Shown here: positions 1-53,265 of the stretch, piece by piece
Layout: every line of letters begins with the position of its first letter
How positions within the stretch are numbered: position 1 is the first letter of the stretch
Source of the DNA: Candidatus Cloacimonadota bacterium
GTDB taxonomy: Bacteria > Cloacimonadota > Cloacimonadia > Cloacimonadales > TCS61
Direction of reading: 5' to 3'
Length of the DNA: 53,265 nucleotides
NCBI GenBank assembly: GCA_018400535.1
Contig: JAGYMQ010000118.1
Coordinates: forward strand, 1-53,265
Notes under the pieces: model-generated
What the model was told of the DNA's origin: nothing
What the model saw: the letters and a program-made list of their open reading frames with translations, nothing else
The model's database searches: none
Made by a program: the position numbers and the translations under genes

Positions 1-225
1 GATCCCGAGTTTGGTTCCAGTGGCTTTAGCTTCCTTCCTGGCGGTTATCGCAGCTACTACAATGGTAACTTCAGCCTTATGGGCGACAGCGGTTACCTCT
101 GGTCTTCTACAGAGAGCCATAGTACTTACGCCTGGCGCCGGAACTTGTACTATAACTATACGCAGGTAGGCCGGGACAGCACCACTAAGCACTACGGGTT
201 TTCTGTGCGTTGTGTGCGGGATTGA
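1..225 (+). CDS. C-terminal end of DGR target protein (Fib_succ_major/lectin-like fold), partial
   Basis: The reading frame is open from base 1 and stops at TGA 223-225, leaving the last 74 residues of a longer protein that starts outside the window. The fragment carries LPGGYR, a WSSTE motif, an AW.R.L.Y stretch and a terminal GFSVRCVRD. These are typical of the Fibrobacter succinogenes major paralogous domain (formylglycine-enzyme/C-type-lectin-like fold), a known class of DGR target domain. The last 199 bases are the variable repeat, so 22 of the final 66 residues differ from those encoded by the template repeat. Variable positions are Tyr-, Ser-, Asp-, Thr- and His-rich, as expected of a diversified ligand-binding face. 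The ligand and the N-terminal part, including any secretion signal, cannot be seen. Confidence 0.85.
   Translation, partial: DPEFGSSGFSFLPGGYRSYYNGNFSLMGDSGYLWSSTESHSTYAWRRNLYYNYTQVGRDSTTKHYGFSVRCVRD
25..223 (+). repeat. DGR variable repeat (VR)
   Basis: This segment aligns without gaps to 1022-1220. I counted 28 mismatches in 199 positions. Every one is at an A in the template copy: 11 A-to-T, 11 A-to-G and 6 A-to-C. The last 29 bases (195-223) are identical to the template and form the likely IMH-type initiation region for mutagenic homing. Upstream of base 25 the two copies diverge at non-adenine positions, which sets the 5' border. The repeat ends exactly at the stop codon of the target gene. 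Confidence 0.95.
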
Positions 226-479
226 GATTATTGACTATCAGGCGGCAGCCTGACGAGCTATGCTCGTTTGACTATTTGACTATTTATCCTGTTGAATAGA
301 CCTTTGGTCTTATGCGAAGCATATTCAACAGGATTTATACCGACGAAGTCGGGATCGAATTTTCAAAAACTTCGGAATGTTCAGCTTTGCTGATCTTCCG
401 AATGTTTGGAGTTAAAGTGAAAATAATAACATCCCGAAGATTTCCCTCTGGTTAAACATTCGGAAGTTAAAGGCATAAA
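226..479. other. Highly structured spacer between VR and avd (chain of mini-hairpins and a three-way junction)
   Basis: No gene is present. Inverted repeats read off directly are: TCAGGC/GCCTGA with GGCA loop (238-253); CGAGC/GCTCG with TAT loop (254-266); an 11-bp outer stem 286-296/324-334 enclosing AGACC-TTT-GGTCT (298-310) and TATGC-GAA-GCATA (311-323), a nearly perfect three-way junction; CCGAC-GAA-GTCGG (340-352); and TTCGGAA/TTCCGAA (371-377/396-402) enclosing TCAGC-TTT-GCTGA (381-393). TTGACTAT occurs three times (231-238, 268-275, 276-283) around the first two hairpins. TCCGAATGTTT (397-407) can also pair with 454-464. Hairpins just 3' of the VR are known to assist homing in the Bordetella phage DGR; the same role here is inference. 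Confidence 0.75.
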
Positions 480-821
480 ATGGCAAACTACGATGAACTA
501 CCGGTTTATAAAGCAAGCTATGATTTACTTGTAGAGATATTTCAGTTCACCAAGAATTTTAAACGTGAATTTAAATATACAATAGGTGAGAGCTTGAAAA
601 AGGAGACGATAGATCTAATTACTTTGATTTACAGGGCAAACAGCAGGAGAGATAAGTTTCAGGTTTTGCAGGAAGCAAGAGAAAGCATCGAAGTGATACG
701 ATTATTTGTAAGATTACTGAAAGACTTAAGGCAGGTAAGCTTGAAGAAATTCGTGTTCATAAACAAACAAATTGAAAATGTATCCAAACAGCTAACTGGC
801 TGGCAGAAGAAGATGAAATGA
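480..821 (+). CDS. avd: DGR accessory variability determinant (Avd-like four-helix bundle)
   Basis: This 113-residue, Lys/Arg-rich, all-helical-looking protein (start MANYDELPVYKASYDLL) matches the small four-helix-bundle family that includes Avd and the 23S rRNA intervening-sequence (S23-type) proteins. In DGRs Avd binds the reverse transcriptase and the template RNA and is needed for cDNA synthesis. Its place between the variable repeat and the template repeat reproduces the classic target-avd-TR-RT order, which is the main reason for choosing Avd over an S23-type protein. An AAAGG sequence lies about 10 bases before ATG 480. The stop codon TGA 819-821 opens directly into the template-RNA region. 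Confidence 0.85.
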   Translation: MANYDELPVYKASYDLLVEIFQFTKNFKREFKYTIGESLKKETIDLITLIYRANSRRDKFQVLQEARESIEVIRLFVRLLKDLRQVSLKKFVFINKQIENVSKQLTGWQKKMK

Positions 822-1268
822 ATTGGGGAAAAAGACTAATGTATGAACTAGCAAGAGTTACTTTCACCTACGGGGAAAGTAAGAAGGCATATCTAAATCC
901 GGCAGCTCCCTTGTTTTATATCTTGCGAATGGTTAAAAACCTTCGCAATAGTATAATTATTCAACAAGGTATAATCCTTGCATTTTCTGAGAATGGAGAT
1001 GTAAATAATTCAGCGGCTGCAAATAGCTTCCTTCCTGGCGGTTATCGCAACAACAACAATGGTAACTTCAACAATATGGGCAACAACGGTAACCTCTGGT
1101 CTTCTACAGAGAACAATAGTACAAACGCCTGGAACCGGAACTTGAACTATAACAATACACAGGTAAACCGGAACAACAACAATAAGCAAAACGGGTTTTC
1201 TGTGCGTTGTGTGCGGGATTTGGAGTTCATGATCATTGGTCTTTTACCTTTTATATGCGAGAAGTTTT
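822..1268 (+). ncRNA. Probable DGR template RNA region (contains TR)
   Basis: This is the space between avd and the reverse transcriptase start. It holds the template repeat and is expected to be transcribed as the DGR template RNA; the ends are inferred from flanking genes only. Upstream of the repeat is a hairpin, TTGCGAA-T-GGTT-AAA-AACC-TTCGCAA (923-948), with 11 base pairs and one bulged T. Only 48 bases separate the end of the repeat (1220) from the RT start codon (1269), so any 3' spacer needed for cDNA priming must be short or run into the RT coding sequence. An open frame crosses the region (818-1279), but its Asn-run translation reflects the template rather than a gene. Confidence 0.7.
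1022..1220 (+). repeat. DGR template repeat (TR)
   Basis: This is the invariant, adenine-rich template copy of the variable repeat at 25-223. Read in the target frame it encodes 66 residues, 25 of them Asn from AAC/AAT codons. That is the usual DGR design, because AAY codons can mutate to 15 amino acids but never to a stop. Of those 25 Asn codons, 21 are changed in the variable copy, plus one Gln codon and two silent Thr codons. Positions 1192-1220 are identical to the variable copy and represent the IMH* counterpart. Confidence 0.95.
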
Positions 1269-2474
1269 ATGCAGCTTAAACTATTCGAAGAATACTTTGA
1301 GAATAAAGTGCTTGAAGATCTATTCAAAGCCTATTTCGATGCGCGGAAAAATAAAAGAAATACGATCAATGCTTTAGCTTTTGAAAAATCTTTTGAAGAG
1401 TATATTTTTGTTTTATGGGAAGAAATTCTATCAGGTAACTATAAACCAAAGGCAAGCATTTGTTTTATCGTAAATAATCCTGTAAAAAGAGAAATATTTG
1501 CTGCTGATTTTCGGGATAGGGTTGTTCATCATCTTATTTGCAACTACATTGCACCGGTCCTTGAAAAACTTTTTATCAATGATAGCTATAGCTGTAGAAA
1601 AGGTAAAGGCACTCATTATGGCATAAAGCGAATAGACCACTTTATTCGCTCCTGTTCGAAAAATTATCAGGAGAATTGCTACATATTAAAATTGGACATA
1701 AAGGGGTATTTTATGTCGATAAATCGGGAAATCCTCTATAAAAAAGTAAAAACAAACCTATTCTCAAAATATCACAAGTTGGAATTTGATGTTGATCTGA
1801 TTCTAAATTTGATAAAAAAAACGATATTTAATGACCCCACTCAAAATTGTACTATAAAAGGTAATAGAAAAGATTGGCAAGATTTACCGAAAGATAAAAG
1901 TTTGTTCTCTGTAAAGGAAAATTCTGGTCTGCCTATCGGAAATTTAACTTCACAATTATTTGGTAATGTTTATTTGAACGATTTTGATCATTTTGTGAAA
2001 AGGGATTTGAAGATTAAGTACTATGGTCGTTATGTGGATGATTTTGTATTAATTCATAATGATAGAGAGTATCTCAAGTCAATAATTAGTGAAATCAAAT
2101 CCTATCTAAAAAGAGAACTAAATCTAACTCTTCATCCCAACAAAGTATATTTACAACATTTTTTTAAAGGTGTTAAGTTTTTAGGTGCAATTATAAAACC
2201 GTATAGAATATACATAGCAAATAGAACTATTGGAAATTTTTATAATGCAATTCAAAAACAAAATGAAATTGTAGATAGTCATAAACCAACTACAGAGGAA
2301 ATTGAAGATTTTGTAGCAAGTATGAATTCTTATCTTGGTATATTACAACACTATAAAACTTATAAGATCAGGAAGGATATGTTATGGAAATACCTTTCTG
2401 GTTGGTGGTGGAATAATGTTTACCTAAGTGGTGGTTATAAAAAATTTAATAAGATGCTAAGGAGTGTTTCATGA
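1269..2474 (+). CDS. DGR reverse transcriptase
   Basis: A 401-residue retroelement reverse transcriptase. Visible motifs are the catalytic aspartate in LKLDIKGYF (about D143), the DGR/group II-like GLPIGNLTSQ (about 220-229, in place of the retroviral QG motif), the active-site YVDD in GRYVDDFVL (about 255-258), and FKGVKFLGA after it. There is no maturase (X), endonuclease or RNase H extension, and the length is normal for DGR enzymes. It copies the template RNA with adenine-specific errors; the cDNA then replaces the variable repeat. The chosen start is ATG 1269 with GAGAAG four bases upstream; an in-frame TTG at 1236 lacks a ribosome site and lies close to the template. The stop overlaps the next start (ATGA, 2471-2474). 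Confidence 0.93.
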   Translation: MQLKLFEEYFENKVLEDLFKAYFDARKNKRNTINALAFEKSFEEYIFVLWEEILSGNYKPKASICFIVNNPVKREIFAADFRDRVVHHLICNYIAPVLEKLFINDSYSCRKGKGTHYGIKRIDHFIRSCSKNYQENCYILKLDIKGYFMSINREILYKKVKTNLFSKYHKLEFDVDLILNLIKKTIFNDPTQNCTIKGNRKDWQDLPKDKSLFSVKENSGLPIGNLTSQLFGNVYLNDFDHFVKRDLKIKYYGRYVDDFVLIHNDREYLKSIISEIKSYLKRELNLTLHPNKVYLQHFFKGVKFLGAIIKPYRIYIANRTIGNFYNAIQKQNEIVDSHKPTTEEIEDFVASMNSYLGILQHYKTYKIRKDMLWKYLSGWWWNNVYLSGGYKKFNKMLRSVS

Positions 2475-5400
2475 AAAAATCGATTATATTATTCACAATG
2501 ATTTTTTTATTTACAAATGTATTTGCAAGCCGGGCTACGGGTTATGCCATATCCGATCCTGTCAGTATCAATACGATGATGGGACAAACAGGTTATGCGA
2601 TATCTGATCCTGTTTCCATCAATACTATGGGAGTTTCTTATAGTGATTACCGCATCGTAGAAGTATCGCAGGCTCCGAATCCAACTATATTACAAATACC
2701 AGATGCCGGTGTGGGTTATGCCTGGTTTGTGGTGGAAGGAGAAACTAACGGAAGCTGGCTTCCTGTTCCGGATATAGATATTTTAGCAGAAGATGGTCAG
2801 GGCAATATCATCCAATGCCAGGCAAATTTCCTGCCCTTTCAATTTCTCACAGCTCCCTATCATTTTCAAAATGCCGGTGTTTTCTGTATTCCCATACCGG
2901 CTGATATGGTGGGAGATGGTTGTATAGGAGCAATGGAAACTTTTACTGTAATAACAGCCAATGGAGAACAAATCGCACCGACTAATCAGCAAAGTATTAC
3001 TGCAGAGATCATTCCCTATGAATACACAGCCAGCTGGGGTTATCGCATCTACGCTCAAGGCGGTGCAGGTTTAACTGGAGGTGTTGTAACTGCAACGGGT
3101 TTTGCCGGTGGAGGATCTGGCTCTAAAATGGAGATCTTATTGGAAGGACTCGATAGTAATCCAAGCTGGAACAGTTTTAAGATATATCGTAGAGATGATC
3201 TTTTCGTTGGAGCAGAGCTCAGTCTTGGTCCGCCCACATTGATAAATACAAATACCGGAGCGAGTGCCACAGTAACAGCATCCTTTCCCTATGAACATGA
3301 ATTCGACTTCGATCTGGACGATCTGGAAGGGTTGGAAGCTTTAATGGCTTATTACCTTTTTGCAGAACCTTCGATCATCTATGGAACAAGCACTATTCCC
3401 GGAGGGCAAATAGCTACAAATTTCCTCTCCTGGTCGGTAGAAGCATTGATCGAAAATTCGGGTCAGAACGGTCTTGGTATCGTGCGAGTGGCAGATGAGA
3501 CCGGGCTAGATATCGAGGGTAGCATCTCCTTTTCCACTAATATTCTGGAAGGTTTGCCTATGGGAATGAATATGGGGGCGAGTATGGGTGCAAGTGCACA
3601 CCTGGGTGGCAGTAAGAAAATATATGAAGATGGTATCATTAACCGAAGATTATATGTAGGCGGAGGTTATGATGTTTCTGCTGGAATCGGACCACAGTTT
3701 ATCCCGGCAGAGAATACAAAATGTAAAATGATCTATCCCTTCCGTATGAATCAAAACTACATTCCTTCTTCTATGGAAGTTAATTTTGCCTATCTGGGAA
3801 CCTGGCAGAATACAAACTGGCAATCGACTCAACTTTCTGCATCACTGGCGAGTAATTCATCATTACTCAATATCTATGACCTGCCCGGTCAGACTCAGGA
3901 ATATACAGCCTGGCTCAATATCGATAATACCGATGTGAAAAACATCTTGATGAACACTGCCGAATTACCGTCTGAATTGATCAATATCGGCTCATCAGCT
4001 GTCGATGTAGCTATTAATAATGAATCTTTCAAAACAGATTACGTCGATTTTCTGGAAGATGTGTATGATGAACAGAATGATGATCTTCCTGTACAATTAC
4101 AATATGGTTTCGATGCTGAAGATAAGAGCCAGTACAGTATCGATATGGACCTGGAATTTCCCTTAGCTGCTTTTCCACCATTAGTCATCAAATTAGGAGG
4201 TGGATTAGAAGCAACCAATTCCCGTAATTATAAACTGGCAGATGGATATTGGGTGAAAGGATTACCGTATCTGCAATATGAGATGCCCGATCCACCGCAA
4301 CCGGGCACTAATTTTGTGGAAGTTATGCAGGATTTGTGGAACAATGTGATTTCCGGCAATGTGTTACAAGAATTGACAGATGTAATTTTAGCGCATTTGC
4401 AAGGGACTTTTTTTAATTGGCTGGGTAATCGAAGTGAGCAGGTTATTGAATTAAATGATAGGGGAACCACTTTAACTATCAATGAGAATTCCATACCTAC
4501 AGGTGTGGATTCTGTGCTTTGCCGAAATTGGGAGTGGTACGAAGAACCGGCAAGCTCGGATCTAACAGATCAGCAAACACAAATGATAAACGAATATAAT
4601 ATTCGTCTGCGTCAGATTCGAGAGCAGGCTGCAGGATTGCATTACGGTATCGGAGGATTCTTCAAGTTCGAACCGGAAGGCGAAGCGTTCGGTGATAGCA
4701 CACTGCTGAGCATTGCCTATGCCGATAGTGAAGTGGTGGATCTCGATGAAACAACTCTCGGTATCTATTGGGAAGATGATAATGGCAGTTGGAACCAAAT
4801 TTCCTCTACAGCTATTCCCGATTCTAATAAGGTGAAAGCATATATCGATCAATTTACAGTTTATACGATTGCTCCACGCTTACCACAAGGTTCATACATT
4901 TTGAATGCAGATCCCGATAGTTTAGCAGCAGATGGTAGTTCTACCGCAACAGTAACTTCTGAAGTAATGCTCAATAACGATGGAACCACGATCCAGGATG
5001 GAGAATTGTTTACCGTTCAATCCGATCGTGATCTTATCATCACCAGCGATGCCGATCCCCAGATAGCAGGAATTCAGGTAGCTGTTTCTGCAGGAACGAT
5101 CCAATTCACAGTTCAAGCAGATTCCATTTCGACTCCGATTGTGATCAATTCTTACTCAGTAAATGGATATGCAACTTGCCAAATGGAGTTGATTCTTTAT
5201 GACGTATCTATTCCAGATACACCTGTTCTGCTCTCGATCGAGCCAGAGCACAAAGCTCTTCAATTAAGCTGGCAGCAGGTAACGGCTCCGGATCTGGCAG
5301 GTTATAAAATATATTACGATAACGATCAGAGTGGTGTACCCTATAACGGTACAGCTAATACAAGTGGAGTGAACAGTCCCGTTACAGTCGGTTTAACCGA

Positions 5401-5743
5401 AAGTTATTATCTCAATGGTCTTACTAACAACGAGACTTATTACATCTCAATAACTGCCTTTGATGTATCGGGAACAGAAAGCAATTATGCCAATGAGGTA
5501 AGTGTAACACCGGAATTGCACTCCGTAGAAAACCTTAATATCGAAAAGGTAGATACAGGCATCAAACTTTCCTGGGATGCCGTGTATAATGCCCATTCTT
5601 ACAAGATCTATCGCGGTACAGAACCAGATATGGATATCTCTAATATGGATATGAAAGCACAGGTTTCAACCACTAATTGGACAGACACAGATATTGCAGG
5701 AGCATCTAGCTATTTCTATCGAGTTGTGGTGGTGGCATATTGA
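2471..5743 (+). CDS. Large secreted FN3-containing protein, translationally coupled to the DGR RT
   Basis: A 1090-residue exported protein. It has a signal peptide (MKKSIILFTMIFLFTNVFAS), then a tandem 17-residue repeat (TGYAISDPVSINTM twice, residues 23-53), about 750 residues I do not recognise that are rich in Gly, Asn and Asp, an Ig/invasin-like segment (about 800-895, starting YILNADPDSLAADGSS), and two fibronectin type III domains at the C-terminus (about 915-1010 and 1015-1090). There is no C-terminal sorting module, and it stops at the end of the last FN3 domain. Its start overlaps the RT stop as ATGA, so it is in the DGR transcript, but it has no copy of the variable repeat. A surface scaffold or adhesin role is inferred. 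Codon use looks less A-rich than in the housekeeping genes. Confidence 0.75.
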   Translation: MKKSIILFTMIFLFTNVFASRATGYAISDPVSINTMMGQTGYAISDPVSINTMGVSYSDYRIVEVSQAPNPTILQIPDAGVGYAWFVVEGETNGSWLPVPDIDILAEDGQGNIIQCQANFLPFQFLTAPYHFQNAGVFCIPIPADMVGDGCIGAMETFTVITANGEQIAPTNQQSITAEIIPYEYTASWGYRIYAQGGAGLTGGVVTATGFAGGGSGSKMEILLEGLDSNPSWNSFKIYRRDDLFVGAELSLGPPTLINTNTGASATVTASFPYEHEFDFDLDDLEGLEALMAYYLFAEPSIIYGTSTIPGGQIATNFLSWSVEALIENSGQNGLGIVRVADETGLDIEGSISFSTNILEGLPMGMNMGASMGASAHLGGSKKIYEDGIINRRLYVGGGYDVSAGIGPQFIPAENTKCKMIYPFRMNQNYIPSSMEVNFAYLGTWQNTNWQSTQLSASLASNSSLLNIYDLPGQTQEYTAWLNIDNTDVKNILMNTAELPSELINIGSSAVDVAINNESFKTDYVDFLEDVYDEQNDDLPVQLQYGFDAEDKSQYSIDMDLEFPLAAFPPLVIKLGGGLEATNSRNYKLADGYWVKGLPYLQYEMPDPPQPGTNFVEVMQDLWNNVISGNVLQELTDVILAHLQGTFFNWLGNRSEQVIELNDRGTTLTINENSIPTGVDSVLCRNWEWYEEPASSDLTDQQTQMINEYNIRLRQIREQAAGLHYGIGGFFKFEPEGEAFGDSTLLSIAYADSEVVDLDETTLGIYWEDDNGSWNQISSTAIPDSNKVKAYIDQFTVYTIAPRLPQGSYILNADPDSLAADGSSTATVTSEVMLNNDGTTIQDGELFTVQSDRDLIITSDADPQIAGIQVAVSAGTIQFTVQADSISTPIVINSYSVNGYATCQMELILYDVSIPDTPVLLSIEPEHKALQLSWQQVTAPDLAGYKIYYDNDQSGVPYNGTANTSGVNSPVTVGLTESYYLNGLTNNETYYISITAFDVSGTESNYANEVSVTPELHSVENLNIEKVDTGIKLSWDAVYNAHSYKIYRGTEPDMDISNMDMKAQVSTTNWTDTDIAGASSYFYRVVVVAY
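2537..2629 (+). repeat. Tandem 51-bp in-frame duplication in the secreted protein N-terminus
   Basis: The codons for TGYAISDPVSINTM occur at 2537-2578 and again at 2588-2629, a period of 51 bases. The second copy differs mainly at third codon positions, so the amino acid sequence of the repeat is fully conserved while the DNA has drifted. Confidence 0.85.
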
Positions 5744-6018
5744 TTTAAGAATACTGTATTATCATAAGGCTTGATATTCTGAGATTAAAATTATTATTAA
5801 TTTAAGATGATTTAGCGATAGAAAAGATAAATTTTTACTAGTTTTTGATGAACTGAAGATATGAGAGTGCCAAGCAAAGCTAATATAATCAAGTTGGACA
5901 ATCCAACCCAGACAAAGGCTAACCACCAGTTTGGAACTGAGACACGCATATAGTGAGGTAACAAATTATATGAAGCCGTGTGAAAGGTAGTTTATCAGCC
6001 GTAAGATAAGCTCTCCTC

Positions 6019-6060
6019 GTGAAATAAAATCGAAGATTTTAATGCGAAGCATTATTTCAC
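6019..6060. repeat. Compact three-way-junction element with GCGAAGC arm
   Basis: The sequence folds with no unpaired junction bases: outer stem GTGAAAT/ATTTCAC (6019-6025/6054-6060), arm AAAATC-GAA-GATTTT (6026-6040) and arm AATGC-GAA-GCATT (6041-6053). The second arm shares the 11-mer ATGCGAAGCAT with the junction at 286-334, in the same position within the fold, although the outer stems are unrelated. GCGAAGC is known as an exceptionally stable DNA mini-hairpin. Confidence 0.7.
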
Positions 6061-6736
6061 AGGGTGAAGGTGTTGAGCTCCGAAATATTCATTGTTGCAA
6101 TCGGGCTAAAGGTTCATTTTCTGTGAGCCGGTGTTGGTATATGCGAAACAGGATAGGTGTATTTCAAGTTTTAGCACACCCAAACGAGTGAAATAGAATG
6201 TGAGCCTATATCGACGAGCTGGATTCTAAGTCCACAGCGGGTAAACGAAAACGATTATATCGGAACTTGGGAGAACAATATTTTTCCATTCAGAAATTTC
6301 AGACAAGTTGAACAAAAGTAAGAATGCAGTATGTCAATATGGAAATCGGACTTACTTATAGTAGAGGTGTAAATGGGGTAATGACTATTGAGTTAGAATT
6401 ATATAACACTTGAGGAGAACAGCAATTTAATGCAAAGTGAAAGGATTAAATTAATTTCATACCCAGAGATGAAAGCTCTCTGTCTCAGGCATCTCTGCAT
6501 GTCATGGAAACTCTGTCGGAAAGATGCTATTTCAAGATTGCTTTATTAGTGTTTGAAGTTCAAAAAAGAAAGTTAGCAGCAAAAGATGACCTTTTCAACC
6601 AGATTTCTTGTCATGTGCTATCAGGATATTTCCGATATTGAGTTCAAATTCAATACTGATCTTCTTCAATCTGCGTAATCCGTTCAATCCGATAAATCTG
6701 TGGTTCAGACCCTCTTTCTTAACTGAAAAATCTTTT

Positions 6737-6766
6737 AATTGACATTTCTGCAATCAATTGACATTT
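6737..6766 (+). promoter_or_regulatory. Direct repeat AATTGACATTT x2 upstream of Mo-hydroxylase operon
   Basis: AATTGACATTT occurs at 6737-6747 and 6756-6766, 19 bases apart and about 90 bases before ATG 6856. Each copy contains a consensus -35 hexamer (TTGACA), but no good -10 hexamer sits 17 bases from either. This could be a tandem regulator site or overlapping promoters. Confidence 0.3.
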
Positions 6767-6855
6767 GAAAATACATATTAGAAATCTAAACCGTTCAGGT
6801 TCAAAAGAACCAGGTATTCAACAAATTTTTAGAATAAAGATCGAGAGGTTCAGAA

Positions 6856-9800
6856 ATGAATGAAATAATCGGCAAAAAAGTTCGCCGTGTGGACGGCTAT
6901 GAAAAAGTTACTGGAAAAGCTAAATATGGTGATGATCTGGAATTTCCTGGAATGCTTTATGCAGCTGTTCGTCATTCTGATATTGTTTCAGGAAAGATTG
7001 TCAAAATGGAAATCGCTCCCGCCTTAAAAATGTCTGGTGTTGTAGATATCGGACTTTTCGCTGATGTTCCAGGAGCAAAGAAGATCGGAGCAATTCGGCA
7101 GGATTATCCTCCGATCGTGAAAGATAAGATCAGTTTTGGCGGAGATGTGCTTGCTGTGGTTGCTGCAGAAAAGCGAGATCAAGCGCTTGCTGCTGCAGAT
7201 GCTATCAGTGCAGAATATGAACAGGAAGAAGCTCTTACCGATCTGCAGGAAGCGGCGAAACCGATCGCACGTCTCATCCATCCTGAATATAAAAGCAATA
7301 TTTTTATTCATTATCCGCTTGTTAAAGGCGATGTGACAAAAGGATTTGCCGAAGCCGATGAAGTGATTGAACGTGATTATCGCACCGGATTTCATGAACA
7401 TGCTTATATTGAACTAGAATCTGTTACTGTCGTTCCTGATTTCACGACTCAAGGTTTCAAAGTTTATGGTTCTATTCAAAATCCTTACACAACAAGGAAA
7501 GCCGTCGCGATGTTTATGGGATTGCAGCTAAATCAAGTGAATGTTCTCAGTTCGACTTTGGGTGGTTCTTTCGGTGGGAAAGATGATATCATGAATAATA
7601 TCGCTTGCCGTGCTGCGCTGATGGCTTATAAAACTGAAAAGCCAATAAAACTTACCTACACGCGGGAAAATTCTCTGAAAGAAAGTTATAAACGCCATCC
7701 ATACATCATGAATTATAAGGTTGGCTTCCAGAAAAATGGAAAATTAAAAGCAATGCAGATCGAAATTCTGGCGGATAGCGGCGCTTATTCTTCCCAAACT
7801 TTTTTCGTGACCTGGCGATCTGTCGTGCAGGCAACAGGTCCTTATGAGATAGAAAATGTGAAGACAGATATTAAGGGAGTTTACACGAATAATACTTATA
7901 CTGCGGCTTTTCGTGGTTTTGGCTCTCCGCAAGTTATCTTTGCTCAGGAATCTTTGATGGATGAAGTCGCTGAAATTTGTGGGATTTCTCCTCGTCAAAT
8001 TCGCGAAATTAATGGATATAAGCAAAATAGCATCACTGCCAGTGGACAAAGATTATCTGAACACACAGTTTCTTTGCAGCAGGTGATCGCAGAAGCTTGT
8101 CAAAAAAGCGATTATGAAATGAAAAGAAAAATCCTCATTTCCCAAAATGAAAAAAGTGAAAGATACAAATTTGGGATCGGCCTTTCTTGTAGTTTTCGTG
8201 GTTGTTCACTCGGAGCTGAAGGAACTGATGTTTCTTCTGCAATAGTTTCCGTGCAAGCTGATGGCAGCATCATTATTTTCACGGGAGTAAATGAAAATGG
8301 ACAAGGTTTACGCACGACTTTTTCCCAGATGACAGCAGAAATTATGGGAATCAATTTGGAAAAAATCGTTTTTTTGGAACCGCAGACGTCAACGATCACG
8401 GATGGTGGACCGACAGTTGCTTCACGTGGGACTTTGATGGGAGGAAATGCGATCATTGAAGCAGCTGAAATCGTGAAAAAACGAATATTTTCCGTGATCA
8501 AAAAGGAATTGGAAATCGAAAAGATCGAAGATTCTGTCTGGAAAAACGATATTATTCAAAATAAAAAAGATCCAGATAAGAAAATGACTTTTTCAGAAGC
8601 TTGCGAAAAATCCTATTTTGCTGGAGTAAATCTTTCGGCTTATGGCTGGTTCAAAGCTCCTGATGTGAGCTGGAATGAAGAGACTGGACAAGGCAATGCC
8701 TATTTCACTTATGTTTATGGTTGTCATATTGCAGAAACAAAGATCGATACTTACACGGGTAAGATTGAATTGGAAAATTTGACAGCTGCACACGATGTGG
8801 GCAAGGTGATCAATCGATTGGGTGCGGAAGGACAAGTTTATGGCGGCGTCACGCAAGGTCTTGGATATGCGGTTCTGGAAGATTATAACATTCAAAATGG
8901 TAAGGTGAAATCGCTGAATTTCGATGAATATCTTATTCCAACGATCAAAGATGTCAATAATATCGAACCGATCTTGATAGAAAATAAAGATAAGAATGGC
9001 CCTTTTGGAGCAAAAAGTATTGGTGAACCAACTTTGGAATTGACCTCCGCTGCTATCAATAATTCGCTGAAATTTGCACTAGGAAAACATTCTTACCAAT
9101 TGCCATTAACTTTAGAACAGGTGAAATTGGGAAAAAATCTGAAAAAACCGCAGCGACAAAGTGAGATGATATCTCATCAAAAAAAGCGAACAGCTTACAT
9201 TTCCAACATCGAAAGCCAAACTCCAAAAAATTTGCAAGAAACCTTACGATCGTTGTCTGCTCATAATTTTACAATTATTAGTGGCGGAACTGACGTCGTT
9301 GTGAATCTGCGTTTGTCAGAAAAAGCAAACAAATTGCTGAATATTTACTCTTTACCGGAATTGAAAAAAATCTCGATGAAAGAAAATTTTATCTCGATCG
9401 GTAGCGCTGTCACGTTTTCCAGGATTATCAATGATAAACTGTTGCAAAAATATTTTCCACTTCTGGTGCAAGCTGGCAAATCGATCGGCTCAAGACAAAT
9501 CCGCAATCGAGCAACTATTGGTGGGAATATCGTTAATGCTGCACCTTGCGCCGATTCGGTACCTCCGCTTATTGCCTATGATGCAAAAGTGAAATTACTT
9601 TCCAAAAATGATGAAAGATTTTTTCCCATACAGGATTTTATCCTTTCTCATTATAAAACTCAGATTAAAAAAAGTGAGATCCTGACTGAGATCATTCTCC
9701 CGAAACCCAAAAAATATCGCTGGCATTATTTCAAATTGGGCAGAAGACAAGCTGTGAATATAACGAGAATGAGTATCAGTGTTTTAATCGATCTTGTTGA

Positions 9801-10047
9801 TGAGCAGATCAACGAGATTAAAATCGTGCCTGGTTCACTATTTCGCAAACCAGAACGGCTTTTTGAGATCGAAGAGATTCTAATAAACGAAAGATTGACA
9901 GCAATTCAGATCGAAAAAGCGAAAAAGAAACTATTTGAAAAGATCGATAAAGAGATCGGTGGAAGATGGTCTGCCGTCTATAAAAAACCAGTTTTCCTAG
10001 ATCTGTTCACAGCAGCTTTGCACAGTTTTTTGTATGAGGAGAAATGA
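6856..10047 (+). CDS. Xanthine dehydrogenase-family Mo-cofactor subunit fused to FAD subunit
   Basis: A 1063-residue molybdenum hydroxylase polypeptide. Residues 1 to about 755 form the Mo-pterin subunit, with GGSFGGKDD (about 236), AFRGFGSPQ (about 352) and KSIGEPT with the catalytic Glu (about 724). The Arg in AFRGFG is typical of xanthine dehydrogenases, and the CO-dehydrogenase active-site motif is absent. Residues about 780-1063 form the FAD subunit, with IISGGTDVVV (about 805) and TIGGNIVNAAPCADS (about 888). The order Mo-then-FAD on one chain is unusual: these are normally separate subunits, or FeS-FAD-Mo as in eukaryotes. It should assemble with the 2Fe-2S subunit encoded next, overlapping by ATGA. 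Substrate is likely a purine or similar N-heterocycle, given the adjacent amidohydrolase. Confidence 0.9.
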   Translation: MNEIIGKKVRRVDGYEKVTGKAKYGDDLEFPGMLYAAVRHSDIVSGKIVKMEIAPALKMSGVVDIGLFADVPGAKKIGAIRQDYPPIVKDKISFGGDVLAVVAAEKRDQALAAADAISAEYEQEEALTDLQEAAKPIARLIHPEYKSNIFIHYPLVKGDVTKGFAEADEVIERDYRTGFHEHAYIELESVTVVPDFTTQGFKVYGSIQNPYTTRKAVAMFMGLQLNQVNVLSSTLGGSFGGKDDIMNNIACRAALMAYKTEKPIKLTYTRENSLKESYKRHPYIMNYKVGFQKNGKLKAMQIEILADSGAYSSQTFFVTWRSVVQATGPYEIENVKTDIKGVYTNNTYTAAFRGFGSPQVIFAQESLMDEVAEICGISPRQIREINGYKQNSITASGQRLSEHTVSLQQVIAEACQKSDYEMKRKILISQNEKSERYKFGIGLSCSFRGCSLGAEGTDVSSAIVSVQADGSIIIFTGVNENGQGLRTTFSQMTAEIMGINLEKIVFLEPQTSTITDGGPTVASRGTLMGGNAIIEAAEIVKKRIFSVIKKELEIEKIEDSVWKNDIIQNKKDPDKKMTFSEACEKSYFAGVNLSAYGWFKAPDVSWNEETGQGNAYFTYVYGCHIAETKIDTYTGKIELENLTAAHDVGKVINRLGAEGQVYGGVTQGLGYAVLEDYNIQNGKVKSLNFDEYLIPTIKDVNNIEPILIENKDKNGPFGAKSIGEPTLELTSAAINNSLKFALGKHSYQLPLTLEQVKLGKNLKKPQRQSEMISHQKKRTAYISNIESQTPKNLQETLRSLSAHNFTIISGGTDVVVNLRLSEKANKLLNIYSLPELKKISMKENFISIGSAVTFSRIINDKLLQKYFPLLVQAGKSIGSRQIRNRATIGGNIVNAAPCADSVPPLIAYDAKVKLLSKNDERFFPIQDFILSHYKTQIKKSEILTEIILPKPKKYRWHYFKLGRRQAVNITRMSISVLIDLVDEQINEIKIVPGSLFRKPERLFEIEEILINERLTAIQIEKAKKKLFEKIDKEIGGRWSAVYKKPVFLDLFTAALHSFLYEEK

Positions 10048-10523
10048 TGATCCAGATAAAATTCAAAATAAATGGTGAAATGAAAAAATTGAAGGTTGAT
10101 TCTTCCTTGCGTCTCTTGGATATTTTGCGCGATGAATTGAAACTGAAAGGGACGAAAGAAGGTTGCGGGATTGGCGAATGTGGCGCCTGCACAGTGATTT
10201 TGGATGGCGATGCAGTCAATAGCTGTCTGATTCTGGCAGCGCAGGTAGATGGAACAGAGATTGAAACTGTAGAGAATCTGGAAAAAAACAAAGTTCTTTC
10301 TCAGCTGCAAAGATCTTTTTTGGATAAAGGTGCGATCCAATGCGGATTTTGCACGCCTGGAATGTTGATGAGTGCGAAAGCTTTGCTGGATAAAAATCCT
10401 TATCCATCTTTGGAAGAGATAAAGACAGCTTTGGAAGGAAATCTCTGCCGCTGCACAGGATATATTCCAATTATTGATGCGGTGAAGGATGCTGCAGAAA
10501 AATTGCAAAAGGAGAAGAAATGA
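10044..10523 (+). CDS. 2Fe-2S subunit of xanthine dehydrogenase-family hydroxylase
   Basis: A 159-residue small subunit of the CoxS/XdhC type. The N-terminal plant-ferredoxin-like cluster has Cys 41, 46, 49 and 61 (GCGIGECGACTVILDGD). The C-terminal cluster has Cys 100, 103, 135 and 137 (QCGFCTPGM and NLCRCTGY). All eight cluster ligands are present, so the subunit looks functional. It carries electrons between the molybdenum centre and the FAD of the fused upstream subunit. It overlaps both neighbours by four bases (ATGA), indicating one operon with coupled translation. Confidence 0.95.
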   Translation: MMIQIKFKINGEMKKLKVDSSLRLLDILRDELKLKGTKEGCGIGECGACTVILDGDAVNSCLILAAQVDGTEIETVENLEKNKVLSQLQRSFLDKGAIQCGFCTPGMLMSAKALLDKNPYPSLEEIKTALEGNLCRCTGYIPIIDAVKDAAEKLQKEKK

Positions 10524-11824
10524 ACATCAAGATCAAAGATGCATTTATAGTCAAACCTGAAAAAAATAGCGTTTCTGTTGATCAAAAAAATGTTTTTATT
10601 CAAGACGGGAAAATTTTTTTTCAGCCACCTTTTAGACAAGCAGACCGCGAGATCGAAGCGAAAGGAAAGATTATTTTACCAGCACTGGTAAATGCACATC
10701 ATCACATCTATTCAACGCTTTCAAAAGGTGTTCCTTGCGAAGTTCCTTTCCAGAATTTTTTGGGAAATTTAAAAAATCTGTGGTGGACTCTCGATCATTC
10801 TCTCACAAAAGAAGATATGATATTATCGACGGCGATCGCGGCAGAAGATTCTATCAAGAATGGAGTTACGACAATTTGTGATCATCACATCTCGGGCTAC
10901 ACAGAAAATGCGCTTTCCGATATGGCGAATATTTTAGAAAAATATGGAATAAGCGGAACTCTTGCCTTCGAATTGTCCGATCGAAATGGCAAAGAATTCT
11001 TTGAAAAATCGCTACAGGAAAATATCAGATTCGCTGAATTCCAAAAAAATAGTGATATCAAAGGAATGATCGGACTTCACGCATCTTTTACGCTTGCCGA
11101 TGAAAGCCTGAAAATGATCGCAGACAAAACAAGTTCCTATCCGATTCATGTTCATATTGCTGAAGGTGAGATAGACGGAAAACTCTGTCGTCAGAAATAT
11201 AACAAAACGTTGATCGAACGCTTTGAAGATTTTGGCCTGATCCGTCCAAATTCGCTTTTAATTCATTGCAGCAATTTGACCCCAAAAGATCTGGAAATTT
11301 TACAAAAGCAGCAAATTTTTATTGTGCAGGCGATCGATTCCAATCTGAATAATGGCTTGAACGTTGGTAATATTTCTTCTTTTATACAGAAAAAACTGAA
11401 TGTAACGGTTGGCACTGATGGAATGCATTCAAACATTCTAAAAGCAATGAAAAATTCGCTGATCTTTACAAAATATCAAAATCAAACGCCTGATATTGGT
11501 TATCCGGAAATAAAACAATTGCTTTTGAATAATTATAAATTGAAACAGGAACTTGGTTTTCCTTTGGGGCTCAAAGCAGGTGAAACAGCAGATTTGGCGA
11601 TTTTTGATTATCAACCAATGACTCTTTTTAACGATGAAAAATTCTGGGACCATTTCATTTTTGGAATCACAGAAAGCCGCTGTCAATACGTGATCAAAAA
11701 CGATCGCATCCTTTTAGATAATTTTAGGCTACAAAACCAATTCTACCAAGAACTTTTTGCAAGATCGCAAGAAATATCGCAGAAGATGTTCAAAAGATTT
11801 GAGCTAAATAGAGGTAGGTATTGA
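10520..11824 (+). CDS. Amidohydrolase, SsnA / guanine deaminase-like
   Basis: A 434-residue metal-dependent hydrolase of the amidohydrolase superfamily. The metal-binding signature is NAHHH (H60 and H62), followed by HIAEGE (about 210), a central IHCSN and a GTDGM motif with the conserved Asp. The overall pattern is closest to the SsnA/chlorohydrolase-guanine deaminase branch. SsnA-like proteins often accompany xanthine dehydrogenase-type hydroxylases in anaerobic purine-degradation clusters, and here the gene follows the 2Fe-2S subunit with an ATGA overlap. Deamination of a purine or related ring, feeding or following the hydroxylase, is a reasonable inference; the exact substrate is not determined. 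Confidence 0.85.
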   Translation: MNIKIKDAFIVKPEKNSVSVDQKNVFIQDGKIFFQPPFRQADREIEAKGKIILPALVNAHHHIYSTLSKGVPCEVPFQNFLGNLKNLWWTLDHSLTKEDMILSTAIAAEDSIKNGVTTICDHHISGYTENALSDMANILEKYGISGTLAFELSDRNGKEFFEKSLQENIRFAEFQKNSDIKGMIGLHASFTLADESLKMIADKTSSYPIHVHIAEGEIDGKLCRQKYNKTLIERFEDFGLIRPNSLLIHCSNLTPKDLEILQKQQIFIVQAIDSNLNNGLNVGNISSFIQKKLNVTVGTDGMHSNILKAMKNSLIFTKYQNQTPDIGYPEIKQLLLNNYKLKQELGFPLGLKAGETADLAIFDYQPMTLFNDEKFWDHFIFGITESRCQYVIKNDRILLDNFRLQNQFYQELFARSQEISQKMFKRFELNRGRY

Positions 11825-12017
11825 AGCAGATAGGAGAAAGATATAGAATAAAAATACTGTATGCGAAATGCGGAAAACGTGATAATAATTGTCGTTGGTT
11901 TTGGCAGGATTTTTTTTAATAAACGCGCAATGCCGAAGTTTTTCTGGATAGAAAAGATTTGGGAAGATCGGAAAAAATCAGATATTGATTAAGTAAGAAA
12001 AATTGGGAAAAATTGCC

Positions 12018-15000
12018 TTACAGTTTGAGCTTTATCTCCAAAAATTTTGTTTCTATTAAATAATTCTCTTGTGAAAAAACAGGAATTTCTTTGATGATCT
12101 CTTCATAAATGCGCAGCTGTCTTTCATCATATTTCACTCCAGTTTTATAATCAATGATCAAGATCTGTTTATTTTTTGAATCGATCAACAGCCGATCAAT
12201 ACGGAATTCTCTTCCCTTTTGATCAAATATCGATTTCTCATTGAAAATGAGATCCCATTTTTGTTGATCAAAATATTGCCGATGAGAGGTGATAAAATTA
12301 TCTAATTCACTAAAAATATTTTTTATCTGTGAAATTTCCAATAAACTGCCGTATTTTTTTCGAATGACATTCTCTGCTATTTTCTTTTCCTCATCAGAAA
12401 AATAATGTATTTCTGCAAGATAATCGTGAGCTACATTCCCGATTAAAATACTTTTATTCTCAAGATATTCTTTTTGCAGTTGATAAAAATTTTTTTCTTC
12501 TCGACTTTGCAAATCTTTCCAGCTCAAGATTGAGACCAGATCAGGAAAAGAAAGTTGTTTCTCATCTTTTAAATGGGATTTTTTTTTCGCGGAAGTGAAA
12601 GTGCCAAACTTGAGCTGATCGTGATACGAATTCAGCGTTTGCAATTTTTGTTCAAATTCAGTTTTGAGAGCACAAGCAATTTTTTTCATCGTCGAATGAG
12701 TCACATCAATATCTTTGCAAAACTTTTCCAAATCACCCTTTTTCTTGTAATGTAAATAGAGAAAGAGATTATTTTTTGCTCTGGTCAAAGCTACATAAAT
12801 GTTATTCAATTCATCGGTTTTTTCTGTGAGAGTTTGTTTTTCTAAAAGTGTTTTCCGAGAGGAATTTTTTAAAACTTGCTGATAGTTAAATGTTATCGCC
12901 AGGTCGTTGATCCGCTGAAAGTTTTCTGAAAATTGATAATAGAACTTCAGTCTATTCGCATTGTTTTGTGTTTTGCTCATAACGTCAAAAACAGCAAAAA
13001 CAGTTTCAAATTCCAGTCCTTTTGCTTTATGAACGGTTAATAATTTCAGTGAAACCGTTTCTGATTGTCCCAGTTGAGAATATTCATCCCGATCTTGCAA
13101 AGCAAGGCAATAGCGCAGAAAACCCGCCAGTTCTTTTGGATATTCATGATCTTTTTCTTCAAATTCGATCGCGATCTCCAGCAAGCGATAAATATTATTC
13201 AATTCAACATCTTCGGCGAAAATTTCTGTCACCGAAAATTCTTTGATAATAGATTGAAGTGTTTTTAAAAGAAAATCTTTTTGCTCTCGGATCTGAGCTA
13301 TTTTTTGGAGTATTTTTTCTTCTTTTGTTTTGGATAGGAAATCTGCGATATTTTCTGAAGCTTGATAGATATCCAATAATTTTACGATCTTATCAGGATA
13401 CATCAGGATCAGATCGGAGCGCAGGAATTTTAGTAGTTCCAAAACATCTTCATAAGCCAAAAAATTGAGCAGGAAAAAGATCGGTTTGATCGCATGATAT
13501 TGAAAAAGAGAGCCTGAAGTTTCCAGAGTATGTTCGATGCCTTTCCTTTGCAAAACACGTGACATAATTTCCAATTCATTGTTTTTCCGCATCAAAATTG
13601 CCGTATTTTCGAGATTGAGCGATTTTTCAGAGATCGCTTTCAATAATAATTCATCTACAAATTTTTCATACAACATTTCTTTGGAAAGCCTTGGCTGCAA
13701 TCCTGCTTTTTTTTCTGTATTAACCAGATCAAGCTGAAAAAAGCCAGCTTCAGTTTGATGACAATCCAAAGGTGAATATTCCCAGTTTTGATTAAGTTTT
13801 AGAGTTTTGGGATCGAAAAGCCGATTCAAGATCGTCATTAATTTTTGTTTGCTGCGAAAAGATTTTTTCAATGAATCAGCATTAATCTCGGAATCAATGA
13901 GATCACCGAAATTCGTCAGCAATTTTCGTTCACCACCACGCCAGCCGTAAATCGCTTGTTTTTCATCGCCAACGACGATCACATTGCCATAATCTTTTTG
14001 TCCAAATCCACTTAAGATTTCTTTTATCATCGGCCGCAAAATATTCCATTGCAAAATGCTCGTATCCTGAAATTCATCGATCAGAACGAAACGTGTGCTG
14101 TAAGAAAGTTGTTCATAAAAAATATTCAGGATATTTCCCTGATCAATGATCGACAATTCGGGATCAAACAGGAATTTCAGCGTGTAGAAACTGATATCAG
14201 AGTGAGTAAAGATCTTTTCCTGAAATTTTATCTGATCGTATTTTTGGAAAATGCTGTTTGCAAGTTGGATGATCGCTATCTGTTCGGGCAGGAAAATTTC
14301 AGTATAAAGATAATCTGCCAATTTTTGGCGAATTTCTGAGAATATTTCTTTCAAACTTTTGCTGCGCAAAACATTACCATTCCAGATATTTTTATTGAAG
14401 ATAATCTGATGATTTTCCTGTAAAAATTTTTTATCCAAAAAAAGCTGATCCAATTCATAAAAAAAATCAGCTGGTTCAGAAGCCGGGTCTTCAAAAAAAG
14501 TGAAGAATTTGTGATAAGATTGATTGATCGCTTTGGATAAAGATTTTTTATTTTTTTCGATCTCGCTTTGTAATTCGGCGGAGAAACCTTGCCAGGCGTT
14601 TTGGTATCTTTCTTCAATCCTTTTTTGTTCACTCAGTTGTTCGTTCATCTTTTTTTGAAGCGCGTCAAAATCGATGAATTCAAAGAGCCAGCGATTTTCG
14701 ATGATATCCAGAAAGAAATTTTTGTAAGAATCCAGATTATTTTTTTTTGCTTGTAAAAAGATCTCCTTAAATTTTATCAGATTATTTTTTTGTAAGATGC
14801 TTTCATAAATTCTCGGCAAAATTTCTTCGTTAACATTATTATCGATCTTGAAATCCATGATCTTGTGATAGGGTGCGATAATTCCGCTGAAAATAGTATT
14901 TACAAAAGAATCTATCGTGCTGATATTAACTGCACTTTTATTGGTGAGCATCTGGTGCTGGGTTTTTTGCAAAAATGTTAGTTCCTGCTGATCAAATTTT

Positions 15001-15242
15001 AAATTTTGATTGATCTTTTTGAGTTCGCTCTTGATCTTATCTCCAACTTCAGAATCGGAAGTGATTTCTTTGAGATGTTGGAATATCCTCGCTCTGATCT
15101 CTGCTGTTGCTTTCTTCGTGAAAGTGATCACCAGAATTTCTTCGAAATCAATGCGATATTTCAAGAGAAGATTAATGAATTCTAAAGATAGGCGATAGGT
15201 TTTTCCTGTTCCAGCGCTTGCTCTGATCACGGTTGGTTTCAT
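12018..15242 (-). CDS. UvrD/AddA-like helicase with PD-(D/E)XK nuclease domain
   Basis: A 1074-residue superfamily 1 helicase-nuclease. Walker A is ASAGTGKT (residues 8-15); helicase motif II is LIDEFQDTS (about 390) and motif III is VVGDEKQAIYGWRGG (about 425). A later VHKAKGLEFETVF stretch is motif V-like. The C-terminus has a RecB-type nuclease, GNVAHDYLAEIH then DRLLID...IIDYKTG (about 1020-1035), with the catalytic Asp and Lys. This is the AddA plan for double-strand break processing. No AddB partner is adjacent; it is the last gene of an eight-gene run and sits 29 bases after an unrelated secreted-protein gene. GAGGAAAACAA precedes the ATG. Confidence 0.88.
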   Translation of the reverse strand: MKPTVIRASAGTGKTYRLSLEFINLLLKYRIDFEEILVITFTKKATAEIRARIFQHLKEITSDSEVGDKIKSELKKINQNLKFDQQELTFLQKTQHQMLTNKSAVNISTIDSFVNTIFSGIIAPYHKIMDFKIDNNVNEEILPRIYESILQKNNLIKFKEIFLQAKKNNLDSYKNFFLDIIENRWLFEFIDFDALQKKMNEQLSEQKRIEERYQNAWQGFSAELQSEIEKNKKSLSKAINQSYHKFFTFFEDPASEPADFFYELDQLFLDKKFLQENHQIIFNKNIWNGNVLRSKSLKEIFSEIRQKLADYLYTEIFLPEQIAIIQLANSIFQKYDQIKFQEKIFTHSDISFYTLKFLFDPELSIIDQGNILNIFYEQLSYSTRFVLIDEFQDTSILQWNILRPMIKEILSGFGQKDYGNVIVVGDEKQAIYGWRGGERKLLTNFGDLIDSEINADSLKKSFRSKQKLMTILNRLFDPKTLKLNQNWEYSPLDCHQTEAGFFQLDLVNTEKKAGLQPRLSKEMLYEKFVDELLLKAISEKSLNLENTAILMRKNNELEIMSRVLQRKGIEHTLETSGSLFQYHAIKPIFFLLNFLAYEDVLELLKFLRSDLILMYPDKIVKLLDIYQASENIADFLSKTKEEKILQKIAQIREQKDFLLKTLQSIIKEFSVTEIFAEDVELNNIYRLLEIAIEFEEKDHEYPKELAGFLRYCLALQDRDEYSQLGQSETVSLKLLTVHKAKGLEFETVFAVFDVMSKTQNNANRLKFYYQFSENFQRINDLAITFNYQQVLKNSSRKTLLEKQTLTEKTDELNNIYVALTRAKNNLFLYLHYKKKGDLEKFCKDIDVTHSTMKKIACALKTEFEQKLQTLNSYHDQLKFGTFTSAKKKSHLKDEKQLSFPDLVSILSWKDLQSREEKNFYQLQKEYLENKSILIGNVAHDYLAEIHYFSDEEKKIAENVIRKKYGSLLEISQIKNIFSELDNFITSHRQYFDQQKWDLIFNEKSIFDQKGREFRIDRLLIDSKNKQILIIDYKTGVKYDERQLRIYEEIIKEIPVFSQENYLIETKFLEIKLKL

Positions 15243-15271
15243 TTGTTTTCCTCAAATTTAATAAATTATCA

Positions 15272-17539
15272 TCACTCCTCGATCACGATCTTACGATTTA
15301 TCGCATCGATAGGGATATGTCTTTTTTCACCATCAGGAAAAGTCAATTCCAGATCAAAAGGCGGTTTTATCTTTCCCAAGCCAAAATGACGCACAAACTC
15401 ATTCTGATTCGTTGTTCCTTTGCTGCCAAATATCTCAGTATAGAGCCAGAAATCGATTTTGGAAAGCAGGAGTTTTGTGCCGATCCCATCACAATGATCT
15501 TTGCCAATGATCTTGATCTGCAACCAATTCTTCTCCGATCCTGTTTCATTGCGGAAAAGCTGAATTTTGCCGCCTGCTGCCAAAAGATCAAGATCTCCAT
15601 CATTATCAAAATCAGCAACAGCGCAGCCCCAACCATTGAAATGACGAACTCCGGCAAGAAAAGTGACATCCCGAAAAGTAGCATCACCATTATTCAGATA
15701 AAGAAAAGAACGACGATTTTCATAAACGCAATTGATGAAAAGATCGAGATTCCCGTCATTATTGAAATCAGCCAGAATCGGCTCGGAATGGGTTTCCTCA
15801 AAGCGTATTCCAGCTTGCTCGCGAATATCGATGAAGTCAAATTCAAAATTACCGTTATTCAGATAAAGCATACTTTTATTGGAAAAATCGATATATCGCG
15901 GATGCGCCAGATTAGCACAGAAAAGATCAAGATCGCAGTCATTATCGATATCTCCCCAGCAGCTACCGATCGTGTGTCCCCACCAGCCATCGACCTTGTT
16001 TCCAGCCACACCTTTTTCCAGAGCAACATTTCGGAAATTGCCTTTGCCATCGTTGAGCCAGAGAAAATTATCCTGCAGACGATAGTTGGAAACAAAAATA
16101 TCGATGTCATTATCTTTATCAAAATCTGCCATATTTACGCCGCGTCCTGCTCGATTTTTTTCATCGATGGGAATTAGATTAGCGGTTTTTGTGCTTTCGG
16201 AAAATCTTCCTTTTCCTTTTCCCAAGAAGAACTGATCTTGTTCCGGATTCGATATGTTTTCTTCCCAAACTTCATAATTTGCCAGATAAATATCGAGCCA
16301 CCCATCTTTATTGACATCAGCAATGCCGACTCCCTCGGTGGAAACTTGATTATCAGAAAGAGAATTTTCACTTTTTTGGAAACGCAGATTTTCGTTGAGC
16401 CAAACAGCTTCCGGATCTTTCGTGACGATATCCAGATCACCATCATTATCGAGATCTGCCCACAATCCGCCATTTGCTTTGATCGTATCGGCGAAAACCA
16501 GATCAGAAATGTCGCGGAAATTTTTGCCCTTTTCATTGATGAACAGTCTTTTTCCATTGAGCAGCAGATCAGCAAAACCATCTTGATTAAAATCACCCCA
16601 GGCAATGCGACTGGCTTTTATTCCTGCCAATCCAACTTCTTTTGTCACATCCTGAAAAATTACGTCATGATAATCTGCCTGTTTGCGAATGAAATCAAAG
16701 TATTCATTTTCAGAAAGGTCTTTATAGGCGATCAATCGGCGCAGAAGTGAATCTGCCCGGACGGGATAGCGATTGCGAGAATCTCCAGCTATCAGTGTTT
16801 TGATCGCGTGTTGAACAGCTTTTTCCTGTTTATTTTGCTGCTCATAAACTTTTGCTAAAGAGAAATGACAGCCAGCTAAAGTTGCTTCATCATTGACCCC
16901 CAGCTTATTTTCATTGACCGTCCGTAAAAGAATTTTTTCTGCTTTGTCATATTTTTTATTTTCGATGAGAATTTCACCTAGCAAAACAGCTGCTTTTATC
17001 GGTGCAGAACGCTTTTCCAGCTTCCATTGCAGCGGTGGGTAATATTCCAATTTTGGGTAGTTCCACGCAAGGTCAAAAGCTTTTTCTGCAAATTCCAGAC
17101 TATTTTCCAGTTTGTTTTGATGATGGTAATAAGCAGATTGGAAATACGCAATGTAATCAGCTGGGAAACGTTGGCGGAAAAGAGCAAGCGTGGAACGTAA
17201 TGAATCGATCATTCCCAGATTATTCAGGGAATACGTAAAATATTGGAACATAGTGCGTTGCCAGTCATTTTTAGCATATTTTGTTATTAATCTCGAAATG
17301 ATCTCGACCTTTAGCGAATCGTTTTTCCAGACCGGATAAACTTTATTATAAAAATCTTTTTGCGCAATTTCAAAAGCTTTTTCAGAAGCAGGGAAATTTT
17401 GGAGCAATTGTTCTTTCAGAAAAATCGCATGTGACGAATCTGCAGTTGCTTCCATTTCCTGAACAATTTTTTCATATTCTGGATTTGCAAACACGAAAGC
17501 AAAAAAACACAAGATCAAGATAAAAAATTTCTTTCTCAT
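15272..17539 (-). CDS. Secreted TPR / FG-GAP (VCBS) repeat protein with ASPIC/UnbV domain
   Basis: A 755-residue exported protein with signal peptide MRKKFFILILCFFAFVFANP. Residues about 25-290 are helical TPR-like repeats. Residues about 300-660 contain many FG-GAP/VCBS repeats of the DxNxDGxxD type, such as DFNQDGFADLLL, DLDNDGDLDIV and DFNNDGNLDLFI, which bind calcium and form a beta-propeller. The C-terminus has an ASPIC/UnbV domain (NWLQIKIIG ... HFGLG ... LTFPDG). This is the CRTAC1-like plan of surface or periplasmic proteins of unknown function. Its start overlaps the stop of the upstream radical SAM gene by four bases (17536-17539). Confidence 0.88.
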   Translation of the reverse strand: MRKKFFILILCFFAFVFANPEYEKIVQEMEATADSSHAIFLKEQLLQNFPASEKAFEIAQKDFYNKVYPVWKNDSLKVEIISRLITKYAKNDWQRTMFQYFTYSLNNLGMIDSLRSTLALFRQRFPADYIAYFQSAYYHHQNKLENSLEFAEKAFDLAWNYPKLEYYPPLQWKLEKRSAPIKAAVLLGEILIENKKYDKAEKILLRTVNENKLGVNDEATLAGCHFSLAKVYEQQNKQEKAVQHAIKTLIAGDSRNRYPVRADSLLRRLIAYKDLSENEYFDFIRKQADYHDVIFQDVTKEVGLAGIKASRIAWGDFNQDGFADLLLNGKRLFINEKGKNFRDISDLVFADTIKANGGLWADLDNDGDLDIVTKDPEAVWLNENLRFQKSENSLSDNQVSTEGVGIADVNKDGWLDIYLANYEVWEENISNPEQDQFFLGKGKGRFSESTKTANLIPIDEKNRAGRGVNMADFDKDNDIDIFVSNYRLQDNFLWLNDGKGNFRNVALEKGVAGNKVDGWWGHTIGSCWGDIDNDCDLDLFCANLAHPRYIDFSNKSMLYLNNGNFEFDFIDIREQAGIRFEETHSEPILADFNNDGNLDLFINCVYENRRSFLYLNNGDATFRDVTFLAGVRHFNGWGCAVADFDNDGDLDLLAAGGKIQLFRNETGSEKNWLQIKIIGKDHCDGIGTKLLLSKIDFWLYTEIFGSKGTTNQNEFVRHFGLGKIKPPFDLELTFPDGEKRHIPIDAINRKIVIEE

Positions 17540-19980
17540 AATTTATGGATAAACTCTTTTCTGATAATGCGAAAGCGATTTGTCTCATCGCGCGGGATCG
17601 CAAAAACGCTTTTTAGGATATCAAAAACACTTGCTCCAACGCATTTTTTGATGATCATCAGCTCATTTTTATCCCAATTCATTTTTACGATGATCTTTTT
17701 CAGATCAATTTTTTTTTGTTTTTTACCTTTTGTTTTCTCAAAAATGAATCGATCGATGTGCCTGAAATTTTCTGTCTTTCTATAAAATTCGGAAAAATAT
17801 TTTTCTTCGGGAAGAACTACCATCTTTTCCCAGGGAAAATGATCCATACCACGCATCTTTTTATTTGGCAGCAACATTGCTTTTTTTATGGGAAGTGAGG
17901 ATGGCATTTTTTCTTTGAATTTGCGCAAGATAAGTTTTGGTGAAAATTCTGTTTTCATCATAAAATCAAAATACTCATTTTCGCCTTCAACTCCAAGTGG
18001 AAGTGGTGAACACAAGCTCAAGCGCGGATGAATGTTGTAGCCTTGTGAGAATAAAATCGGCAGATCAACTGCACGTAAGACGTTATGCAACATCCTCATC
18101 AGATCGAGATGGCTGACGAAACGCAATCTTCCCATTTTGCTGAAAAAAATGCGAAAATGAAGATTCGGTCGATTGTCATTATCTTTTTCATCAGGAATTT
18201 TTTGCAGTGAAATTTTTCGAGGTCGAACAAGTTCAGGTTGGATATTTTCATCGCATAATCCACAATCCAGACATATCCCATCACGACAATCGTTCGTGGT
18301 ATTTTCTAAAGCGGCTTTTTGTTCTTCGTTCTGCAAAAATTTTTTGGAAACACCAATATCGATATTTCCCCAAACAAGTTCGGAATTGCGATCAAGATCG
18401 GAAATTTCATTTCGGAGATCAATATCGAGATCGGTTGCAGCTTTTCGCCAGTTTTTAAAGTCAAAACATTCTTTCCAATTATCAAATTTTGCTCCGTTTC
18501 GATATGCCTGTTGGATGAGTTTGCCGATCTTCTCATCGCCACGTCCGATCACGCATTCCAGCAATGAATTATCCAATTCATGATATTTTATTTTCACAAA
18601 ATGGTGATGTCTCAGAGAATTTTTTATCCAGTCTATTTTTTCTTGAAAATATTCTTTTGATCGCATTTCGCTCCATTGAAATGGTGTGAAAGGCTTTGGC
18701 ACGAAAGGCGATAGCGTGATATTGATCCGCATTTTTTTGTTGGTGAGATTAATAATTCGTCTGATAAGATCAACGATTGCAGCGATATCTTCATCATTTT
18801 CAAACGGCAGTCCAATCATAAAATAGAGTTTCATTTGCTGCCATTTATTTTTTTGAGCGATCTCGATGCTGCGGAAAATATCTTCTTCTGAAAAATTCTT
18901 ATTGATAATATTGCGCAATCTTTGGCTACCAGCTTCTGGAGCGATCGTGAAGCTATTTTGATGCATTTTGCTCATCATTTTGATCAATTCATCATCGATG
19001 CTGTCTATACGCAGAGAAGGAAGAGAAAGTCCATATTTCCCAATATATTGCGAAAGCTCAAACAAAACATCTTTGATACCGGAATAATCGCTGGAAGATA
19101 GAGAAGTAAGGCTGGCTTCACTCCAACCAGAATTTTTCAATTCATGCAAAATATTTGTAATGACGATTTTCTGATCTCTTTCACGCACCGGACGATAATA
19201 CATTCCAGCCAGACAGAAACGGCAGCCTTTCGTGCAGCCGCGCATAATTTCGCTAACGTATCGATAATGCGTTGGCATCAACCAGGGCATCATCTGTTTT
19301 TGATAAATTCTGGCTGGATTGTTGAAATCCATGAATTTTCTGATCTTGATCCTGTCAGACTTTTTGTGGATTTGAGGAACGTAAACGCCTTTTATTGCAG
19401 CTATTTTATGTAATTTATCTTTTTTGGAAATTCCTTCTTTCACTGCGTTTTTAATTTCCAAAATCGCTTCTTCTCCATCTCCAATCAAAAAAGCATCGAT
19501 AAAAGCTGAAAGTGGATGCGGATTAACAGCTGAAGGGCCGCCGGCGATAATCAGCGGATCGCTTTCTTCTCTTTGTTCGGAAAGAAATGGGATTTGAGCT
19601 AAGTCCAGCATATACAGGATATTAGTGAAGTTCAATTCAGTCTGCAAGGTAAATCCGATCACATCAAAATCTTTCAGAGCAATTTTGCTTTCTAATCCAA
19701 ATAGAACGATATTTTCCTGTTGCAATAATTTCCCAAAATCGCACCAAGGTGCATAAATACGGTCAGCAACTGTATCTTCTTCCTGATTTAGAATCGAATA
19801 GAGAATTTTCAGTCCGAGATGAGAAAAGCCGATTTCATAAACATCGGGAAAGGCAAGGCAAAAATTTGTGGTTAAGTTGGATGGCTCTTTGTGGTAGCTA
19901 TTCAGCTCTTCGTTAATATAACGTGCAGGTTTCAAAACTTTTGTAAGCAGGTGATCGTATGCTACTTTTTGCAACAGCAA
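17536..19980 (-). CDS. B12-binding-like/radical SAM protein fused to DUF2344 domain (TIGR03960/TIGR03936 type)
   Basis: An 814-residue fusion. The N-terminal 200 residues resemble a cobalamin-binding-like fold (FPDVYEIGFSHLGLKIL, IIAGGPSAVNPHPLS). The radical SAM core follows, with the CxxxCxxC cluster in RGCTKGCRFCLAGMYYRP (about 248-258). A Cys-rich linker (CRDGICLDCGLCDE, about 570) leads to the C-terminal DUF2344-like domain (LHFRIFFSKMGRLRFVSHLDLMRM). This architecture is widespread but its reaction is unknown; related proteins are often near ribonuclease G or RNA-modification genes, not seen here. It lies three bases downstream of the RodZ-like gene in the same run. Confidence 0.88.
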   Translation of the reverse strand: MLLQKVAYDHLLTKVLKPARYINEELNSYHKEPSNLTTNFCLAFPDVYEIGFSHLGLKILYSILNQEEDTVADRIYAPWCDFGKLLQQENIVLFGLESKIALKDFDVIGFTLQTELNFTNILYMLDLAQIPFLSEQREESDPLIIAGGPSAVNPHPLSAFIDAFLIGDGEEAILEIKNAVKEGISKKDKLHKIAAIKGVYVPQIHKKSDRIKIRKFMDFNNPARIYQKQMMPWLMPTHYRYVSEIMRGCTKGCRFCLAGMYYRPVRERDQKIVITNILHELKNSGWSEASLTSLSSSDYSGIKDVLFELSQYIGKYGLSLPSLRIDSIDDELIKMMSKMHQNSFTIAPEAGSQRLRNIINKNFSEEDIFRSIEIAQKNKWQQMKLYFMIGLPFENDEDIAAIVDLIRRIINLTNKKMRINITLSPFVPKPFTPFQWSEMRSKEYFQEKIDWIKNSLRHHHFVKIKYHELDNSLLECVIGRGDEKIGKLIQQAYRNGAKFDNWKECFDFKNWRKAATDLDIDLRNEISDLDRNSELVWGNIDIGVSKKFLQNEEQKAALENTTNDCRDGICLDCGLCDENIQPELVRPRKISLQKIPDEKDNDNRPNLHFRIFFSKMGRLRFVSHLDLMRMLHNVLRAVDLPILFSQGYNIHPRLSLCSPLPLGVEGENEYFDFMMKTEFSPKLILRKFKEKMPSSLPIKKAMLLPNKKMRGMDHFPWEKMVVLPEEKYFSEFYRKTENFRHIDRFIFEKTKGKKQKKIDLKKIIVKMNWDKNELMIIKKCVGASVFDILKSVFAIPRDETNRFRIIRKEFIHKL

Positions 19981-19983
19981 TTC

Positions 19984-20616
19984 CTAATTTGGCTGGTAAT
20001 TGAGCGGGCTTTTTTTATCTTTGAATAGCAATTTATCGAGATGATCTGTCGTATCGCGGAGTGCTTTTGGATCTATTTTGAATTGTTCTTTTTCTTGAGA
20101 TGGAAGCGGTTGATTTTCTGTGATGATCTCGACTTTTGACCGCGGCTCGACTTTTTTTTCTGGTGGTGGATCGATCTTTTTTACTTTCACTTTTTTTTCA
20201 ACATTCTGGAAAGGAGGCCAGCTCAAGATCCCACTTTGATAAAGGTGGATCACCAGAAAGGTCAAAATGATGATCAAAACGAACAGAGCGATGATGGCGA
20301 AAATATTTCCTGGCAAAACAAGTTTTTTAGGTTGGATGGATTTATCGTGTCTTTTGTACTGCATTTTTGTGTGAAATCTTTCTTTGATCTTTTTCAGGAT
20401 AAGATCATCTTCAATTCCCAGATATCGCGCATAATTCAATATCATTGCTTTTGCATATCCAGTTCCGCCCAATTTATCGAAATTATTCGCTTCCAACGCT
20501 TGCAAAATATTCAGTTTGATCTTTGTATCTTTCGTGATCTGCTCCAAAGATAGACTATTTTTCTGACGTATGTTTCGCAGAAGAGCTCCGATCGAATTTT
20601 CTTGTTCTTGCATCAT
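19984..20616 (-). CDS. RodZ-like membrane protein with N-terminal helix-turn-helix
   Basis: About 210 residues. The N-terminus is a Xre/HTH_25-type domain (IGALLRNIRQKNSLSLEQITKDTKIK ending at LGIEDDLI, about 8-70), followed by a basic stretch, one transmembrane helix (about 105-128), a Pro/Lys/Glu-rich periplasmic region and a short tail. This is the RodZ plan: a cytoplasmic HTH that contacts MreB, one membrane span and a periplasmic part, here without the usual C-terminal DUF4115 beta-domain. The frame can open at GTG 20619, ATG 20616 or ATG 20613. I chose ATG 20616, which forms TGATG with the upstream stop, although GAGG is better spaced for ATG 20613. Confidence 0.8.
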   Translation of the reverse strand: MMQEQENSIGALLRNIRQKNSLSLEQITKDTKIKLNILQALEANNFDKLGGTGYAKAMILNYARYLGIEDDLILKKIKERFHTKMQYKRHDKSIQPKKLVLPGNIFAIIALFVLIIILTFLVIHLYQSGILSWPPFQNVEKKVKVKKIDPPPEKKVEPRSKVEIITENQPLPSQEKEQFKIDPKALRDTTDHLDKLLFKDKKSPLNYQPN

Positions 20617-20939
20617 CACCTCAAATTATTGATCATCACAAATCCCAGCGGAATACCACCGAGATCAAATAGTAGATCCTTCCAACTCCAGCCTGTTTGT
20701 TTAAAATTCAAATCGGAAAATTCTTTCAGAATTCCCAGAGCAGCTGTGGAACTGATAGAAATGTAAAGACTATTTTGGGAAGAATTGGAAAAAATGTCTT
20801 TGCAAACGCCATAATTCCAATATGTCAAAAAAGCGCTACCAGTCAAATGAGCGAATTTATCTTTTCCCAGCCAATTGCTCTGTGCTGATAAAACCACAGC
20901 AAAAATTAGTAAAAAGATAACGATCAATATTTTTTTCAT
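20616..20939 (-). CDS. YfiM-like (DUF2279) membrane or lipoprotein
   Basis: A 107-residue exported protein. A signal peptide (MKKILIVIFLLIFAVVLSAQ) is followed by GKDKFAHLTGSAFLTYW, a hydrophobic segment, LGILKEFSDLNF and WSWKDLLFDLGGIPLG. The DK..H..GSA, KE..D and SWKDL..D..G pattern is that of the YfiM/DUF2279 family of small envelope proteins of unknown function. The start overlaps the dapF stop (20936-20939) and the stop overlaps the RodZ-like start, so it is embedded in the operon. Confidence 0.75.
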   Translation of the reverse strand: MKKILIVIFLLIFAVVLSAQSNWLGKDKFAHLTGSAFLTYWNYGVCKDIFSNSSQNSLYISISSTAALGILKEFSDLNFKQTGWSWKDLLFDLGGIPLGFVMINNLR

Positions 20940-21709
20940 AGTTCGATCTTTCCTGAAAAAACAGTTTGAGGTTGAGTAACCAAAAAAATGTGGGAATCAT
21001 TATACTCCACTTTCACGTTGCCACCTGGCATCTTGACAGCCACTTTGTTTGCCAGTTTTTTCTTCTGGATGCCAGCGAAGACTGCAGCGCAAGCACCGGT
21101 CCCACAAGACAAAGTTGCTCCGCTTCCTCTTTCCCAGATTTTCATCTCGATCTCTTTTTTATTTTTGATTTGAACGAATTGAACATTAATACCGTCAGGA
21201 AAAGATGGATGATTTTCAATCTTTGGACCATAATTATTGGCAATATCAGAATCCAGTTCTTTCATAAATGTGACAAAATGATGATTACCGATCTGCACGA
21301 GATTTCCCCAAAATGTTTCTAATTCAGTTTCTTCAGCGCTCAAAAGAGTAGGTACGCCCATATCGATCTTGATGCTTTGATCAGAGAAGACGAAACCGAT
21401 TTTTTCTCCTGCAAGGGTATTTATCTTTATTTTTATTTTTTTTAATTTTTCTGAAAGATAGAGTGTGATGCTGGAAAGAGCGCTGCCACACATTTTTGCT
21501 TCCGAACCGTCGGCATTGAAGATACGCATAAAAGCGTCATTATTCGCATCAGGAAGGATCAGCACGACGCCATCACCTCCGATCCCAAAATTACGATCGC
21601 ACAGCATTTGAAAGGATTCAAATTTGTTCTCAAAATCTTTTTTGTCCAGAAGATCAAAAAAAATGTAATCATTTCCATTTACCTGCATTTTAAAAAAGTC
21701 AAATTTCAT
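20936..21709 (-). CDS. dapF: Diaminopimelate epimerase (atypical first active-site motif)
   Basis: A 257-residue protein of the DapF family, which interconverts LL- and meso-diaminopimelate for lysine and peptidoglycan synthesis. The start KMQVNGNDYIFFD, the GIGGDGV motif (about 42-48) and the two catalytic cysteines, C74 (KMCGSALSS) and C202 (SCGTGACA), are visible. The second cysteine motif is canonical, with ERGSGATLS before it. The first is odd: the usual MCGNGxRC has become MCGSALSS, replacing the substrate-contacting Asn-Gly. Overlap with dapB (21706-21709) supports the lysine/peptidoglycan role. A related epimerase specificity cannot be excluded. Confidence 0.88.
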   Translation of the reverse strand: MKFDFFKMQVNGNDYIFFDLLDKKDFENKFESFQMLCDRNFGIGGDGVVLILPDANNDAFMRIFNADGSEAKMCGSALSSITLYLSEKLKKIKIKINTLAGEKIGFVFSDQSIKIDMGVPTLLSAEETELETFWGNLVQIGNHHFVTFMKELDSDIANNYGPKIENHPSFPDGINVQFVQIKNKKEIEMKIWERGSGATLSCGTGACAAVFAGIQKKKLANKVAVKMPGGNVKVEYNDSHIFLVTQPQTVFSGKIEL

Positions 21710-22449
21710 ATTTGGATACTCGACAAGATTTGTGGGAAGATATCGGAAAATTTATACAATCCTTTTCGTGAAGCAATCCATTTCGCCGCCATCAGCGCAC
21801 CAAGAGCGAAGCTTTTGCGATTTCGAGCTGTGTGTTTCAGTTCGATCGTATCTGCTTCCGAATCGTAACCAATTGTGTGTGTTCCTGGAATATTTCCAGC
21901 ACGCAAACTGGCAAAATGAAATTCGTCATTTTTGATCTTGCGATCTAATTTTTCGTACTGAGCTATTTTTTTTTCAGGAAAATTTTCTAACATTATCTGA
22001 GAAAGAACTTTTGCCGTTCCCGAAGGGCTATCCTGCTTCTTTTTGTGATGCATCTCCCAGCCAAAAGGATCATAATCTGTTTGAGCCATCAGTTTTGCAG
22101 AAGACTTAACAATTTGAAAAAAGAGGTTCATCCCAACGGAAAAATTTGCACCATAAACCAAACCAATTTCAAATTTTTCTACCATTTTTTTTACTTCTGT
22201 GATTTTTTCAATCCAGCCTGTCGTTCCCACCACGATGTTTTTTCTGCTTGTCGCCAGCTTTTTGATATTGGAGAAAGCGGACTCAGGATTGGTGAATTCA
22301 ATGCAGACTTCTGCCTTTGAGAGTTTTGGCGAAGCAAGATCAGTCTTCAATTGCGGATCGACCTTTGCTACAACCTGCAGATCAAGATCAGGAGCGAGTT
22401 CATCGAGCAATTTTCCCATTTGTCCATAGCCAACTATTGCAATATTCAT
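21706..22449 (-). CDS. dapB: 4-hydroxy-tetrahydrodipicolinate reductase
   Basis: A 247-residue DapB. The nucleotide-binding GYGQMG is at residues 7-12, EFTNPESAF at 51-59 and VVGTTGW at 73-79. The catalytic region EMHHKKKQDSPSGTA (132-146) carries the His-His pair (134-135) and Lys138. It reduces the dapA product in the diaminopimelate pathway. It starts directly after the stop of the M20 peptidase gene with no intervening base and overlaps dapF by four bases. No dapA or aminotransferase gene of the pathway is seen in the same run. Confidence 0.95.
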   Translation of the reverse strand: MNIAIVGYGQMGKLLDELAPDLDLQVVAKVDPQLKTDLASPKLSKAEVCIEFTNPESAFSNIKKLATSRKNIVVGTTGWIEKITEVKKMVEKFEIGLVYGANFSVGMNLFFQIVKSSAKLMAQTDYDPFGWEMHHKKKQDSPSGTAKVLSQIMLENFPEKKIAQYEKLDRKIKNDEFHFASLRAGNIPGTHTIGYDSEADTIELKHTARNRKSFALGALMAAKWIASRKGLYKFSDIFPQILSSIQI

Positions 22450-23577
22450 CTATTCCTCAGAATATGTTTTTATCACTTCTTTGATCCATTTATAACCATT
22501 TTCCAGATCTCGCAGGAAAATGAATTCATCGACTGTGTGCACATTTTGCATTCCTGATCCAGCAATGAGTATCTTCATATTTTTGTTTTCATTGAAAATA
22601 TTGGCATCACTACCACCACCAGCAATGTCTGCAGAAAAATCTAAACCAAGTTTTTCACTGGCTTTTCTGGAAATTTGGACGATTTCATCATCGATGTCCA
22701 CACGAAATGAAGAATATTCTTTTTTAACCGAAATTTCAACGTTCGCCTGAAAATCGCCGATATGATATTTGCGACAAGTATGCATCATGATCTGATTCAT
22801 TTTATTTGTGAGAGAATGCAATTTTTCAGGATTATGACTGCGGACTTCAGCTTTGATCTCAACCTGGTTTGGAACGATATTCGTAGCTTTTCCGCCTTTG
22901 ATTGTGCCAATATTGCACGTCGTTTCTTCATCGATCTTGCCTTGCGGCATTTGAGAAATTGCATCTGCTGCCAATCTGATCGCATTGATCCCTTTTTCTG
23001 GTTCAACACCAGCATGCGCTTCTTTGCCATGGATCATATATGTTATGGAATTTTGTGCCGGTGCACCCACCACAACTTTTCCCACATGATGACCATCAAC
23101 TGCATATCCGATCTTTGATCGGAGCTGATTGGCTGAGAAATTGCGCGAACCTAAAAGTCCAATTTCTTCTGATATTGTCAGCAGAACTTCGATCGGGGCA
23201 TAATCAAATTTTTCTTTTTGCAATTCTTTGATCGCCCAGAAAATTTCAGCAATACCAGATTTGTCATCCGCTCCCAAGATCGTCGTGCCGTCAGAAGTAA
23301 TGCGACCGTTATTTATCTGCGGTTTGATGCCGTTGCCTGGTGTGACAGTATCCAAATGAGAACAAAACAAGATGGGGGATTTGTTAACTTTGCCTGGAAA
23401 ATAGGCATAGAGGTTCCCACTGTTTCCCTTTGTGATTTTGTGGGCATTATCGAATTTCACTTTTGCACCAAGTGCTTTCAAATCTGATTCACACTTCAGC
23501 GCCATTTCTTTTTCATTCTTTGATTCGCTATCGATCTTGACCAAAGAAATAAAATAATCTTTAATATTCGTATTCAT
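22450..23577 (-). CDS. M20-family metallopeptidase, peptidase T-like
   Basis: A 375-residue zinc-dependent exopeptidase. Metal-site motifs are visible: SHLDTVTPG (about 92-100), GADDKSG (about 119-125), SEEIG (about 152-156) and AGGGSDAN near the C-terminus, with a lid-domain HAGVEPEKGINAI. Length and order match the PepT-like branch rather than DapE, although its position directly before dapB and dapF makes a succinyl- or acetyl-diaminopimelate deacylase role worth considering. It is the first gene of the eight-gene minus-strand run; TTGACA lies upstream on the minus strand within 23578-23640, but I could not find a convincing -10. Confidence 0.85.
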   Translation of the reverse strand: MNTNIKDYFISLVKIDSESKNEKEMALKCESDLKALGAKVKFDNAHKITKGNSGNLYAYFPGKVNKSPILFCSHLDTVTPGNGIKPQINNGRITSDGTTILGADDKSGIAEIFWAIKELQKEKFDYAPIEVLLTISEEIGLLGSRNFSANQLRSKIGYAVDGHHVGKVVVGAPAQNSITYMIHGKEAHAGVEPEKGINAIRLAADAISQMPQGKIDEETTCNIGTIKGGKATNIVPNQVEIKAEVRSHNPEKLHSLTNKMNQIMMHTCRKYHIGDFQANVEISVKKEYSSFRVDIDDEIVQISRKASEKLGLDFSADIAGGGSDANIFNENKNMKILIAGSGMQNVHTVDEFIFLRDLENGYKWIKEVIKTYSEE

Positions 23578-23707
23578 AATTTACCTTTATAAATTTTTTT
23601 TAATTTTTCCTGAGTCAGTATTATGTCAACAGGAAATTTTGTGGACAATATCAGTTCTTGCCAAAGTTTTGTTCAAAAGAAAATATATTGTAGATAGGAG
23701 GTTGATA

Positions 23708-24154
23708 TTGAAGTTAATTTGGATCATCATTCTCTTTTTGATGTTGCTCGGATGTAGCTCCACCAGTCTCTATGAAACAAAAGGCGCACATTCTGTCAAT
23801 AGACCGCAAAGATTTGGAAGTAGCCAAAAATTCCAAACAACAGAAAAACCAGATAACGTCGATTATTTTGTTTGTTCCTATTATGGAGAAAAATTTCATG
23901 GCAGACAAACTTCCAACGGCGAGATCTACGATATGAACAAATTGACCTGTGCTCACAAAACACTGCCTTTTGGAACGCAGCTGCGAATCACGAATGAAGA
24001 TAATGGCAAGTCTGTAGTTGTGCGCGTCAATGATCGCGGGCCTTTCGTGAAAGGACGTGATCTTGATCTTTCTAAAGCAGCGGCTGAAAAGATCGGGTTG
24101 ATTCCCTACGGAGTGAAGAAATTGCGTGTGGAGTTTTTGGATGAAGAAAAATAA
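23708..24154 (+). CDS. rlpA: RlpA-family septal ring / cell-wall lipoprotein
   Basis: About 148 residues. The lipobox LLGCSS at the end of a hydrophobic signal indicates an outer-membrane lipoprotein. The double-psi beta-barrel RlpA domain follows: ASYYGEKFHGRQTSNGE-type (here CSYYGEKFHGRQTSNGE), LPFGTQLRITN, VVVRVNDRGPF and LDLSKAAAEKIG. RlpA proteins bind or cleave denuded peptidoglycan at the septum. I place the start at TTG 23708, six bases after a perfect AGGAGG (23696-23701); an in-frame ATG at 23639 would add residues that spoil the signal peptide. There is no C-terminal SPOR domain. The psuG start lies inside its 3' end. Confidence 0.88.
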   Translation: MKLIWIIILFLMLLGCSSTSLYETKGAHSVNRPQRFGSSQKFQTTEKPDNVDYFVCSYYGEKFHGRQTSNGEIYDMNKLTCAHKTLPFGTQLRITNEDNGKSVVVRVNDRGPFVKGRDLDLSKAAAEKIGLIPYGVKKLRVEFLDEEK

Positions 24155-25052
24155 TTTTTTTGAGATCAAGCCGAACATTCAGCAAGCGCTGGCGGAAGAT
24201 CAACCTGTAATTGCTCTGGAATCAACGATCATCGCTCATGGAATGCCCTATCCACACAATTTGGAAACAGCGATGAAATTGGAAAATATTGCCCGAACAA
24301 AAGATGTTTTACCGGCAACGATCTGTCTGATGGATGGAAAGATCAAGATCGGTTTGGATGATTCTGAATTGGAAAAATTGGCAACAGCGAAATCTGTGTG
24401 CAAGGTATCTCTGCGTGATATTGCTCGAGTACTGATGAAAACAGAGATCGGAGCAACGACCGTTGCGGCTACGATGTTTGCTGCCCAAAAAAGCGGAATT
24501 AAAGTTTTTGCAACAGGTGGGATCGGTGGTGTTCATCGTAATTTCCATAAAAGTTTAGACATTTCCACCGATCTCAAAGCATTTTCTCAATTCCCGATTA
24601 TCGTGGTTTCTGCTGGGGCAAAGGCGATCCTGGATTTACCTAAAACGTTGGAAATAATGGAAACTTTGGGTATTCCAGTTTATGGTTACAAGACAGATGT
24701 TTTTCCATCTTTCTATTCAACTGGATCAAAGCTTCAGATCCAATCTATCGGTTCGGCGCAGGAGATCGGAGAAGTTTTCCAAAAAAATCTGGAATTAGGA
24801 ATTTCCACTGGAATTCTTGTGGCAAATCCAATTCCAAAAAAATATGAGATACCAGCCGCCGAAATAGAAATATTTATTGACAAAGCGTTACAAGAAGCTG
24901 ACGAGCACAATATTTCGGGTAAAAAATTGACACCTTTCCTCTTGGCAAAGATCGTTGAGTTGAGTGACGGTAGAGCACTGGAAACGAATATAAAATTGGC
25001 GGAAAATAACGTTTTGGTTGCCTGCGAGATCGCGAGTAGTTTGAGGAATTAG
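24141..25052 (+). CDS. psuG: Pseudouridine-5'-phosphate glycosidase
   Basis: A 303-residue member of the PsuG/IndA family, which splits pseudouridine 5'-phosphate into uracil and ribose 5-phosphate in RNA-base salvage. Family motifs are ALESTIIAHGMPYP near the N-terminus, GATTVAATM (catalytic-Lys/metal region), VFATGGIGGVHR, VVSAGAKAILDLPKTLE and VANPIP. The start ATG 24141 overlaps the end of rlpA and is preceded by GGAG seven bases upstream. No psuK kinase is adjacent. A short degenerate purine-rich repeat (25051-25077) begins at its stop codon. Confidence 0.92.
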   Translation: MKKNNFFEIKPNIQQALAEDQPVIALESTIIAHGMPYPHNLETAMKLENIARTKDVLPATICLMDGKIKIGLDDSELEKLATAKSVCKVSLRDIARVLMKTEIGATTVAATMFAAQKSGIKVFATGGIGGVHRNFHKSLDISTDLKAFSQFPIIVVSAGAKAILDLPKTLEIMETLGIPVYGYKTDVFPSFYSTGSKLQIQSIGSAQEIGEVFQKNLELGISTGILVANPIPKKYEIPAAEIEIFIDKALQEADEHNISGKKLTPFLLAKIVELSDGRALETNIKLAENNVLVACEIASSLRN

Positions 25053-25077
25053 GATATAGGAGATAGGGGATAGGAGG
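25051..25077 (+). repeat. Short degenerate AGGATA/GGGGATA repeat
   Basis: A run of related units (AGGATAT, AGGAGAT, AGGGGAT, AGGAGG) directly after psuG. The reverse-strand reading of 40590-40625 has the same flavour (TAGGGGTTAGGGG), so this may be a recurrent intergenic low-complexity sequence. Confidence 0.4.
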
Positions 25078-25129
25078 AAAAAAAACAAATAAAGAGCAAG
25101 AAAGCAAAATCAATAACTATTTTTAAAAA

Positions 25130-27826
25130 TCAATGTGCTTCAAACCAATTTTTTCCAAATCCAATATCTACTTCCATAAAAATGATATTCTGATATTTTT
25201 CAGGCAAAACATCAATCATTTTATTACGGATTAGCTTGATGGCTTCATCTTTCACGCTTTCTTCAATTTCAAAAACCAGTTCATCATGAACTTGAATGAT
25301 CATTTTTATATCAGATCGCGGTTTTAGCTCCTTATGAAGTTTGATCATTGCAATTTTGATGATATCAGCAGCGCTGCCTTGAATCGGCATATTGACAGCA
25401 ATTCTTTCTGCTGCTTTTGCTTTTCGTTTATTTTTGCTTCTCAGATCCGGTAAAAATAATTTCCTGCCGAAAATTGTAGAGACAAATCCCGTTTCTTGTG
25501 CTTTTGCGATGGATGATCTGAGATATTCTTTGATCGTGGGAAACTTACTGAAATAATTTTCAATGAATTTTTGCGCTTCTGATCGGGAAATGTTCAGTTC
25601 ATTGGAAATTCGGAAAGCTCCCATTCCATACATCAGACCAAAATTAATTATCTTTGCATACCGCCGCTGATCAGCTGTAATTTTATTTTGCGGAAGATCG
25701 TAAATGATGCTGGCTGTTTCGCGATGAATGTCTTTTTTTTCCTGAAAGGCTTTGATCATTTGATCATCGCCAGAAAGCATTGCAAGAATGCGTAATTCGA
25801 TCTGAGAATAATCGGCAGCTAGGATCAGTCTGTTTTCTTTTTGCGGACAGAAAGCATTGCGAATTTCTTTTCCCAGATCAGAACGGATCGGAATGTTTTG
25901 TAGATTAGGATTGGAAGAAGAAAGTCTTCCGGTCGAAGCAATCGTTTGATTGAACGAAGAGTGAATCCTGCCTGTTCGTGGATTGATCATTCCCGGCAAG
26001 GCTTTCACATAGGTGGATTCCAGTTTTGTCAATTGTCGATATTCGATGAGTAAACGTGCAATTTTATGATCTTCTGCTAGTTTTTCCAAAACGTTGATAT
26101 TGGTGGAATAACCAGTTTTTGTTTTCTTGATGGGTTTGATGTTCAAATCATCAAATAGAACTTTTGATAATTGCTGTGTGGAATTGAGATTGAATTGAGA
26201 ACCAGCTATCTCGTAGATTTTTTTCGTCAATTCTCCAATCCGCAGCTGATTGCGTTCTGAAATATTTTTCAAAATATTTTCATCGATGAAAACTCCATTA
26301 TTCTCCATATTTTTCAGAACATAGACCATTGGCATTTCAATTTTTTGGAATAAATCTGCAACGTTGTTTTCTTGTAATTTGTGTTGATAATTATGATAAA
26401 GCCAGAACGTTAGCGCTGCATCTTCAGCAGAATAGTTAGCAGCTTTTTTGGTGGGGACGAGATCGAAAGTGATCTGCTTTTTGCCTTTCCCGATGAGATC
26501 TGTGATCGATTGCATTTCATAATCAAATTCTTCTCTGGCGCATTTTGCCAATCCGTGTTGATAGGTCGGGTATAAAAGATAATGAGCTATCATCGTGTCA
26601 AAAATTTCGTTGTCGATCCGCCAGCCAGCTCTTTCCAAAACAATGAGATCATATTTGATATTGTGTCCGACGAAAATTTTATCTGAGCAGATCTTACGTA
26701 AATTTTCCAGAACAAATTCCTTATCCAGATTATTTTCCAGACTGTGAGCGATTGGAATATAAAAAGCATTATTTTTTTGAAAGCAAAGAGATATCCCAAC
26801 CAGATCAGCTTTTTGCGGATCGGTATCAGTGGTTTCTGTGTCTAAAGCCACGAGATCGAATTTTTGAAGAGCTTTCAACATTTTAAGAAATTTTTCTTTT
26901 TCATCAAGCAATACTGCTTCAAATTCAATCTTGTCTTTTGCTTTTTTTTCTTCGTTCTGAATGGTTTTCCCCTTAGATATTTTTTTGATAATGGAATTCA
27001 ATTCATATCTTTGTAACAAAGGAATTGATTTTTGCAAATTTTCTTTTTGGAACTGGAAGTTGATGCTATCCAAATTCAAAGGCACATTTTGGATTATTGT
27101 GACCAATTCTTGCGAAAGAAAAGCTTCCGCTTGATTTTGCTGTAGTTTATTTTTGATTCCCGATGCAGATATCTCGTCAATATGCTCATAAATGCCTTTG
27201 AGTGAACCAAATTGACTTAATAATTTTGTAGCTGTTTTTGGTCCGATCCCTTTCACTCCTGGAATGTTATCGGCGCTATCACCGCATAATGCAAGATAGT
27301 CGATGAATTGCTCTGGGTTAATTCCATATTTTTTTTTGATCTTTTCTCTATCGAAGTGTTTTTCTTTTTTGGGATCGAAAAGCGTCACTTTATCATCGAC
27401 TAATTGAGCAAAATCTTTGTCTCCCGAAACGATGACGATGTCAAATTCATTTTTATATTTTGCGCTGATTGTAGCGAGCACATCATCTGCTTCAAAGCCA
27501 GCTTTGGAAATATCAGCAATTCCTATTTTGTAAAAAAATTCCTTGATCGGTTCAGTTTGTGCGATCAATTCTTCAGGTGCTGGTGGTCGGTTTGCTTTAT
27601 AGGTCTCATCGATTTTATGTCGAAAGGTTTTTTCTTTGCGGTCAAAAGAAATGGCAATGTATCTGGGATCGTAATTTTCTAATAATTTTAAAAAAGAATT
27701 GATCACACCAAAAATAGCGCTTGTATTTTCTCCTTTGCTATTATACAAAGGATTACGAATAAAAGCAAAATAGGAACGATAGATCAGAGCTGTGCCATCG
27801 ATCAAAAAAAGTTTTTTTTCTTTCAT
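25130..27826 (-). CDS. polA: DNA polymerase I
   Basis: An 898-residue PolA with all three activities apparently intact. The 5'-nuclease domain has DGTALIYRSYFAF, GFEADDVLAT, SGDKDFAQL and the helix-hairpin-helix GVKGIGPKTA. The proofreading exonuclease keeps LDTETTD (about 325), VGHNIKYDL and YSAEDAA. The polymerase domain has DYSQIELRILAML (about 670), RRYAKIINFGLMYG with the O-helix Lys, and QVHDELVFE (about 845). It acts in Okazaki-fragment maturation and repair. The start is ATG 27826, five bases after GAGG; the in-frame GTG at 27832 overlaps that ribosome site. Transcribed alone, divergent from the stress-protein gene. Confidence 0.97.
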   Translation of the reverse strand: MKEKKLFLIDGTALIYRSYFAFIRNPLYNSKGENTSAIFGVINSFLKLLENYDPRYIAISFDRKEKTFRHKIDETYKANRPPAPEELIAQTEPIKEFFYKIGIADISKAGFEADDVLATISAKYKNEFDIVIVSGDKDFAQLVDDKVTLFDPKKEKHFDREKIKKKYGINPEQFIDYLALCGDSADNIPGVKGIGPKTATKLLSQFGSLKGIYEHIDEISASGIKNKLQQNQAEAFLSQELVTIIQNVPLNLDSINFQFQKENLQKSIPLLQRYELNSIIKKISKGKTIQNEEKKAKDKIEFEAVLLDEKEKFLKMLKALQKFDLVALDTETTDTDPQKADLVGISLCFQKNNAFYIPIAHSLENNLDKEFVLENLRKICSDKIFVGHNIKYDLIVLERAGWRIDNEIFDTMIAHYLLYPTYQHGLAKCAREEFDYEMQSITDLIGKGKKQITFDLVPTKKAANYSAEDAALTFWLYHNYQHKLQENNVADLFQKIEMPMVYVLKNMENNGVFIDENILKNISERNQLRIGELTKKIYEIAGSQFNLNSTQQLSKVLFDDLNIKPIKKTKTGYSTNINVLEKLAEDHKIARLLIEYRQLTKLESTYVKALPGMINPRTGRIHSSFNQTIASTGRLSSSNPNLQNIPIRSDLGKEIRNAFCPQKENRLILAADYSQIELRILAMLSGDDQMIKAFQEKKDIHRETASIIYDLPQNKITADQRRYAKIINFGLMYGMGAFRISNELNISRSEAQKFIENYFSKFPTIKEYLRSSIAKAQETGFVSTIFGRKLFLPDLRSKNKRKAKAAERIAVNMPIQGSAADIIKIAMIKLHKELKPRSDIKMIIQVHDELVFEIEESVKDEAIKLIRNKMIDVLPEKYQNIIFMEVDIGFGKNWFEAH

Positions 27827-27895
27827 ATTCACCTCGTAGCAAAAGGTTCAATCACAAAGATTCTGGTCAAGAAGTTTAAGAATTGTTTTTAAATT

Positions 27896-27901
27896 TATAA
27901 T
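27896..27901 (+). promoter_or_regulatory. Candidate -10 box for the stress-protein gene
   Basis: A perfect TATAAT at 27896-27901, 57 bases before ATG 27958. Upstream only a weak -35 (TTTAAG at 27875-27880, 15-base spacer) is seen, so the promoter may need an activator. Confidence 0.35.
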
Positions 27902-27957
27902 GATAACATTTTGAATTAATGTTTATTCAATTAAATTTTCAAAAAAAAGGAGGAATT

Positions 27958-28392
27958 ATGAAAAGAATTTTAGTAGCGATCGACCTGAGAGAAGAAACAA
28001 ATCTGATCTTGAAGAAAGCAAAAGAGATCGCAGCGCAATTCCAGGCAAAATTATTTATCGTGCACAGCGAGTCAGTGAAATATTATCTGACTATGGACGA
28101 ATTTCAGCAGTATTCACAACCAGATATGATCGAAAAGCGCAAGAAAGCGGTGCAAGATCAGCTCGACAAGATCAGCGCTGAGCTGAAAGAAGATGGTTTT
28201 GATGCGAAATGTATTTTGTTGGAAGGCCCCACAGCAGACAACATCATCAAAGAAACAGAAGAAAATGATATTGAGCTCATTATTATCGGTTCGCATAAAC
28301 ACGGACAATTTTATCATCTCATTTTCGGCAGCATCCACGACCTTTTGATCAACCGCGTAAATGTTCCTGTAATGATAATCCCACCTAAATAA
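27958..28392 (+). CDS. Universal stress protein family protein
   Basis: A 144-residue UspA-like protein. It has the N-terminal RILVAIDLREE strand-loop, a central helical insertion (YYLTMDEFQQYS) and the C-terminal nucleotide-binding signature IIGSHKHGQFYHLIFGS...VPVMIIP, the G-x2-G-x9-G-S pattern of ATP-binding family members. It is a single-gene unit with a strong AAGGAGG eight bases before ATG 27958. Expression under stress or starvation is typical of the family; nothing here shows the signal. Confidence 0.9.
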   Translation: MKRILVAIDLREETNLILKKAKEIAAQFQAKLFIVHSESVKYYLTMDEFQQYSQPDMIEKRKKAVQDQLDKISAELKEDGFDAKCILLEGPTADNIIKETEENDIELIIIGSHKHGQFYHLIFGSIHDLLINRVNVPVMIIPPK

Positions 28393-28644
28393 TTTTCTAA
28401 CCTTCTCAATCAGGAATTCTCTAAAATTTGATTCGGAAAGTTGACCGATGGATTGTATGAGCTATGAGCCATTGTCATTTTGACACAGAAGACGGAAGAT
28501 AACGAATATCATCCAATATTTACGAAACCTAACAACTTTTTAAAAACCTGAAAAATCTATACCTTGTTGATCGTATTCAACTGTGCTCGATGAAAAAATC
28601 GTTACTCACTGCGTATCAATGAGTGGGAGTCAGGAACCGATCTG
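28393..28644. other. Intergenic region between convergent usp and glyA
   Basis: No open frame, tRNA or clear repeat is visible. It contains mixed short inverted repeats only (for example CGAT-GAAAAA-ATCG near 28598) and ends at the glyA terminator. Confidence 0.5.
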
Positions 28645-28689
28645 AAAAAAAAAGCATCCTGCCTTCCTTTTAGAAGTGACAGAATGCTT
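28645..28689 (-). terminator. Intrinsic terminator downstream of glyA
   Basis: Read on the minus strand, AAGCATTCTGTC pairs with GGCAGGATGCTT (stem arms 28678-28689 and 28652-28663) through 12 pairs including two G-U, with an inner CTTC/GAAG extension. A run of nine T follows (28645-28653). It ends the nine-gene minus-strand run. Confidence 0.9.
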
Positions 28690-28707
28690 CAATGTTTTGA
28701 CTATTAT

Positions 28708-30018
28708 CTATTTGCCTTCTTTCAGAAGATCAGGATAAAGCGGAAAGTTTGCACAAAATTCACGAACATTTTTTTTGATCTCAGCCAATTTTTCTTTATC
28801 ATCATAATTTTGAAAAACCTCAGCAATGAAATCTGCAACCTGTTTCATGTCTTTTTCTTTCATTCCTCGTGTGGTTAGCGCGGGTGTTCCCAAGCGAATT
28901 CCAGAAGCAACGAAAGGCGGACGACTATCGAAGGGAACAGTATTTTTATTTGCTGTGATCCCGGCTTTATCCAAAGCACCTTCCATTTTTTTACCGCTGG
29001 GACCTCCGCTGTCTTTATTTCCCAAATCTATCAACATTAGATGTGTATCTGTTCCATCAGCGACCAAGCGGAAATTGTTTTCCTTGAGAGCTGTAGCGAG
29101 AGCTTGTGCATTTTTCACGATCTGTTTCTGATACTGGGAAAAATCATCTTGCAAAGCTTCCTGAAAAGCTGCTGCTTTTGCTGCGATCACGTGTTCCAAA
29201 GGACCACCTTGCGTTCCTGGAAAAACTTGTTTGTCCACCTCTTTGGCAAATTTTTCTTTGCACAAGATCATTCCTCCGCGTGGTCCTCGTAAAGTTTTAT
29301 GTGTCGTTGTTGTTACAATATCTGCATAAGGTACGGGATTTTGGTGTTCACCTGTGGCAACAAGTCCAGCAATATGAGCCATATCGACCATCAATTTTGC
29401 ACCAACTTCATCGGCGATTTCTTTGAATTTGGCAAAATCAATTTCACGCGGATAGGCGCTGGCGCCAGTCAAGATCATTTTTGGTTCATGTTTGATCGCC
29501 AATTCTCTGATCTCATTATAATCAAAGACTTCTGTATCTTTATTCACTCCATAGGCAACGATATCATACATCATTCCAGAAAAGCTGAGTGGATGGCCGT
29601 GCGTGAGGTGTCCACCATGTGATAATTCCAAACTGAGGACAGTGTCACCAGGTTTCACCAGCGAGAAATAGGCTGCCATATTAGCTTGCGAACCGGAATG
29701 TGGTTGGACGTTCACGTGATCTGCGCCATAAATTTTTTTTGCTCTCTCGATCGCCAGTTTTTCTACTTCATCGATATATTCACAGCCGCCGTAATATCTG
29801 CCGTAAAGTTTGTATTTTAATTTTCCAGTTTTTCTGCTGTAACGATAGGGATAACCTTCGGCATATTTATTTGTGAGGACAGAGCCAGCAGCTTCCAAAA
29901 CGGTTCTGGAAACGAAATTTTCCGAAGCGATCAATTCCAGATTTTCTGTTTGTCTTTTCAATTCATTGAACATTGCGTCAAAAAGTTCTGGATCATTTTT
30001 TTTGATAAATTGCATCAT
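28708..30018 (-). CDS. glyA: Serine hydroxymethyltransferase
   Basis: A 436-residue PLP enzyme that interconverts serine and glycine with tetrahydrofolate. Family motifs are [11 protein letters not shown] (about 31-41), [33 protein letters not shown], the PLP-lysine motif [14 protein letters not shown] (about 230-243) and the C-terminal [14 protein letters not shown]. The start ATG 30018 overlaps the rpiB stop (ATGA). It is the last gene of the run and is followed by a strong terminator. Confidence 0.97.
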
Positions 30019-30461
30019 AATTTTTCCCCTTTTTCAATTTTTGTTATCAGTTCAATTCTTCTTTGATGTCTGCCGCCTTCAAATTTAGTTTTAAGCCAGA
30101 CATCGATTATTGTTTCTGCCAGATAATGTGAAATAAAGCGTCCTGAAAGCACCAACACATTTGCGTCATTGTGTTTTCTGGATAATTCAGCAAATTCTTT
30201 TGTATGACACAAAGCAGCTCGAATTCCATCAACTTTATTTCCCACGATACTCATTCCAATCCCGCTACCGCAGATCAAGATTCCGCGATCACATTTTTGG
30301 GAAGCAACTGCTTTTGCTGCCTGGAAGCCAGTTTGCGGATAATCTATGGAGTCACTAGATATAGCGCCAAAATCTTGTAGTTCATGATCTTCCAGATATT
30401 TTTTTATCTTTTCTTTAAGTTCAAAACCAGCGTGATCGGAAGCAATTGCTATTCTCATCAT
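30015..30461 (-). CDS. rpiB: Ribose 5-phosphate isomerase B
   Basis: A 148-residue Rpi[12 protein letters not shown] at the N-terminus carries the Asp-His substrate residues, [13 protein letters not shown] holds the catalytic Cys64, and [12 protein letters not shown] follows. It links ribulose 5-phosphate and ribose 5-phosphate in the pentose phosphate pathway. It overlaps ptb upstream and glyA downstream by ATGA junctions. The rpiB-glyA neighbourhood is common in bacteria. Confidence 0.95.
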
Positions 30462-31363
30462 TGCGCCATCAAACAGGCAAAAGCGATCGAATATAGTTTG
30501 CTTTTTTCACTGTCACCGCGTGAAGGTAAAATCGTCGGAACTTTTGTTCCCACGACGTAAGTTGCGACTTCTGCTTTTGCGAATTTAGTTAAGGTTTTGA
30601 AAAAAGCATTTCCTGTTTCCAGATTTGGAAAGACCAGACAATCTGCATATCCTTCCACATTGCTTTTGATACCTTTTGTTTTCACGCTTCCAGGATCAAT
30701 CGCCACATCGACAGCAAGGGGTCCATCGATCAGAGCATTTTTGATCTGTCCGCGATCTCCCATTTTGGCAATGATAGCTGCATCGATAGCAGATTGCACT
30801 TTGGGATTGGATTTTTCGGTGAAAGAGATGAGAGCAACTTTTGGCTTTTCCACCCCGATTTTGTGAGCTGTATCGATGACATAGTTTGTGATCGCGATCT
30901 TCTGCTGAACGTCTGGAGCGGGAATGAAAGCAGCATCAGAGAAGATCAATAATTTGTTATAGGTTGGAATTTCAGCGAGTGTGACGTGAGTCAAAGTGGC
31001 TTTTGGGATCATTAAACCATCGACCTTATTCAAAATACAACGCAGATATTTATCGGTGGAAATGAGGCCTTTCATCAAAACATCACCTTCTCCCTCGTTG
31101 ATCAAAGAAACCGCTTTTCTCCCAGATTTATATTCGTCAGGTTCATTCACGATACGGAATAATGAGGGATCGATGTTATTTTTTTTGCAAACTTCTTTAA
31201 TGACATCTTGATCTCCCACCAAAGTGCTTTTTGCAAAGCCCAGATCCACTGCTTCTTTCACTGCTAATATCGTGGTTTTATCCTGCCCATAAGCTACAAC
31301 AATTCGCTTTTTCTCTTTTGCTTTGGCAAAATCGATCAACTCACTCAATTTCTTAACTGCCAT
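30458..31363 (-). CDS. ptb: Phosphate butyryltransferase / phosphate acetyltransferase family
   Basis: A 301-residue phosphotransacylase. MKGLISTDKYLRCILN, LTHVTLAEIPTYNKLLIFSDAAF, NYVIDTAH and the C-terminal DCLVFPNLETGNAFFKTL fit the Ptb branch better than Pta. The enzyme converts butyryl- or branched acyl-CoA plus phosphate to the acyl phosphate, used with a kinase for ATP formation in amino-acid fermentation. No butyrate kinase gene is in the window. GGAGG lies four bases before ATG 31363. Precise acyl specificity cannot be read from sequence. Confidence 0.85.
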   Translation of the reverse strand: MAVKKLSELIDFAKAKEKKRIVVAYGQDKTTILAVKEAVDLGFAKSTLVGDQDVIKEVCKKNNIDPSLFRIVNEPDEYKSGRKAVSLINEGEGDVLMKGLISTDKYLRCILNKVDGLMIPKATLTHVTLAEIPTYNKLLIFSDAAFIPAPDVQQKIAITNYVIDTAHKIGVEKPKVALISFTEKSNPKVQSAIDAAIIAKMGDRGQIKNALIDGPLAVDVAIDPGSVKTKGIKSNVEGYADCLVFPNLETGNAFFKTLTKFAKAEVATYVVGTKVPTILPSRGDSEKSKLYSIAFACLMAQ

Positions 31364-31446
31364 TTTTCCTCCGTATTATTTAATAATTTAAACAAAAATT
31401 TTATCAAAAATATCAGTGTCAAGAAAATCTATTTTTCCAATTTTGA

Positions 31447-32637
31447 TTAAGATCGCTGATATTTTTCCAATCCTTTTTTCAAGATATTCATTGCGTCAGT
31501 AAGGTCGTTTTCATTCAATATATAGGCAATTCTGATCTCATCCTGACCGATGCTTTGCGAAGCATAGAAACCTTGTGCTGGTGCAAACATAACAGTTTTG
31601 TTCTGATAAGAAAAGTTTTCCAACATCCAGCGTGCAAAATCTTCTGAATCTTCAATCGGTAATTTTGCAATGATATAAAATGCGCCTTTGGGTTTGACGC
31701 AGACGACGCCTGGAATTTCAGTCAGAGCATCGTAAACGATATCCCGTCTTTTTTTGTATTCTTTGATAATTTCTTTGAAATATGATTTTTCGATATCGAT
31801 CGCTGCATTTGCCGCCAGTTGGTCGATGGTGGGCGGACAAAGTCGCGCTTGAGCAAACTTGGTGACAGATTGGATAAAATCTTCATTACGGGAGATCAGA
31901 CAGCCGATCCTGGCACCGCAGGCGCTGTATCTTTTGGATATGCTATCCACCATGATCGCTTTATCTTCCAGATCGGCTATTTCCAGGATGCTGGTGTGTT
32001 CTGCTCCATCATAGACAAATTCTCGATAAACTTCATCGGCGATCACAAAAAGGTTATTTTTTCTGGCAATATTGGCGATCCTTTCTATATCTTTTCGCGG
32101 ATAAACTGCGCCGGTTGGATTTCCTGGATTGCAGAGCATGATAGCTTTTGTTTTTTCGGAGAGCAAAGCCTCGATCTTTTCATTTTCGGGAAGAGCAAAT
32201 CCATCTTCTGCAAAGGTTGTTAAAGGTACGATCTTTACTCCAGCAATTTTAGCAAAACCATTATAGTTTGTATAAAAGGGTTCTGGAATGATCACTTCAT
32301 CACCCGGATCGCAAGCGGTGAGCAATGCAAAAATTATCGCTTCCGAGCCAGCTGTGGTCACGATGATATCTTCCATATCGACAGAAATTCCATGTTGATC
32401 ATAATATTTCACCAGATTTTTTCGATAGAGTTCCAAACCTTGAGAAGGCCCATAAGCCAGCACTTTTTCATCATAATGCCGATAAACATCGAGCATTTCC
32501 TGTGGTGTTTCAATGTCAGGTTGTCCGATATTCAGATGATAAATGTGGACACCATTTTTTTTGGCAGCATTAGCGAAAGGCATCAGTTTGCGGATCGGCG
32601 ATGCTTGCACGTTTAACGCTCTTTCTGATAGGTTCAT
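31447..32637 (-). CDS. PLP-dependent class I/II aminotransferase
   Basis: A 396-residue fold-type I aminotransferase. HLNIGQPDIETP, the cofactor-binding NPGNPTGAVY, ADEVYREFVYDG and the PLP-lysine motif SISKRYSACGARIG are all present. The family includes aspartate and related aminotransferases; the substrate is not clear. The start is ATG 32637, five bases after GAGG; an in-frame GTG at 32643 lies within the end of the upstream acyltransferase gene. It belongs to the nine-gene run ending at glyA. Confidence 0.9.
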   Translation of the reverse strand: MNLSERALNVQASPIRKLMPFANAAKKNGVHIYHLNIGQPDIETPQEMLDVYRHYDEKVLAYGPSQGLELYRKNLVKYYDQHGISVDMEDIIVTTAGSEAIIFALLTACDPGDEVIIPEPFYTNYNGFAKIAGVKIVPLTTFAEDGFALPENEKIEALLSEKTKAIMLCNPGNPTGAVYPRKDIERIANIARKNNLFVIADEVYREFVYDGAEHTSILEIADLEDKAIMVDSISKRYSACGARIGCLISRNEDFIQSVTKFAQARLCPPTIDQLAANAAIDIEKSYFKEIIKEYKKRRDIVYDALTEIPGVVCVKPKGAFYIIAKLPIEDSEDFARWMLENFSYQNKTVMFAPAQGFYASQSIGQDEIRIAYILNENDLTDAMNILKKGLEKYQRS

Positions 32638-32639
32638 AT

Positions 32640-33245
32640 TCACCTCGCTTTGTTTATTTTCTCGATTCTCTGGAATTCCATTTCTACAGCTTCTTTTTTG
32701 GCGTCAATTTCTTCTTTGGAATTTATGAATATTTTATGTCCATAAAATATTTTCACCTCACTGAATAATTTTGGCAGCCTAAATTTGTCCCAGGAATTAA
32801 AAATGAATTCTCTTTTTACTTCAACATCGATCGGAACTATCGGTAATTTAGTAAAATATGCCAGATACAATAATCCTTCTTTGATTTTTTTGGCGGGACC
32901 TCTTGGTCCGTCTGGTGTGATCGCCAATGTCCATTTCCTTGCTAGTTTGATCATCTCACGCATTGCCTTGCTACCACCGCGCGAAGATGAGCCGCGCACA
33001 ACATTATAGCCGAGCAAAGAAGTAGGACCTGCGATAATATCGCCATCTTTGGAAGATGAGATCATGATCACGACGTTTTGATTTCGATGTAAATATAACA
33101 GCGGTATGATATTACGATGCCAGAAAGCGTAAAGCACTCTTTCGTTTTTGGCTGGTGTTTGCAATTTATAACGCAAGGTTATACCAATGAGATGAACGAA
33201 AATATAGGCAAAATATTTTTCTAGAAATAACACTAATTTAGACAT
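32640..33245 (-). CDS. DUF374-type lysophospholipid acyltransferase-like protein
   Basis: A 201-residue protein with the DUF374 pattern: YAFWHRNIIPLLYL, ISSSKDGDIIAG, VVRGSSSRGGSKAMREM and ITPDGPRGPAKKIKEG. DUF374 proteins are short LpxL/PlsC-like acyltransferases, in which FWH supplies the catalytic His. Its gene overlaps lpxB (33238-33245), so a role in lipid A or Kdo-lipid acylation is likely. An N-terminal hydrophobic stretch suggests inner-membrane association. Confidence 0.85.
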   Translation of the reverse strand: MSKLVLFLEKYFAYIFVHLIGITLRYKLQTPAKNERVLYAFWHRNIIPLLYLHRNQNVVIMISSSKDGDIIAGPTSLLGYNVVRGSSSRGGSKAMREMIKLARKWTLAITPDGPRGPAKKIKEGLLYLAYFTKLPIVPIDVEVKREFIFNSWDKFRLPKLFSEVKIFYGHKIFINSKEEIDAKKEAVEMEFQRIEKINKAR

Positions 33246-34359
33246 CGATCATCTCCAAAATAATCTCGGAAACTTCTTTGGAAGCAGAACGCTTTTCCAG
33301 AATCTGATGGATTTTCTTTAATTCATATTTGATCGAACGATATTTCTCTTGCTTTTGCAAAAAAGACTTGATCATTTTTTCTAATTTTTTTGGATTCAGC
33401 TGATGCTGGATCAATTCTGGAATGATGCGTTTTTTCAAAATGATATTTGGCAATCCGATCATATCAATCTTGATGAATTTTTTTCCCAGAAGATATGAGA
33501 TCAAACCAGTTTTGTAGATAATAACAAAAGGAGTTCCCAGATATGCTGCTTCCAGCGTAGCAGTGCCAGAGGTGACTACCAGAAAATCGCTGTGCTTCAT
33601 CAAAGCGTGATTTTCTTTTTTTATGATAATGATCCTGGTATCCCGGATATATTTATCGAAATATTTTTTATCGACAGAAGTAGCGCAGGAAAAAATGATT
33701 TCATGATCTTCTTTGGAAAAATACTTAGTTGTATCGCTCAAAATCGGTAAAATCCTTTTCAATTCGATGTTTCTACTACCTGGGAAAAAACTGATCCATT
33801 GCTTTTTTGGATCAAGAGAATGATGAAGAGCAAATTTCTGTCGGGATATTTTAATCTCCAATTCTTCAGCGATCGGGTGACCAACATAAGTGGAATTGAT
33901 CTCTTCGCGATCCAGATATTCTTTTTCAAAAGGTAAAATACAGGCAATATGATCGGTGAATTTTTTTAATGCTTCCAGACGTTTAACCTTCCATGCCCAA
34001 AATTGTGGACAAATATAATATAGAACAGGAATCCCATTTTTTTTTGCCAGTTTTGCCACGCGCAAATTCAGTCCAGGATAATCAGTGAGAATGACCAGAT
34101 CGGGTGATTTGTGAATAAATATTTTTTCTATCTTTCTCATTACCTTCCAGAAAAAGTGAAGATGTTCGATCACTTCCGCAAAGCCCATCACGGCAAAACG
34201 TTCGAAAGGAAAGATCGGTTGCAATCCTTCGTTTTGCATCAAAGGACCGCCGATACCAAAGTGATGCAAATTTATCTTTTTTTGATTCAGTTCCTTCATC
34301 ACTCTGGCTGTATGAATATCACCAGAATTTTCACCAGCGATCCAAAATATTTTGTTCAT
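33238..34359 (-). CDS. lpxB: Lipid-A-disaccharide synthase
   Basis: A 373-residue LpxB. FWIAGENSGDIHTARV at the start, GIGGPLMQNEGL, AVMGFAEVIEHLHFFWKVM, YICPQFWAWKVKRL and the C-terminal SGTATLEAAYLGTPFVIIYKTG are diagnostic. It joins UDP-2,3-diacylglucosamine to lipid X, so this organism makes lipid A and has an outer membrane. The start overlaps the upstream unknown gene by four bases and the end overlaps the DUF374 gene by eight. Confidence 0.96.
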   Translation of the reverse strand: MNKIFWIAGENSGDIHTARVMKELNQKKINLHHFGIGGPLMQNEGLQPIFPFERFAVMGFAEVIEHLHFFWKVMRKIEKIFIHKSPDLVILTDYPGLNLRVAKLAKKNGIPVLYYICPQFWAWKVKRLEALKKFTDHIACILPFEKEYLDREEINSTYVGHPIAEELEIKISRQKFALHHSLDPKKQWISFFPGSRNIELKRILPILSDTTKYFSKEDHEIIFSCATSVDKKYFDKYIRDTRIIIIKKENHALMKHSDFLVVTSGTATLEAAYLGTPFVIIYKTGLISYLLGKKFIKIDMIGLPNIILKKRIIPELIQHQLNPKKLEKMIKSFLQKQEKYRSIKYELKKIHQILEKRSASKEVSEIILEMIDV

Positions 34360-35054
34360 TCCAGGATGTTGTCTTGAAAGATTTTTTCCAAATCTTTGAA
34401 TTTTCTCGTATCAAGACTGAAATTCACATAATTAGCAAAATTATCCAAAATGATGATCGCATTAACGTTTGCGTCCATTCCTTCGACCTGAGCTATTCGA
34501 TCATAAAATGCCTGATTGAGCTTGTGAATTTCATGATAGTTATCGACCAGTTTCTTCAATTCCCAATCTGCTTCCAACCCTTTGATATAGCGGAAATATT
34601 GTTTAACTAAATACATTGAAACGGTGCGGTAAAGCGTTTCCTCATTGCTGGCAAAGGGAAGATGGAATTTCACCATTGGCTTCAGTGTTTTCAAGATCGG
34701 GCAGCCCGAAGTCGCCATAATAATTCCGATCATTGAGCTCACGCCTTGCTGAAGTGAAGTCAATTTCGAATAATTTCTTTGCTCAGTCTCGATCATAATA
34801 TCGGCATTTTCAAAAGAAGAAGAATCACTGAAAAAATCGATGATCTCAACCAAATTCACTGCGACAGGACAATATTTGAAATCCTTGTTCAAAGTGCAGT
34901 TGGGACATTGATAAAAATTCAATCTCGTCCAATCTGGCGGATTAGCGGGAACTGGATTGATCAGATTCAAGGTTTTCTTATCCAATTCAATAACAAATCT
35001 TTTTGATTTTTCATCGCCAACGCGGAAATGATAGACAAACTGTAATTTCTCCAT
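34356..35054 (-). CDS. Uncharacterised protein with CPNC motif
   Basis: A 232-residue soluble protein that I cannot assign to a named function. It has an N-terminal beta-rich half with four cysteines (YQCPNCTLNKDFKYCPV, about 48-64, and SGCP, about 115-118) and a helical C-terminal half. The CPNC...C arrangement suggests a metal or redox site. No signal peptide or membrane segment is present. It sits between a DUF401 permease and lpxB, overlapping lpxB by four bases. Confidence 0.7.
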   Translation of the reverse strand: MEKLQFVYHFRVGDEKSKRFVIELDKKTLNLINPVPANPPDWTRLNFYQCPNCTLNKDFKYCPVAVNLVEIIDFFSDSSSFENADIMIETEQRNYSKLTSLQQGVSSMIGIIMATSGCPILKTLKPMVKFHLPFASNEETLYRTVSMYLVKQYFRYIKGLEADWELKKLVDNYHEIHKLNQAFYDRIAQVEGMDANVNAIIILDNFANYVNFSLDTRKFKDLEKIFQDNILE

Positions 35055-35064
35055 GCTTTTTCTC

Positions 35065-36243
35065 CTAGATTAATAGTATTGAAATAAAATAAACAAATAA
35101 TAAGCCGATTAAACTGGGCAAGACAAATTTTCCAACAAATTTTTTGTAATCTGTTTGAAAATATTCGATGGAAACAGAAACACAGGGATGAACTGGTGAG
35201 ATCATATATCCAATAAAAACAGAGACATACATCACTGAAAAGGTGAGAGCAGTTAATTCAGCAGCACCGAATTTTGCGATAAAGATCGGGATCAGGATTG
35301 AAACAGGTAATTGAATTCGCCCTGTCAAAATTCCCAGAATAACCGCAATGAAAATGATGAGAAAATTTTTTGAGAATACGATCTTTGCTATCGCCGTAGA
35401 AACATTTGAGGTTTCAAAAATATGGAGAAAGAAAAAAACTGCGATGATGATCAGGAAGAAATTCCAGGGTTTCATTTTCTGGAAGATGTAGCGATAATTT
35501 TCAAGTTTCAAATTTCCAACGAATTTGGTGATTAACAAAGTGCAACTTACTGCGATCAAAAGAGATATTTCATCCATTAGCTGGAAGTGCGTCAATATGA
35601 TATGAATGATCGGAGCTGAAAAAATGATCAAAAGTGGAATGAGCAACTTTTTGAGATCCAACCTTTTAGTTCTTGGCATATCTCCTTCAACTTGGCGGAG
35701 CAGAAAAAAATATCCTAGAAAGAACAGAACAGCAAATGCAGGCAAGACTCGTAAAATGATTTGATAGATATTGATATCTGCCATTTTTGAACAGGCGAGC
35801 AAAGCTCCGAGCGGATAGATCATGATGAGAATGTGACGAAACCAGACGTTGATCGCAGCATAATCTACTTTGGGAATATCCTTTCCCGCTTTGTTCAACA
35901 TTGGAGCAGAGAGCAGCGCTCCACCTGGAATCGGTAATAAGCCCATCAAAGCTGGCGACAATCCCAAAAATATTTTTCTTTTTATCTGGAGATTATTCAC
36001 CAGATCATCCATCAAACCTGAAACCTGCAAACTACCTCCGATGATTGGAATAAAGCCAACTGCGAGAGCCAAAAGCAGAATTGGAATATCGGTGAGAGTG
36101 GAAATTGTCACCTCTATAATTTGTTGAAATTCCATGTTTAAAATTCCTATGATCAAAGCTCCGACAAACATTCCAAGCCATAGATTCTTACGAGCAATGA
36201 TCATCAAAGCAGAAAAAGCGAGAATAAAGCTGAACCAGACCAT
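35065..36243 (-). CDS. DUF401-family integral membrane protein (permease-like)
   Basis: A 392-residue polytopic protein with about 10-11 hydrophobic segments. The motif GLLPIPGGALLSAPMLN (about 99-115) and the C-terminal GYMISPVHPCVSVSIEYF are typical of the DUF401 family, related in layout to gluconate/C4-dicarboxylate permeases. Substrate is unknown. Its ATG lies one base after the stop of yjbQ. Confidence 0.85.
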   Translation of the reverse strand: MVWFSFILAFSALMIIARKNLWLGMFVGALIIGILNMEFQQIIEVTISTLTDIPILLLALAVGFIPIIGGSLQVSGLMDDLVNNLQIKRKIFLGLSPALMGLLPIPGGALLSAPMLNKAGKDIPKVDYAAINVWFRHILIMIYPLGALLACSKMADINIYQIILRVLPAFAVLFFLGYFFLLRQVEGDMPRTKRLDLKKLLIPLLIIFSAPIIHIILTHFQLMDEISLLIAVSCTLLITKFVGNLKLENYRYIFQKMKPWNFFLIIIAVFFFLHIFETSNVSTAIAKIVFSKNFLIIFIAVILGILTGRIQLPVSILIPIFIAKFGAAELTALTFSVMYVSVFIGYMISPVHPCVSVSIEYFQTDYKKFVGKFVLPSLIGLLFVYFISILLI

Positions 36244-36244
36244 A

Positions 36245-36637
36245 TCAATTTAGACGCAGAATTGCTTTTCTAGTGCGAGGTCCATCAAATTCACAAAAGA
36301 AAATTCCCTGCCAGGTTCCCAAAAGCAGTTCTCCATTTTCGATCAGAACTTCCTGAGAGCATCCGATCAAAGAGCTTTTCACGTGGGCGTCTGCGTTTCC
36401 TTCCAAATGTGTGAACTCTTTTAATTTCGGTGAAATTTGATTCAGGGCAAAAGTTATATCGCGCGGAACGCTAGGATCAGCATTTTCGTTGATCGTTACT
36501 GCAGCAGTCGTGTGAGGAACAAATATCGTCAATCTGCCATCTTTCACAGAAGATCTGATAAATTCTTTGATCTGCGGAGTGATATTGACCATTTCTTCTC
36601 TTCGCTTTGTCTCAATTAAGATCGTTTTTTGGATCAT
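36245..36637 (-). CDS. yjbQ: YjbQ / UPF0047 family protein
   Basis: A 130-residue protein of the YjbQ/UPF0047 family, for which weak thiamine-phosphate-synthase activity has been described in E. coli. Conserved residues are visible in FVPHTTAAVTINENADPSV, HLEGNADAHVKSSLIG and LGTWQGIFFCEFDGPRTRK. The start is ATG 36637, four bases after AAAGGAG; the earlier in-frame ATG at 36652 has no ribosome site. It is the first gene of the nine-gene run and diverges from the PspC-domain gene. Confidence 0.9.
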   Translation of the reverse strand: MIQKTILIETKRREEMVNITPQIKEFIRSSVKDGRLTIFVPHTTAAVTINENADPSVPRDITFALNQISPKLKEFTHLEGNADAHVKSSLIGCSQEVLIENGELLLGTWQGIFFCEFDGPRTRKAILRLN

Positions 36638-36774
36638 TTTATCTCCTTTCAAAACTTTTGAATTTCTAAAATCATTTCTTTTGTTCTGATGTCAATTTTT
36701 ATTGAATTATTTCCTTGACTGATTTGTTTCAAATTTTCTTCTCATTAATAAAATTCATATTAATTGGAGGCTTT

Positions 36775-37185
36775 ATGAAACGCTTGCATATCTCGGATGA
36801 CGATAAGGTGATCGCTGGTGTTTGTGGCGGCTTATCAGAATCGATCGGTCTGGATGCAAACATTATCAGATTGATCTTTGTTATATCTATTTTTTTTGGA
36901 CTGGCTGGTTTATGGATATATCTTGCGCTGATGTTCATTTTGCCAAAAAACAATCTGCAAAAAGAGATCATCGTCGATGCTGAAGAAAAAATGGAAAAGA
37001 AACCTTTCAAGATCTCTCGTCCCTGGAAAGATCGCATGATCGCTGGCGTGTGCAGCGCTATCGCACGCTATTTGAAGATCGATGTCAGCATTGTTCGGAT
37101 CACTTTTGTCGTGATGTCTTTCGTGAGTGGAGTTGGATTGATTCTTTATTTGATCTTCTGGATAATATTTCCAAATGAGGAATAA
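36775..37185 (+). CDS. Protein with two PspC domains
   Basis: A 136-residue membrane protein with two tandem PspC domains. The first (about 1-60) has KVIAGVCGGLSESIGLDANIIRLIF and a hydrophobic segment. The second (about 78-136) has DRMIAGVCSAIARYLKIDVSIVRI and a second segment ending FWIIFPNEE. PspC domains sense membrane stress in the phage-shock response; here there is no PspA or PspB beside it. GGAGG precedes ATG 36775 by four bases. Confidence 0.9.
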   Translation: MKRLHISDDDKVIAGVCGGLSESIGLDANIIRLIFVISIFFGLAGLWIYLALMFILPKNNLQKEIIVDAEEKMEKKPFKISRPWKDRMIAGVCSAIARYLKIDVSIVRITFVVMSFVSGVGLILYLIFWIIFPNEE

Positions 37186-37223
37186 ATTATGCACCAATAA
37201 AATAATAAAATTATGGAGGTTTT

Positions 37224-37403
37224 ATGCCGATCGTAACTTTAGAAAACGCTGGAGAACTTAATTCTGAACAGAAGAAAGAACTCATCAAAGAATTAACTGA
37301 AGTCGTTGTTAAGGTAACTGGGAAATCTGCTTCCGCCGTCTATGTACACCTTGATGAAGTTCCCAGAGAAAATTTTGGAGTGGGAGGGGAAAGTCTCGGT
37401 TAA
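37224..37403 (+). CDS. 4-oxalocrotonate tautomerase-family small protein
   Basis: A 59-residue ORF: ATG 37224, stop TAA 37401-37403, with GGAGG seven bases upstream. The translation begins MPIVTLENAGELNSEQK and ends ENFGVGGESLG. After Met removal it exposes the catalytic N-terminal proline of the 4-OT/MIF superfamily; KKELIKELTEVV and the VYVHLDEVPRENFGVGG end are the usual family signature and length. It is likely a keto-enol tautomerase of unknown substrate. It lies 38 bases downstream of the PspC gene. Confidence 0.88.
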   Translation: MPIVTLENAGELNSEQKKELIKELTEVVVKVTGKSASAVYVHLDEVPRENFGVGGESLG

Positions 37404-37455
37404 TTAGACAAAGACTTTCTCTTTCCGATTGCGTTAACACAAATTGGAGATTATT

Positions 37456-40434
37456 ATGAAATTCCAGAGATTTTTTTTTATTGCATTTTTTACTATTTTA
37501 TCCTGCTTTCTTTTTGCTTCTTTCAACACACCCGTGCAACTCAATCAAAATGAGCCAGTTTTCTATCACAATGACAAAGCCTGTAAGATCATTGGAAACG
37601 AGACCTACATAGTTTTCGTGGAAGATTCAACAAATTGCGATCTCATTTTTGCTTATTCGGATAATTTCAATGATTTCACGAACTTTGTCATCACCGAAGA
37701 TGTGTTCATTGATCAAAACACGAAGCCAACGCTGGAGATTATGCCGGATGGAAAGATAATCGTTTTCTACCTGAAAATCCAAAATGATGTGAAAACTCTA
37801 TTTCAAGCAGTTTCAGAAAATAATGGACAAAGTTTTTCAACTGAGGAGATCGCAACCGATATTTCTGCATTTTCCAGCTATGTTACCCAAGATGAGCTTT
37901 ATCTGTGCTATGAACAAGTGGGAAAAACTCCGATGAATTTTTTCCAATATTTTACCGAGAAGGAAGAAACTGAAAATGCTGCAAATGGACCTCAATCTGC
38001 TAGAACAAGATTCTGGGGAAATGATGTTCTTTTTGGTCCTGTTCATTCCAATGATGATATTTGGATTCAACAAGCTGGAGGTGGCAACAACAACAGATGG
38101 CCAATTTTTTATGAGAAAGTGACTACCAGTGGAATTTTTATGAACGCCAACACTAATTCACCTTTGATCGGAAGTGGTGCTCCGATCGATGATATTTTCC
38201 GCGGTGGCTATGCACAAGAAATCGTGGTGTCTGAATTACCAGCAACCGCCGACGAGCTGCAACAAATGGGAATATCACTCGGTGATCCAAATACCGATAT
38301 TGTCTATGTGAAGCTCAATGGCAGCAGTTTTGTTTCTATGTATGGTGAGATCGTTGCCGTCGATACAGTTGAATTCGATGTTTACAGCTGGTTTCCCCAT
38401 GATGATCAAACAGCAAACTCCATTGTGAATTCCGGTGGAAACTGGTTCGAAGATTCTGATGTTGTCTGGACAAATGAGATAGTTATTTATGATACGCTCT
38501 GGACAGATGGAGTCAGCGGTTCGATAGATGATATAGCCTATTGGACAGAAGCTGAACTTTGGATCGAGGGAATTGTTGCTGGTAAAATTACTTTTGGCTC
38601 AGCAAAGAATGTCTTTATCGTGGGAGATATAACTTACGCAAACACAAATCCAGGAGATTGTCCTGACGGATTTTCAGGTATTGATCCATATACTGGACAA
38701 CTCCAATACGAAGGAACTGTAAACACATCAGATTTTTTTGGACTCGTTTCGGAGCAAAAGATTAAAATAAAATATAAACACCGAGATCCTTTCAATGATA
38801 ATATGCTGCGAGATGACAACTGTTCTGATATTATGCTGTATGGAACTTTCGCTGCTCTGGCCGAAGGAGATAGCGCTGTTTACGGTGATCTTGCCTGCCA
38901 TTATGATGGAATTTTTACCTTTGAATATCAACATCCCCACGGTTCGACGCCGAACTTCACAGCACTGAGCCCTTACACTTTAGAAGATACACTCTACACT
39001 TTCATCGATCTGCACAAATATATTTACCCTGAAGATCAAAATGTGTCGCCAGAATTAGCAGGATTTTTACTTCATGGCGGAAATCCACTCGGAGGATTTC
39101 TAACCTGCGGTTTCCCCTACGAAGATCCTGATTATATAAACTCCTATCCTAATACAAATTCACCGAATTATCACTATCCCTATGGCACAGATTATCCCTG
39201 GTATAATCCGGTTTGGCCGGAATCTCAGAATGATATTGTTTTCGAGCGGGGAACGGTTCATCTTTTTGGTGGGATCACTCAACGCAGACGCGGCTTCATG
39301 CATCGTTCGGGTAGCGATCCCTACAATCACCCACCCGGCGAAGAAGGAATCTGGGATCTGGATAATTTTCATTTCGATGGGATTCATCCTTCCACAGGCT
39401 ATTACAAAGAATATTATTATGATAGACGTCTAACAGCTAATCAACCTCCACATTTTCCGACTCATAATACGATAGAAAGTTTTCCTGCTTTGAAGATCTG
39501 TAAATCGGATGATGGAGTAAATTTTTCGGAAATATTCAATAGAACCGAAGGATATGATAACTTTATCCAGGATAAACTGTTAGCTACTGCCAAAAATGAA
39601 ATTCTTGCAACACTTTACAAAGCGAGATATACCTTTGATCTGGTCTATTCGCTGGATTCCGGAGATACTTTTATCATCCATGAACTCGATGTGGATGGTT
39701 TACCGATCGACCTGGAGATATTTGAAGATGAAATATTGATCTTAACCGAAGCTGATCAAGAACATAAGCTTTATTCTTTTTATCCGATCTATCAAGAATT
39801 AACTCTGGAAAATAATTTTACAACTAATTTGGATATCACTGATCTGGTGGTTACCAATAATAATAGAAAGATCTTTGCCAATGCAATTTATAATACTCCC
39901 GATCCGATAAATATCAATTTTCATTACACCGATAACAATAATAATTTCACGCAAAATTATATCTGGAATACGCCATTTGATTTGAATTTTATGGAAAATT
40001 CTGTTTTAGATGTGAACGTCGATCAAGATGATTCGGTTTATGTTTCTTTTCTGAATACTATCGCTGAGAATGTCAGTTACGGTGATCTATTCTTCAGCAA
40101 GGGCTCTCTTCCTGATTTGACCTTTGTATCTGATGAACAGCTCTTATTCGTTCAGCCAAACTTGATGATCTATCCAAATCCGTTCAATCCTGAAACTACG
40201 ATAAAATGCAATTTAACTGCAGAACACATAGAAAGCGCAGAGATCGTTATTTACAACTTGAAAGGACAGAAGATAAGAGAATTAGAAATCAGGAATGAGA
40301 AATCAGGAATTGCTTCAGTGATTTGGGATGGCACAGATCGAAATAGCAAAAAAGTTTCATCAGGAGTATATTTTTTCCAGTTGCGAGTGAATGATAAACC
40401 GCTGGCAAAACGCAAAGCGATTTTGCTGAAATGA
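37456..40434 (+). CDS. Large secreted protein with C-terminal T9SS/FlgD-like sorting domain
   Basis: A 992-residue exported protein with signal peptide MKFQRFFFIAFFTILSCFLF. The central region has no domain I can name; it includes a Trp/Asn/Gly-rich part (about 175-290), repeated VYGDLACHY/GDSAV-like strands and prolines. The last 90 residues form a FlgD-like/type A sorting module: LMIYPNPFNPETTIKCNL, EIVIYNLKGQKIRELEI, VIWDGTDRNSKKVSSGVYFFQL and a basic end. This module directs secretion or surface anchoring in FCB bacteria. The start is ATG 37456 with GGAG upstream; TTG 37444 is an in-frame alternative without support. Confidence 0.8.
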   Translation: MKFQRFFFIAFFTILSCFLFASFNTPVQLNQNEPVFYHNDKACKIIGNETYIVFVEDSTNCDLIFAYSDNFNDFTNFVITEDVFIDQNTKPTLEIMPDGKIIVFYLKIQNDVKTLFQAVSENNGQSFSTEEIATDISAFSSYVTQDELYLCYEQVGKTPMNFFQYFTEKEETENAANGPQSARTRFWGNDVLFGPVHSNDDIWIQQAGGGNNNRWPIFYEKVTTSGIFMNANTNSPLIGSGAPIDDIFRGGYAQEIVVSELPATADELQQMGISLGDPNTDIVYVKLNGSSFVSMYGEIVAVDTVEFDVYSWFPHDDQTANSIVNSGGNWFEDSDVVWTNEIVIYDTLWTDGVSGSIDDIAYWTEAELWIEGIVAGKITFGSAKNVFIVGDITYANTNPGDCPDGFSGIDPYTGQLQYEGTVNTSDFFGLVSEQKIKIKYKHRDPFNDNMLRDDNCSDIMLYGTFAALAEGDSAVYGDLACHYDGIFTFEYQHPHGSTPNFTALSPYTLEDTLYTFIDLHKYIYPEDQNVSPELAGFLLHGGNPLGGFLTCGFPYEDPDYINSYPNTNSPNYHYPYGTDYPWYNPVWPESQNDIVFERGTVHLFGGITQRRRGFMHRSGSDPYNHPPGEEGIWDLDNFHFDGIHPSTGYYKEYYYDRRLTANQPPHFPTHNTIESFPALKICKSDDGVNFSEIFNRTEGYDNFIQDKLLATAKNEILATLYKARYTFDLVYSLDSGDTFIIHELDVDGLPIDLEIFEDEILILTEADQEHKLYSFYPIYQELTLENNFTTNLDITDLVVTNNNRKIFANAIYNTPDPININFHYTDNNNNFTQNYIWNTPFDLNFMENSVLDVNVDQDDSVYVSFLNTIAENVSYGDLFFSKGSLPDLTFVSDEQLLFVQPNLMIYPNPFNPETTIKCNLTAEHIESAEIVIYNLKGQKIRELEIRNEKSGIASVIWDGTDRNSKKVSSGVYFFQLRVNDKPLAKRKAILLK

Positions 40435-40712
40435 TCAAACTATCGGATCTTGCTCCGGAAACTAAAGCATTTACCTGAGAAAAAAAAATTCATCGTAAAA
40501 GAAAATATCAACCAAGAAATAAAGCGAATTCAACGAATTGCAAGGAATGAATATACAAAACATTTCTCACTTCAACCACTTCAACTTATTTCCTTCTTCC
40601 TAGCCCCTAACCCCTAAAACCTATATTTTCTTCTTTCAATTATTGCGTTAATGCACTTAATAATTGACAAAAAAAAGCGACAAATTTCTTTACCAAAAGT
40701 TGTGGAGATTTT
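40435..40712. other. Intergenic region with C-rich low-complexity stretch
   Basis: No gene is seen. A C-rich stretch (40590-40625, CCTAGCCCCTAACCCC) reads TAGGGGTTAGGGG on the other strand. TTGACA at 40664-40669 is a possible -35 for the following genes, but the -10 (TTTACC, 19-base spacer) is poor. Confidence 0.4.
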
Positions 40713-40919
40713 ATGAAATGCGAAAATCAAGATAAAAATTTAAGAAATTGTAATTGTTCATATCCTTGTAATCAAAAGGGGATATGCTGTGAATGTGTCC
40801 GTTCTCATCGCTTGGTGGGTGAATTGCCAGCTTGTTTTTTCCCAGATAATGAGGAAAAAACTTATGATCGTTCTTATGCCCATTTTGTGAAATTATATCA
40901 CGAAGGTAAAATAAATTAG
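40713..40919 (+). CDS. Small Cys-rich protein (DUF6485-like)
   Basis: A 68-residue protein with seven cysteines clustered between residues 3 and 42 ([16 protein letters not shown] then [13 protein letters not shown]). The spacing suggests a zinc or Fe-S site. The pattern matches a small conserved family often labelled DUF6485; function is unknown. GTGGAG precedes the ATG. It lies nine bases before a membrane-protein gene. Confidence 0.75.
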
Positions 40920-40928
40920 GAAATATTT

Positions 40929-41507
40929 ATGATAATTTTACGAGCTTTCGCCTTCATTTTTTTTAATGTTCTGGCTGGATATATTTTCGTCTTTTTGCTA
41001 AAAGCTTTTCTCTTCATTCCTAAAAAAGAGATATATTTATTTAGAAGGAAATTGCCTTTTACTCCAGCATTTATCTATCGCAAAAAAAAATGGCTTCTGA
41101 GAAAATTGAACCTTTTTCTGGATCAATATCTTGCTGACACAAAAGATTTTAGCGATAGATCTCGCATTACAAAATGGGAATCGAAGATCTATGAAAACAT
41201 TTTGGAAAAAATGATTTCCAACGATAAATTATCTTGGTTACCGAATAAGATCTCACAAAAAATTTATTCTCTTTTCGCCACTTTGGGATATGAGATCGTA
41301 AAACAATTTTTTCGTAACTTCGTGCCCTATCTGATCGAACATTACAATCTGGAAAGTATCATTGACCTGATAGATCAGAAATTGGATATTGAAGTAATAA
41401 TTTCCTATTTTAATCAATACATTTATAAATATCTTATGATCTTCACTTTGGGTTTTTGTTTTATGGTTGGATTGGGCAATATGTTGATCTTCTTGATCGT
41501 GAAATAA
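40929..41507 (+). CDS. Membrane protein, DUF445-like short form
   Basis: A 192-residue protein with one hydrophobic segment at each end (about 5-30 and 168-190) and an amphipathic helical middle rich in Lys, Phe and Tyr. This N- and C-anchored plan resembles short DUF445-type proteins, but the similarity is weak and I would not assert function. It is the first of a run leading into the HtrA protease and efflux adaptor. Confidence 0.6.
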   Translation: MIILRAFAFIFFNVLAGYIFVFLLKAFLFIPKKEIYLFRRKLPFTPAFIYRKKKWLLRKLNLFLDQYLADTKDFSDRSRITKWESKIYENILEKMISNDKLSWLPNKISQKIYSLFATLGYEIVKQFFRNFVPYLIEHYNLESIIDLIDQKLDIEVIISYFNQYIYKYLMIFTLGFCFMVGLGNMLIFLIVK

Positions 41508-41525
41508 ATTATTAAAAGAGGAAAT

Positions 41526-42701
41526 ATGAGACTGAAAGATTTGATCTGGGTTCTGGCTATTATTTTGATCGCTTTTTTAGTTTTTGATAAAATTCAGGAA
41601 AAAAAAGAAATTGAACAAGTTCAAGAGCAATTAACATTTCAAAAAGCTTCACCAGAAATTCCCGAAACACAGAAGAAAGAAGCAGATTTATCCAAACAAA
41701 AAAATACAGAAACTCTTTTTTCACGCCGTAATGCGATCACTAATGCTGTGGAAAAAGTTGAACCTTCTGTCGTCAGCATCAATGTCATCAAAACCAAAAT
41801 CGTGCGCAGAAGATTGAGTCTGTTTTTCAATTTTTACGATGAAATTCCCTATAATGTGAAAGGGATCGGATCAGGCGTGATCTTCAATGAAAATGGTTAT
41901 ATTATTACTAATGCCCACGTCGTGGAAGGAGCAACGGAGATAAAAATTATTTTGACAGATAATCGTCAATTTGACGGAGAAATTATTGGTTTAGACGAAG
42001 TGCACGACATCGCGATTTTAAAGATTGAAGGTGAGAATATTCCTCATGCGAGATTAGGTACTTCTGATGATCTTATTATCGGTGAGTGGTCGATCGCTCT
42101 GGGCAATCCTTATGCATTCTTGATCAAAGATAGTAAACCAAGCGTTTCAGTTGGCGTGATCTCTGCTGTCAATCGCGATTTTGCCGAAAATCAGGATGGA
42201 AAGATCTATCGGCGGATGATCCAAACTGATGCAGCGATCAATCAGGGAAATAGTGGTGGACCGCTGGTGAATATCAATGGTGAAGTGATCGGTATCAATT
42301 CCTTTATTTTTTCAGAAAGTGGAGGAAATATTGGCATTGGTTTTGCCATTCCGATCAATCGCGTAAAAGAAGTAGCGCAAGAATTGATCGAATATGGAAA
42401 GATCAGAGAGATCTGGTTCGGCTTCAAGGTGCAAGATTTGAATCCGATGCTGGCTTCCTATCTTGGTTTGAAAGATCTGGATGGCGTGCTGGTGAATAAA
42501 GTGCAAGAAAATGGACCTGCTGCCAAAGCTGGTTTGAAAAAATTGGACATTATCACCAAGATCAATGGACTTCGGATAAAAGATACTGCTGATGCCGAAC
42601 TCGCTGTTTCCGATATTTCGGTGGGAGATCACCTGTTGATCGAAGTTTTGCGCGAGAACAAAAAAATTCAAATTGAAATTCTGGCCAAAGAATATAAGTA
42701 G
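41526..42701 (+). CDS. HtrA/DegP-type periplasmic serine protease with one PDZ domain
   Basis: A 391-residue envelope protease. An N-terminal signal anchor (IWVLAIILIAFLVF) is followed by a charged linker and the trypsin-like domain. The triad is complete: His131 (TNAHVVEG), Asp161 (HDIAILK) and Ser243 (GNSGGPL). One PDZ domain (about 295-385) contains GVLVNKVQENGPAAKAGLKK. The single PDZ and uncleaved anchor make it DegS-like in layout. It degrades or processes misfolded envelope proteins, or starts a stress cascade. It ends eight bases before the HlyD-type gene. Confidence 0.93.
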   Translation: MRLKDLIWVLAIILIAFLVFDKIQEKKEIEQVQEQLTFQKASPEIPETQKKEADLSKQKNTETLFSRRNAITNAVEKVEPSVVSINVIKTKIVRRRLSLFFNFYDEIPYNVKGIGSGVIFNENGYIITNAHVVEGATEIKIILTDNRQFDGEIIGLDEVHDIAILKIEGENIPHARLGTSDDLIIGEWSIALGNPYAFLIKDSKPSVSVGVISAVNRDFAENQDGKIYRRMIQTDAAINQGNSGGPLVNINGEVIGINSFIFSESGGNIGIGFAIPINRVKEVAQELIEYGKIREIWFGFKVQDLNPMLASYLGLKDLDGVLVNKVQENGPAAKAGLKKLDIITKINGLRIKDTADAELAVSDISVGDHLLIEVLRENKKIQIEILAKEYK

Positions 42702-42709
42702 GAGAATGA

Positions 42710-43831
42710 ATGAAGAAATTTTTCATAATATTTGGTGTGATCATTGTGATCATCATAGTAGTCGGTTTTTTTATCAGCAAAAATAAAAAAAGCAATATCG
42801 GAATGAAACAGAAAGTGAGAGTGCATATCGTTGAAAAAGGTGATATAACAGTAAAATTGGAAGAAACAGGCGAGATCAAACCGATAAAAGAAATCGAGAT
42901 AAAATCAAAAGTGAGCGGGAAAATCACAAAATATTTCGTAGAAGAAGGTCAATTTATCAATACTGGTGATGTGATTGCAGAAATTGAACCTGATTACAAT
43001 CAGGCAGAAACAATTTCCAACATCAAACAAAATCTGGAACTGGCTCAGATCAGATTGGAAAACGCTCAACAAGACTATGACAAGCAGGAAAAACTCTTTG
43101 CCAATAATTTCATTTCGGAAGCTATCCTCGATGATGCAAAAGACGAATTAAAACGAGCAGAACTCGGGCTGAATAGCGCTCTGATGCAATATGAACTGAT
43201 CAAAGAGATCGAAACCGAAGATAACGTTTCCAAGATCGTTTCCACAGCTTCAGGCACGATCATCCAAAAACCTGTGGAAGAAGGCGAAATGGTCGTTTCT
43301 AATACCGGCTCCTATTCGGCTGGAACTGTCATTTTGAAACTTGCTGATCTGGAAAGAATGATCGTCGAAACAAATATTAACGAAGTTGATATTTCCAAGA
43401 TCCATCACGGGCAGAACGTTAATATCCATGTCGATGCTTATCCCTACAAGACCTACACAGGAAAGATCACGAAGATCGCAGCAATGGCGACCGTATATAA
43501 CAATGTCAAAGTTTTCCCGATCGAGATCGAGATCGATGAAGTTGATCAGGAATTGAAACCAGGTATGACAGCAAATGTGACCATTATCGGAGAAAAACGG
43601 AAAGATATTCTCGTTGTGCCTATTCGTTGTATCTTTTCTGATGATCAAGGCGGTGATATTATTTATCAAGTAACAAATGATACGATCGCAAATTCCGTGA
43701 ATGTACAGACTGGTATCAATGATTTTCAGCAGGTCGAGATCATTCGCGGCATTTCTGAAGGCGACAGTATTTCCTATTCTGAACCGGTGAAAACAAAACA
43801 AAATCAAATGAAAGCGAGATTTAGTAAATAA
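42710..43831 (+). CDS. HlyD/RND-type periplasmic adaptor (membrane fusion protein)
   Basis: A 373-residue adaptor. An N-terminal transmembrane segment (about 3-22) is followed by the lipoyl-like half VEEGQFINTGDVIAEIEPDYN, a coiled-coil hairpin (about 100-165), the second lipoyl half SGTIIQKPVEEGEMV and beta-barrel and membrane-proximal parts (GQNVNIHVDAYPYKTYTGKI). It resembles the MacA branch, which partners ABC-type exporters. No exporter ATPase/permease or TolC gene follows; a lipoprotein operon does, so its partner is encoded elsewhere. Confidence 0.88.
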   Translation: MKKFFIIFGVIIVIIIVVGFFISKNKKSNIGMKQKVRVHIVEKGDITVKLEETGEIKPIKEIEIKSKVSGKITKYFVEEGQFINTGDVIAEIEPDYNQAETISNIKQNLELAQIRLENAQQDYDKQEKLFANNFISEAILDDAKDELKRAELGLNSALMQYELIKEIETEDNVSKIVSTASGTIIQKPVEEGEMVVSNTGSYSAGTVILKLADLERMIVETNINEVDISKIHHGQNVNIHVDAYPYKTYTGKITKIAAMATVYNNVKVFPIEIEIDEVDQELKPGMTANVTIIGEKRKDILVVPIRCIFSDDQGGDIIYQVTNDTIANSVNVQTGINDFQQVEIIRGISEGDSISYSEPVKTKQNQMKARFSK

Positions 43832-43847
43832 GATTTTGGAGGAAATG

Positions 43848-44447
43848 ATGAAAAAAATATTTTTTGGCTTATTAGTAATTCTTTTGTTGGTAGGATGCGC
43901 AGCTCCCACCAGAACCGTCAGCCGCATTTCGACAGACGAAGTTACCGATCAAAGTGGCTATTGGAATGATACCGATTCCCGTTTGGTGGCAGAGCAGATC
44001 GTGAAAGACTTGATCTATAAACCATGGCTTTCCGATTATAGCATGGATCATGGGAAAAAACCCACTTTGATCGTTGGATCCGTGCGCAATATGAGCTCCG
44101 AACACATCCAGACAAACGCTTTTATCAAAGACATCGAGCGTGAGCTCATCAACAGCGGAAAGGTGAAATTTGTCGCCAGCAGCAAAGAGCGCGAAGAGAT
44201 CCGTCAAGAACGAATGGAACAACAATCTTATGCTTCAGAAGAATCAGCAAAAAGGCTGGCAGCGGAAACGGCTGCAGATTTCATTTTGCAAGGCAAGATC
44301 ACTTCCATCGTAGATGCTATCGAAGATCAAGAAGCAAAGTTCTATCAAGTAGATATGGAATTGATCAACGTCGAAACAAATGAAAAGGTTTGGATTGGAA
44401 CTAAAAAGATCAAGAAATTCATCACAAAATCAAGAACAAAATGGTAA
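43848..44447 (+). CDS. LpoB-like penicillin-binding-protein activator lipoprotein
   Basis: A 199-residue lipoprotein with lipobox LLVGCAA. The mature region has PTLIVGSVRNMSSEHIQ, FIKDIERELINSGKVKFVAS, AKRLAAETAADFILQGKI and VDMELINVETNEKVWIG, the LpoB fold that stimulates PBP1b-type synthases through the outer membrane. ATG 43848 has GGAGG five bases upstream; ATG 43845 and TTG 43836 are poorer starts. It opens a three-gene lipoprotein set with the COG3014-type and LPP20 genes. Confidence 0.9.
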   Translation: MKKIFFGLLVILLLVGCAAPTRTVSRISTDEVTDQSGYWNDTDSRLVAEQIVKDLIYKPWLSDYSMDHGKKPTLIVGSVRNMSSEHIQTNAFIKDIERELINSGKVKFVASSKEREEIRQERMEQQSYASEESAKRLAAETAADFILQGKITSIVDAIEDQEAKFYQVDMELINVETNEKVWIGTKKIKKFITKSRTKW

Positions 44448-44453
44448 TATGTT

Positions 44454-45854
44454 ATGATAAAAACGGTTAAAATTTTGTTTAGGGTTCTTGTTTTAATTTT
44501 GATCTTAAATTCCTGCGCCAGCATGAAAACTTCCAAAGAACAATTTGTGGGCATGGAAAAATATCTAAAAGCTCAGGATTACAAAGCGCTTATCCAGAAA
44601 TTGGAAAACACCAAAGATACGCATTATAAAAAGAAAGATCGCGTGATCTATTATCTTGATCTCGGGATGCTTTATCACTATGATAGACAATTTGAAAAAA
44701 GCAATCAAATGCTGGATAAAGCAGAACGAGCGATCGATGAACTTTTCACGAAAAGTATTTCCAAAGCTGCTACTTCCCTTTTGTTGAATGACAACGCAAT
44801 GGATTATTCCGGCGAAGATTACGAAGATATTTATTTGAATATTTTCAAAGCGCTGAACTATGTGGAGCGGGGAAATTTTGATGCTGCTTTCGTAGAAGTG
44901 CGTCGAGTGAATAATAAATTATCGCTATTAGAACAAAAACACGGTGATATGGCAGCAAAATTTAATCTTTCCAAAGATAAGAACAAAGAATTTAAAACTG
45001 GCAAAAATAAGTTTCATAATTCAGCTTTGGGTAGATATTTGAGTATGCTGATCTATCGTCTGGAAGGAAAGATGGATGATGCACGCATAGATAAAGAAAA
45101 GATCATCGAAGCCTGGAAATTGCAAAGCCATCTCTACGATTTTCCTAAGCCTGATATCAAAGACGCTTTAAGATCAACCGACAAAATCAAAGTCAATTTC
45201 TTCAGTTTCACCGGTCGCGCGCCAGATAAAAAGGCAAACACACTCTATATTCACACTGAGAAAGATTTGATCGTTATCGGCACGACGAAAGAAAATCCGC
45301 GTAATAAACAGGAATTGGAAACGCTTGATGTGATGAATTGGAAAGGCGTGGAAAAAGGCTATCATTTCAAATTTCAGATGCCTGTCATGAAAAGGCAAAA
45401 ATCTATGATAGGTAAAGTTGAAGTGGTGATCGATGATGAGAAAAAAATAGCTTTCAGAACAATTGAAAGTTTGGAAAATGTCGCTCTCGAAACTTTCGAA
45501 GTGAAAAAACCCTTGATCTATCTAAAAACGATCACACGTAGCATTGCGAAAGGACTTCTGGCAGAAAAGGGAAAAGCAAAAATGGAAGAACAGATCGGCA
45601 ATCCACTTTTAGGATTTGCGGCCAGACTCGCTGCCGATGCTGCTGTCGATGCTACGGAAAATGCTGATCTACGAGTTTCTCGATTTTTCCCGGCAGAAGC
45701 ACAGATCGCCGAAATTGAACTCGATCCCGGCTTGCATCATTTCAAAATAATCTATTATTCCAGAAATGGCAATCAACTTCATATTGACGATCTGGGTGAA
45801 AAAAATGTTACAAAAGATGGGATCAATATTTTTGAATCCGCCTATTTGAACTGA
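44454..45854 (+). CDS. COG3014-family lipoprotein
   Basis: A 466-residue lipoprotein (lipobox ILNSCAS). The N-terminal half is TPR-like (YYLDLGMLYHYDRQFEKSNQ, NIFKALNYVERGNFDAAFVEV), and the C-terminal part is beta-rich with ARLAADAAVDATENADLRVSRF before the end. This matches COG3014, a conserved family found beside LpoB- and LPP20-type lipoproteins. A role in assembling or regulating the cell-wall synthesis machinery is inferred from that context. It lies six bases after the LpoB-like gene. Confidence 0.85.
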   Translation: MIKTVKILFRVLVLILILNSCASMKTSKEQFVGMEKYLKAQDYKALIQKLENTKDTHYKKKDRVIYYLDLGMLYHYDRQFEKSNQMLDKAERAIDELFTKSISKAATSLLLNDNAMDYSGEDYEDIYLNIFKALNYVERGNFDAAFVEVRRVNNKLSLLEQKHGDMAAKFNLSKDKNKEFKTGKNKFHNSALGRYLSMLIYRLEGKMDDARIDKEKIIEAWKLQSHLYDFPKPDIKDALRSTDKIKVNFFSFTGRAPDKKANTLYIHTEKDLIVIGTTKENPRNKQELETLDVMNWKGVEKGYHFKFQMPVMKRQKSMIGKVEVVIDDEKKIAFRTIESLENVALETFEVKKPLIYLKTITRSIAKGLLAEKGKAKMEEQIGNPLLGFAARLAADAAVDATENADLRVSRFFPAEAQIAEIELDPGLHHFKIIYYSRNGNQLHIDDLGEKNVTKDGINIFESAYLN

Positions 45855-45866
45855 AGGAGCTGAAAT

Positions 45867-46889
45867 ATGATGAAAAAAATTTCTCTCATTTTACTCAGTG
45901 CTCTATTGTTTTCCTGCTCTTTGAATGCCAAAAAACCAAAAAATGTAAAACCTGAATGGTTGAAAAATCCCAAATCAGTCTATCCTGAAAATCGCTATCT
46001 TTCTGCACTCGGAGAAGGAGATTCCCGACAGCAAGCGGAAAACATGGCAGCTGCTAATCTCTCCCGCATTTTTCGTTCAGATATTCGCGCCGATGAAACG
46101 ATCAATCAACGTTATCGTGAATTGACCACTGACGATGGATTTGAATATGAGGATGAAACAAATGTAAACAAAAAAGTGAATATCAGCTCTCAGCAAACTC
46201 TCTTCAATGTGCAATTTGGAGAAAGCTGGACTGATGATCTCGGCAGAGTTCATACGATCGCCTATTTAGATCGAATGCGCACAGCCGATATTTATGAGCA
46301 GAAGATCTCAAAAAATTCAGAAAGGATAATTCATTTTTTGGATGAGGAAAGAACCGCTTCTGACCCGATCAAGAAATATGCTGCACTTAATGCTGCTTCT
46401 GTCGTGGCGGATATCAATGAAGTTCTGATCGGACAACTTAACATAATTTTTCCCAGCGGGAACGATATGTTGGAAATGAACTATGATCAGAATAATATCA
46501 GACAGAAAGTGAAGGAAGCAGCGCAGCAGATCGGTTTCCAGATTAAAATTTCCAATGATAATGAAAATAGGATATCCAATCTTTTGGAAGAAATGGTCAA
46601 TGATCTCGGTTTTTCGATAAAAACTGAGGCAATCATTTTGTTAGAAGGTCAGATCGAGATCTCCGATACCGATCTGAAACGCGATGATATCAAATTCGTG
46701 CGCTATGATCTGAAATTGAATGCTGTTGTGAATGATGAAAAAATCGTTACGATGAACGAAAAAGGTCGTGAAGGACATGTTTCCTTTTCCGAAGCAAAAG
46801 CAAGAGCGATCAGAACTTTGCAGAAAAAGATCGAAAAGGATTTCAAATCAAAATTGATCGATTATTTTGATCAATTGATCTTGAAATAG
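45867..46889 (+). CDS. LPP20-family lipoprotein
   Basis: A 340-residue lipoprotein (LLFSCSLNA). After PEWLKNPKSVYPENRYLSALGEG, the segment RQQAENMAAANLSRIFRS is the hallmark of LPP20-type domains. A second half (about 190-330) is beta-rich and unassigned. AAGGAG lies seven bases before ATG 45867 (a second ATG follows at 45870). It completes the trio with the LpoB-like and COG3014 proteins. Confidence 0.85.
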   Translation: MMKKISLILLSALLFSCSLNAKKPKNVKPEWLKNPKSVYPENRYLSALGEGDSRQQAENMAAANLSRIFRSDIRADETINQRYRELTTDDGFEYEDETNVNKKVNISSQQTLFNVQFGESWTDDLGRVHTIAYLDRMRTADIYEQKISKNSERIIHFLDEERTASDPIKKYAALNAASVVADINEVLIGQLNIIFPSGNDMLEMNYDQNNIRQKVKEAAQQIGFQIKISNDNENRISNLLEEMVNDLGFSIKTEAIILLEGQIEISDTDLKRDDIKFVRYDLKLNAVVNDEKIVTMNEKGREGHVSFSEAKARAIRTLQKKIEKDFKSKLIDYFDQLILK

Positions 46890-47078
46890 TTGCTGTAGAT
46901 AGAAATAAAATAGATTATTGTAAGCAATCCAAATGTTGCCAAGAATCAGGTGAGATATTTGTATCGGCAATATTTTATTGATTGTAGATAAGAAGAAACC
47001 ATTAATATCGAAGAAATTGGAATGCTGATCCTGGCATTTATGTGTTTTGTAATTATTCAAACTAAAGAAGGATCTTTA

Positions 47079-47096
47079 TTGCAGAAATTTCTGCAA
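47079..47096. promoter_or_regulatory. 18-bp perfect palindrome upstream of FN3 lipoprotein gene
   Basis: TTGCAGAAATTTCTGCAA reads the same on both strands. It ends 17 bases before ATG 47114, just upstream of CAGGAGGAG. It could be a dimeric repressor site, or an RNA hairpin next to the ribosome site. Confidence 0.4.
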
Positions 47097-47113
47097 ATTT
47101 TTCAGGAGGAGAA

Positions 47114-48397
47114 ATGAGACGATTATATTTTATTTTTTTGTTTACCGTCATTTTACTGCTCGTTGGCTGCGAATCTCCGATTGATATCCAGCTTCACGAG
47201 CTTGATCTCGTTGCAGGCTCAGATTTCAATCGGAGTCTTTTAAAAAACGGAGATGATTTTTCCGTCGGTTATGAAAATGGAAATATCCGCACTTCGCAAG
47301 TCAGTCTGAGCTGGTCACAATCAACCGAAGCTGAATTTATCTTTTACAAACTTATGCGCGATGACAATGAACTGGCTGTTTTCACCAATCAGAATAAAAC
47401 AACTTTCACTGATACGATGGTTGTCGAAAACAATTTTTATGATTACCAGATCGTTGTTTTTGCCGATGATGGAATGGTTGCCAAAGATACGATCAGTATC
47501 AAAACACCGCGATGGGATCCGCCGTCCAATTTGACCGCCAATGGTTTGAGCACGACTGATGTGAAACTGATGTGGAATGACAATTCCGATTCGGAAGATA
47601 ATTTCAAAATTTATCTTTTTGATAATACTCGCAGCTTGATTGATTCGTTTATGGTCGATGCAAATGTAACTGAAAAAATCGTTACCGATCTGTATTCCTG
47701 GCAATATTATTATTTCACCGTGAAAGCTGTTAATCAATGGGAAGAAGATACTGAATGGGCTGACGAGGAAGGGTTCGATATGAATGATTTTTATCTAATT
47801 GATCCTTCAGGTCTCAACTGCCAGCAAAATCTTGATATGAGCGTTACCTTAGATTGGGATGATAATTCCACTCTGGAAACTGGCTATTCTATCGAGCGTA
47901 AGATCAATTCTGGAGAATTTGAAGTTCTGGAAAATGTCGATACGGTCAATCTGGAAACCTATACAGATATTGATACGCTTGCTTATGAGATCGGATACAC
48001 GCTTACATATCGAGTACGCGCCTATAACGATTATGAATATCCCACAGAATATACTGATTATTCTAATGAATACAGTTTGGTGATCCAGGAAATTAGTCCT
48101 GGAAATATAACCATTACTTTGCAAGTTGATAGTTTTCCCTCTGAGGCTTCATGGAATGTAGTTGATCTTTATAATGGAAATTACTATTTTGCTGAAAATC
48201 AGACATTTGATTATGATTTCCAGACAGTGACAGAAAATCTCCAATTAGCCGAAGGCTGGTATGCCGTTATTTGTTGGGATAGTTACGGTGATGGCGGGAT
48301 TTCTGGCGAAGTGTGGCAAGAAGGATTGTTGTTAGAACAGTGGGATGATAATGATTATTCGAGTTATGGTGAATTTGATTTTTATGTAGGAAATTGA
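47114..48397 (+). CDS. Lipoprotein with fibronectin type III-like domains
   Basis: A 427-residue lipoprotein (lipobox LLVGCES). It has three consecutive FN3-like domains: about 62-137 (VSLSWSQSTEAEFIFYKLMRD), about 140-225 (PSNLTANGLSTTDVKLMWND) and about 232-330 (GLNCQQNLDMSVTLDWDDNS). The C-terminal 100 residues have an aromatic, Ser/Asp/Gly-rich region (WDSYGDGGISGEVWQEG) that may bind calcium. A cell-surface binding role is likely but not specific. It lies 14 bases before the probable barrel gene and may form a pair with it. Confidence 0.8.
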   Translation: MRRLYFIFLFTVILLLVGCESPIDIQLHELDLVAGSDFNRSLLKNGDDFSVGYENGNIRTSQVSLSWSQSTEAEFIFYKLMRDDNELAVFTNQNKTTFTDTMVVENNFYDYQIVVFADDGMVAKDTISIKTPRWDPPSNLTANGLSTTDVKLMWNDNSDSEDNFKIYLFDNTRSLIDSFMVDANVTEKIVTDLYSWQYYYFTVKAVNQWEEDTEWADEEGFDMNDFYLIDPSGLNCQQNLDMSVTLDWDDNSTLETGYSIERKINSGEFEVLENVDTVNLETYTDIDTLAYEIGYTLTYRVRAYNDYEYPTEYTDYSNEYSLVIQEISPGNITITLQVDSFPSEASWNVVDLYNGNYYFAENQTFDYDFQTVTENLQLAEGWYAVICWDSYGDGGISGEVWQEGLLLEQWDDNDYSSYGEFDFYVGN

Positions 48398-48410
48398 TCT
48401 GGAGTTTAAA

Positions 48411-50210
48411 ATGAAAAAAATAATATTATTAGTAATTATAGTTTTTGCACTTAATTCTCTTTTCGCTGAAGAGCCACATTCGATGCGTTATATTGCTACA
48501 GACGGCGTTTTTGATGGAGAATGGGAACATGTCTTTGATACGATTGAATTGCAAAGAATAGATAAGCTCTATTTTTTCACTAATTTCGCAGATATCAATA
48601 TCGAATATGATGAAGAGATAGGTGAGGTATCTGAAAAGCAGGAAACAAGATTCTTTGAAAAACTACCTTTAGGCGTTGCTTTCAAAAATCCTTTTATGAA
48701 AAAATTACGCCATGCCTTCTATCTTGGATTGCGCCAAAACAAAATTCCCGAAGAAGGTGAATATGAAGAATACGTCACGACTTACGAAGATATCACAGGC
48801 GACGATATTTATGATATCAAAACGATCACTCATAAGGTCGAAGAGGATTATGCCGAAGATGATAGCAGTATCGATTTTGTTTGGAATAATAATCTGATGC
48901 TTTCCAAATTTGTCTTAGGTTTCAAATTTGCTTCTTTTTCCATGAAAGAAGAACTGGACAATTTGCAGAATAATCATCTCGGTGAATATGATTTCGGCGA
49001 TTATGGGCTAATTTATGGCTTTGATTATGGCGATGATCAATTGGATTATTACACCGAAATTTATGACATCGAAGAAGAAGATTATTATTTCCGCTATGGC
49101 GAAAAGGGCGATTTTCAGACAATTATGAAAGACAGCTACAATGAAATTCAATTCTCACTTGAAAATCCAAATTGCCTTCTTTCCAAAAATTCCAAAATAA
49201 GAGTTGATCTTGGAATGATCATGGATTCCAATGTTTCTTATGATACTGAAGACAGCTATTTTGGAGAATATCACGAGATCGTAGAAAATGCTCCGATAGA
49301 ATACACAGGAATGATCAGCGAAGATTATGTTATGAACATAGAGATCAATAAAAATAGTTACTATCTTTCAGCGCTTTTCACAAAATATCTAAATAGCTCA
49401 TTTATGGGTGAAAAAGGATTTTGGGAAGCGCATCTTCGCTTTGATCTCGACAGCGGCGAAAGGATCTATGAATATAAAAGAGAAGATACCAGCGAAGAGA
49501 TCGAAGAGCATCTTAATTTTTCAGAAAACACAGTTGCCGAAAATTTCCATAACACGACATCCACAGAAGAAAATGGTGATATCTCAGGAACCAGTTTTAC
49601 CGGACATTGGCTGGCTAATCTTCCTTTGAATGACTTTGCCAATTTCGGTCTGGGTGGATATTATTATTATTCCCATCTCACTGGAAATTATGATTACATC
49701 GTTGATACGGATGGAGTAACATCCTATCAGATCGGTTCTGCGATCGATACCGAAAATGAATTTACGCAAACGACAACGCAATATCTTTCTGCTGATAAAC
49801 AGACAATTACGGAAGCTTCAACGATCAGGATTCCTGTCGCCTTTGAATTCAAAATTCCAGATAATCACACTTCGATCAATGACGGCTTTGGCTTACGAAA
49901 TTTTATTTTCAGGCTGGGATCTACTTTTGCACTGAGATCAACGAAAGTCGAAAATACTTATGACGTCATAGAAAAACAACCAAATTTCGTTATCACAGAA
50001 TATGGCGATGGCACGGTCACAGAAAATCATGATGCAGAAAATGAATTGAACTCCAACAAAGGGATTATGAAAACGATCCAAAGCAGCAAGCGTTTTTCTG
50101 GTGGAATCGGCTATGTTCATTCCGAAAACGTGAATATCGACCTGGGCGGTTATTTCGATTATGATACAGAAGAATATCTCATCGGGATTTCCTTCACGAT
50201 AAAACGATAA
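48411..50210 (+). CDS. Probable outer-membrane beta-barrel protein
   Basis: A 599-residue exported protein with signal peptide MKKIILLVIIVFALNSLFA. The mature part is rich in Glu, Asp and Tyr with alternating hydrophobic strands (FRLGSTFALRS, NIDLGGYFDYDTE), and ends YLIGISFTIKR, similar to the terminal strand of porin-like barrels. I do not recognise a named family. Acidic periplasm- or surface-facing loops dominate (EYEEYVTTYEDITGDD). It is followed by an intrinsic terminator, so it closes the run starting at the FN3 lipoprotein. Confidence 0.65.
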   Translation: MKKIILLVIIVFALNSLFAEEPHSMRYIATDGVFDGEWEHVFDTIELQRIDKLYFFTNFADINIEYDEEIGEVSEKQETRFFEKLPLGVAFKNPFMKKLRHAFYLGLRQNKIPEEGEYEEYVTTYEDITGDDIYDIKTITHKVEEDYAEDDSSIDFVWNNNLMLSKFVLGFKFASFSMKEELDNLQNNHLGEYDFGDYGLIYGFDYGDDQLDYYTEIYDIEEEDYYFRYGEKGDFQTIMKDSYNEIQFSLENPNCLLSKNSKIRVDLGMIMDSNVSYDTEDSYFGEYHEIVENAPIEYTGMISEDYVMNIEINKNSYYLSALFTKYLNSSFMGEKGFWEAHLRFDLDSGERIYEYKREDTSEEIEEHLNFSENTVAENFHNTTSTEENGDISGTSFTGHWLANLPLNDFANFGLGGYYYYSHLTGNYDYIVDTDGVTSYQIGSAIDTENEFTQTTTQYLSADKQTITEASTIRIPVAFEFKIPDNHTSINDGFGLRNFIFRLGSTFALRSTKVENTYDVIEKQPNFVITEYGDGTVTENHDAENELNSNKGIMKTIQSSKRFSGGIGYVHSENVNIDLGGYFDYDTEEYLIGISFTIKR

Positions 50211-50221
50211 GAGAAATTTAT

Positions 50222-50255
50222 AGGAGCGCTCGCTTTTGGGCGCTCCTGATTTTTT
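50222..50255 (+). terminator. Intrinsic terminator after the barrel gene
   Basis: AGGAGCGC (50222-50229) pairs with GCGCTCCT (50240-50247), extended by two inner pairs around a GCTTTT loop. TTTTTT follows within three bases (50250-50255). Confidence 0.93.
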
Positions 50256-50376
50256 CCAACTCACATCTCGAAATGGAAAAAATAATGTTTGAAAACAGTC
50301 CGAAGATTCAGCAGGCTGATAATAGTAAAGAATATATAGAGAAGTTTTTATCAACGTTAAGAAAGGAGGAATTTTC

Positions 50377-51846
50377 ATGAAAAAAATATTATTTCCTGTA
50401 GCAATTTTTTTATTACTTATGGCATGTTCAAGTAATCAAATTGGAAATCAACATTTTCGTTTTGATGAAACACCTGTTGTTCTGAAGCAAGTTAAACCAA
50501 TATATACTGGATATGCAACTAGAAACAGTATAGAAGGTTTGGTCATGCTGGAAGTTGAAATTTTAAGAGATGGTTCTATAGGAGAAATATTAGTAGTCAA
50601 ATCTCTATTAGCAGGCCCAAATGGATTAGATGAAGCAGCAGTTAATGCTGTTAAAAAATGGAAATTCAAACCTGCTAAACTCCGCGGAAGACCTGTAAAA
50701 GCTTGGGTAAAATTACCAATCATATTCTCATTAGAAAAAGGAGTTGATATATCAAATTATTCTTATCATAAATCAAAGCAAAATGATTTAGCTAGTAATG
50801 TTGCTAAATGGAGAATTTTTGGAGAAACGAAAAAAAACAATGAATATAGTATAAAACCTTGTGTAACTAAAATTGTAAAACCGATATATCCAACCTTTGT
50901 TGAAAAAAGCAATGTAGAAGGATATGTTGTTTTGGAAGTAGAGATTTTTGAAGATGGCAAAATTGGTGCTGCTAAAGTGAAAAGATCTCTTATGTCTGGA
51001 GAAAATGGATTAGATAAAGCAGCTATAGAATGTATCAAACAATGGGAGTTTCAGCCAGCAATACTCAATGGAAAGCCTGTGTCTTCTTGGATAATTTTAC
51101 CGATCTATTTTGCTAAAGATCACTTAAACATTGATGATTTGGAAAAACAGAAAACAAAATTGGAAATTGGCTCAACCAGTAAAAAAATTGAATATGATGA
51201 ACCACCGAAAATTAAAAAGTCTGTTAATTCGGTCATACCCGAATTTGCTCAAATGATAAATCTCCAAGGATATATTTCAGCAGAATTGGAAGTATTTCAG
51301 GATGGATCTGTGGGAGCTGTTGATATAAGATCAAATTTGTTTTCTTCTGAAACAAGAACCGAAAAAACCTTTGTCAATAATCTAAAAAAGTGGAAATATA
51401 AGCCTGCTATGTTGGATGGAAAGCCAATCGCAAGCTGGGCATCATTCAGTTTTCACTTGGGTAATAGTAGTAATTTAGATATTTCAGATGATGAAACAAA
51501 AAAAATTGAGGAAAAGCAAGTTAAAAACAATTTAAATCTTTTTGGCCAGACCAGTAAATTTGTAACTTATGACGAACCACCTATCCCGATAAAAAAATTT
51601 CCGCCAAAATATCCAAAATTTGCCAAAAATTCTGGCATTGAAGGTTCGGTTTTGTTGGAAGTTGAAGTTTTTGAAGATGGTTCTGTTGGAGCTGTTGAGA
51701 TAAAAAAAACTTCAATGGGAGGTGAAAATGGCTTAGGTCAAGCGGCAATAAATTCTGTGAAAAAGTGGAAATTCCAACCAGCAAAATGTAAGGGCAAACC
51801 GGTTGCAGTTTGGACAACTTTTGAGGTTAATTTCAATCTACACTGA
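50377..51846 (+). CDS. Lipoprotein with four tandem TonB C-terminal-like domains
   Basis: A 489-residue lipoprotein (lipobox LLMACSS). It consists of four TonB_C-like units, each with the pattern P.YP..A....IEG.V.LEVE...DGS.G...V..S...G..GLD.AA...VKKWKF.PA...G.PV..W: about 35-115, 160-245, 275-360 and 400-487. Unit 3 is the most degenerate (no GLD.AA). TonB normally has an inner-membrane anchor that engages ExbB-ExbD; here the anchor is a lipid and no exbBD genes are near. It may bind peptidoglycan or a TonB box from the outer-membrane side. AAAGGAGG sits eight bases before ATG 50377. The repeats suggest growth by duplication. Confidence 0.85.
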   Translation: MKKILFPVAIFLLLMACSSNQIGNQHFRFDETPVVLKQVKPIYTGYATRNSIEGLVMLEVEILRDGSIGEILVVKSLLAGPNGLDEAAVNAVKKWKFKPAKLRGRPVKAWVKLPIIFSLEKGVDISNYSYHKSKQNDLASNVAKWRIFGETKKNNEYSIKPCVTKIVKPIYPTFVEKSNVEGYVVLEVEIFEDGKIGAAKVKRSLMSGENGLDKAAIECIKQWEFQPAILNGKPVSSWIILPIYFAKDHLNIDDLEKQKTKLEIGSTSKKIEYDEPPKIKKSVNSVIPEFAQMINLQGYISAELEVFQDGSVGAVDIRSNLFSSETRTEKTFVNNLKKWKYKPAMLDGKPIASWASFSFHLGNSSNLDISDDETKKIEEKQVKNNLNLFGQTSKFVTYDEPPIPIKKFPPKYPKFAKNSGIEGSVLLEVEVFEDGSVGAVEIKKTSMGGENGLGQAAINSVKKWKFQPAKCKGKPVAVWTTFEVNFNLH

Positions 51847-52102
51847 AGTAAATTTTTATCCTAATGCTGAGTGAAATTTATTTTCTAGAAAAAGCATCAG
51901 AATGAATGTAAATCTTCCGATTATTATCTGCAGGAAGTTCTCTTCTTTTGTTCCTTCAAATCGCAGGCGATATTGCTCAATGTAACTTTTTGTTCCATTC
52001 GGGATCAATCTCAAAAATGTAAGTCTTTTTTTATCTCATAAAAAATTTGATAATAAAGTTTTTATCTTGACTGAATATCTGCAAAAAAAGAGCTAAATAG
52101 CT
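51847..52102. other. Intergenic region before hypF
   Basis: No gene seen. A short palindromic AGCTAAATAGCT (52091-52102) abuts the hypF start; no strong ribosome site is apparent, only AAAGAGC about 10 bases away. Confidence 0.4.
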
Positions 52103-53265
52103 ATGCTAAAGATCAAGATAAATGGTATCGTGCAGGGCGTCGGATTTCGCCCGTTTGTTTATCGGATCGCACGAGAATGCGATTTGAAAGGCTATGTGCT
52201 GAATTCCTCAGCAGGAGTGGAAATTGCTGTGTGTGGACAGGAAAAGGATTTGCAGAATTTTTTCACTGCGATTAAAACAGAAAAACCAGCTGCAGCTCAG
52301 ATAAATTCTTTGTCTGTCGAAAAATTTCCCGACGAGAAATTTTATAAATTCAGTATTAAAAAAAGTAGTGTTAATGAAGGGATCACACAAATTTCTCCCG
52401 ATCTGGCAACTTGCAAAGATTGTTTGCGAGAACTTTTCTCACCGGAAGACCCGCGCTACAAGTATCCTTTCATCAATTGCACAAACTGCGGTCCACGTTA
52501 TTCTATCATCGAGAAAACTCCCTATGACAGACCTTTCACTTCGATGAAGGATTTTGAAATGTGCGATTTTTGTACCAGAGAATATCAAGATCCTCTCAAT
52601 CGCAGATTTCATGCGCAACCTGTTGCTTGCGCGATTTGTGGTCCAAAATTATCTTTATTGGATAAAGAACTACTTCCAATCAAAAAAGATCCGATCACAG
52701 AAACAATTCGTCGTTTAAAAGAAGGCAAGATCGTTGCGATCAAAGGAATCGGAGGTTTCCATCTTGCTTGCGATGCTTCCAATAACAAAGCTGTCGCTGA
52801 ATTGCGAAAAAGAAAGAAACGTCCTGATAAACCTTTTGCTGTGATGGCAAAGGCTGATGATCTGGAAAATATCGCGGAAGCTTCTCAGCATGATTGGAAG
52901 ATATTAAATTCTCCAGCAGCTCCAATTCTTATTTTGCCACAAAAAAAACAAAATCTCATCGCAAAAAACGTTGCACCACAAAATCCAAATCTGGGTATTT
53001 TCCTGCCTTATGCTCCATTGCATCATTTGTTATTAACAGAAAGTCCACCTTTTTTGATCATGACTTCTGGAAATCAAAAGGGTGAACCGATCGCTTCCGA
53101 GCCAAAACATTTGCAAAATCTAGCAGATTATTTTTTAACGAATGATCGTCCCATCTTGAATCGCAGCGATGATTCTGTGCTTCGTCCGATCCAGAATTCT
53201 GAGATCTTTCTCCGACGTTCACGCGGCTACGTTCCCAATCCAATCTTGATCAAGAAAAAATTGCC
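52103..53265 (+). CDS. hypF: Carbamoyltransferase HypF, 5' part (runs off window)
   Basis: The frame from ATG 52103 is open to the window edge and gives the first 387 residues of the roughly 750-residue HypF. The order is right: an acylphosphatase domain (GIVQGVGFRPFVYRIA, about 9-24), two C4 zinc fingers (CKDC at about 110, CTNC, CDFC and CAIC), then a YrdC-like nucleotide-binding domain (RRLKEGKIVAIKGIGGFHLAC, about 213-232). HypF transfers carbamoyl groups to HypE for the CN ligands of [NiFe]-hydrogenase, so a hydrogenase is expected elsewhere. The Kae1-like C-terminal domain lies outside the window. An in-frame stop (TAA 52094-52096) excludes an earlier start. Confidence 0.95.
   Translation, partial: MLKIKINGIVQGVGFRPFVYRIARECDLKGYVLNSSAGVEIAVCGQEKDLQNFFTAIKTEKPAAAQINSLSVEKFPDEKFYKFSIKKSSVNEGITQISPDLATCKDCLRELFSPEDPRYKYPFINCTNCGPRYSIIEKTPYDRPFTSMKDFEMCDFCTREYQDPLNRRFHAQPVACAICGPKLSLLDKELLPIKKDPITETIRRLKEGKIVAIKGIGGFHLACDASNNKAVAELRKRKKRPDKPFAVMAKADDLENIAEASQHDWKILNSPAAPILILPQKKQNLIAKNVAPQNPNLGIFLPYAPLHHLLLTESPPFLIMTSGNQKGEPIASEPKHLQNLADYFLTNDRPILNRSDDSVLRPIQNSEIFLRRSRGYVPNPILIKKKL

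Follow-up and report, generated by a model that had tools for sequence, protein, structure and literature searches.

A chromosomal DGR with a FISUMP target in a Candidatus Cloacimonadota bacterium, and a candidate recipient mark in the flank of its variable repeat

The left end of a contig from a Candidatus Cloacimonadota bacterium carries two gap-free copies of a 199-nucleotide sequence (a VR and a TR) that differ only where the second copy has adenine, and this raises the questions of whether the two are related by mutagenic homing and, if so, how the recipient copy is told from a template that has the same 3′ end. The stretch of DNA analysed (the window, 53,265 nucleotides) is the entire contig C118, and its first base lies 27 nt ahead of the VR core. 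We put at roughly 95% the probability that the locus is a chromosomal diversity-generating retroelement (DGR) diversifying a FISUMP target, with a tract and hairpins in the VR flank as the putative recipient mark. While the DGR mechanism is known, the tract and a disrupted second target are the new part.

Substitutions between the VR and the TR

1..225, forward strand: last 74 codons of the target gene and its TGA stop (PF09603, E 8.3e-12; TIGR02145)
28..223, forward strand: VR core, with 26 differences from the TR, all at TR adenines; 25-27 is an ambiguous edge codon
195..223, forward strand: VR 3′ end, same as the TR, A-free for 26 nt and IMH-like
1025..1220, forward strand: TR core (the template), from its alignment to the VR

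The target domain is of the Fib_succ_major/FISUMP type, and the VR runs up to its stop codon. Because the contig starts inside the gene, the target is truncated and its 5′ part is missing; a search of the rest of the genome for the N-terminal half of such a domain found none. The product would be a surface-type, putatively C-type-lectin-like and ligand-binding FISUMP protein with about 20 randomised residues. A PDB search by sequence returned no relatives of the target, and an AlphaFold model of a FISUMP paralogue, with a low pLDDT of 38, was set aside.

Realignment of positions 25-223 with 1022-1220 gives 28 mismatches, every one of them at a TR adenine (11 A>T, 11 A>G and six A>C, with none at C, G or T), reproducing the base counts of the preliminary description; a mismatch at any other template base inside the core repeat, named there as evidence that would count against its reading, was sought and is not present. 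Its tally of 26 non-synonymous changes and 22 altered residues (21 Asn and one Gln) is correct with the edge codon included, and as two silent Thr codons also differ between VR and TR, 24 codons differ altogether. Positions 25-26 are the 5′ limit of the homology, where the VR has TTT and the TR AAT, and upstream of which the copies do not align; since every paralogue in the genome (on contigs C63, C47 and C49) also has Phe at this edge codon, the VR edge Phe (25-27) is probably ancestral rather than copied from the TR. The safe core (28-223) contains 26 differences, 26 of them on A, with 24 non-synonymous and 21 residues changed (20 Asn, one Gln), and none of its 129 non-A positions differs. 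The hypergeometric chance of 28 out of 28 differences falling on the 67 adenines of the 196-nt core is 9e-16.

For comparison we assembled 182 TR/VR pairs from related loci, chosen for A bias (85% or more). The pooled rate of change is 44.2% at A and 0.5-0.9% at C, G and T, these low rates being partly a consequence of how the pairs were chosen, which is not so for the context biases. Within AAC, T is the main outcome at the first A and G at the second; an A preceding G is seldom changed (12.7%). In the window VR core 39% of the adenines are changed, against 44% pooled in these 182 other DGR VRs; the context rates predict 31 changed adenines and 26 are observed, none of the six that precede G is among them, and the AAC codons have become Tyr six times, Ser five times and Asp twice. 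These AAC outcomes match the bias of the BPP-1 enzyme measured in E. coli (PMC12875486). Mutagenic homing from the window TR to its VR is strongly supported by this base pattern. As to the earlier suggestion that homing is recent or ongoing, the first half stands, as the lack of drift at non-A positions (0 of 129) argues for a recent event, while the second does not, because one consensus sequence cannot show it.

The retroelement genes and their relatives

480..821, forward strand: Avd, accessory variability determinant, 113 aa (PF22296 bAvd, E 6e-17, above cut-off)
818..1279, forward strand: TR-bearing open frame of 153 codons, overlapping the avd stop codon (ATGA) and keeping the VR frame
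1269..2474, forward strand: DGR reverse transcriptase (RT), 401 aa (RVT_1, E 2e-18; IGNLTSQ and YVDD)

Against NF033474 the Avd product scores E 3e-17 with 62.7 bits, under the cut-off of 80. The open frame at 818-1279 was considered as a functional protein, a reading that is unsupported; it is open because the TR retains the VR reading frame. The RT was assigned to the DGR clade by [IVL]GxxxSQ in place of QGxxxSP, together with YxDD, and it carries IGNLTSQ and YVDD, motifs also present in nearly all relatives collected. Its best PDB chain by phmmer is 8ub7_A (E 2.6e-33), which we take to be the BPP-1 RT-Avd complex. The RT stop codon is overlapped (ATGA) by a gene for a secreted-looking protein of 1090 aa with an fn3 domain (2471-5743), inside which no VR was found. 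Searches of Rfam gave no match, and a promoter and terminator scan gave no more hits than chance. A REP-like palindrome of about 45 nt lies at 362-411, with further copies on contigs C76, C146 and C143.

The locus shares with BPP-1 (mtd, avd, TR, brt) the A-specific changes from TR to VR, Avd, the RT, the position of the VR at the 3′ end of the target, and an AAC-rich template with a bias of A1>T and A2>G (PMC12875486). BPP-1 is, however, a phage with an Mtd target, whereas the window is bacterial chromosome with a FISUMP target. Its DGR is one more chromosomal example, in agreement with the BPP-1 enzyme bias. Also close are DGRs on the chromosomes of Bacteroidota, Patescibacteria and Desulfocapsa (L021, L023, L024, L025, L040 and L052), whose RTs are mostly 51-58% identical to that of the window, with IGNLTSQ and YVDD in those inspected. 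Their targets are of FISUMP or CLec type, their TR/VR pairs are A-biased, and an octamer tract follows the VR.

Relatives of the RT at 50-62% identity occur in Bacteroidota, Patescibacteria, Desulfocapsa and others. In its own phylum RT matches were found in 8 of 125 genomes, its own included, the reported identities of the others being 36-37%, and neither of the two same-genus genomes searched contains a match. The nearest rows of the RT tree are Peregrinibacteria and Flavobacteriales, the RT of the Peregrinibacteria locus L023 being nearest by path. As close RTs occur in other phyla and those relatives in its own whose identity is given reach 36-37%, the comparison suggests that this DGR has moved between phyla. 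Plasmids yielded only one weak Nostoc RT match, and phage relatives are at 46% identity or less among the matches listed.

Hairpins and an octamer tract past the VR

By the known mechanism, the TR transcript would be copied by the RT together with Avd, with misinsertion opposite template A mostly in AAC and AAT Asn codons, and the cDNA would replace the homologous 3′ end of the target gene. An IMH/IMH* difference between recipient and template is a feature defined in BPP-1 and is not regarded as required for DGR membership; none is found between VR and TR in their last 29 nt. Since the two are the same through these 29 nt, a recipient mark is expected just downstream of the VR, and here it would consist of one or more hairpins and an 8-nt tandem tract:

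231..238, forward strand: first octamer unit, TTGACTAT, parted from the rest by two hairpins (from comparison with C63)
238..253, forward strand: hairpin TCAGGC-GGCA-GCCTGA with a GRNA loop, 14 nt past the VR
253..267, forward strand: second hairpin, ACGAGC-TAT-GCTCGT, splitting the tract
267..285, forward strand: octamer tract, TTTGACTATTTGACTATTT, the sole lag-8 run of its kind in the window
281..339, forward strand: long stem (281-298 with 322-339) enclosing two small hairpins
340-352, forward strand: C-GAA-G hairpin beyond the long stem

The single-stranded DNA fold of positions 220-420 has a z of -8.0 relative to shuffled sequences, and its centroid leaves the octamers unpaired. Of the VR flanks, 49% contain a perfect hairpin (stem of six or more), compared with 19% of the TR flanks and 8% of shuffled sequences. 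In PMC3240598 the BPP-1-type element is a GRNA-loop hairpin 4-34 bp after the VR with a stem of 7-10 bp; the hairpin at 238-253 agrees in loop (GGCA) and distance, a likeness to BPP-1, although its 6-bp stem is shorter. The window departs from BPP-1 in having no IMH/IMH* difference and in having an octamer tract, of which the portions of the BPP-1 literature examined contain no description. The Nanoarchaeota DUSEL4 DGRs also have small triloop (GRA) hairpins tied to the VR, but the hairpin there is inside the target gene, while that of the window lies downstream of the stop codon (PMC4372165).

The tract is a tandem, T-rich repeat of 7-8 nt that is often present 3′ of the VR in the flanks of relatives. 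Lag-8 self-similarity over the 40 nt that follow the VR has a z of 7.9 in 81 VRs, against 0.2 past the TR. Another 101 VRs, obtained through different RT alignments and cleared of redundancy with those 81, give a z of 9.7 at lag 8 (9.6 at lag 7), against 1.1 past the TR; near copies were removed, but the z values otherwise assume that loci are independent. A subset of the 81 picked by eye (z 10.5) was left out as evidence. TTTRA pairs at exact 8-nt spacing occur 16 times after the VR and never after the TR, and an autocorrelation of 0.5 or more is reached by 20 of the 81 VRs, whereas among 318 ordinary gene ends from these loci 7 reach it. By cut-off, 47 of 182 VR flanks (about a quarter, on both sides of the RT tree) have a tract compared with 4 of 181 TR flanks, and the window is uncounted among the 47 because its tract is split by two hairpins. 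Tracts are commoner when avd follows the VR (32/88) than when it does not (14/93), and are rare in one large phage clade. In that clade (viral contigs L101-L154), mostly lacking the tract, many targets end in ...GGTTCAG-TAAC, with GC-rich inverted repeats further downstream.

Studies of how DGRs recognise their targets, and DGR surveys, describe IMH and hairpins as flank elements (PMC3240598 and PMC4372165 among them). A keyword search of PMC3240598, PMC4372165, PMC8144416, PMC10907252, PMC7517822, PMC4891356, PMC6642488, PMC6199706 and PMC10743442 found no tandem tract, and neither did broader keyword searches of the literature; within this scope the tract appears undescribed, though an earlier report elsewhere is possible.

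A disrupted second target and the reading of the tract

In its own genome (2.62 Mb, two mismatches or fewer) the tract occurs only at C118:267-285 and C63:19518-19544, both times after a VR; its pattern read backwards has zero occurrences there, and a genome scan of both strands found no copy or complement of it in the DGR transcript. Contig C63 carries the only other close VR copy in the genome, and this copy is interrupted:

1209-1472 of L005 (contig C63), reverse strand: GIY-YIG gene, 87 aa (PF01541, E 3e-16)

The gene sits within the last bases of the VR (...GTGTGCGG-insert-TGCGGGATTAAGATTGTTGACTATTTGTCTATTTGACTATTT), with TGCGG flanking the insert on both sides, and cuts the VR off from its octamer tract. 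The VR-like end on C63 is 77% identical to the TR; 29 of its differences fall on A and 16 on the 126 non-A positions. The copy parted from its tract has thus drifted at non-A sites, while the intact copy on C118 has not; this fits the tract acting as a tag, as a single case and not as proof. A GIY-YIG gene also lies directly past the octamer tract of a Peregrinibacteria DGR target (L023, 11546-11800, reverse strand), and no GIY-YIG relatives were found in viral contigs.

Seven genomes with related DGRs were scanned as well, of which five have sites at two mismatches or fewer, 14 distinct sites in all (nine in G127, two in G126 and one each in G125, G129 and G130); 13 of the 14 follow a FISUMP/CLec VR-type C-terminus, the exception being in G130, and the nine in G127 share longer flanks and are not independent. 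Among the 3-mismatch places inspected, only the one at the known VR of L052 (L378) follows a VR-type end. In viral contigs a degenerate form of the motif is found in 46 stretches, one of them at a detected DGR (L328). As a DGR-specific motif in viral contigs the tract is ruled out, 45 of the 46 stretches having no detected DGR, and the motif alone is not diagnostic of a DGR.

Could the two repeats of the window be ordinary diverged paralogues, with selection on Asn codons or compositional mutation behind the A bias? FISUMP paralogues do exist in the genome (C47 and C49), but these differ at all bases, whereas 129 non-A sites, synonymous ones included, are unchanged here, two of the A changes are silent, and a DGR RT and Avd adjoin; the base pattern refutes this reading, whose probability we regard as negligible. 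That the DGR is real but now silent, its VR recording one past homing event that selection has kept or that is too young to have drifted, is a more substantial alternative, for there is one consensus VR, no RT match in the same-genus genomes and an incomplete target gene. Yet the RT, Avd and TR frames are intact, and the 0 of 129 drifted non-A positions compare with 16 of 126 in the C63 copy, and we consider silence unlikely.

The role of the tract is less secure than the DGR itself. It may, judging from where it occurs, belong to the target-recognition signal, and tentatively, at somewhat below even odds, we propose that it acts in cis to tag the targets of many DGRs across phyla, an undescribed kind of mark that would pick the recipient among identical 3′ ends and let a single TR serve many dispersed genes, and whose separation from the VR, as on C63, would retire a target. 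Only a little less probable is that it is a leader, terminator-like or simple-repeat feature unrelated to homing, as might be expected from the many viral contigs that have the motif and no DGR and from its higher frequency where avd follows; but it also follows remote VRs that have no avd close by (L045, L082 and the nine G127 places), is absent after the TR, and seldom follows ordinary genes in the loci concerned. Its tandem form, exactly on the 3′ integration side, would also suit a by-product of repeated homing in which some 8 nt are duplicated each time cDNA integrates, or slippage occurs, at the 3′ junction of the VR. We think this improbable, as near-identical units (GACTATTT and GTCTATTT) recur in different phyla and units vary within one tract, which suits a conserved sequence better than slippage. 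If a tag, the VR-side tract is a direct, testable candidate for how a VR is told from an identical TR outside BPP-1; it would also offer a sequence-based route to remote targets and a possible part for laboratory-built DGR targets.

The genome of L025 (G127, Haliscomenobacteraceae) has nine tract-bearing FISUMP domains (L374, L380, L385, L389, L392 and L393-L396) and is a multi-target DGR, in which some copies are A-biased relative to one TR and others have many non-A differences. The arrangement of the flank also varies: the window tract is interrupted by two hairpins, while L023 has at that place, between VR and tract, an inverted repeat (CCCCGTGAGATA/TATCTCACGGGG), with its GIY-YIG gene past the tract.

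Follow-up and report, generated by a model that had tools for sequence, protein, structure and literature searches.

Layout of the DGR cassette

The window analysed here, a stretch of 53,265 nucleotides from a Candidatus Cloacimonadota bacterium, starts within a DGR cassette on the plus strand that comprises the end of a VR (1-225), a spacer (226-479), avd (480-821), the template repeat (TR, approximately 1014-1220) and a gene for a reverse transcriptase (RT, 1236-2474). The 3′ end of this VR (VR1), the IMH region at 199-223, is identical over 25 nt to the TR end at 1196-1220, and the VR stop codon occupies positions 223-225. The RT belongs to the RVT_1 family (PF00078) and features YVDD in its translation, in agreement with the YxDD motif of DGRs. 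TR/VR pairs were located by a script treating TR adenines as wild, and VR1 differs from the TR at 26 of 190 positions, all 26 of which are TR adenines. The accessory protein typical of DGRs is encoded as well (bAvd, PF22296). Each of the two contigs with a VR breaks off within that VR or right at it (at window position 1 and, in contig C63, at 20053), so that additional VR copies may be missing from the assembly. The sole Rfam match is a drz-agam-2-2 ribozyme at 2834-2944 on the minus strand, which scores 23.4 versus a gathering score of 38 and lies inside a large ORF and outside the spacer.

The RT was not found in two other genomes of its genus. In the same phylum, 10 of 124 genomes contain a match at E ≤1e-40, and the nine besides the genome studied here are 33-37% identical, while identities of about 50-62% are found in records titled Bacteroidota, Patescibacteria and others. 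As the RT is closer to these other phyla than to its own, its distribution is likely accounted for by horizontal transfer.

The structured spacer between VR1 and avd

The first-pass annotation of this DNA had described a chain of hairpins following the VR stop codon, and we find this chain, including its three-way junction, exactly where it had been placed. It begins with a first linker unit, TTGACTAT (231-238), which is followed by hairpin 1 (238-253, TCAGGC-GGCA-GCCTGA) with a 6-bp stem and a C-G-closed loop of the GRNA/GNNA type and by hairpin 2 (253-267, ACGAGC-TAT-GCTCGT), also with a 6-bp stem. Further 8-nt tandem units of the linker, TTTGACTATTTGACTATTT, occupy 267-285 and lead to the three-way junction (286-334), in which a 12-bp stem (286-297/323-334) bears two triloop arms, AGACC-TTT-GGTCT (298-310) and TATGC-GAA-GCATA (311-323). 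A pre-avd hairpin with a C-G-closed GNA loop (340-352, CCGAC-GAA-GTCGG) and a REP-like palindrome (371-406, stem span 371-402, tip TCAGC-TTT-GCTGA at 381-393, half copy at 455-468) complete the array, which is a composite of a GRNA-type hairpin, triloop hairpins with a three-way junction, the 8-nt linker TTTGACTA and a dispersed palindrome.

All five triloops (TAT, TTT, GAA, GAA, TTT) are indeed closed by C-G. Membership in the class of extra-stable DNA mini-hairpins, which had been suggested for the array, applies to both GAA loops and to the GGCA loop but not to the TAT and TTT loops, which fall outside the published class; three of the mini-hairpins in 226-352 accordingly have a GNNA or GNA loop closed by C-G. 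As described in PMC4686876, GNA and GNNA loops on at least two G-C pairs form extraordinarily stable DNA mini-hairpins, for example d(GCGAAGC). Loop class and C-G closure are shared with the window, where the arm at 311-323 contains GCGAAGC, while the class is described there as DNA chemistry; a link between GNA/GNNA mini-hairpins and DGRs was not found in the open-licence literature searched.

Folding of 226-420 is far better than that of shuffled sequences both as DNA (-40.9 kcal/mol, z -8.3, no shuffle equally good) and as RNA (-72.2, z -6.7). The latter value, together with a T-rich stretch after the pre-avd hairpin in several relatives, would fit an RNA element, be it a terminator, an attenuator or an mRNA 3′-end stabilizer of the target gene, or a structure shaping avd translation. 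We nevertheless consider this improbable, since no intrinsic terminator (a GC-rich stem with a T-run immediately behind it) is present within 226-479 and the three-way junction is the energy minimum with DNA parameters, while the RNA minimum pairs the stretch 286-334 differently. Furthermore, the loops here and in the relatives treated below belong to the DNA mini-hairpin class, and GTA, GCA, GTCA, GTTA, GATA and GGCA are not RNA GNRA loops. A role of the array in the DNA of the homing target is the interpretation that we favor.

A second VR and dispersed repeats in the same genome

With a strong hairpin defined as one with a stem of at least 5, at least 3 G/C and a loop of 3-4, the 53-kb window contains 26, five of which reside within 238-393. 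A sample of 330,503 bases of the same genome (12.6%; the window and 14 further stretches) contains 149, equivalent to 0.07 per 160 nt, and clusters of at least three in 160 nt occur only twice in this sample, in the window's spacer and at 19322-19412 of C63, 3′ of a second VR (VR2). This VR2 is decayed, with 17 of its 46 mismatches falling at positions other than adenines; the hairpin cluster on its 3′ side lies more than 400 nt away from it and has loops other than those of the window array. A genome search for the linker pattern that tolerated at most two mismatches gave three matches, one in the window and an overlapping pair next to VR2 on C63. In the VR2 linker, four TTG units follow one another every 8 nt without interruption, while beside VR1 the unit at 231-238 is split from the remaining units by hairpins 1 and 2. 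Given that the VR2 linker is uninterrupted, hairpins 1 and 2 appear to have been inserted into the VR1 linker.

Between the decayed VR2 end and the VR2 linker, a GIY-YIG ORF is found (G000:C63:19600-19812; L031, L198), and a further GIY-YIG-like ORF is located behind the linker and hairpin of the Peregrinibacteria VR (L182). We considered the ORF behind VR2 as a candidate nickase and dropped it: the genome contains four PF01541 matches, three in small frames and one inside a 647-aa frame; the flanks of two were examined (C63 and C121), and only the match on C63 adjoins a VR. A VR relative with weak TR similarity is located inside a larger ORF at G000:C49:2741-2792.

When the spacer was compared with its own genome, the part at window 362-411 (query positions 139-188) had repeated matches on contigs C76, C146, C143 and C59, all of them variants of the TTCGGAATGTT palindrome. 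The palindrome at 371-406 is therefore a dispersed REP-like repeat with several intergenic copies and, in our reading, a bystander to the proposed homing target. The family around TTCCGAATGTT is represented in the window at 362-411 and 440-470 and on the same four contigs, with three copies in tandem on C59. It is conceivable that the whole spacer is no more than an accumulation of REP- or MITE-like palindromes which came to lie between VR and avd by chance, and MITE-like arrays near DGRs are mentioned for Thiohalocapsa in PMC10907252. This possibility strikes us as still less probable than an RNA element. The first-pass annotation had named hairpins scattered across the genome as an observation that would speak against a link to VRs, and this is what we see for the last palindrome alone: no dispersed copies of 238-352 were found in the genome (the next best partial match has an E value of 0.17), hairpin clusters are confined to VRs in the 330 kb sampled, and hairpins as well as loop bias recur after VRs in the three sets of DGRs described below, in line with the favored interpretation as part of a homing target.

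Hairpins and loop class after the VRs of other DGRs

Three non-redundant sets of post-VR flanks were compiled. The discovery set started from 99 entries, of which nine were removed by hand (second or misplaced VRs) while two were added by hand, resulting in 92 and, after removal of redundancy, 77 flanks. Set 2 stems from another RT clade (62 of 73 flanks kept) and was analyzed with hypotheses fixed before looking, and set 3 stems from 80 loci, three of them already in the earlier collection (43 of 73 flanks kept), and was analyzed according to a plan fixed beforehand. Sets 2 and 3 are not fully independent of each other, given that the query used for set 3 overlaps the clade from which set 2 was drawn, and thinning of the sets was by sequence and not by phylogeny.

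In the discovery set, hairpins occur at 1.30 per 220 nt versus 0.47 in 557 control 3′ flanks, and at 1.00 per 120 nt versus 0.27 in 246 intergenic-only 3′ flanks of other ORFs from the same loci; at least one hairpin is present in 58 of 77 flanks compared with 62 of 246 intergenic controls. A stricter "stop-dense" control, which was too small at 10 versus 42 flanks, gave 0.80 versus 0.31 hairpins with p 0.2. Loops of the types C-GNA-G and C-GNNA-G make up 19 of 52 tri- and tetraloops as opposed to 3 of 41 in controls, while the reverse-complement class is represented by 0 and 3, respectively. Even when the window is excluded, such a loop is found in 19 of 76 loci versus 8 of 557 controls. Set 2 exhibits the same features, with 0.73 versus 0.36 hairpins (p 8e-7), GNA/GNNA loops in 39 of 44 versus 0 of 33 cases (p 8e-17), none of the reverse-complement class and a pyrimidine fraction of 0.527 versus 0.483 (p 3e-4). 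So does set 3 with regard to hairpins (0.74 versus 0.21) and loops (26 of 31 versus 1 of 14 GNA/GNNA, reverse-complement class 0). The folding energy of sense versus antisense DNA was discarded as a discriminator, as sense DNA folds slightly better but does so in controls, too.

The number of post-VR hairpins varies widely among DGRs, and locus L116 has three consecutive ones in which every loop is C-GAA-G. Paired stem changes were seen only in another DGR subfamily (L119-L174, IMG/VR contigs), whose two-step post-VR hairpin is composed of an outer stem, an ACAA-like internal loop and a GCCGC tip; here, all nine of nine predicted outer pairs are changed on both sides in an alignment of 24 hand-picked rows. 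Alignment A1 was made without L059, whose reference contained a stop, and in alignment A4, which combined pre-avd hairpins with flanks, the stems were misaligned and no pair counts were drawn.

A tandem linker restricted to the target

The TTTGACTA repeat, which the first-pass annotation had not mentioned, is the part of the spacer that is common to DGRs of other phyla. Inspection of set 2 revealed repeats such as AATCTGAAATCTG between VR and hairpin. At least three YTG at a spacing of 7-9 nt are present in 58% of set 2, in 7.8% of set 1 (n = 77, the window's RT clade) and in 2.3% of the 557 controls. With a test fixed beforehand, viral DGRs proved to have a linker chain of at least three units in 31 of the 43 flanks of set 3, compared with 1 of 107 controls (p 3.6e-21). 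There is an excess at lags 7 and 8 in this set but none at lags 5, 6, 9 and 10. For the same 103 loci, a chain follows the VR in 66 cases and the TR in none. Most chains have four or five units (28 and 27 of 67), with spacings of 7 (134), 8 (81) and 9 nt (4). Since neither 7 nor 8 is divisible by three, a coding explanation of this period is unlikely.

The unit differs by lineage (TTTGACTA vs AATCTGA). Half of ten phage records contain a chain of at least three units, namely Vibrio ZX4290, Pseudoalteromonas ACA1, Bacillus BalMu-1, Faecalibacterium Lagaffe and Aeromonas phiARM81mr, and none was found in the other five, Bacteroides F2, Pseudomonas phPA-G, Burkholderia Magia, Bacteroides BS-TP1 and BPP-1. 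In BalMu-1 and phiARM81mr, the linker is accompanied by a GNNA hairpin. The phage flanks were taken to start at the annotated VR for BPP-1 and otherwise, with the VR unchecked, at the annotated gene end next to avd or, for Magia, at the end of the lectin gene. Neither of two words proved useful as a marker. The octad RACYHTTT, defined after looking, occurs in 9 of 77 discovery flanks versus 10 of 557 controls, and we rejected it as a general linker word given this modest, post hoc enrichment. The exact linker 20-mer TTTGACTATTTGACTATTTG was found on seven IMG/VR contigs, none with a match to DGR RT or Avd in the fetched loci, and is not diagnostic by itself.

An earlier report of a tandem linker between VR and hairpin was not found in the open-licence literature searched. 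Loop class and linker alike characterize the flanks of VRs, as opposed to those of the TR and to ordinary 3′ flanks.

A proposed 3′ half of the homing target

Guo 2011 (PMC3240598) describes a target hairpin/cruciform for BPP-1 whose stem acts by structure and whose loop acts by sequence, mutants of which lose homing. Hairpins of this type have a sense-strand GRNA loop on a GC-rich stem of 7-10 bp, lie 4-34 bp from the VR and are needed for efficient homing. The short spacer of BPP-1 tolerates change without loss (PMC3240598). The window shares with BPP-1 an inverted repeat just 3′ of the VR at a distance within this range (14 nt between 223 and 238 for hairpin 1) and a sense-strand GRNA loop (GGCA at 244-247). 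Where BPP-1 has a single hairpin, the window has several together with a three-way junction; it further differs in its triloops, in the 8-nt tandem linker and in the stem of hairpin 1, which at 6 bp with four G-C pairs is shorter than the published ones; BPP-1 itself has a GAAA loop, a spacer of 4 bp and no linker chain. Trinucleotide loops of the GNA class are also shared with the nanoarchaeal DUSEL4 DGR, where they are GRA, but PMC4372165 places those hairpins inside the target gene, while the window's follow the stop codon, several in a row. A one-strand loop rule, C-GNA-G/C-GNNA-G, accommodates the GRNA loops of phages as well as the GRA loops of nanoarchaea and favors DNA over RNA, on the strand that pairs with the cDNA.

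With a probability of roughly 0.7, we interpret 226-352 as the 3′ half of the DGR homing target, which, judged from its sequence, would combine the IMH, a tandem 8-nt linker (TTGACTAT/TTTGACTA) split by two hairpins, and DNA mini-hairpins on the coding strand. The target-recognition reading offered in the first-pass annotation gains from the excess of post-VR hairpins over controls in three DGR sets, the preference for mini-hairpin loops on the coding strand and the restriction of clusters to two VR loci in the sampled genome; the stem of hairpin 1, shorter than the published range, does not fit it. The rarity of the YTG form of the chain in the window's own RT clade also counts against our interpretation, as do the IMG/VR contigs that have the exact 20-mer but no match to DGR RT or Avd in the fetched loci, the tolerance of the BPP-1 spacer to change, the decay of VR2 and the distance and differing loops of its hairpin cluster. 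Least probable of all, in our opinion, is a neutral origin of linker and hairpins from slippage or repair where DGR activity keeps breaking DNA, for which the lineage-specific units (TTTGACTA, AATCTGA) and the highly variable hairpin number could be cited but against which strand-specific loops (39 to 0 and 26 to 0 versus the reverse complement) and the paired stem changes in another subfamily, both arguing for selection, as well as the loss of homing in BPP-1 mutants (PMC3240598) have to be set.

How the cDNA of DGRs finds and enters the target is incompletely understood according to PMC12875486, which also reports that the orientation of the target has an effect and puts forward an open-state model for homing that involves the lagging strand. 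A repeat that joins VR and hairpin in the target and is absent after the TR bears on this question. If 226-352 is part of the homing target, the coding strand could become single-stranded as lagging-strand template or by cruciform extrusion under supercoiling, the hairpins would hold it open, the linker would serve as a repeated docking site for the complex of RT, Avd, RNA and cDNA, and antisense cDNA might then anneal at the IMH. Avd is a pentamer. We tentatively suggest, as an idea that may well turn out to be wrong, that in many phages and bacteria the target-only tandem linker (some 4-5 units, each of 7-8 nt, resembling AATCTGA in phages and with TTTGACTA as the unit in the window's lineage) constitutes a second, hitherto undescribed DGR target signal besides IMH and hairpin. 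It would be read as single-stranded DNA of the coding strand by a ring protein, each subunit of which takes one unit; judging from the number of units, the pentameric Avd would be the natural candidate, and the GNA/GNNA mini-hairpin would act as a stopper keeping the strand open.

Retrieval of remote VRs

The linker also helps to locate remote VRs. A search of 14 DGR-bearing genomes or records with the 12-base word TTTGACTATTTG returned 21 matches and led to VR-like ends in three other DGR genomes, several of which were confirmed against the TR. The word follows VR-like ends in six of eight cases in a Culturomica MAG (G125), in six of seven in a Haliscomenobacteraceae MAG (G128) and in the single case in a Peregrinibacteria MAG (G126); the remaining 8 of the 21 matches have no obvious VR-like end. 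In G128, three copies differ from the TR mostly by adenine changes (31 of 39, 18 of 23 and 16 of 25), a fourth coincides with the RT locus and another two are similar to the VR gene. A homologous stem in the window and locus L057 was considered and rejected, as a shared 16-nt linker block aligned while the remainder of the spacer aligned poorly. In G125, three copies align with the TR over 181-188 nt, with adenines accounting for 21 of 21, 28 of 28 and 25 of 37 of the mismatches; a further two lie at a contig edge, where they match the TR end, and the remaining one was beyond checking. The order of elements in G125, a GC hairpin followed by the linker TTTGACTATTTGATTGATTTGACTATTT and a hairpin with the loop GTA or GCA, is identical to that in the window.

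Follow-up and report, generated by a model that had tools for sequence, protein, structure and literature searches.

A dispersed family of small branched DNA palindromes in Cloacimonadota and related genomes, with one copy downstream of the variable repeat of a diversity-generating retroelement

Retrohoming of the BPP-1 diversity-generating retroelement (DGR) needs a hairpin or cruciform 3' of the variable repeat (VR), whose pairing is conserved while its sequence is not (PMC3240598). In phage DGRs, this hairpin lies 4–34 bp from the VR and is built from a GC-rich stem of 7–10 bp and a GRNA tetraloop (PMC3240598). Here, we analyzed a stretch of 53,265 nucleotides from a Candidatus Cloacimonadota bacterium (hereafter the window; all features described lie on its forward strand), in which one branched palindromic element is located 3' of a DGR VR (copy 1) and another is located elsewhere (copy 2). 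Copy 1 may represent a branched counterpart of the BPP-1 retrohoming hairpin/cruciform. We consider it likely that the two copies are members of a single dispersed family of small DNA palindromes of presumably non-autonomous mobility, with copy 1 recruited into the DGR target site and copy 2 being an ordinary dispersed member.

The DGR and the two palindromes of the window

Positions 1–2474 of the window form a DGR with VR, Avd, template repeat (TR), and reverse transcriptase. The 3' end of the target gene (1–225; Fib_succ_major domain, PF09603, E 8e-12) is cut by the contig start and carries the VR (27–223), which is 87% identical to the TR (1024–1220), with a TR adenine at all 26 differing positions. 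The accessory protein Avd (480–821) was assigned by PF22296 (bAvd, E 6e-17), and its NF033474 score of 62.7 bits is below the cut-off of 80. The reverse transcriptase (1236–2474; RVT_1, E 2e-18) shares 50–62% identity with reverse transcriptases at other TR/VR-bearing loci; its relatives come from Patescibacteria, Bacteroidota, and other groups, and TR/VR pairs were found at many of these loci by the same test. A preliminary description of this DNA had recognized the element that we call copy 1, whereas the adjoining DGR had gone unnoticed. A second VR-like gene end (G000:C63:19841–20032; loci L003 and L007) is 74% identical to the VR, and its mismatches relative to the TR are enriched at, yet not confined to, TR adenines. 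This gene end is followed by a small ORF, GIY-YIG-like by eye, and then by a TTGACTATTTGTCTATTTG tract; an ORF resembling it, again by eye, also lies 3' of the VR in a Peregrinibacteria DGR (L041).

Copy 1 spans positions 283–337, with a three-way-junction core at 286–334 (ATCCTGTTGAATAGACCTTTGGTCTTATGCGAAGCATATTCAACAGGAT). Its outer stem comprises 12 bp, its arms are AGACC-TTT-GGTCT and ATGC-GAA-GCAT, and a single junction base is unpaired. Copy 2 spans 6011–6067 (core 6019–6060, GTGAAATAAAATCGAAGATTTTAATGCGAAGCATTATTTCAC) and has a perfect outer stem of 7 bp, extendable past one mismatch; all of its junction bases are paired, and its arms are AAAATC-GAA-GATTTT and AATGC-GAA-GCATT. The design proposed in the preliminary description, an outer stem and two abutting triloop arms with almost no unpaired junction bases, was thus confirmed at both sites by folding and by a strict scan, in which copies 1 and 2 were the only triloop three-way junctions of the 53-kb window (mean of 0.175 per Markov-shuffled window). 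A scan with a stricter score gave no junction in 468 kb of shuffled sequence. The 11-mer ATGCGAAGCAT, shared by both second arms, was rejected as evidence for a family: it occurs three times in 2.6 Mb, near the chance expectation, and would not be evidence on its own because the third copy in the own genome (contig C27) has no three-way junction.

Copy 2 adjoins, or sits inside, the remnant of a group II intron of the D1D4-6 type (5898–6014; RF02005, 44.8 bits, E 3e-11), which slightly misses the gathering score of 49; no Rfam family reached its gathering score in the window. The 52 bases starting the intron region (window 5861–5911) are found again where contigs C135 and C136 end, which suggests that the assembly has collapsed an intron present in several copies. 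Searching plasmids for the copy 2 region yielded no match.

The palindrome family in related genomes

A homologue of copy 1 in another genus (G007:C40) was found by means of the GACTATTTGACTATTT tract pattern, i.e., with a query that carried no structure. It presents a VR-type end, the tract, and then ACCCGGTTGAATAGACCTTCGGTCTTATGCGAAGCATATTCAACTGGGT. Five sites differ between the two elements: in two stem pairs, both partners are exchanged (T-A to C-G and T-A to G·T), and the fifth site is a loop base. From this pair, we built a covariance model (R1), which gave matches in 10 of 147 genomes (E ≤ 1), including a set of eight copies in G022 and a cluster of three in G041. In the alignment of a twelve-member model (R2), nine pairs were changed on both sides, compared to at most three with partners slid by 1–3 columns, and 92.7% of cells were paired, compared to at most 46% when slid. 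Alignments collected by a covariance model lean towards the structure of that model, and the pattern-found pair constitutes the structure-free part of the evidence.

At E ≤ 0.001, R2 detected the family in at least 28 of the 147 related genomes: 11 in the own family (own genome included), two in the rest of the order, 14 in the wider class, and one among 23 genomes of other phyla. The sister family f10 (~55 genomes), which served as negative control, gave no match at this threshold with at most 150 candidates scored per genome. The same scoring limit applied throughout, so that copy counts are lower bounds. G119, G113, and G114 gave at least 63–74 strand matches each and, since a palindrome matches on both strands, hold ~30–37 elements each; all genomes are draft MAGs, some of them contaminated (8% in G119). 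These results bear out the earlier suggestion of a repeated structural family maintained by base pairing. It had also been stated that a lack of further copies in the genome would expose the shared 11-mer as a coincidence; the two window copies are indeed the only ones found in the own genome, but coincidence is refuted by the copies in relatives. We found no published description of the element in paper searches of the open-licence literature.

A reading in which copy 1 is the DGR's own target hairpin and copy 2 a group II intron helix, alike by chance through the stable GCGAAGC mini-hairpin, would account for the location of copy 1 3' of the VR and of copy 2 next to the intron fragment, and DNA hairpins of the GCGAAGC type are unusually stable. 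Nevertheless, we regard such a chance likeness as highly improbable: R2 detects both copies (77 bits for copy 1 and 58 bits for copy 2), copy 2 is nearly identical to the 54-nt units within an mtaB gene carried by G119 (contig C237), and dozens of copies are dispersed outside DGRs and introns, by which this explanation is already largely refuted.

The elements thus brought together by covariance are discrete palindromes that were inserted repeatedly, with conserved outer pairing and ends. Members are ~40–100 nt long and have the ends TTTACCCYGTKRAAT...ATTYMACRGGGTGAA, a 12-bp outer stem, and a variable interior. Each of the twelve outer pairs is formed in 49–59 of 59 distinct elements, compared to ~44% when slid. 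Across 40 flank-distinct elements, the ends are sharp, because the information content falls to near zero beyond TTTACCC...GGGTGAA. Two arms were present in 38 of the 59 elements and one arm in 21, and locus L137 has more than two; AAA, TTT, and GAA are the commonest triloops. It is unusual for a small mobile element to combine a fixed outer stem and fixed ends with varying arms. In G007 (e.g., C32:28608 and C7:66234), a 41-nt hairpin repeat, TTTTTAACCTGTGAAATC...TTTCACTGGGTTATTC, is present at least 15 times, with its flanks conserved, and is perhaps a related, perhaps a separate family.

Most elements are intergenic, with 43 of 45 examined sites not in an ORF. Both intragenic sites belong to one mtaB gene of G119 (TIGR01579, 395 bits, cut-off 357), which carries a single copy on contig C154 and a tandem array of four 54-nt copies on contig C237, in each case with preserved reading frame. 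The mtaB insertion has ACCCCGT at either end. The diagonal scan of the 40 flank-distinct elements revealed no fixed target-site duplication. Strong folding and intergenic location would also suit elements that act as RNA, either as terminators or as structured leaders. This is quite improbable in light of the sites themselves, as there is no T run 3' of the stem, 27 of ~37 classifiable sites have co-directional neighboring genes, compared to only six with convergent ones, and the copies in mtaB are in frame. Furthermore, the outer pair that varies most shows C·A (8) as commonly as T·G (4), unlike what would be left by selection on one RNA strand.

Copy 1 and VR-type gene ends

The core of copy 1 starts at position 286, 62 nt downstream of the VR end at 223. 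The intervening region includes 28 nt (239–266) that are missing in the G007 homologue, as seen by comparison with L089, and without which the spacing would be ~35 nt. By folding, this insert forms two small hairpins, TCAGGC-GGCA-GCCTGA (238–253, with a GRNA-type loop) and CGAGC-TAT-GCTCG. A TTTGACTA tract of 2.4 copies follows (267–285), which is common to other post-VR regions. Downstream of copy 1, folding and comparison identified the hairpin CCGAC-GAA-GTCGG and a TCGAATTTT-type tail (341–365); a hairpin and tail of this kind were found 3' of VRs in many other DGRs. Short-period tracts (TTCGTGTTAGTTCGTG, ACAGATTAACGCTGATG, and ATTTGTTATTTG) surround many elements of the family (L259–L264, L284–L289, and the G022 copies) and look like the post-VR TTTGACTA tract. 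Another short palindrome, distinct from the element, occupies positions 362–412; the genome has four more copies of this repeat at 85–91% identity (one each in C76 and C146 and two in C143).

The sublineage defined by the arms of copy 1 has three members in 147 genomes, which are also the three top R1 scores; those in G007 and G041 are nearly identical to copy 1. All of them lie 3' of VR-type gene ends (the window, G007:C40, and G041:C395) and in the same orientation relative to the gene; in G041:C395, three elements follow the gene end ...GYSVRCVRDVD*. The VR-like ends of G041 and G119 differ from the window TR at many non-A positions and are therefore VR homologues and not shown targets. R2 matched only four sites in 346 kb of DGR loci. 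Two of these sites are at VR ends: the weak matches in the Patescibacteria DGRs L041 and L059 (19 bits each) begin no more than ~10 nt from the VR end, and the copy in L059 folds as a three-way junction. No element follows the TR of the window, and there is no R2 match nearby. The reverse transcriptase of L059, from a Moranbacteria MAG (L059:3899–5395, 499 codons), contains an in-frame insertion of several dozen residues with a weak family-like palindrome, whose foot is of the same kind (CCCCGTTAGA...TCTAACGGGG). Among viral contigs, the GACTATTTGACTATTT and GGGATTNGACTATTTG patterns gave no DGR target or element in the folds and contexts printed, and two strict element patterns gave no match.

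Like the BPP-1 hairpin, copy 1 is an inverted repeat that lies 3' of a VR and its IMH-like end, and not after the TR, with conserved stem pairing and varying sequence. It also lies downstream of a VR whose differences from the TR are confined to adenines. In contrast, it is branched, with two triloop arms, its 12-bp outer stem is AT-rich instead of GC-rich and 7–10 bp long, it has no GRNA loop, its distance of 62 nt (~35 nt without the insert) compares with 4–34 bp, and it belongs to a dispersed family. From its position and sublineage, copy 1 probably belongs to the DGR target site, in the manner of the BPP-1 hairpin/cruciform. The hairpin at 238–253 with its GGCA loop is the better BPP-1-like match and lies closer to the VR; the working target could instead be this hairpin, or the conserved hairpin and TCGAATTTT tail at 341–365.

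At DGR targets, the element may have been recruited as, or may have landed in, the structure read by the retroelement. Its repeated place after VRs suggests a possible origin of DGR target cruciforms, and copy 1 could serve as a naturally occurring variant in tests of which target features the DGR machinery recognizes. A more far-reaching version, in which DGR targets and the palindrome family share one structure-reading machinery, seems unlikely to us; here, the element would supply ready-made target cruciforms, so that acquiring one would give a gene end DGR variability, or the DGR reverse transcriptase complex would spread the element.

Mobility and comparison with known repeats

The earlier guess of a small mobile or palindromic element gained support from the spread of the family, the compensatory changes, the sharp ends, and the in-gene insertions. 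We propose that the element moves as a non-autonomous unit via a folded single strand or a cruciform, and that the fold would be recognized by a hairpin-reading enzyme of the HUH/Y1 transposase type or similar. Hairpins of this sort are recognized by Y1 (HUH) transposases. Palindromes of the REP type, moved by a RAYT/IS200-like Y1 transposase, are a more specific version of this idea. The elements are small, palindromic, dispersed, and sometimes tandem, as REPs are, and the IS200-like tnpA genes of G119:C105 and G113:C188 have copies at their flanks, with one further tnpA near a copy in G119:C113. Yet, copies within the fetched flanks were found at only ~5 of 49 Y1_Tnp loci, a weak enrichment over a density that is itself a lower bound, and the interiors are much more variable than those of REPs. 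A GTAG or CGTC tag is present in none or one of 40 flank-distinct elements (at the feet GTAG 1, CTAC 1, CGTC 0, and GACG 0). We therefore consider the REP explanation doubtful, though the least improbable of the alternatives. The integron attC site was rejected by inspection, as the core boxes are in inverted order (GTTRRRY...RYYYAAC). Irrespective of how it moves, the family is countable and testable in uncultured bacteria.

Like REP/BIME sequences and the GTAG- or CGTC-tagged palindromes (PMC3733652), the family is small, dispersed, mostly intergenic with some intragenic members, and sometimes clustered, and some of its members lie near Y1 transposase genes. It differs in its larger size, its usual three-way junction, and its feet, TTTACCC/GGGTGAA without GTAG/CGTC tag, and the tag test on 40 flank-distinct elements led us to reject assignment to the GTAG or CGTC REPs (PMC3733652). 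Rickettsia palindromic elements (RPEs), compared here by description (general knowledge and PMC3733652), are found in frame inside protein genes and also between genes, and in-frame insertion into a protein gene is what we observed in G119 mtaB, with one and four copies. The hosts are unrelated, however, and our element is mostly intergenic and defined by an outer stem and variable arms. Finally, MITEs are short, like our element, and non-autonomous, as we propose for it, and the family shares with them imperfect terminal inverted repeats (TTTACCC/TTCACCC) and sharp ends, both of which were found here. As to the target-site duplication and parent insertion sequence of MITEs, the diagonal scan gave no fixed duplication, ACCCCGT is repeated around the mtaB insertion, and no parent insertion sequence was found.
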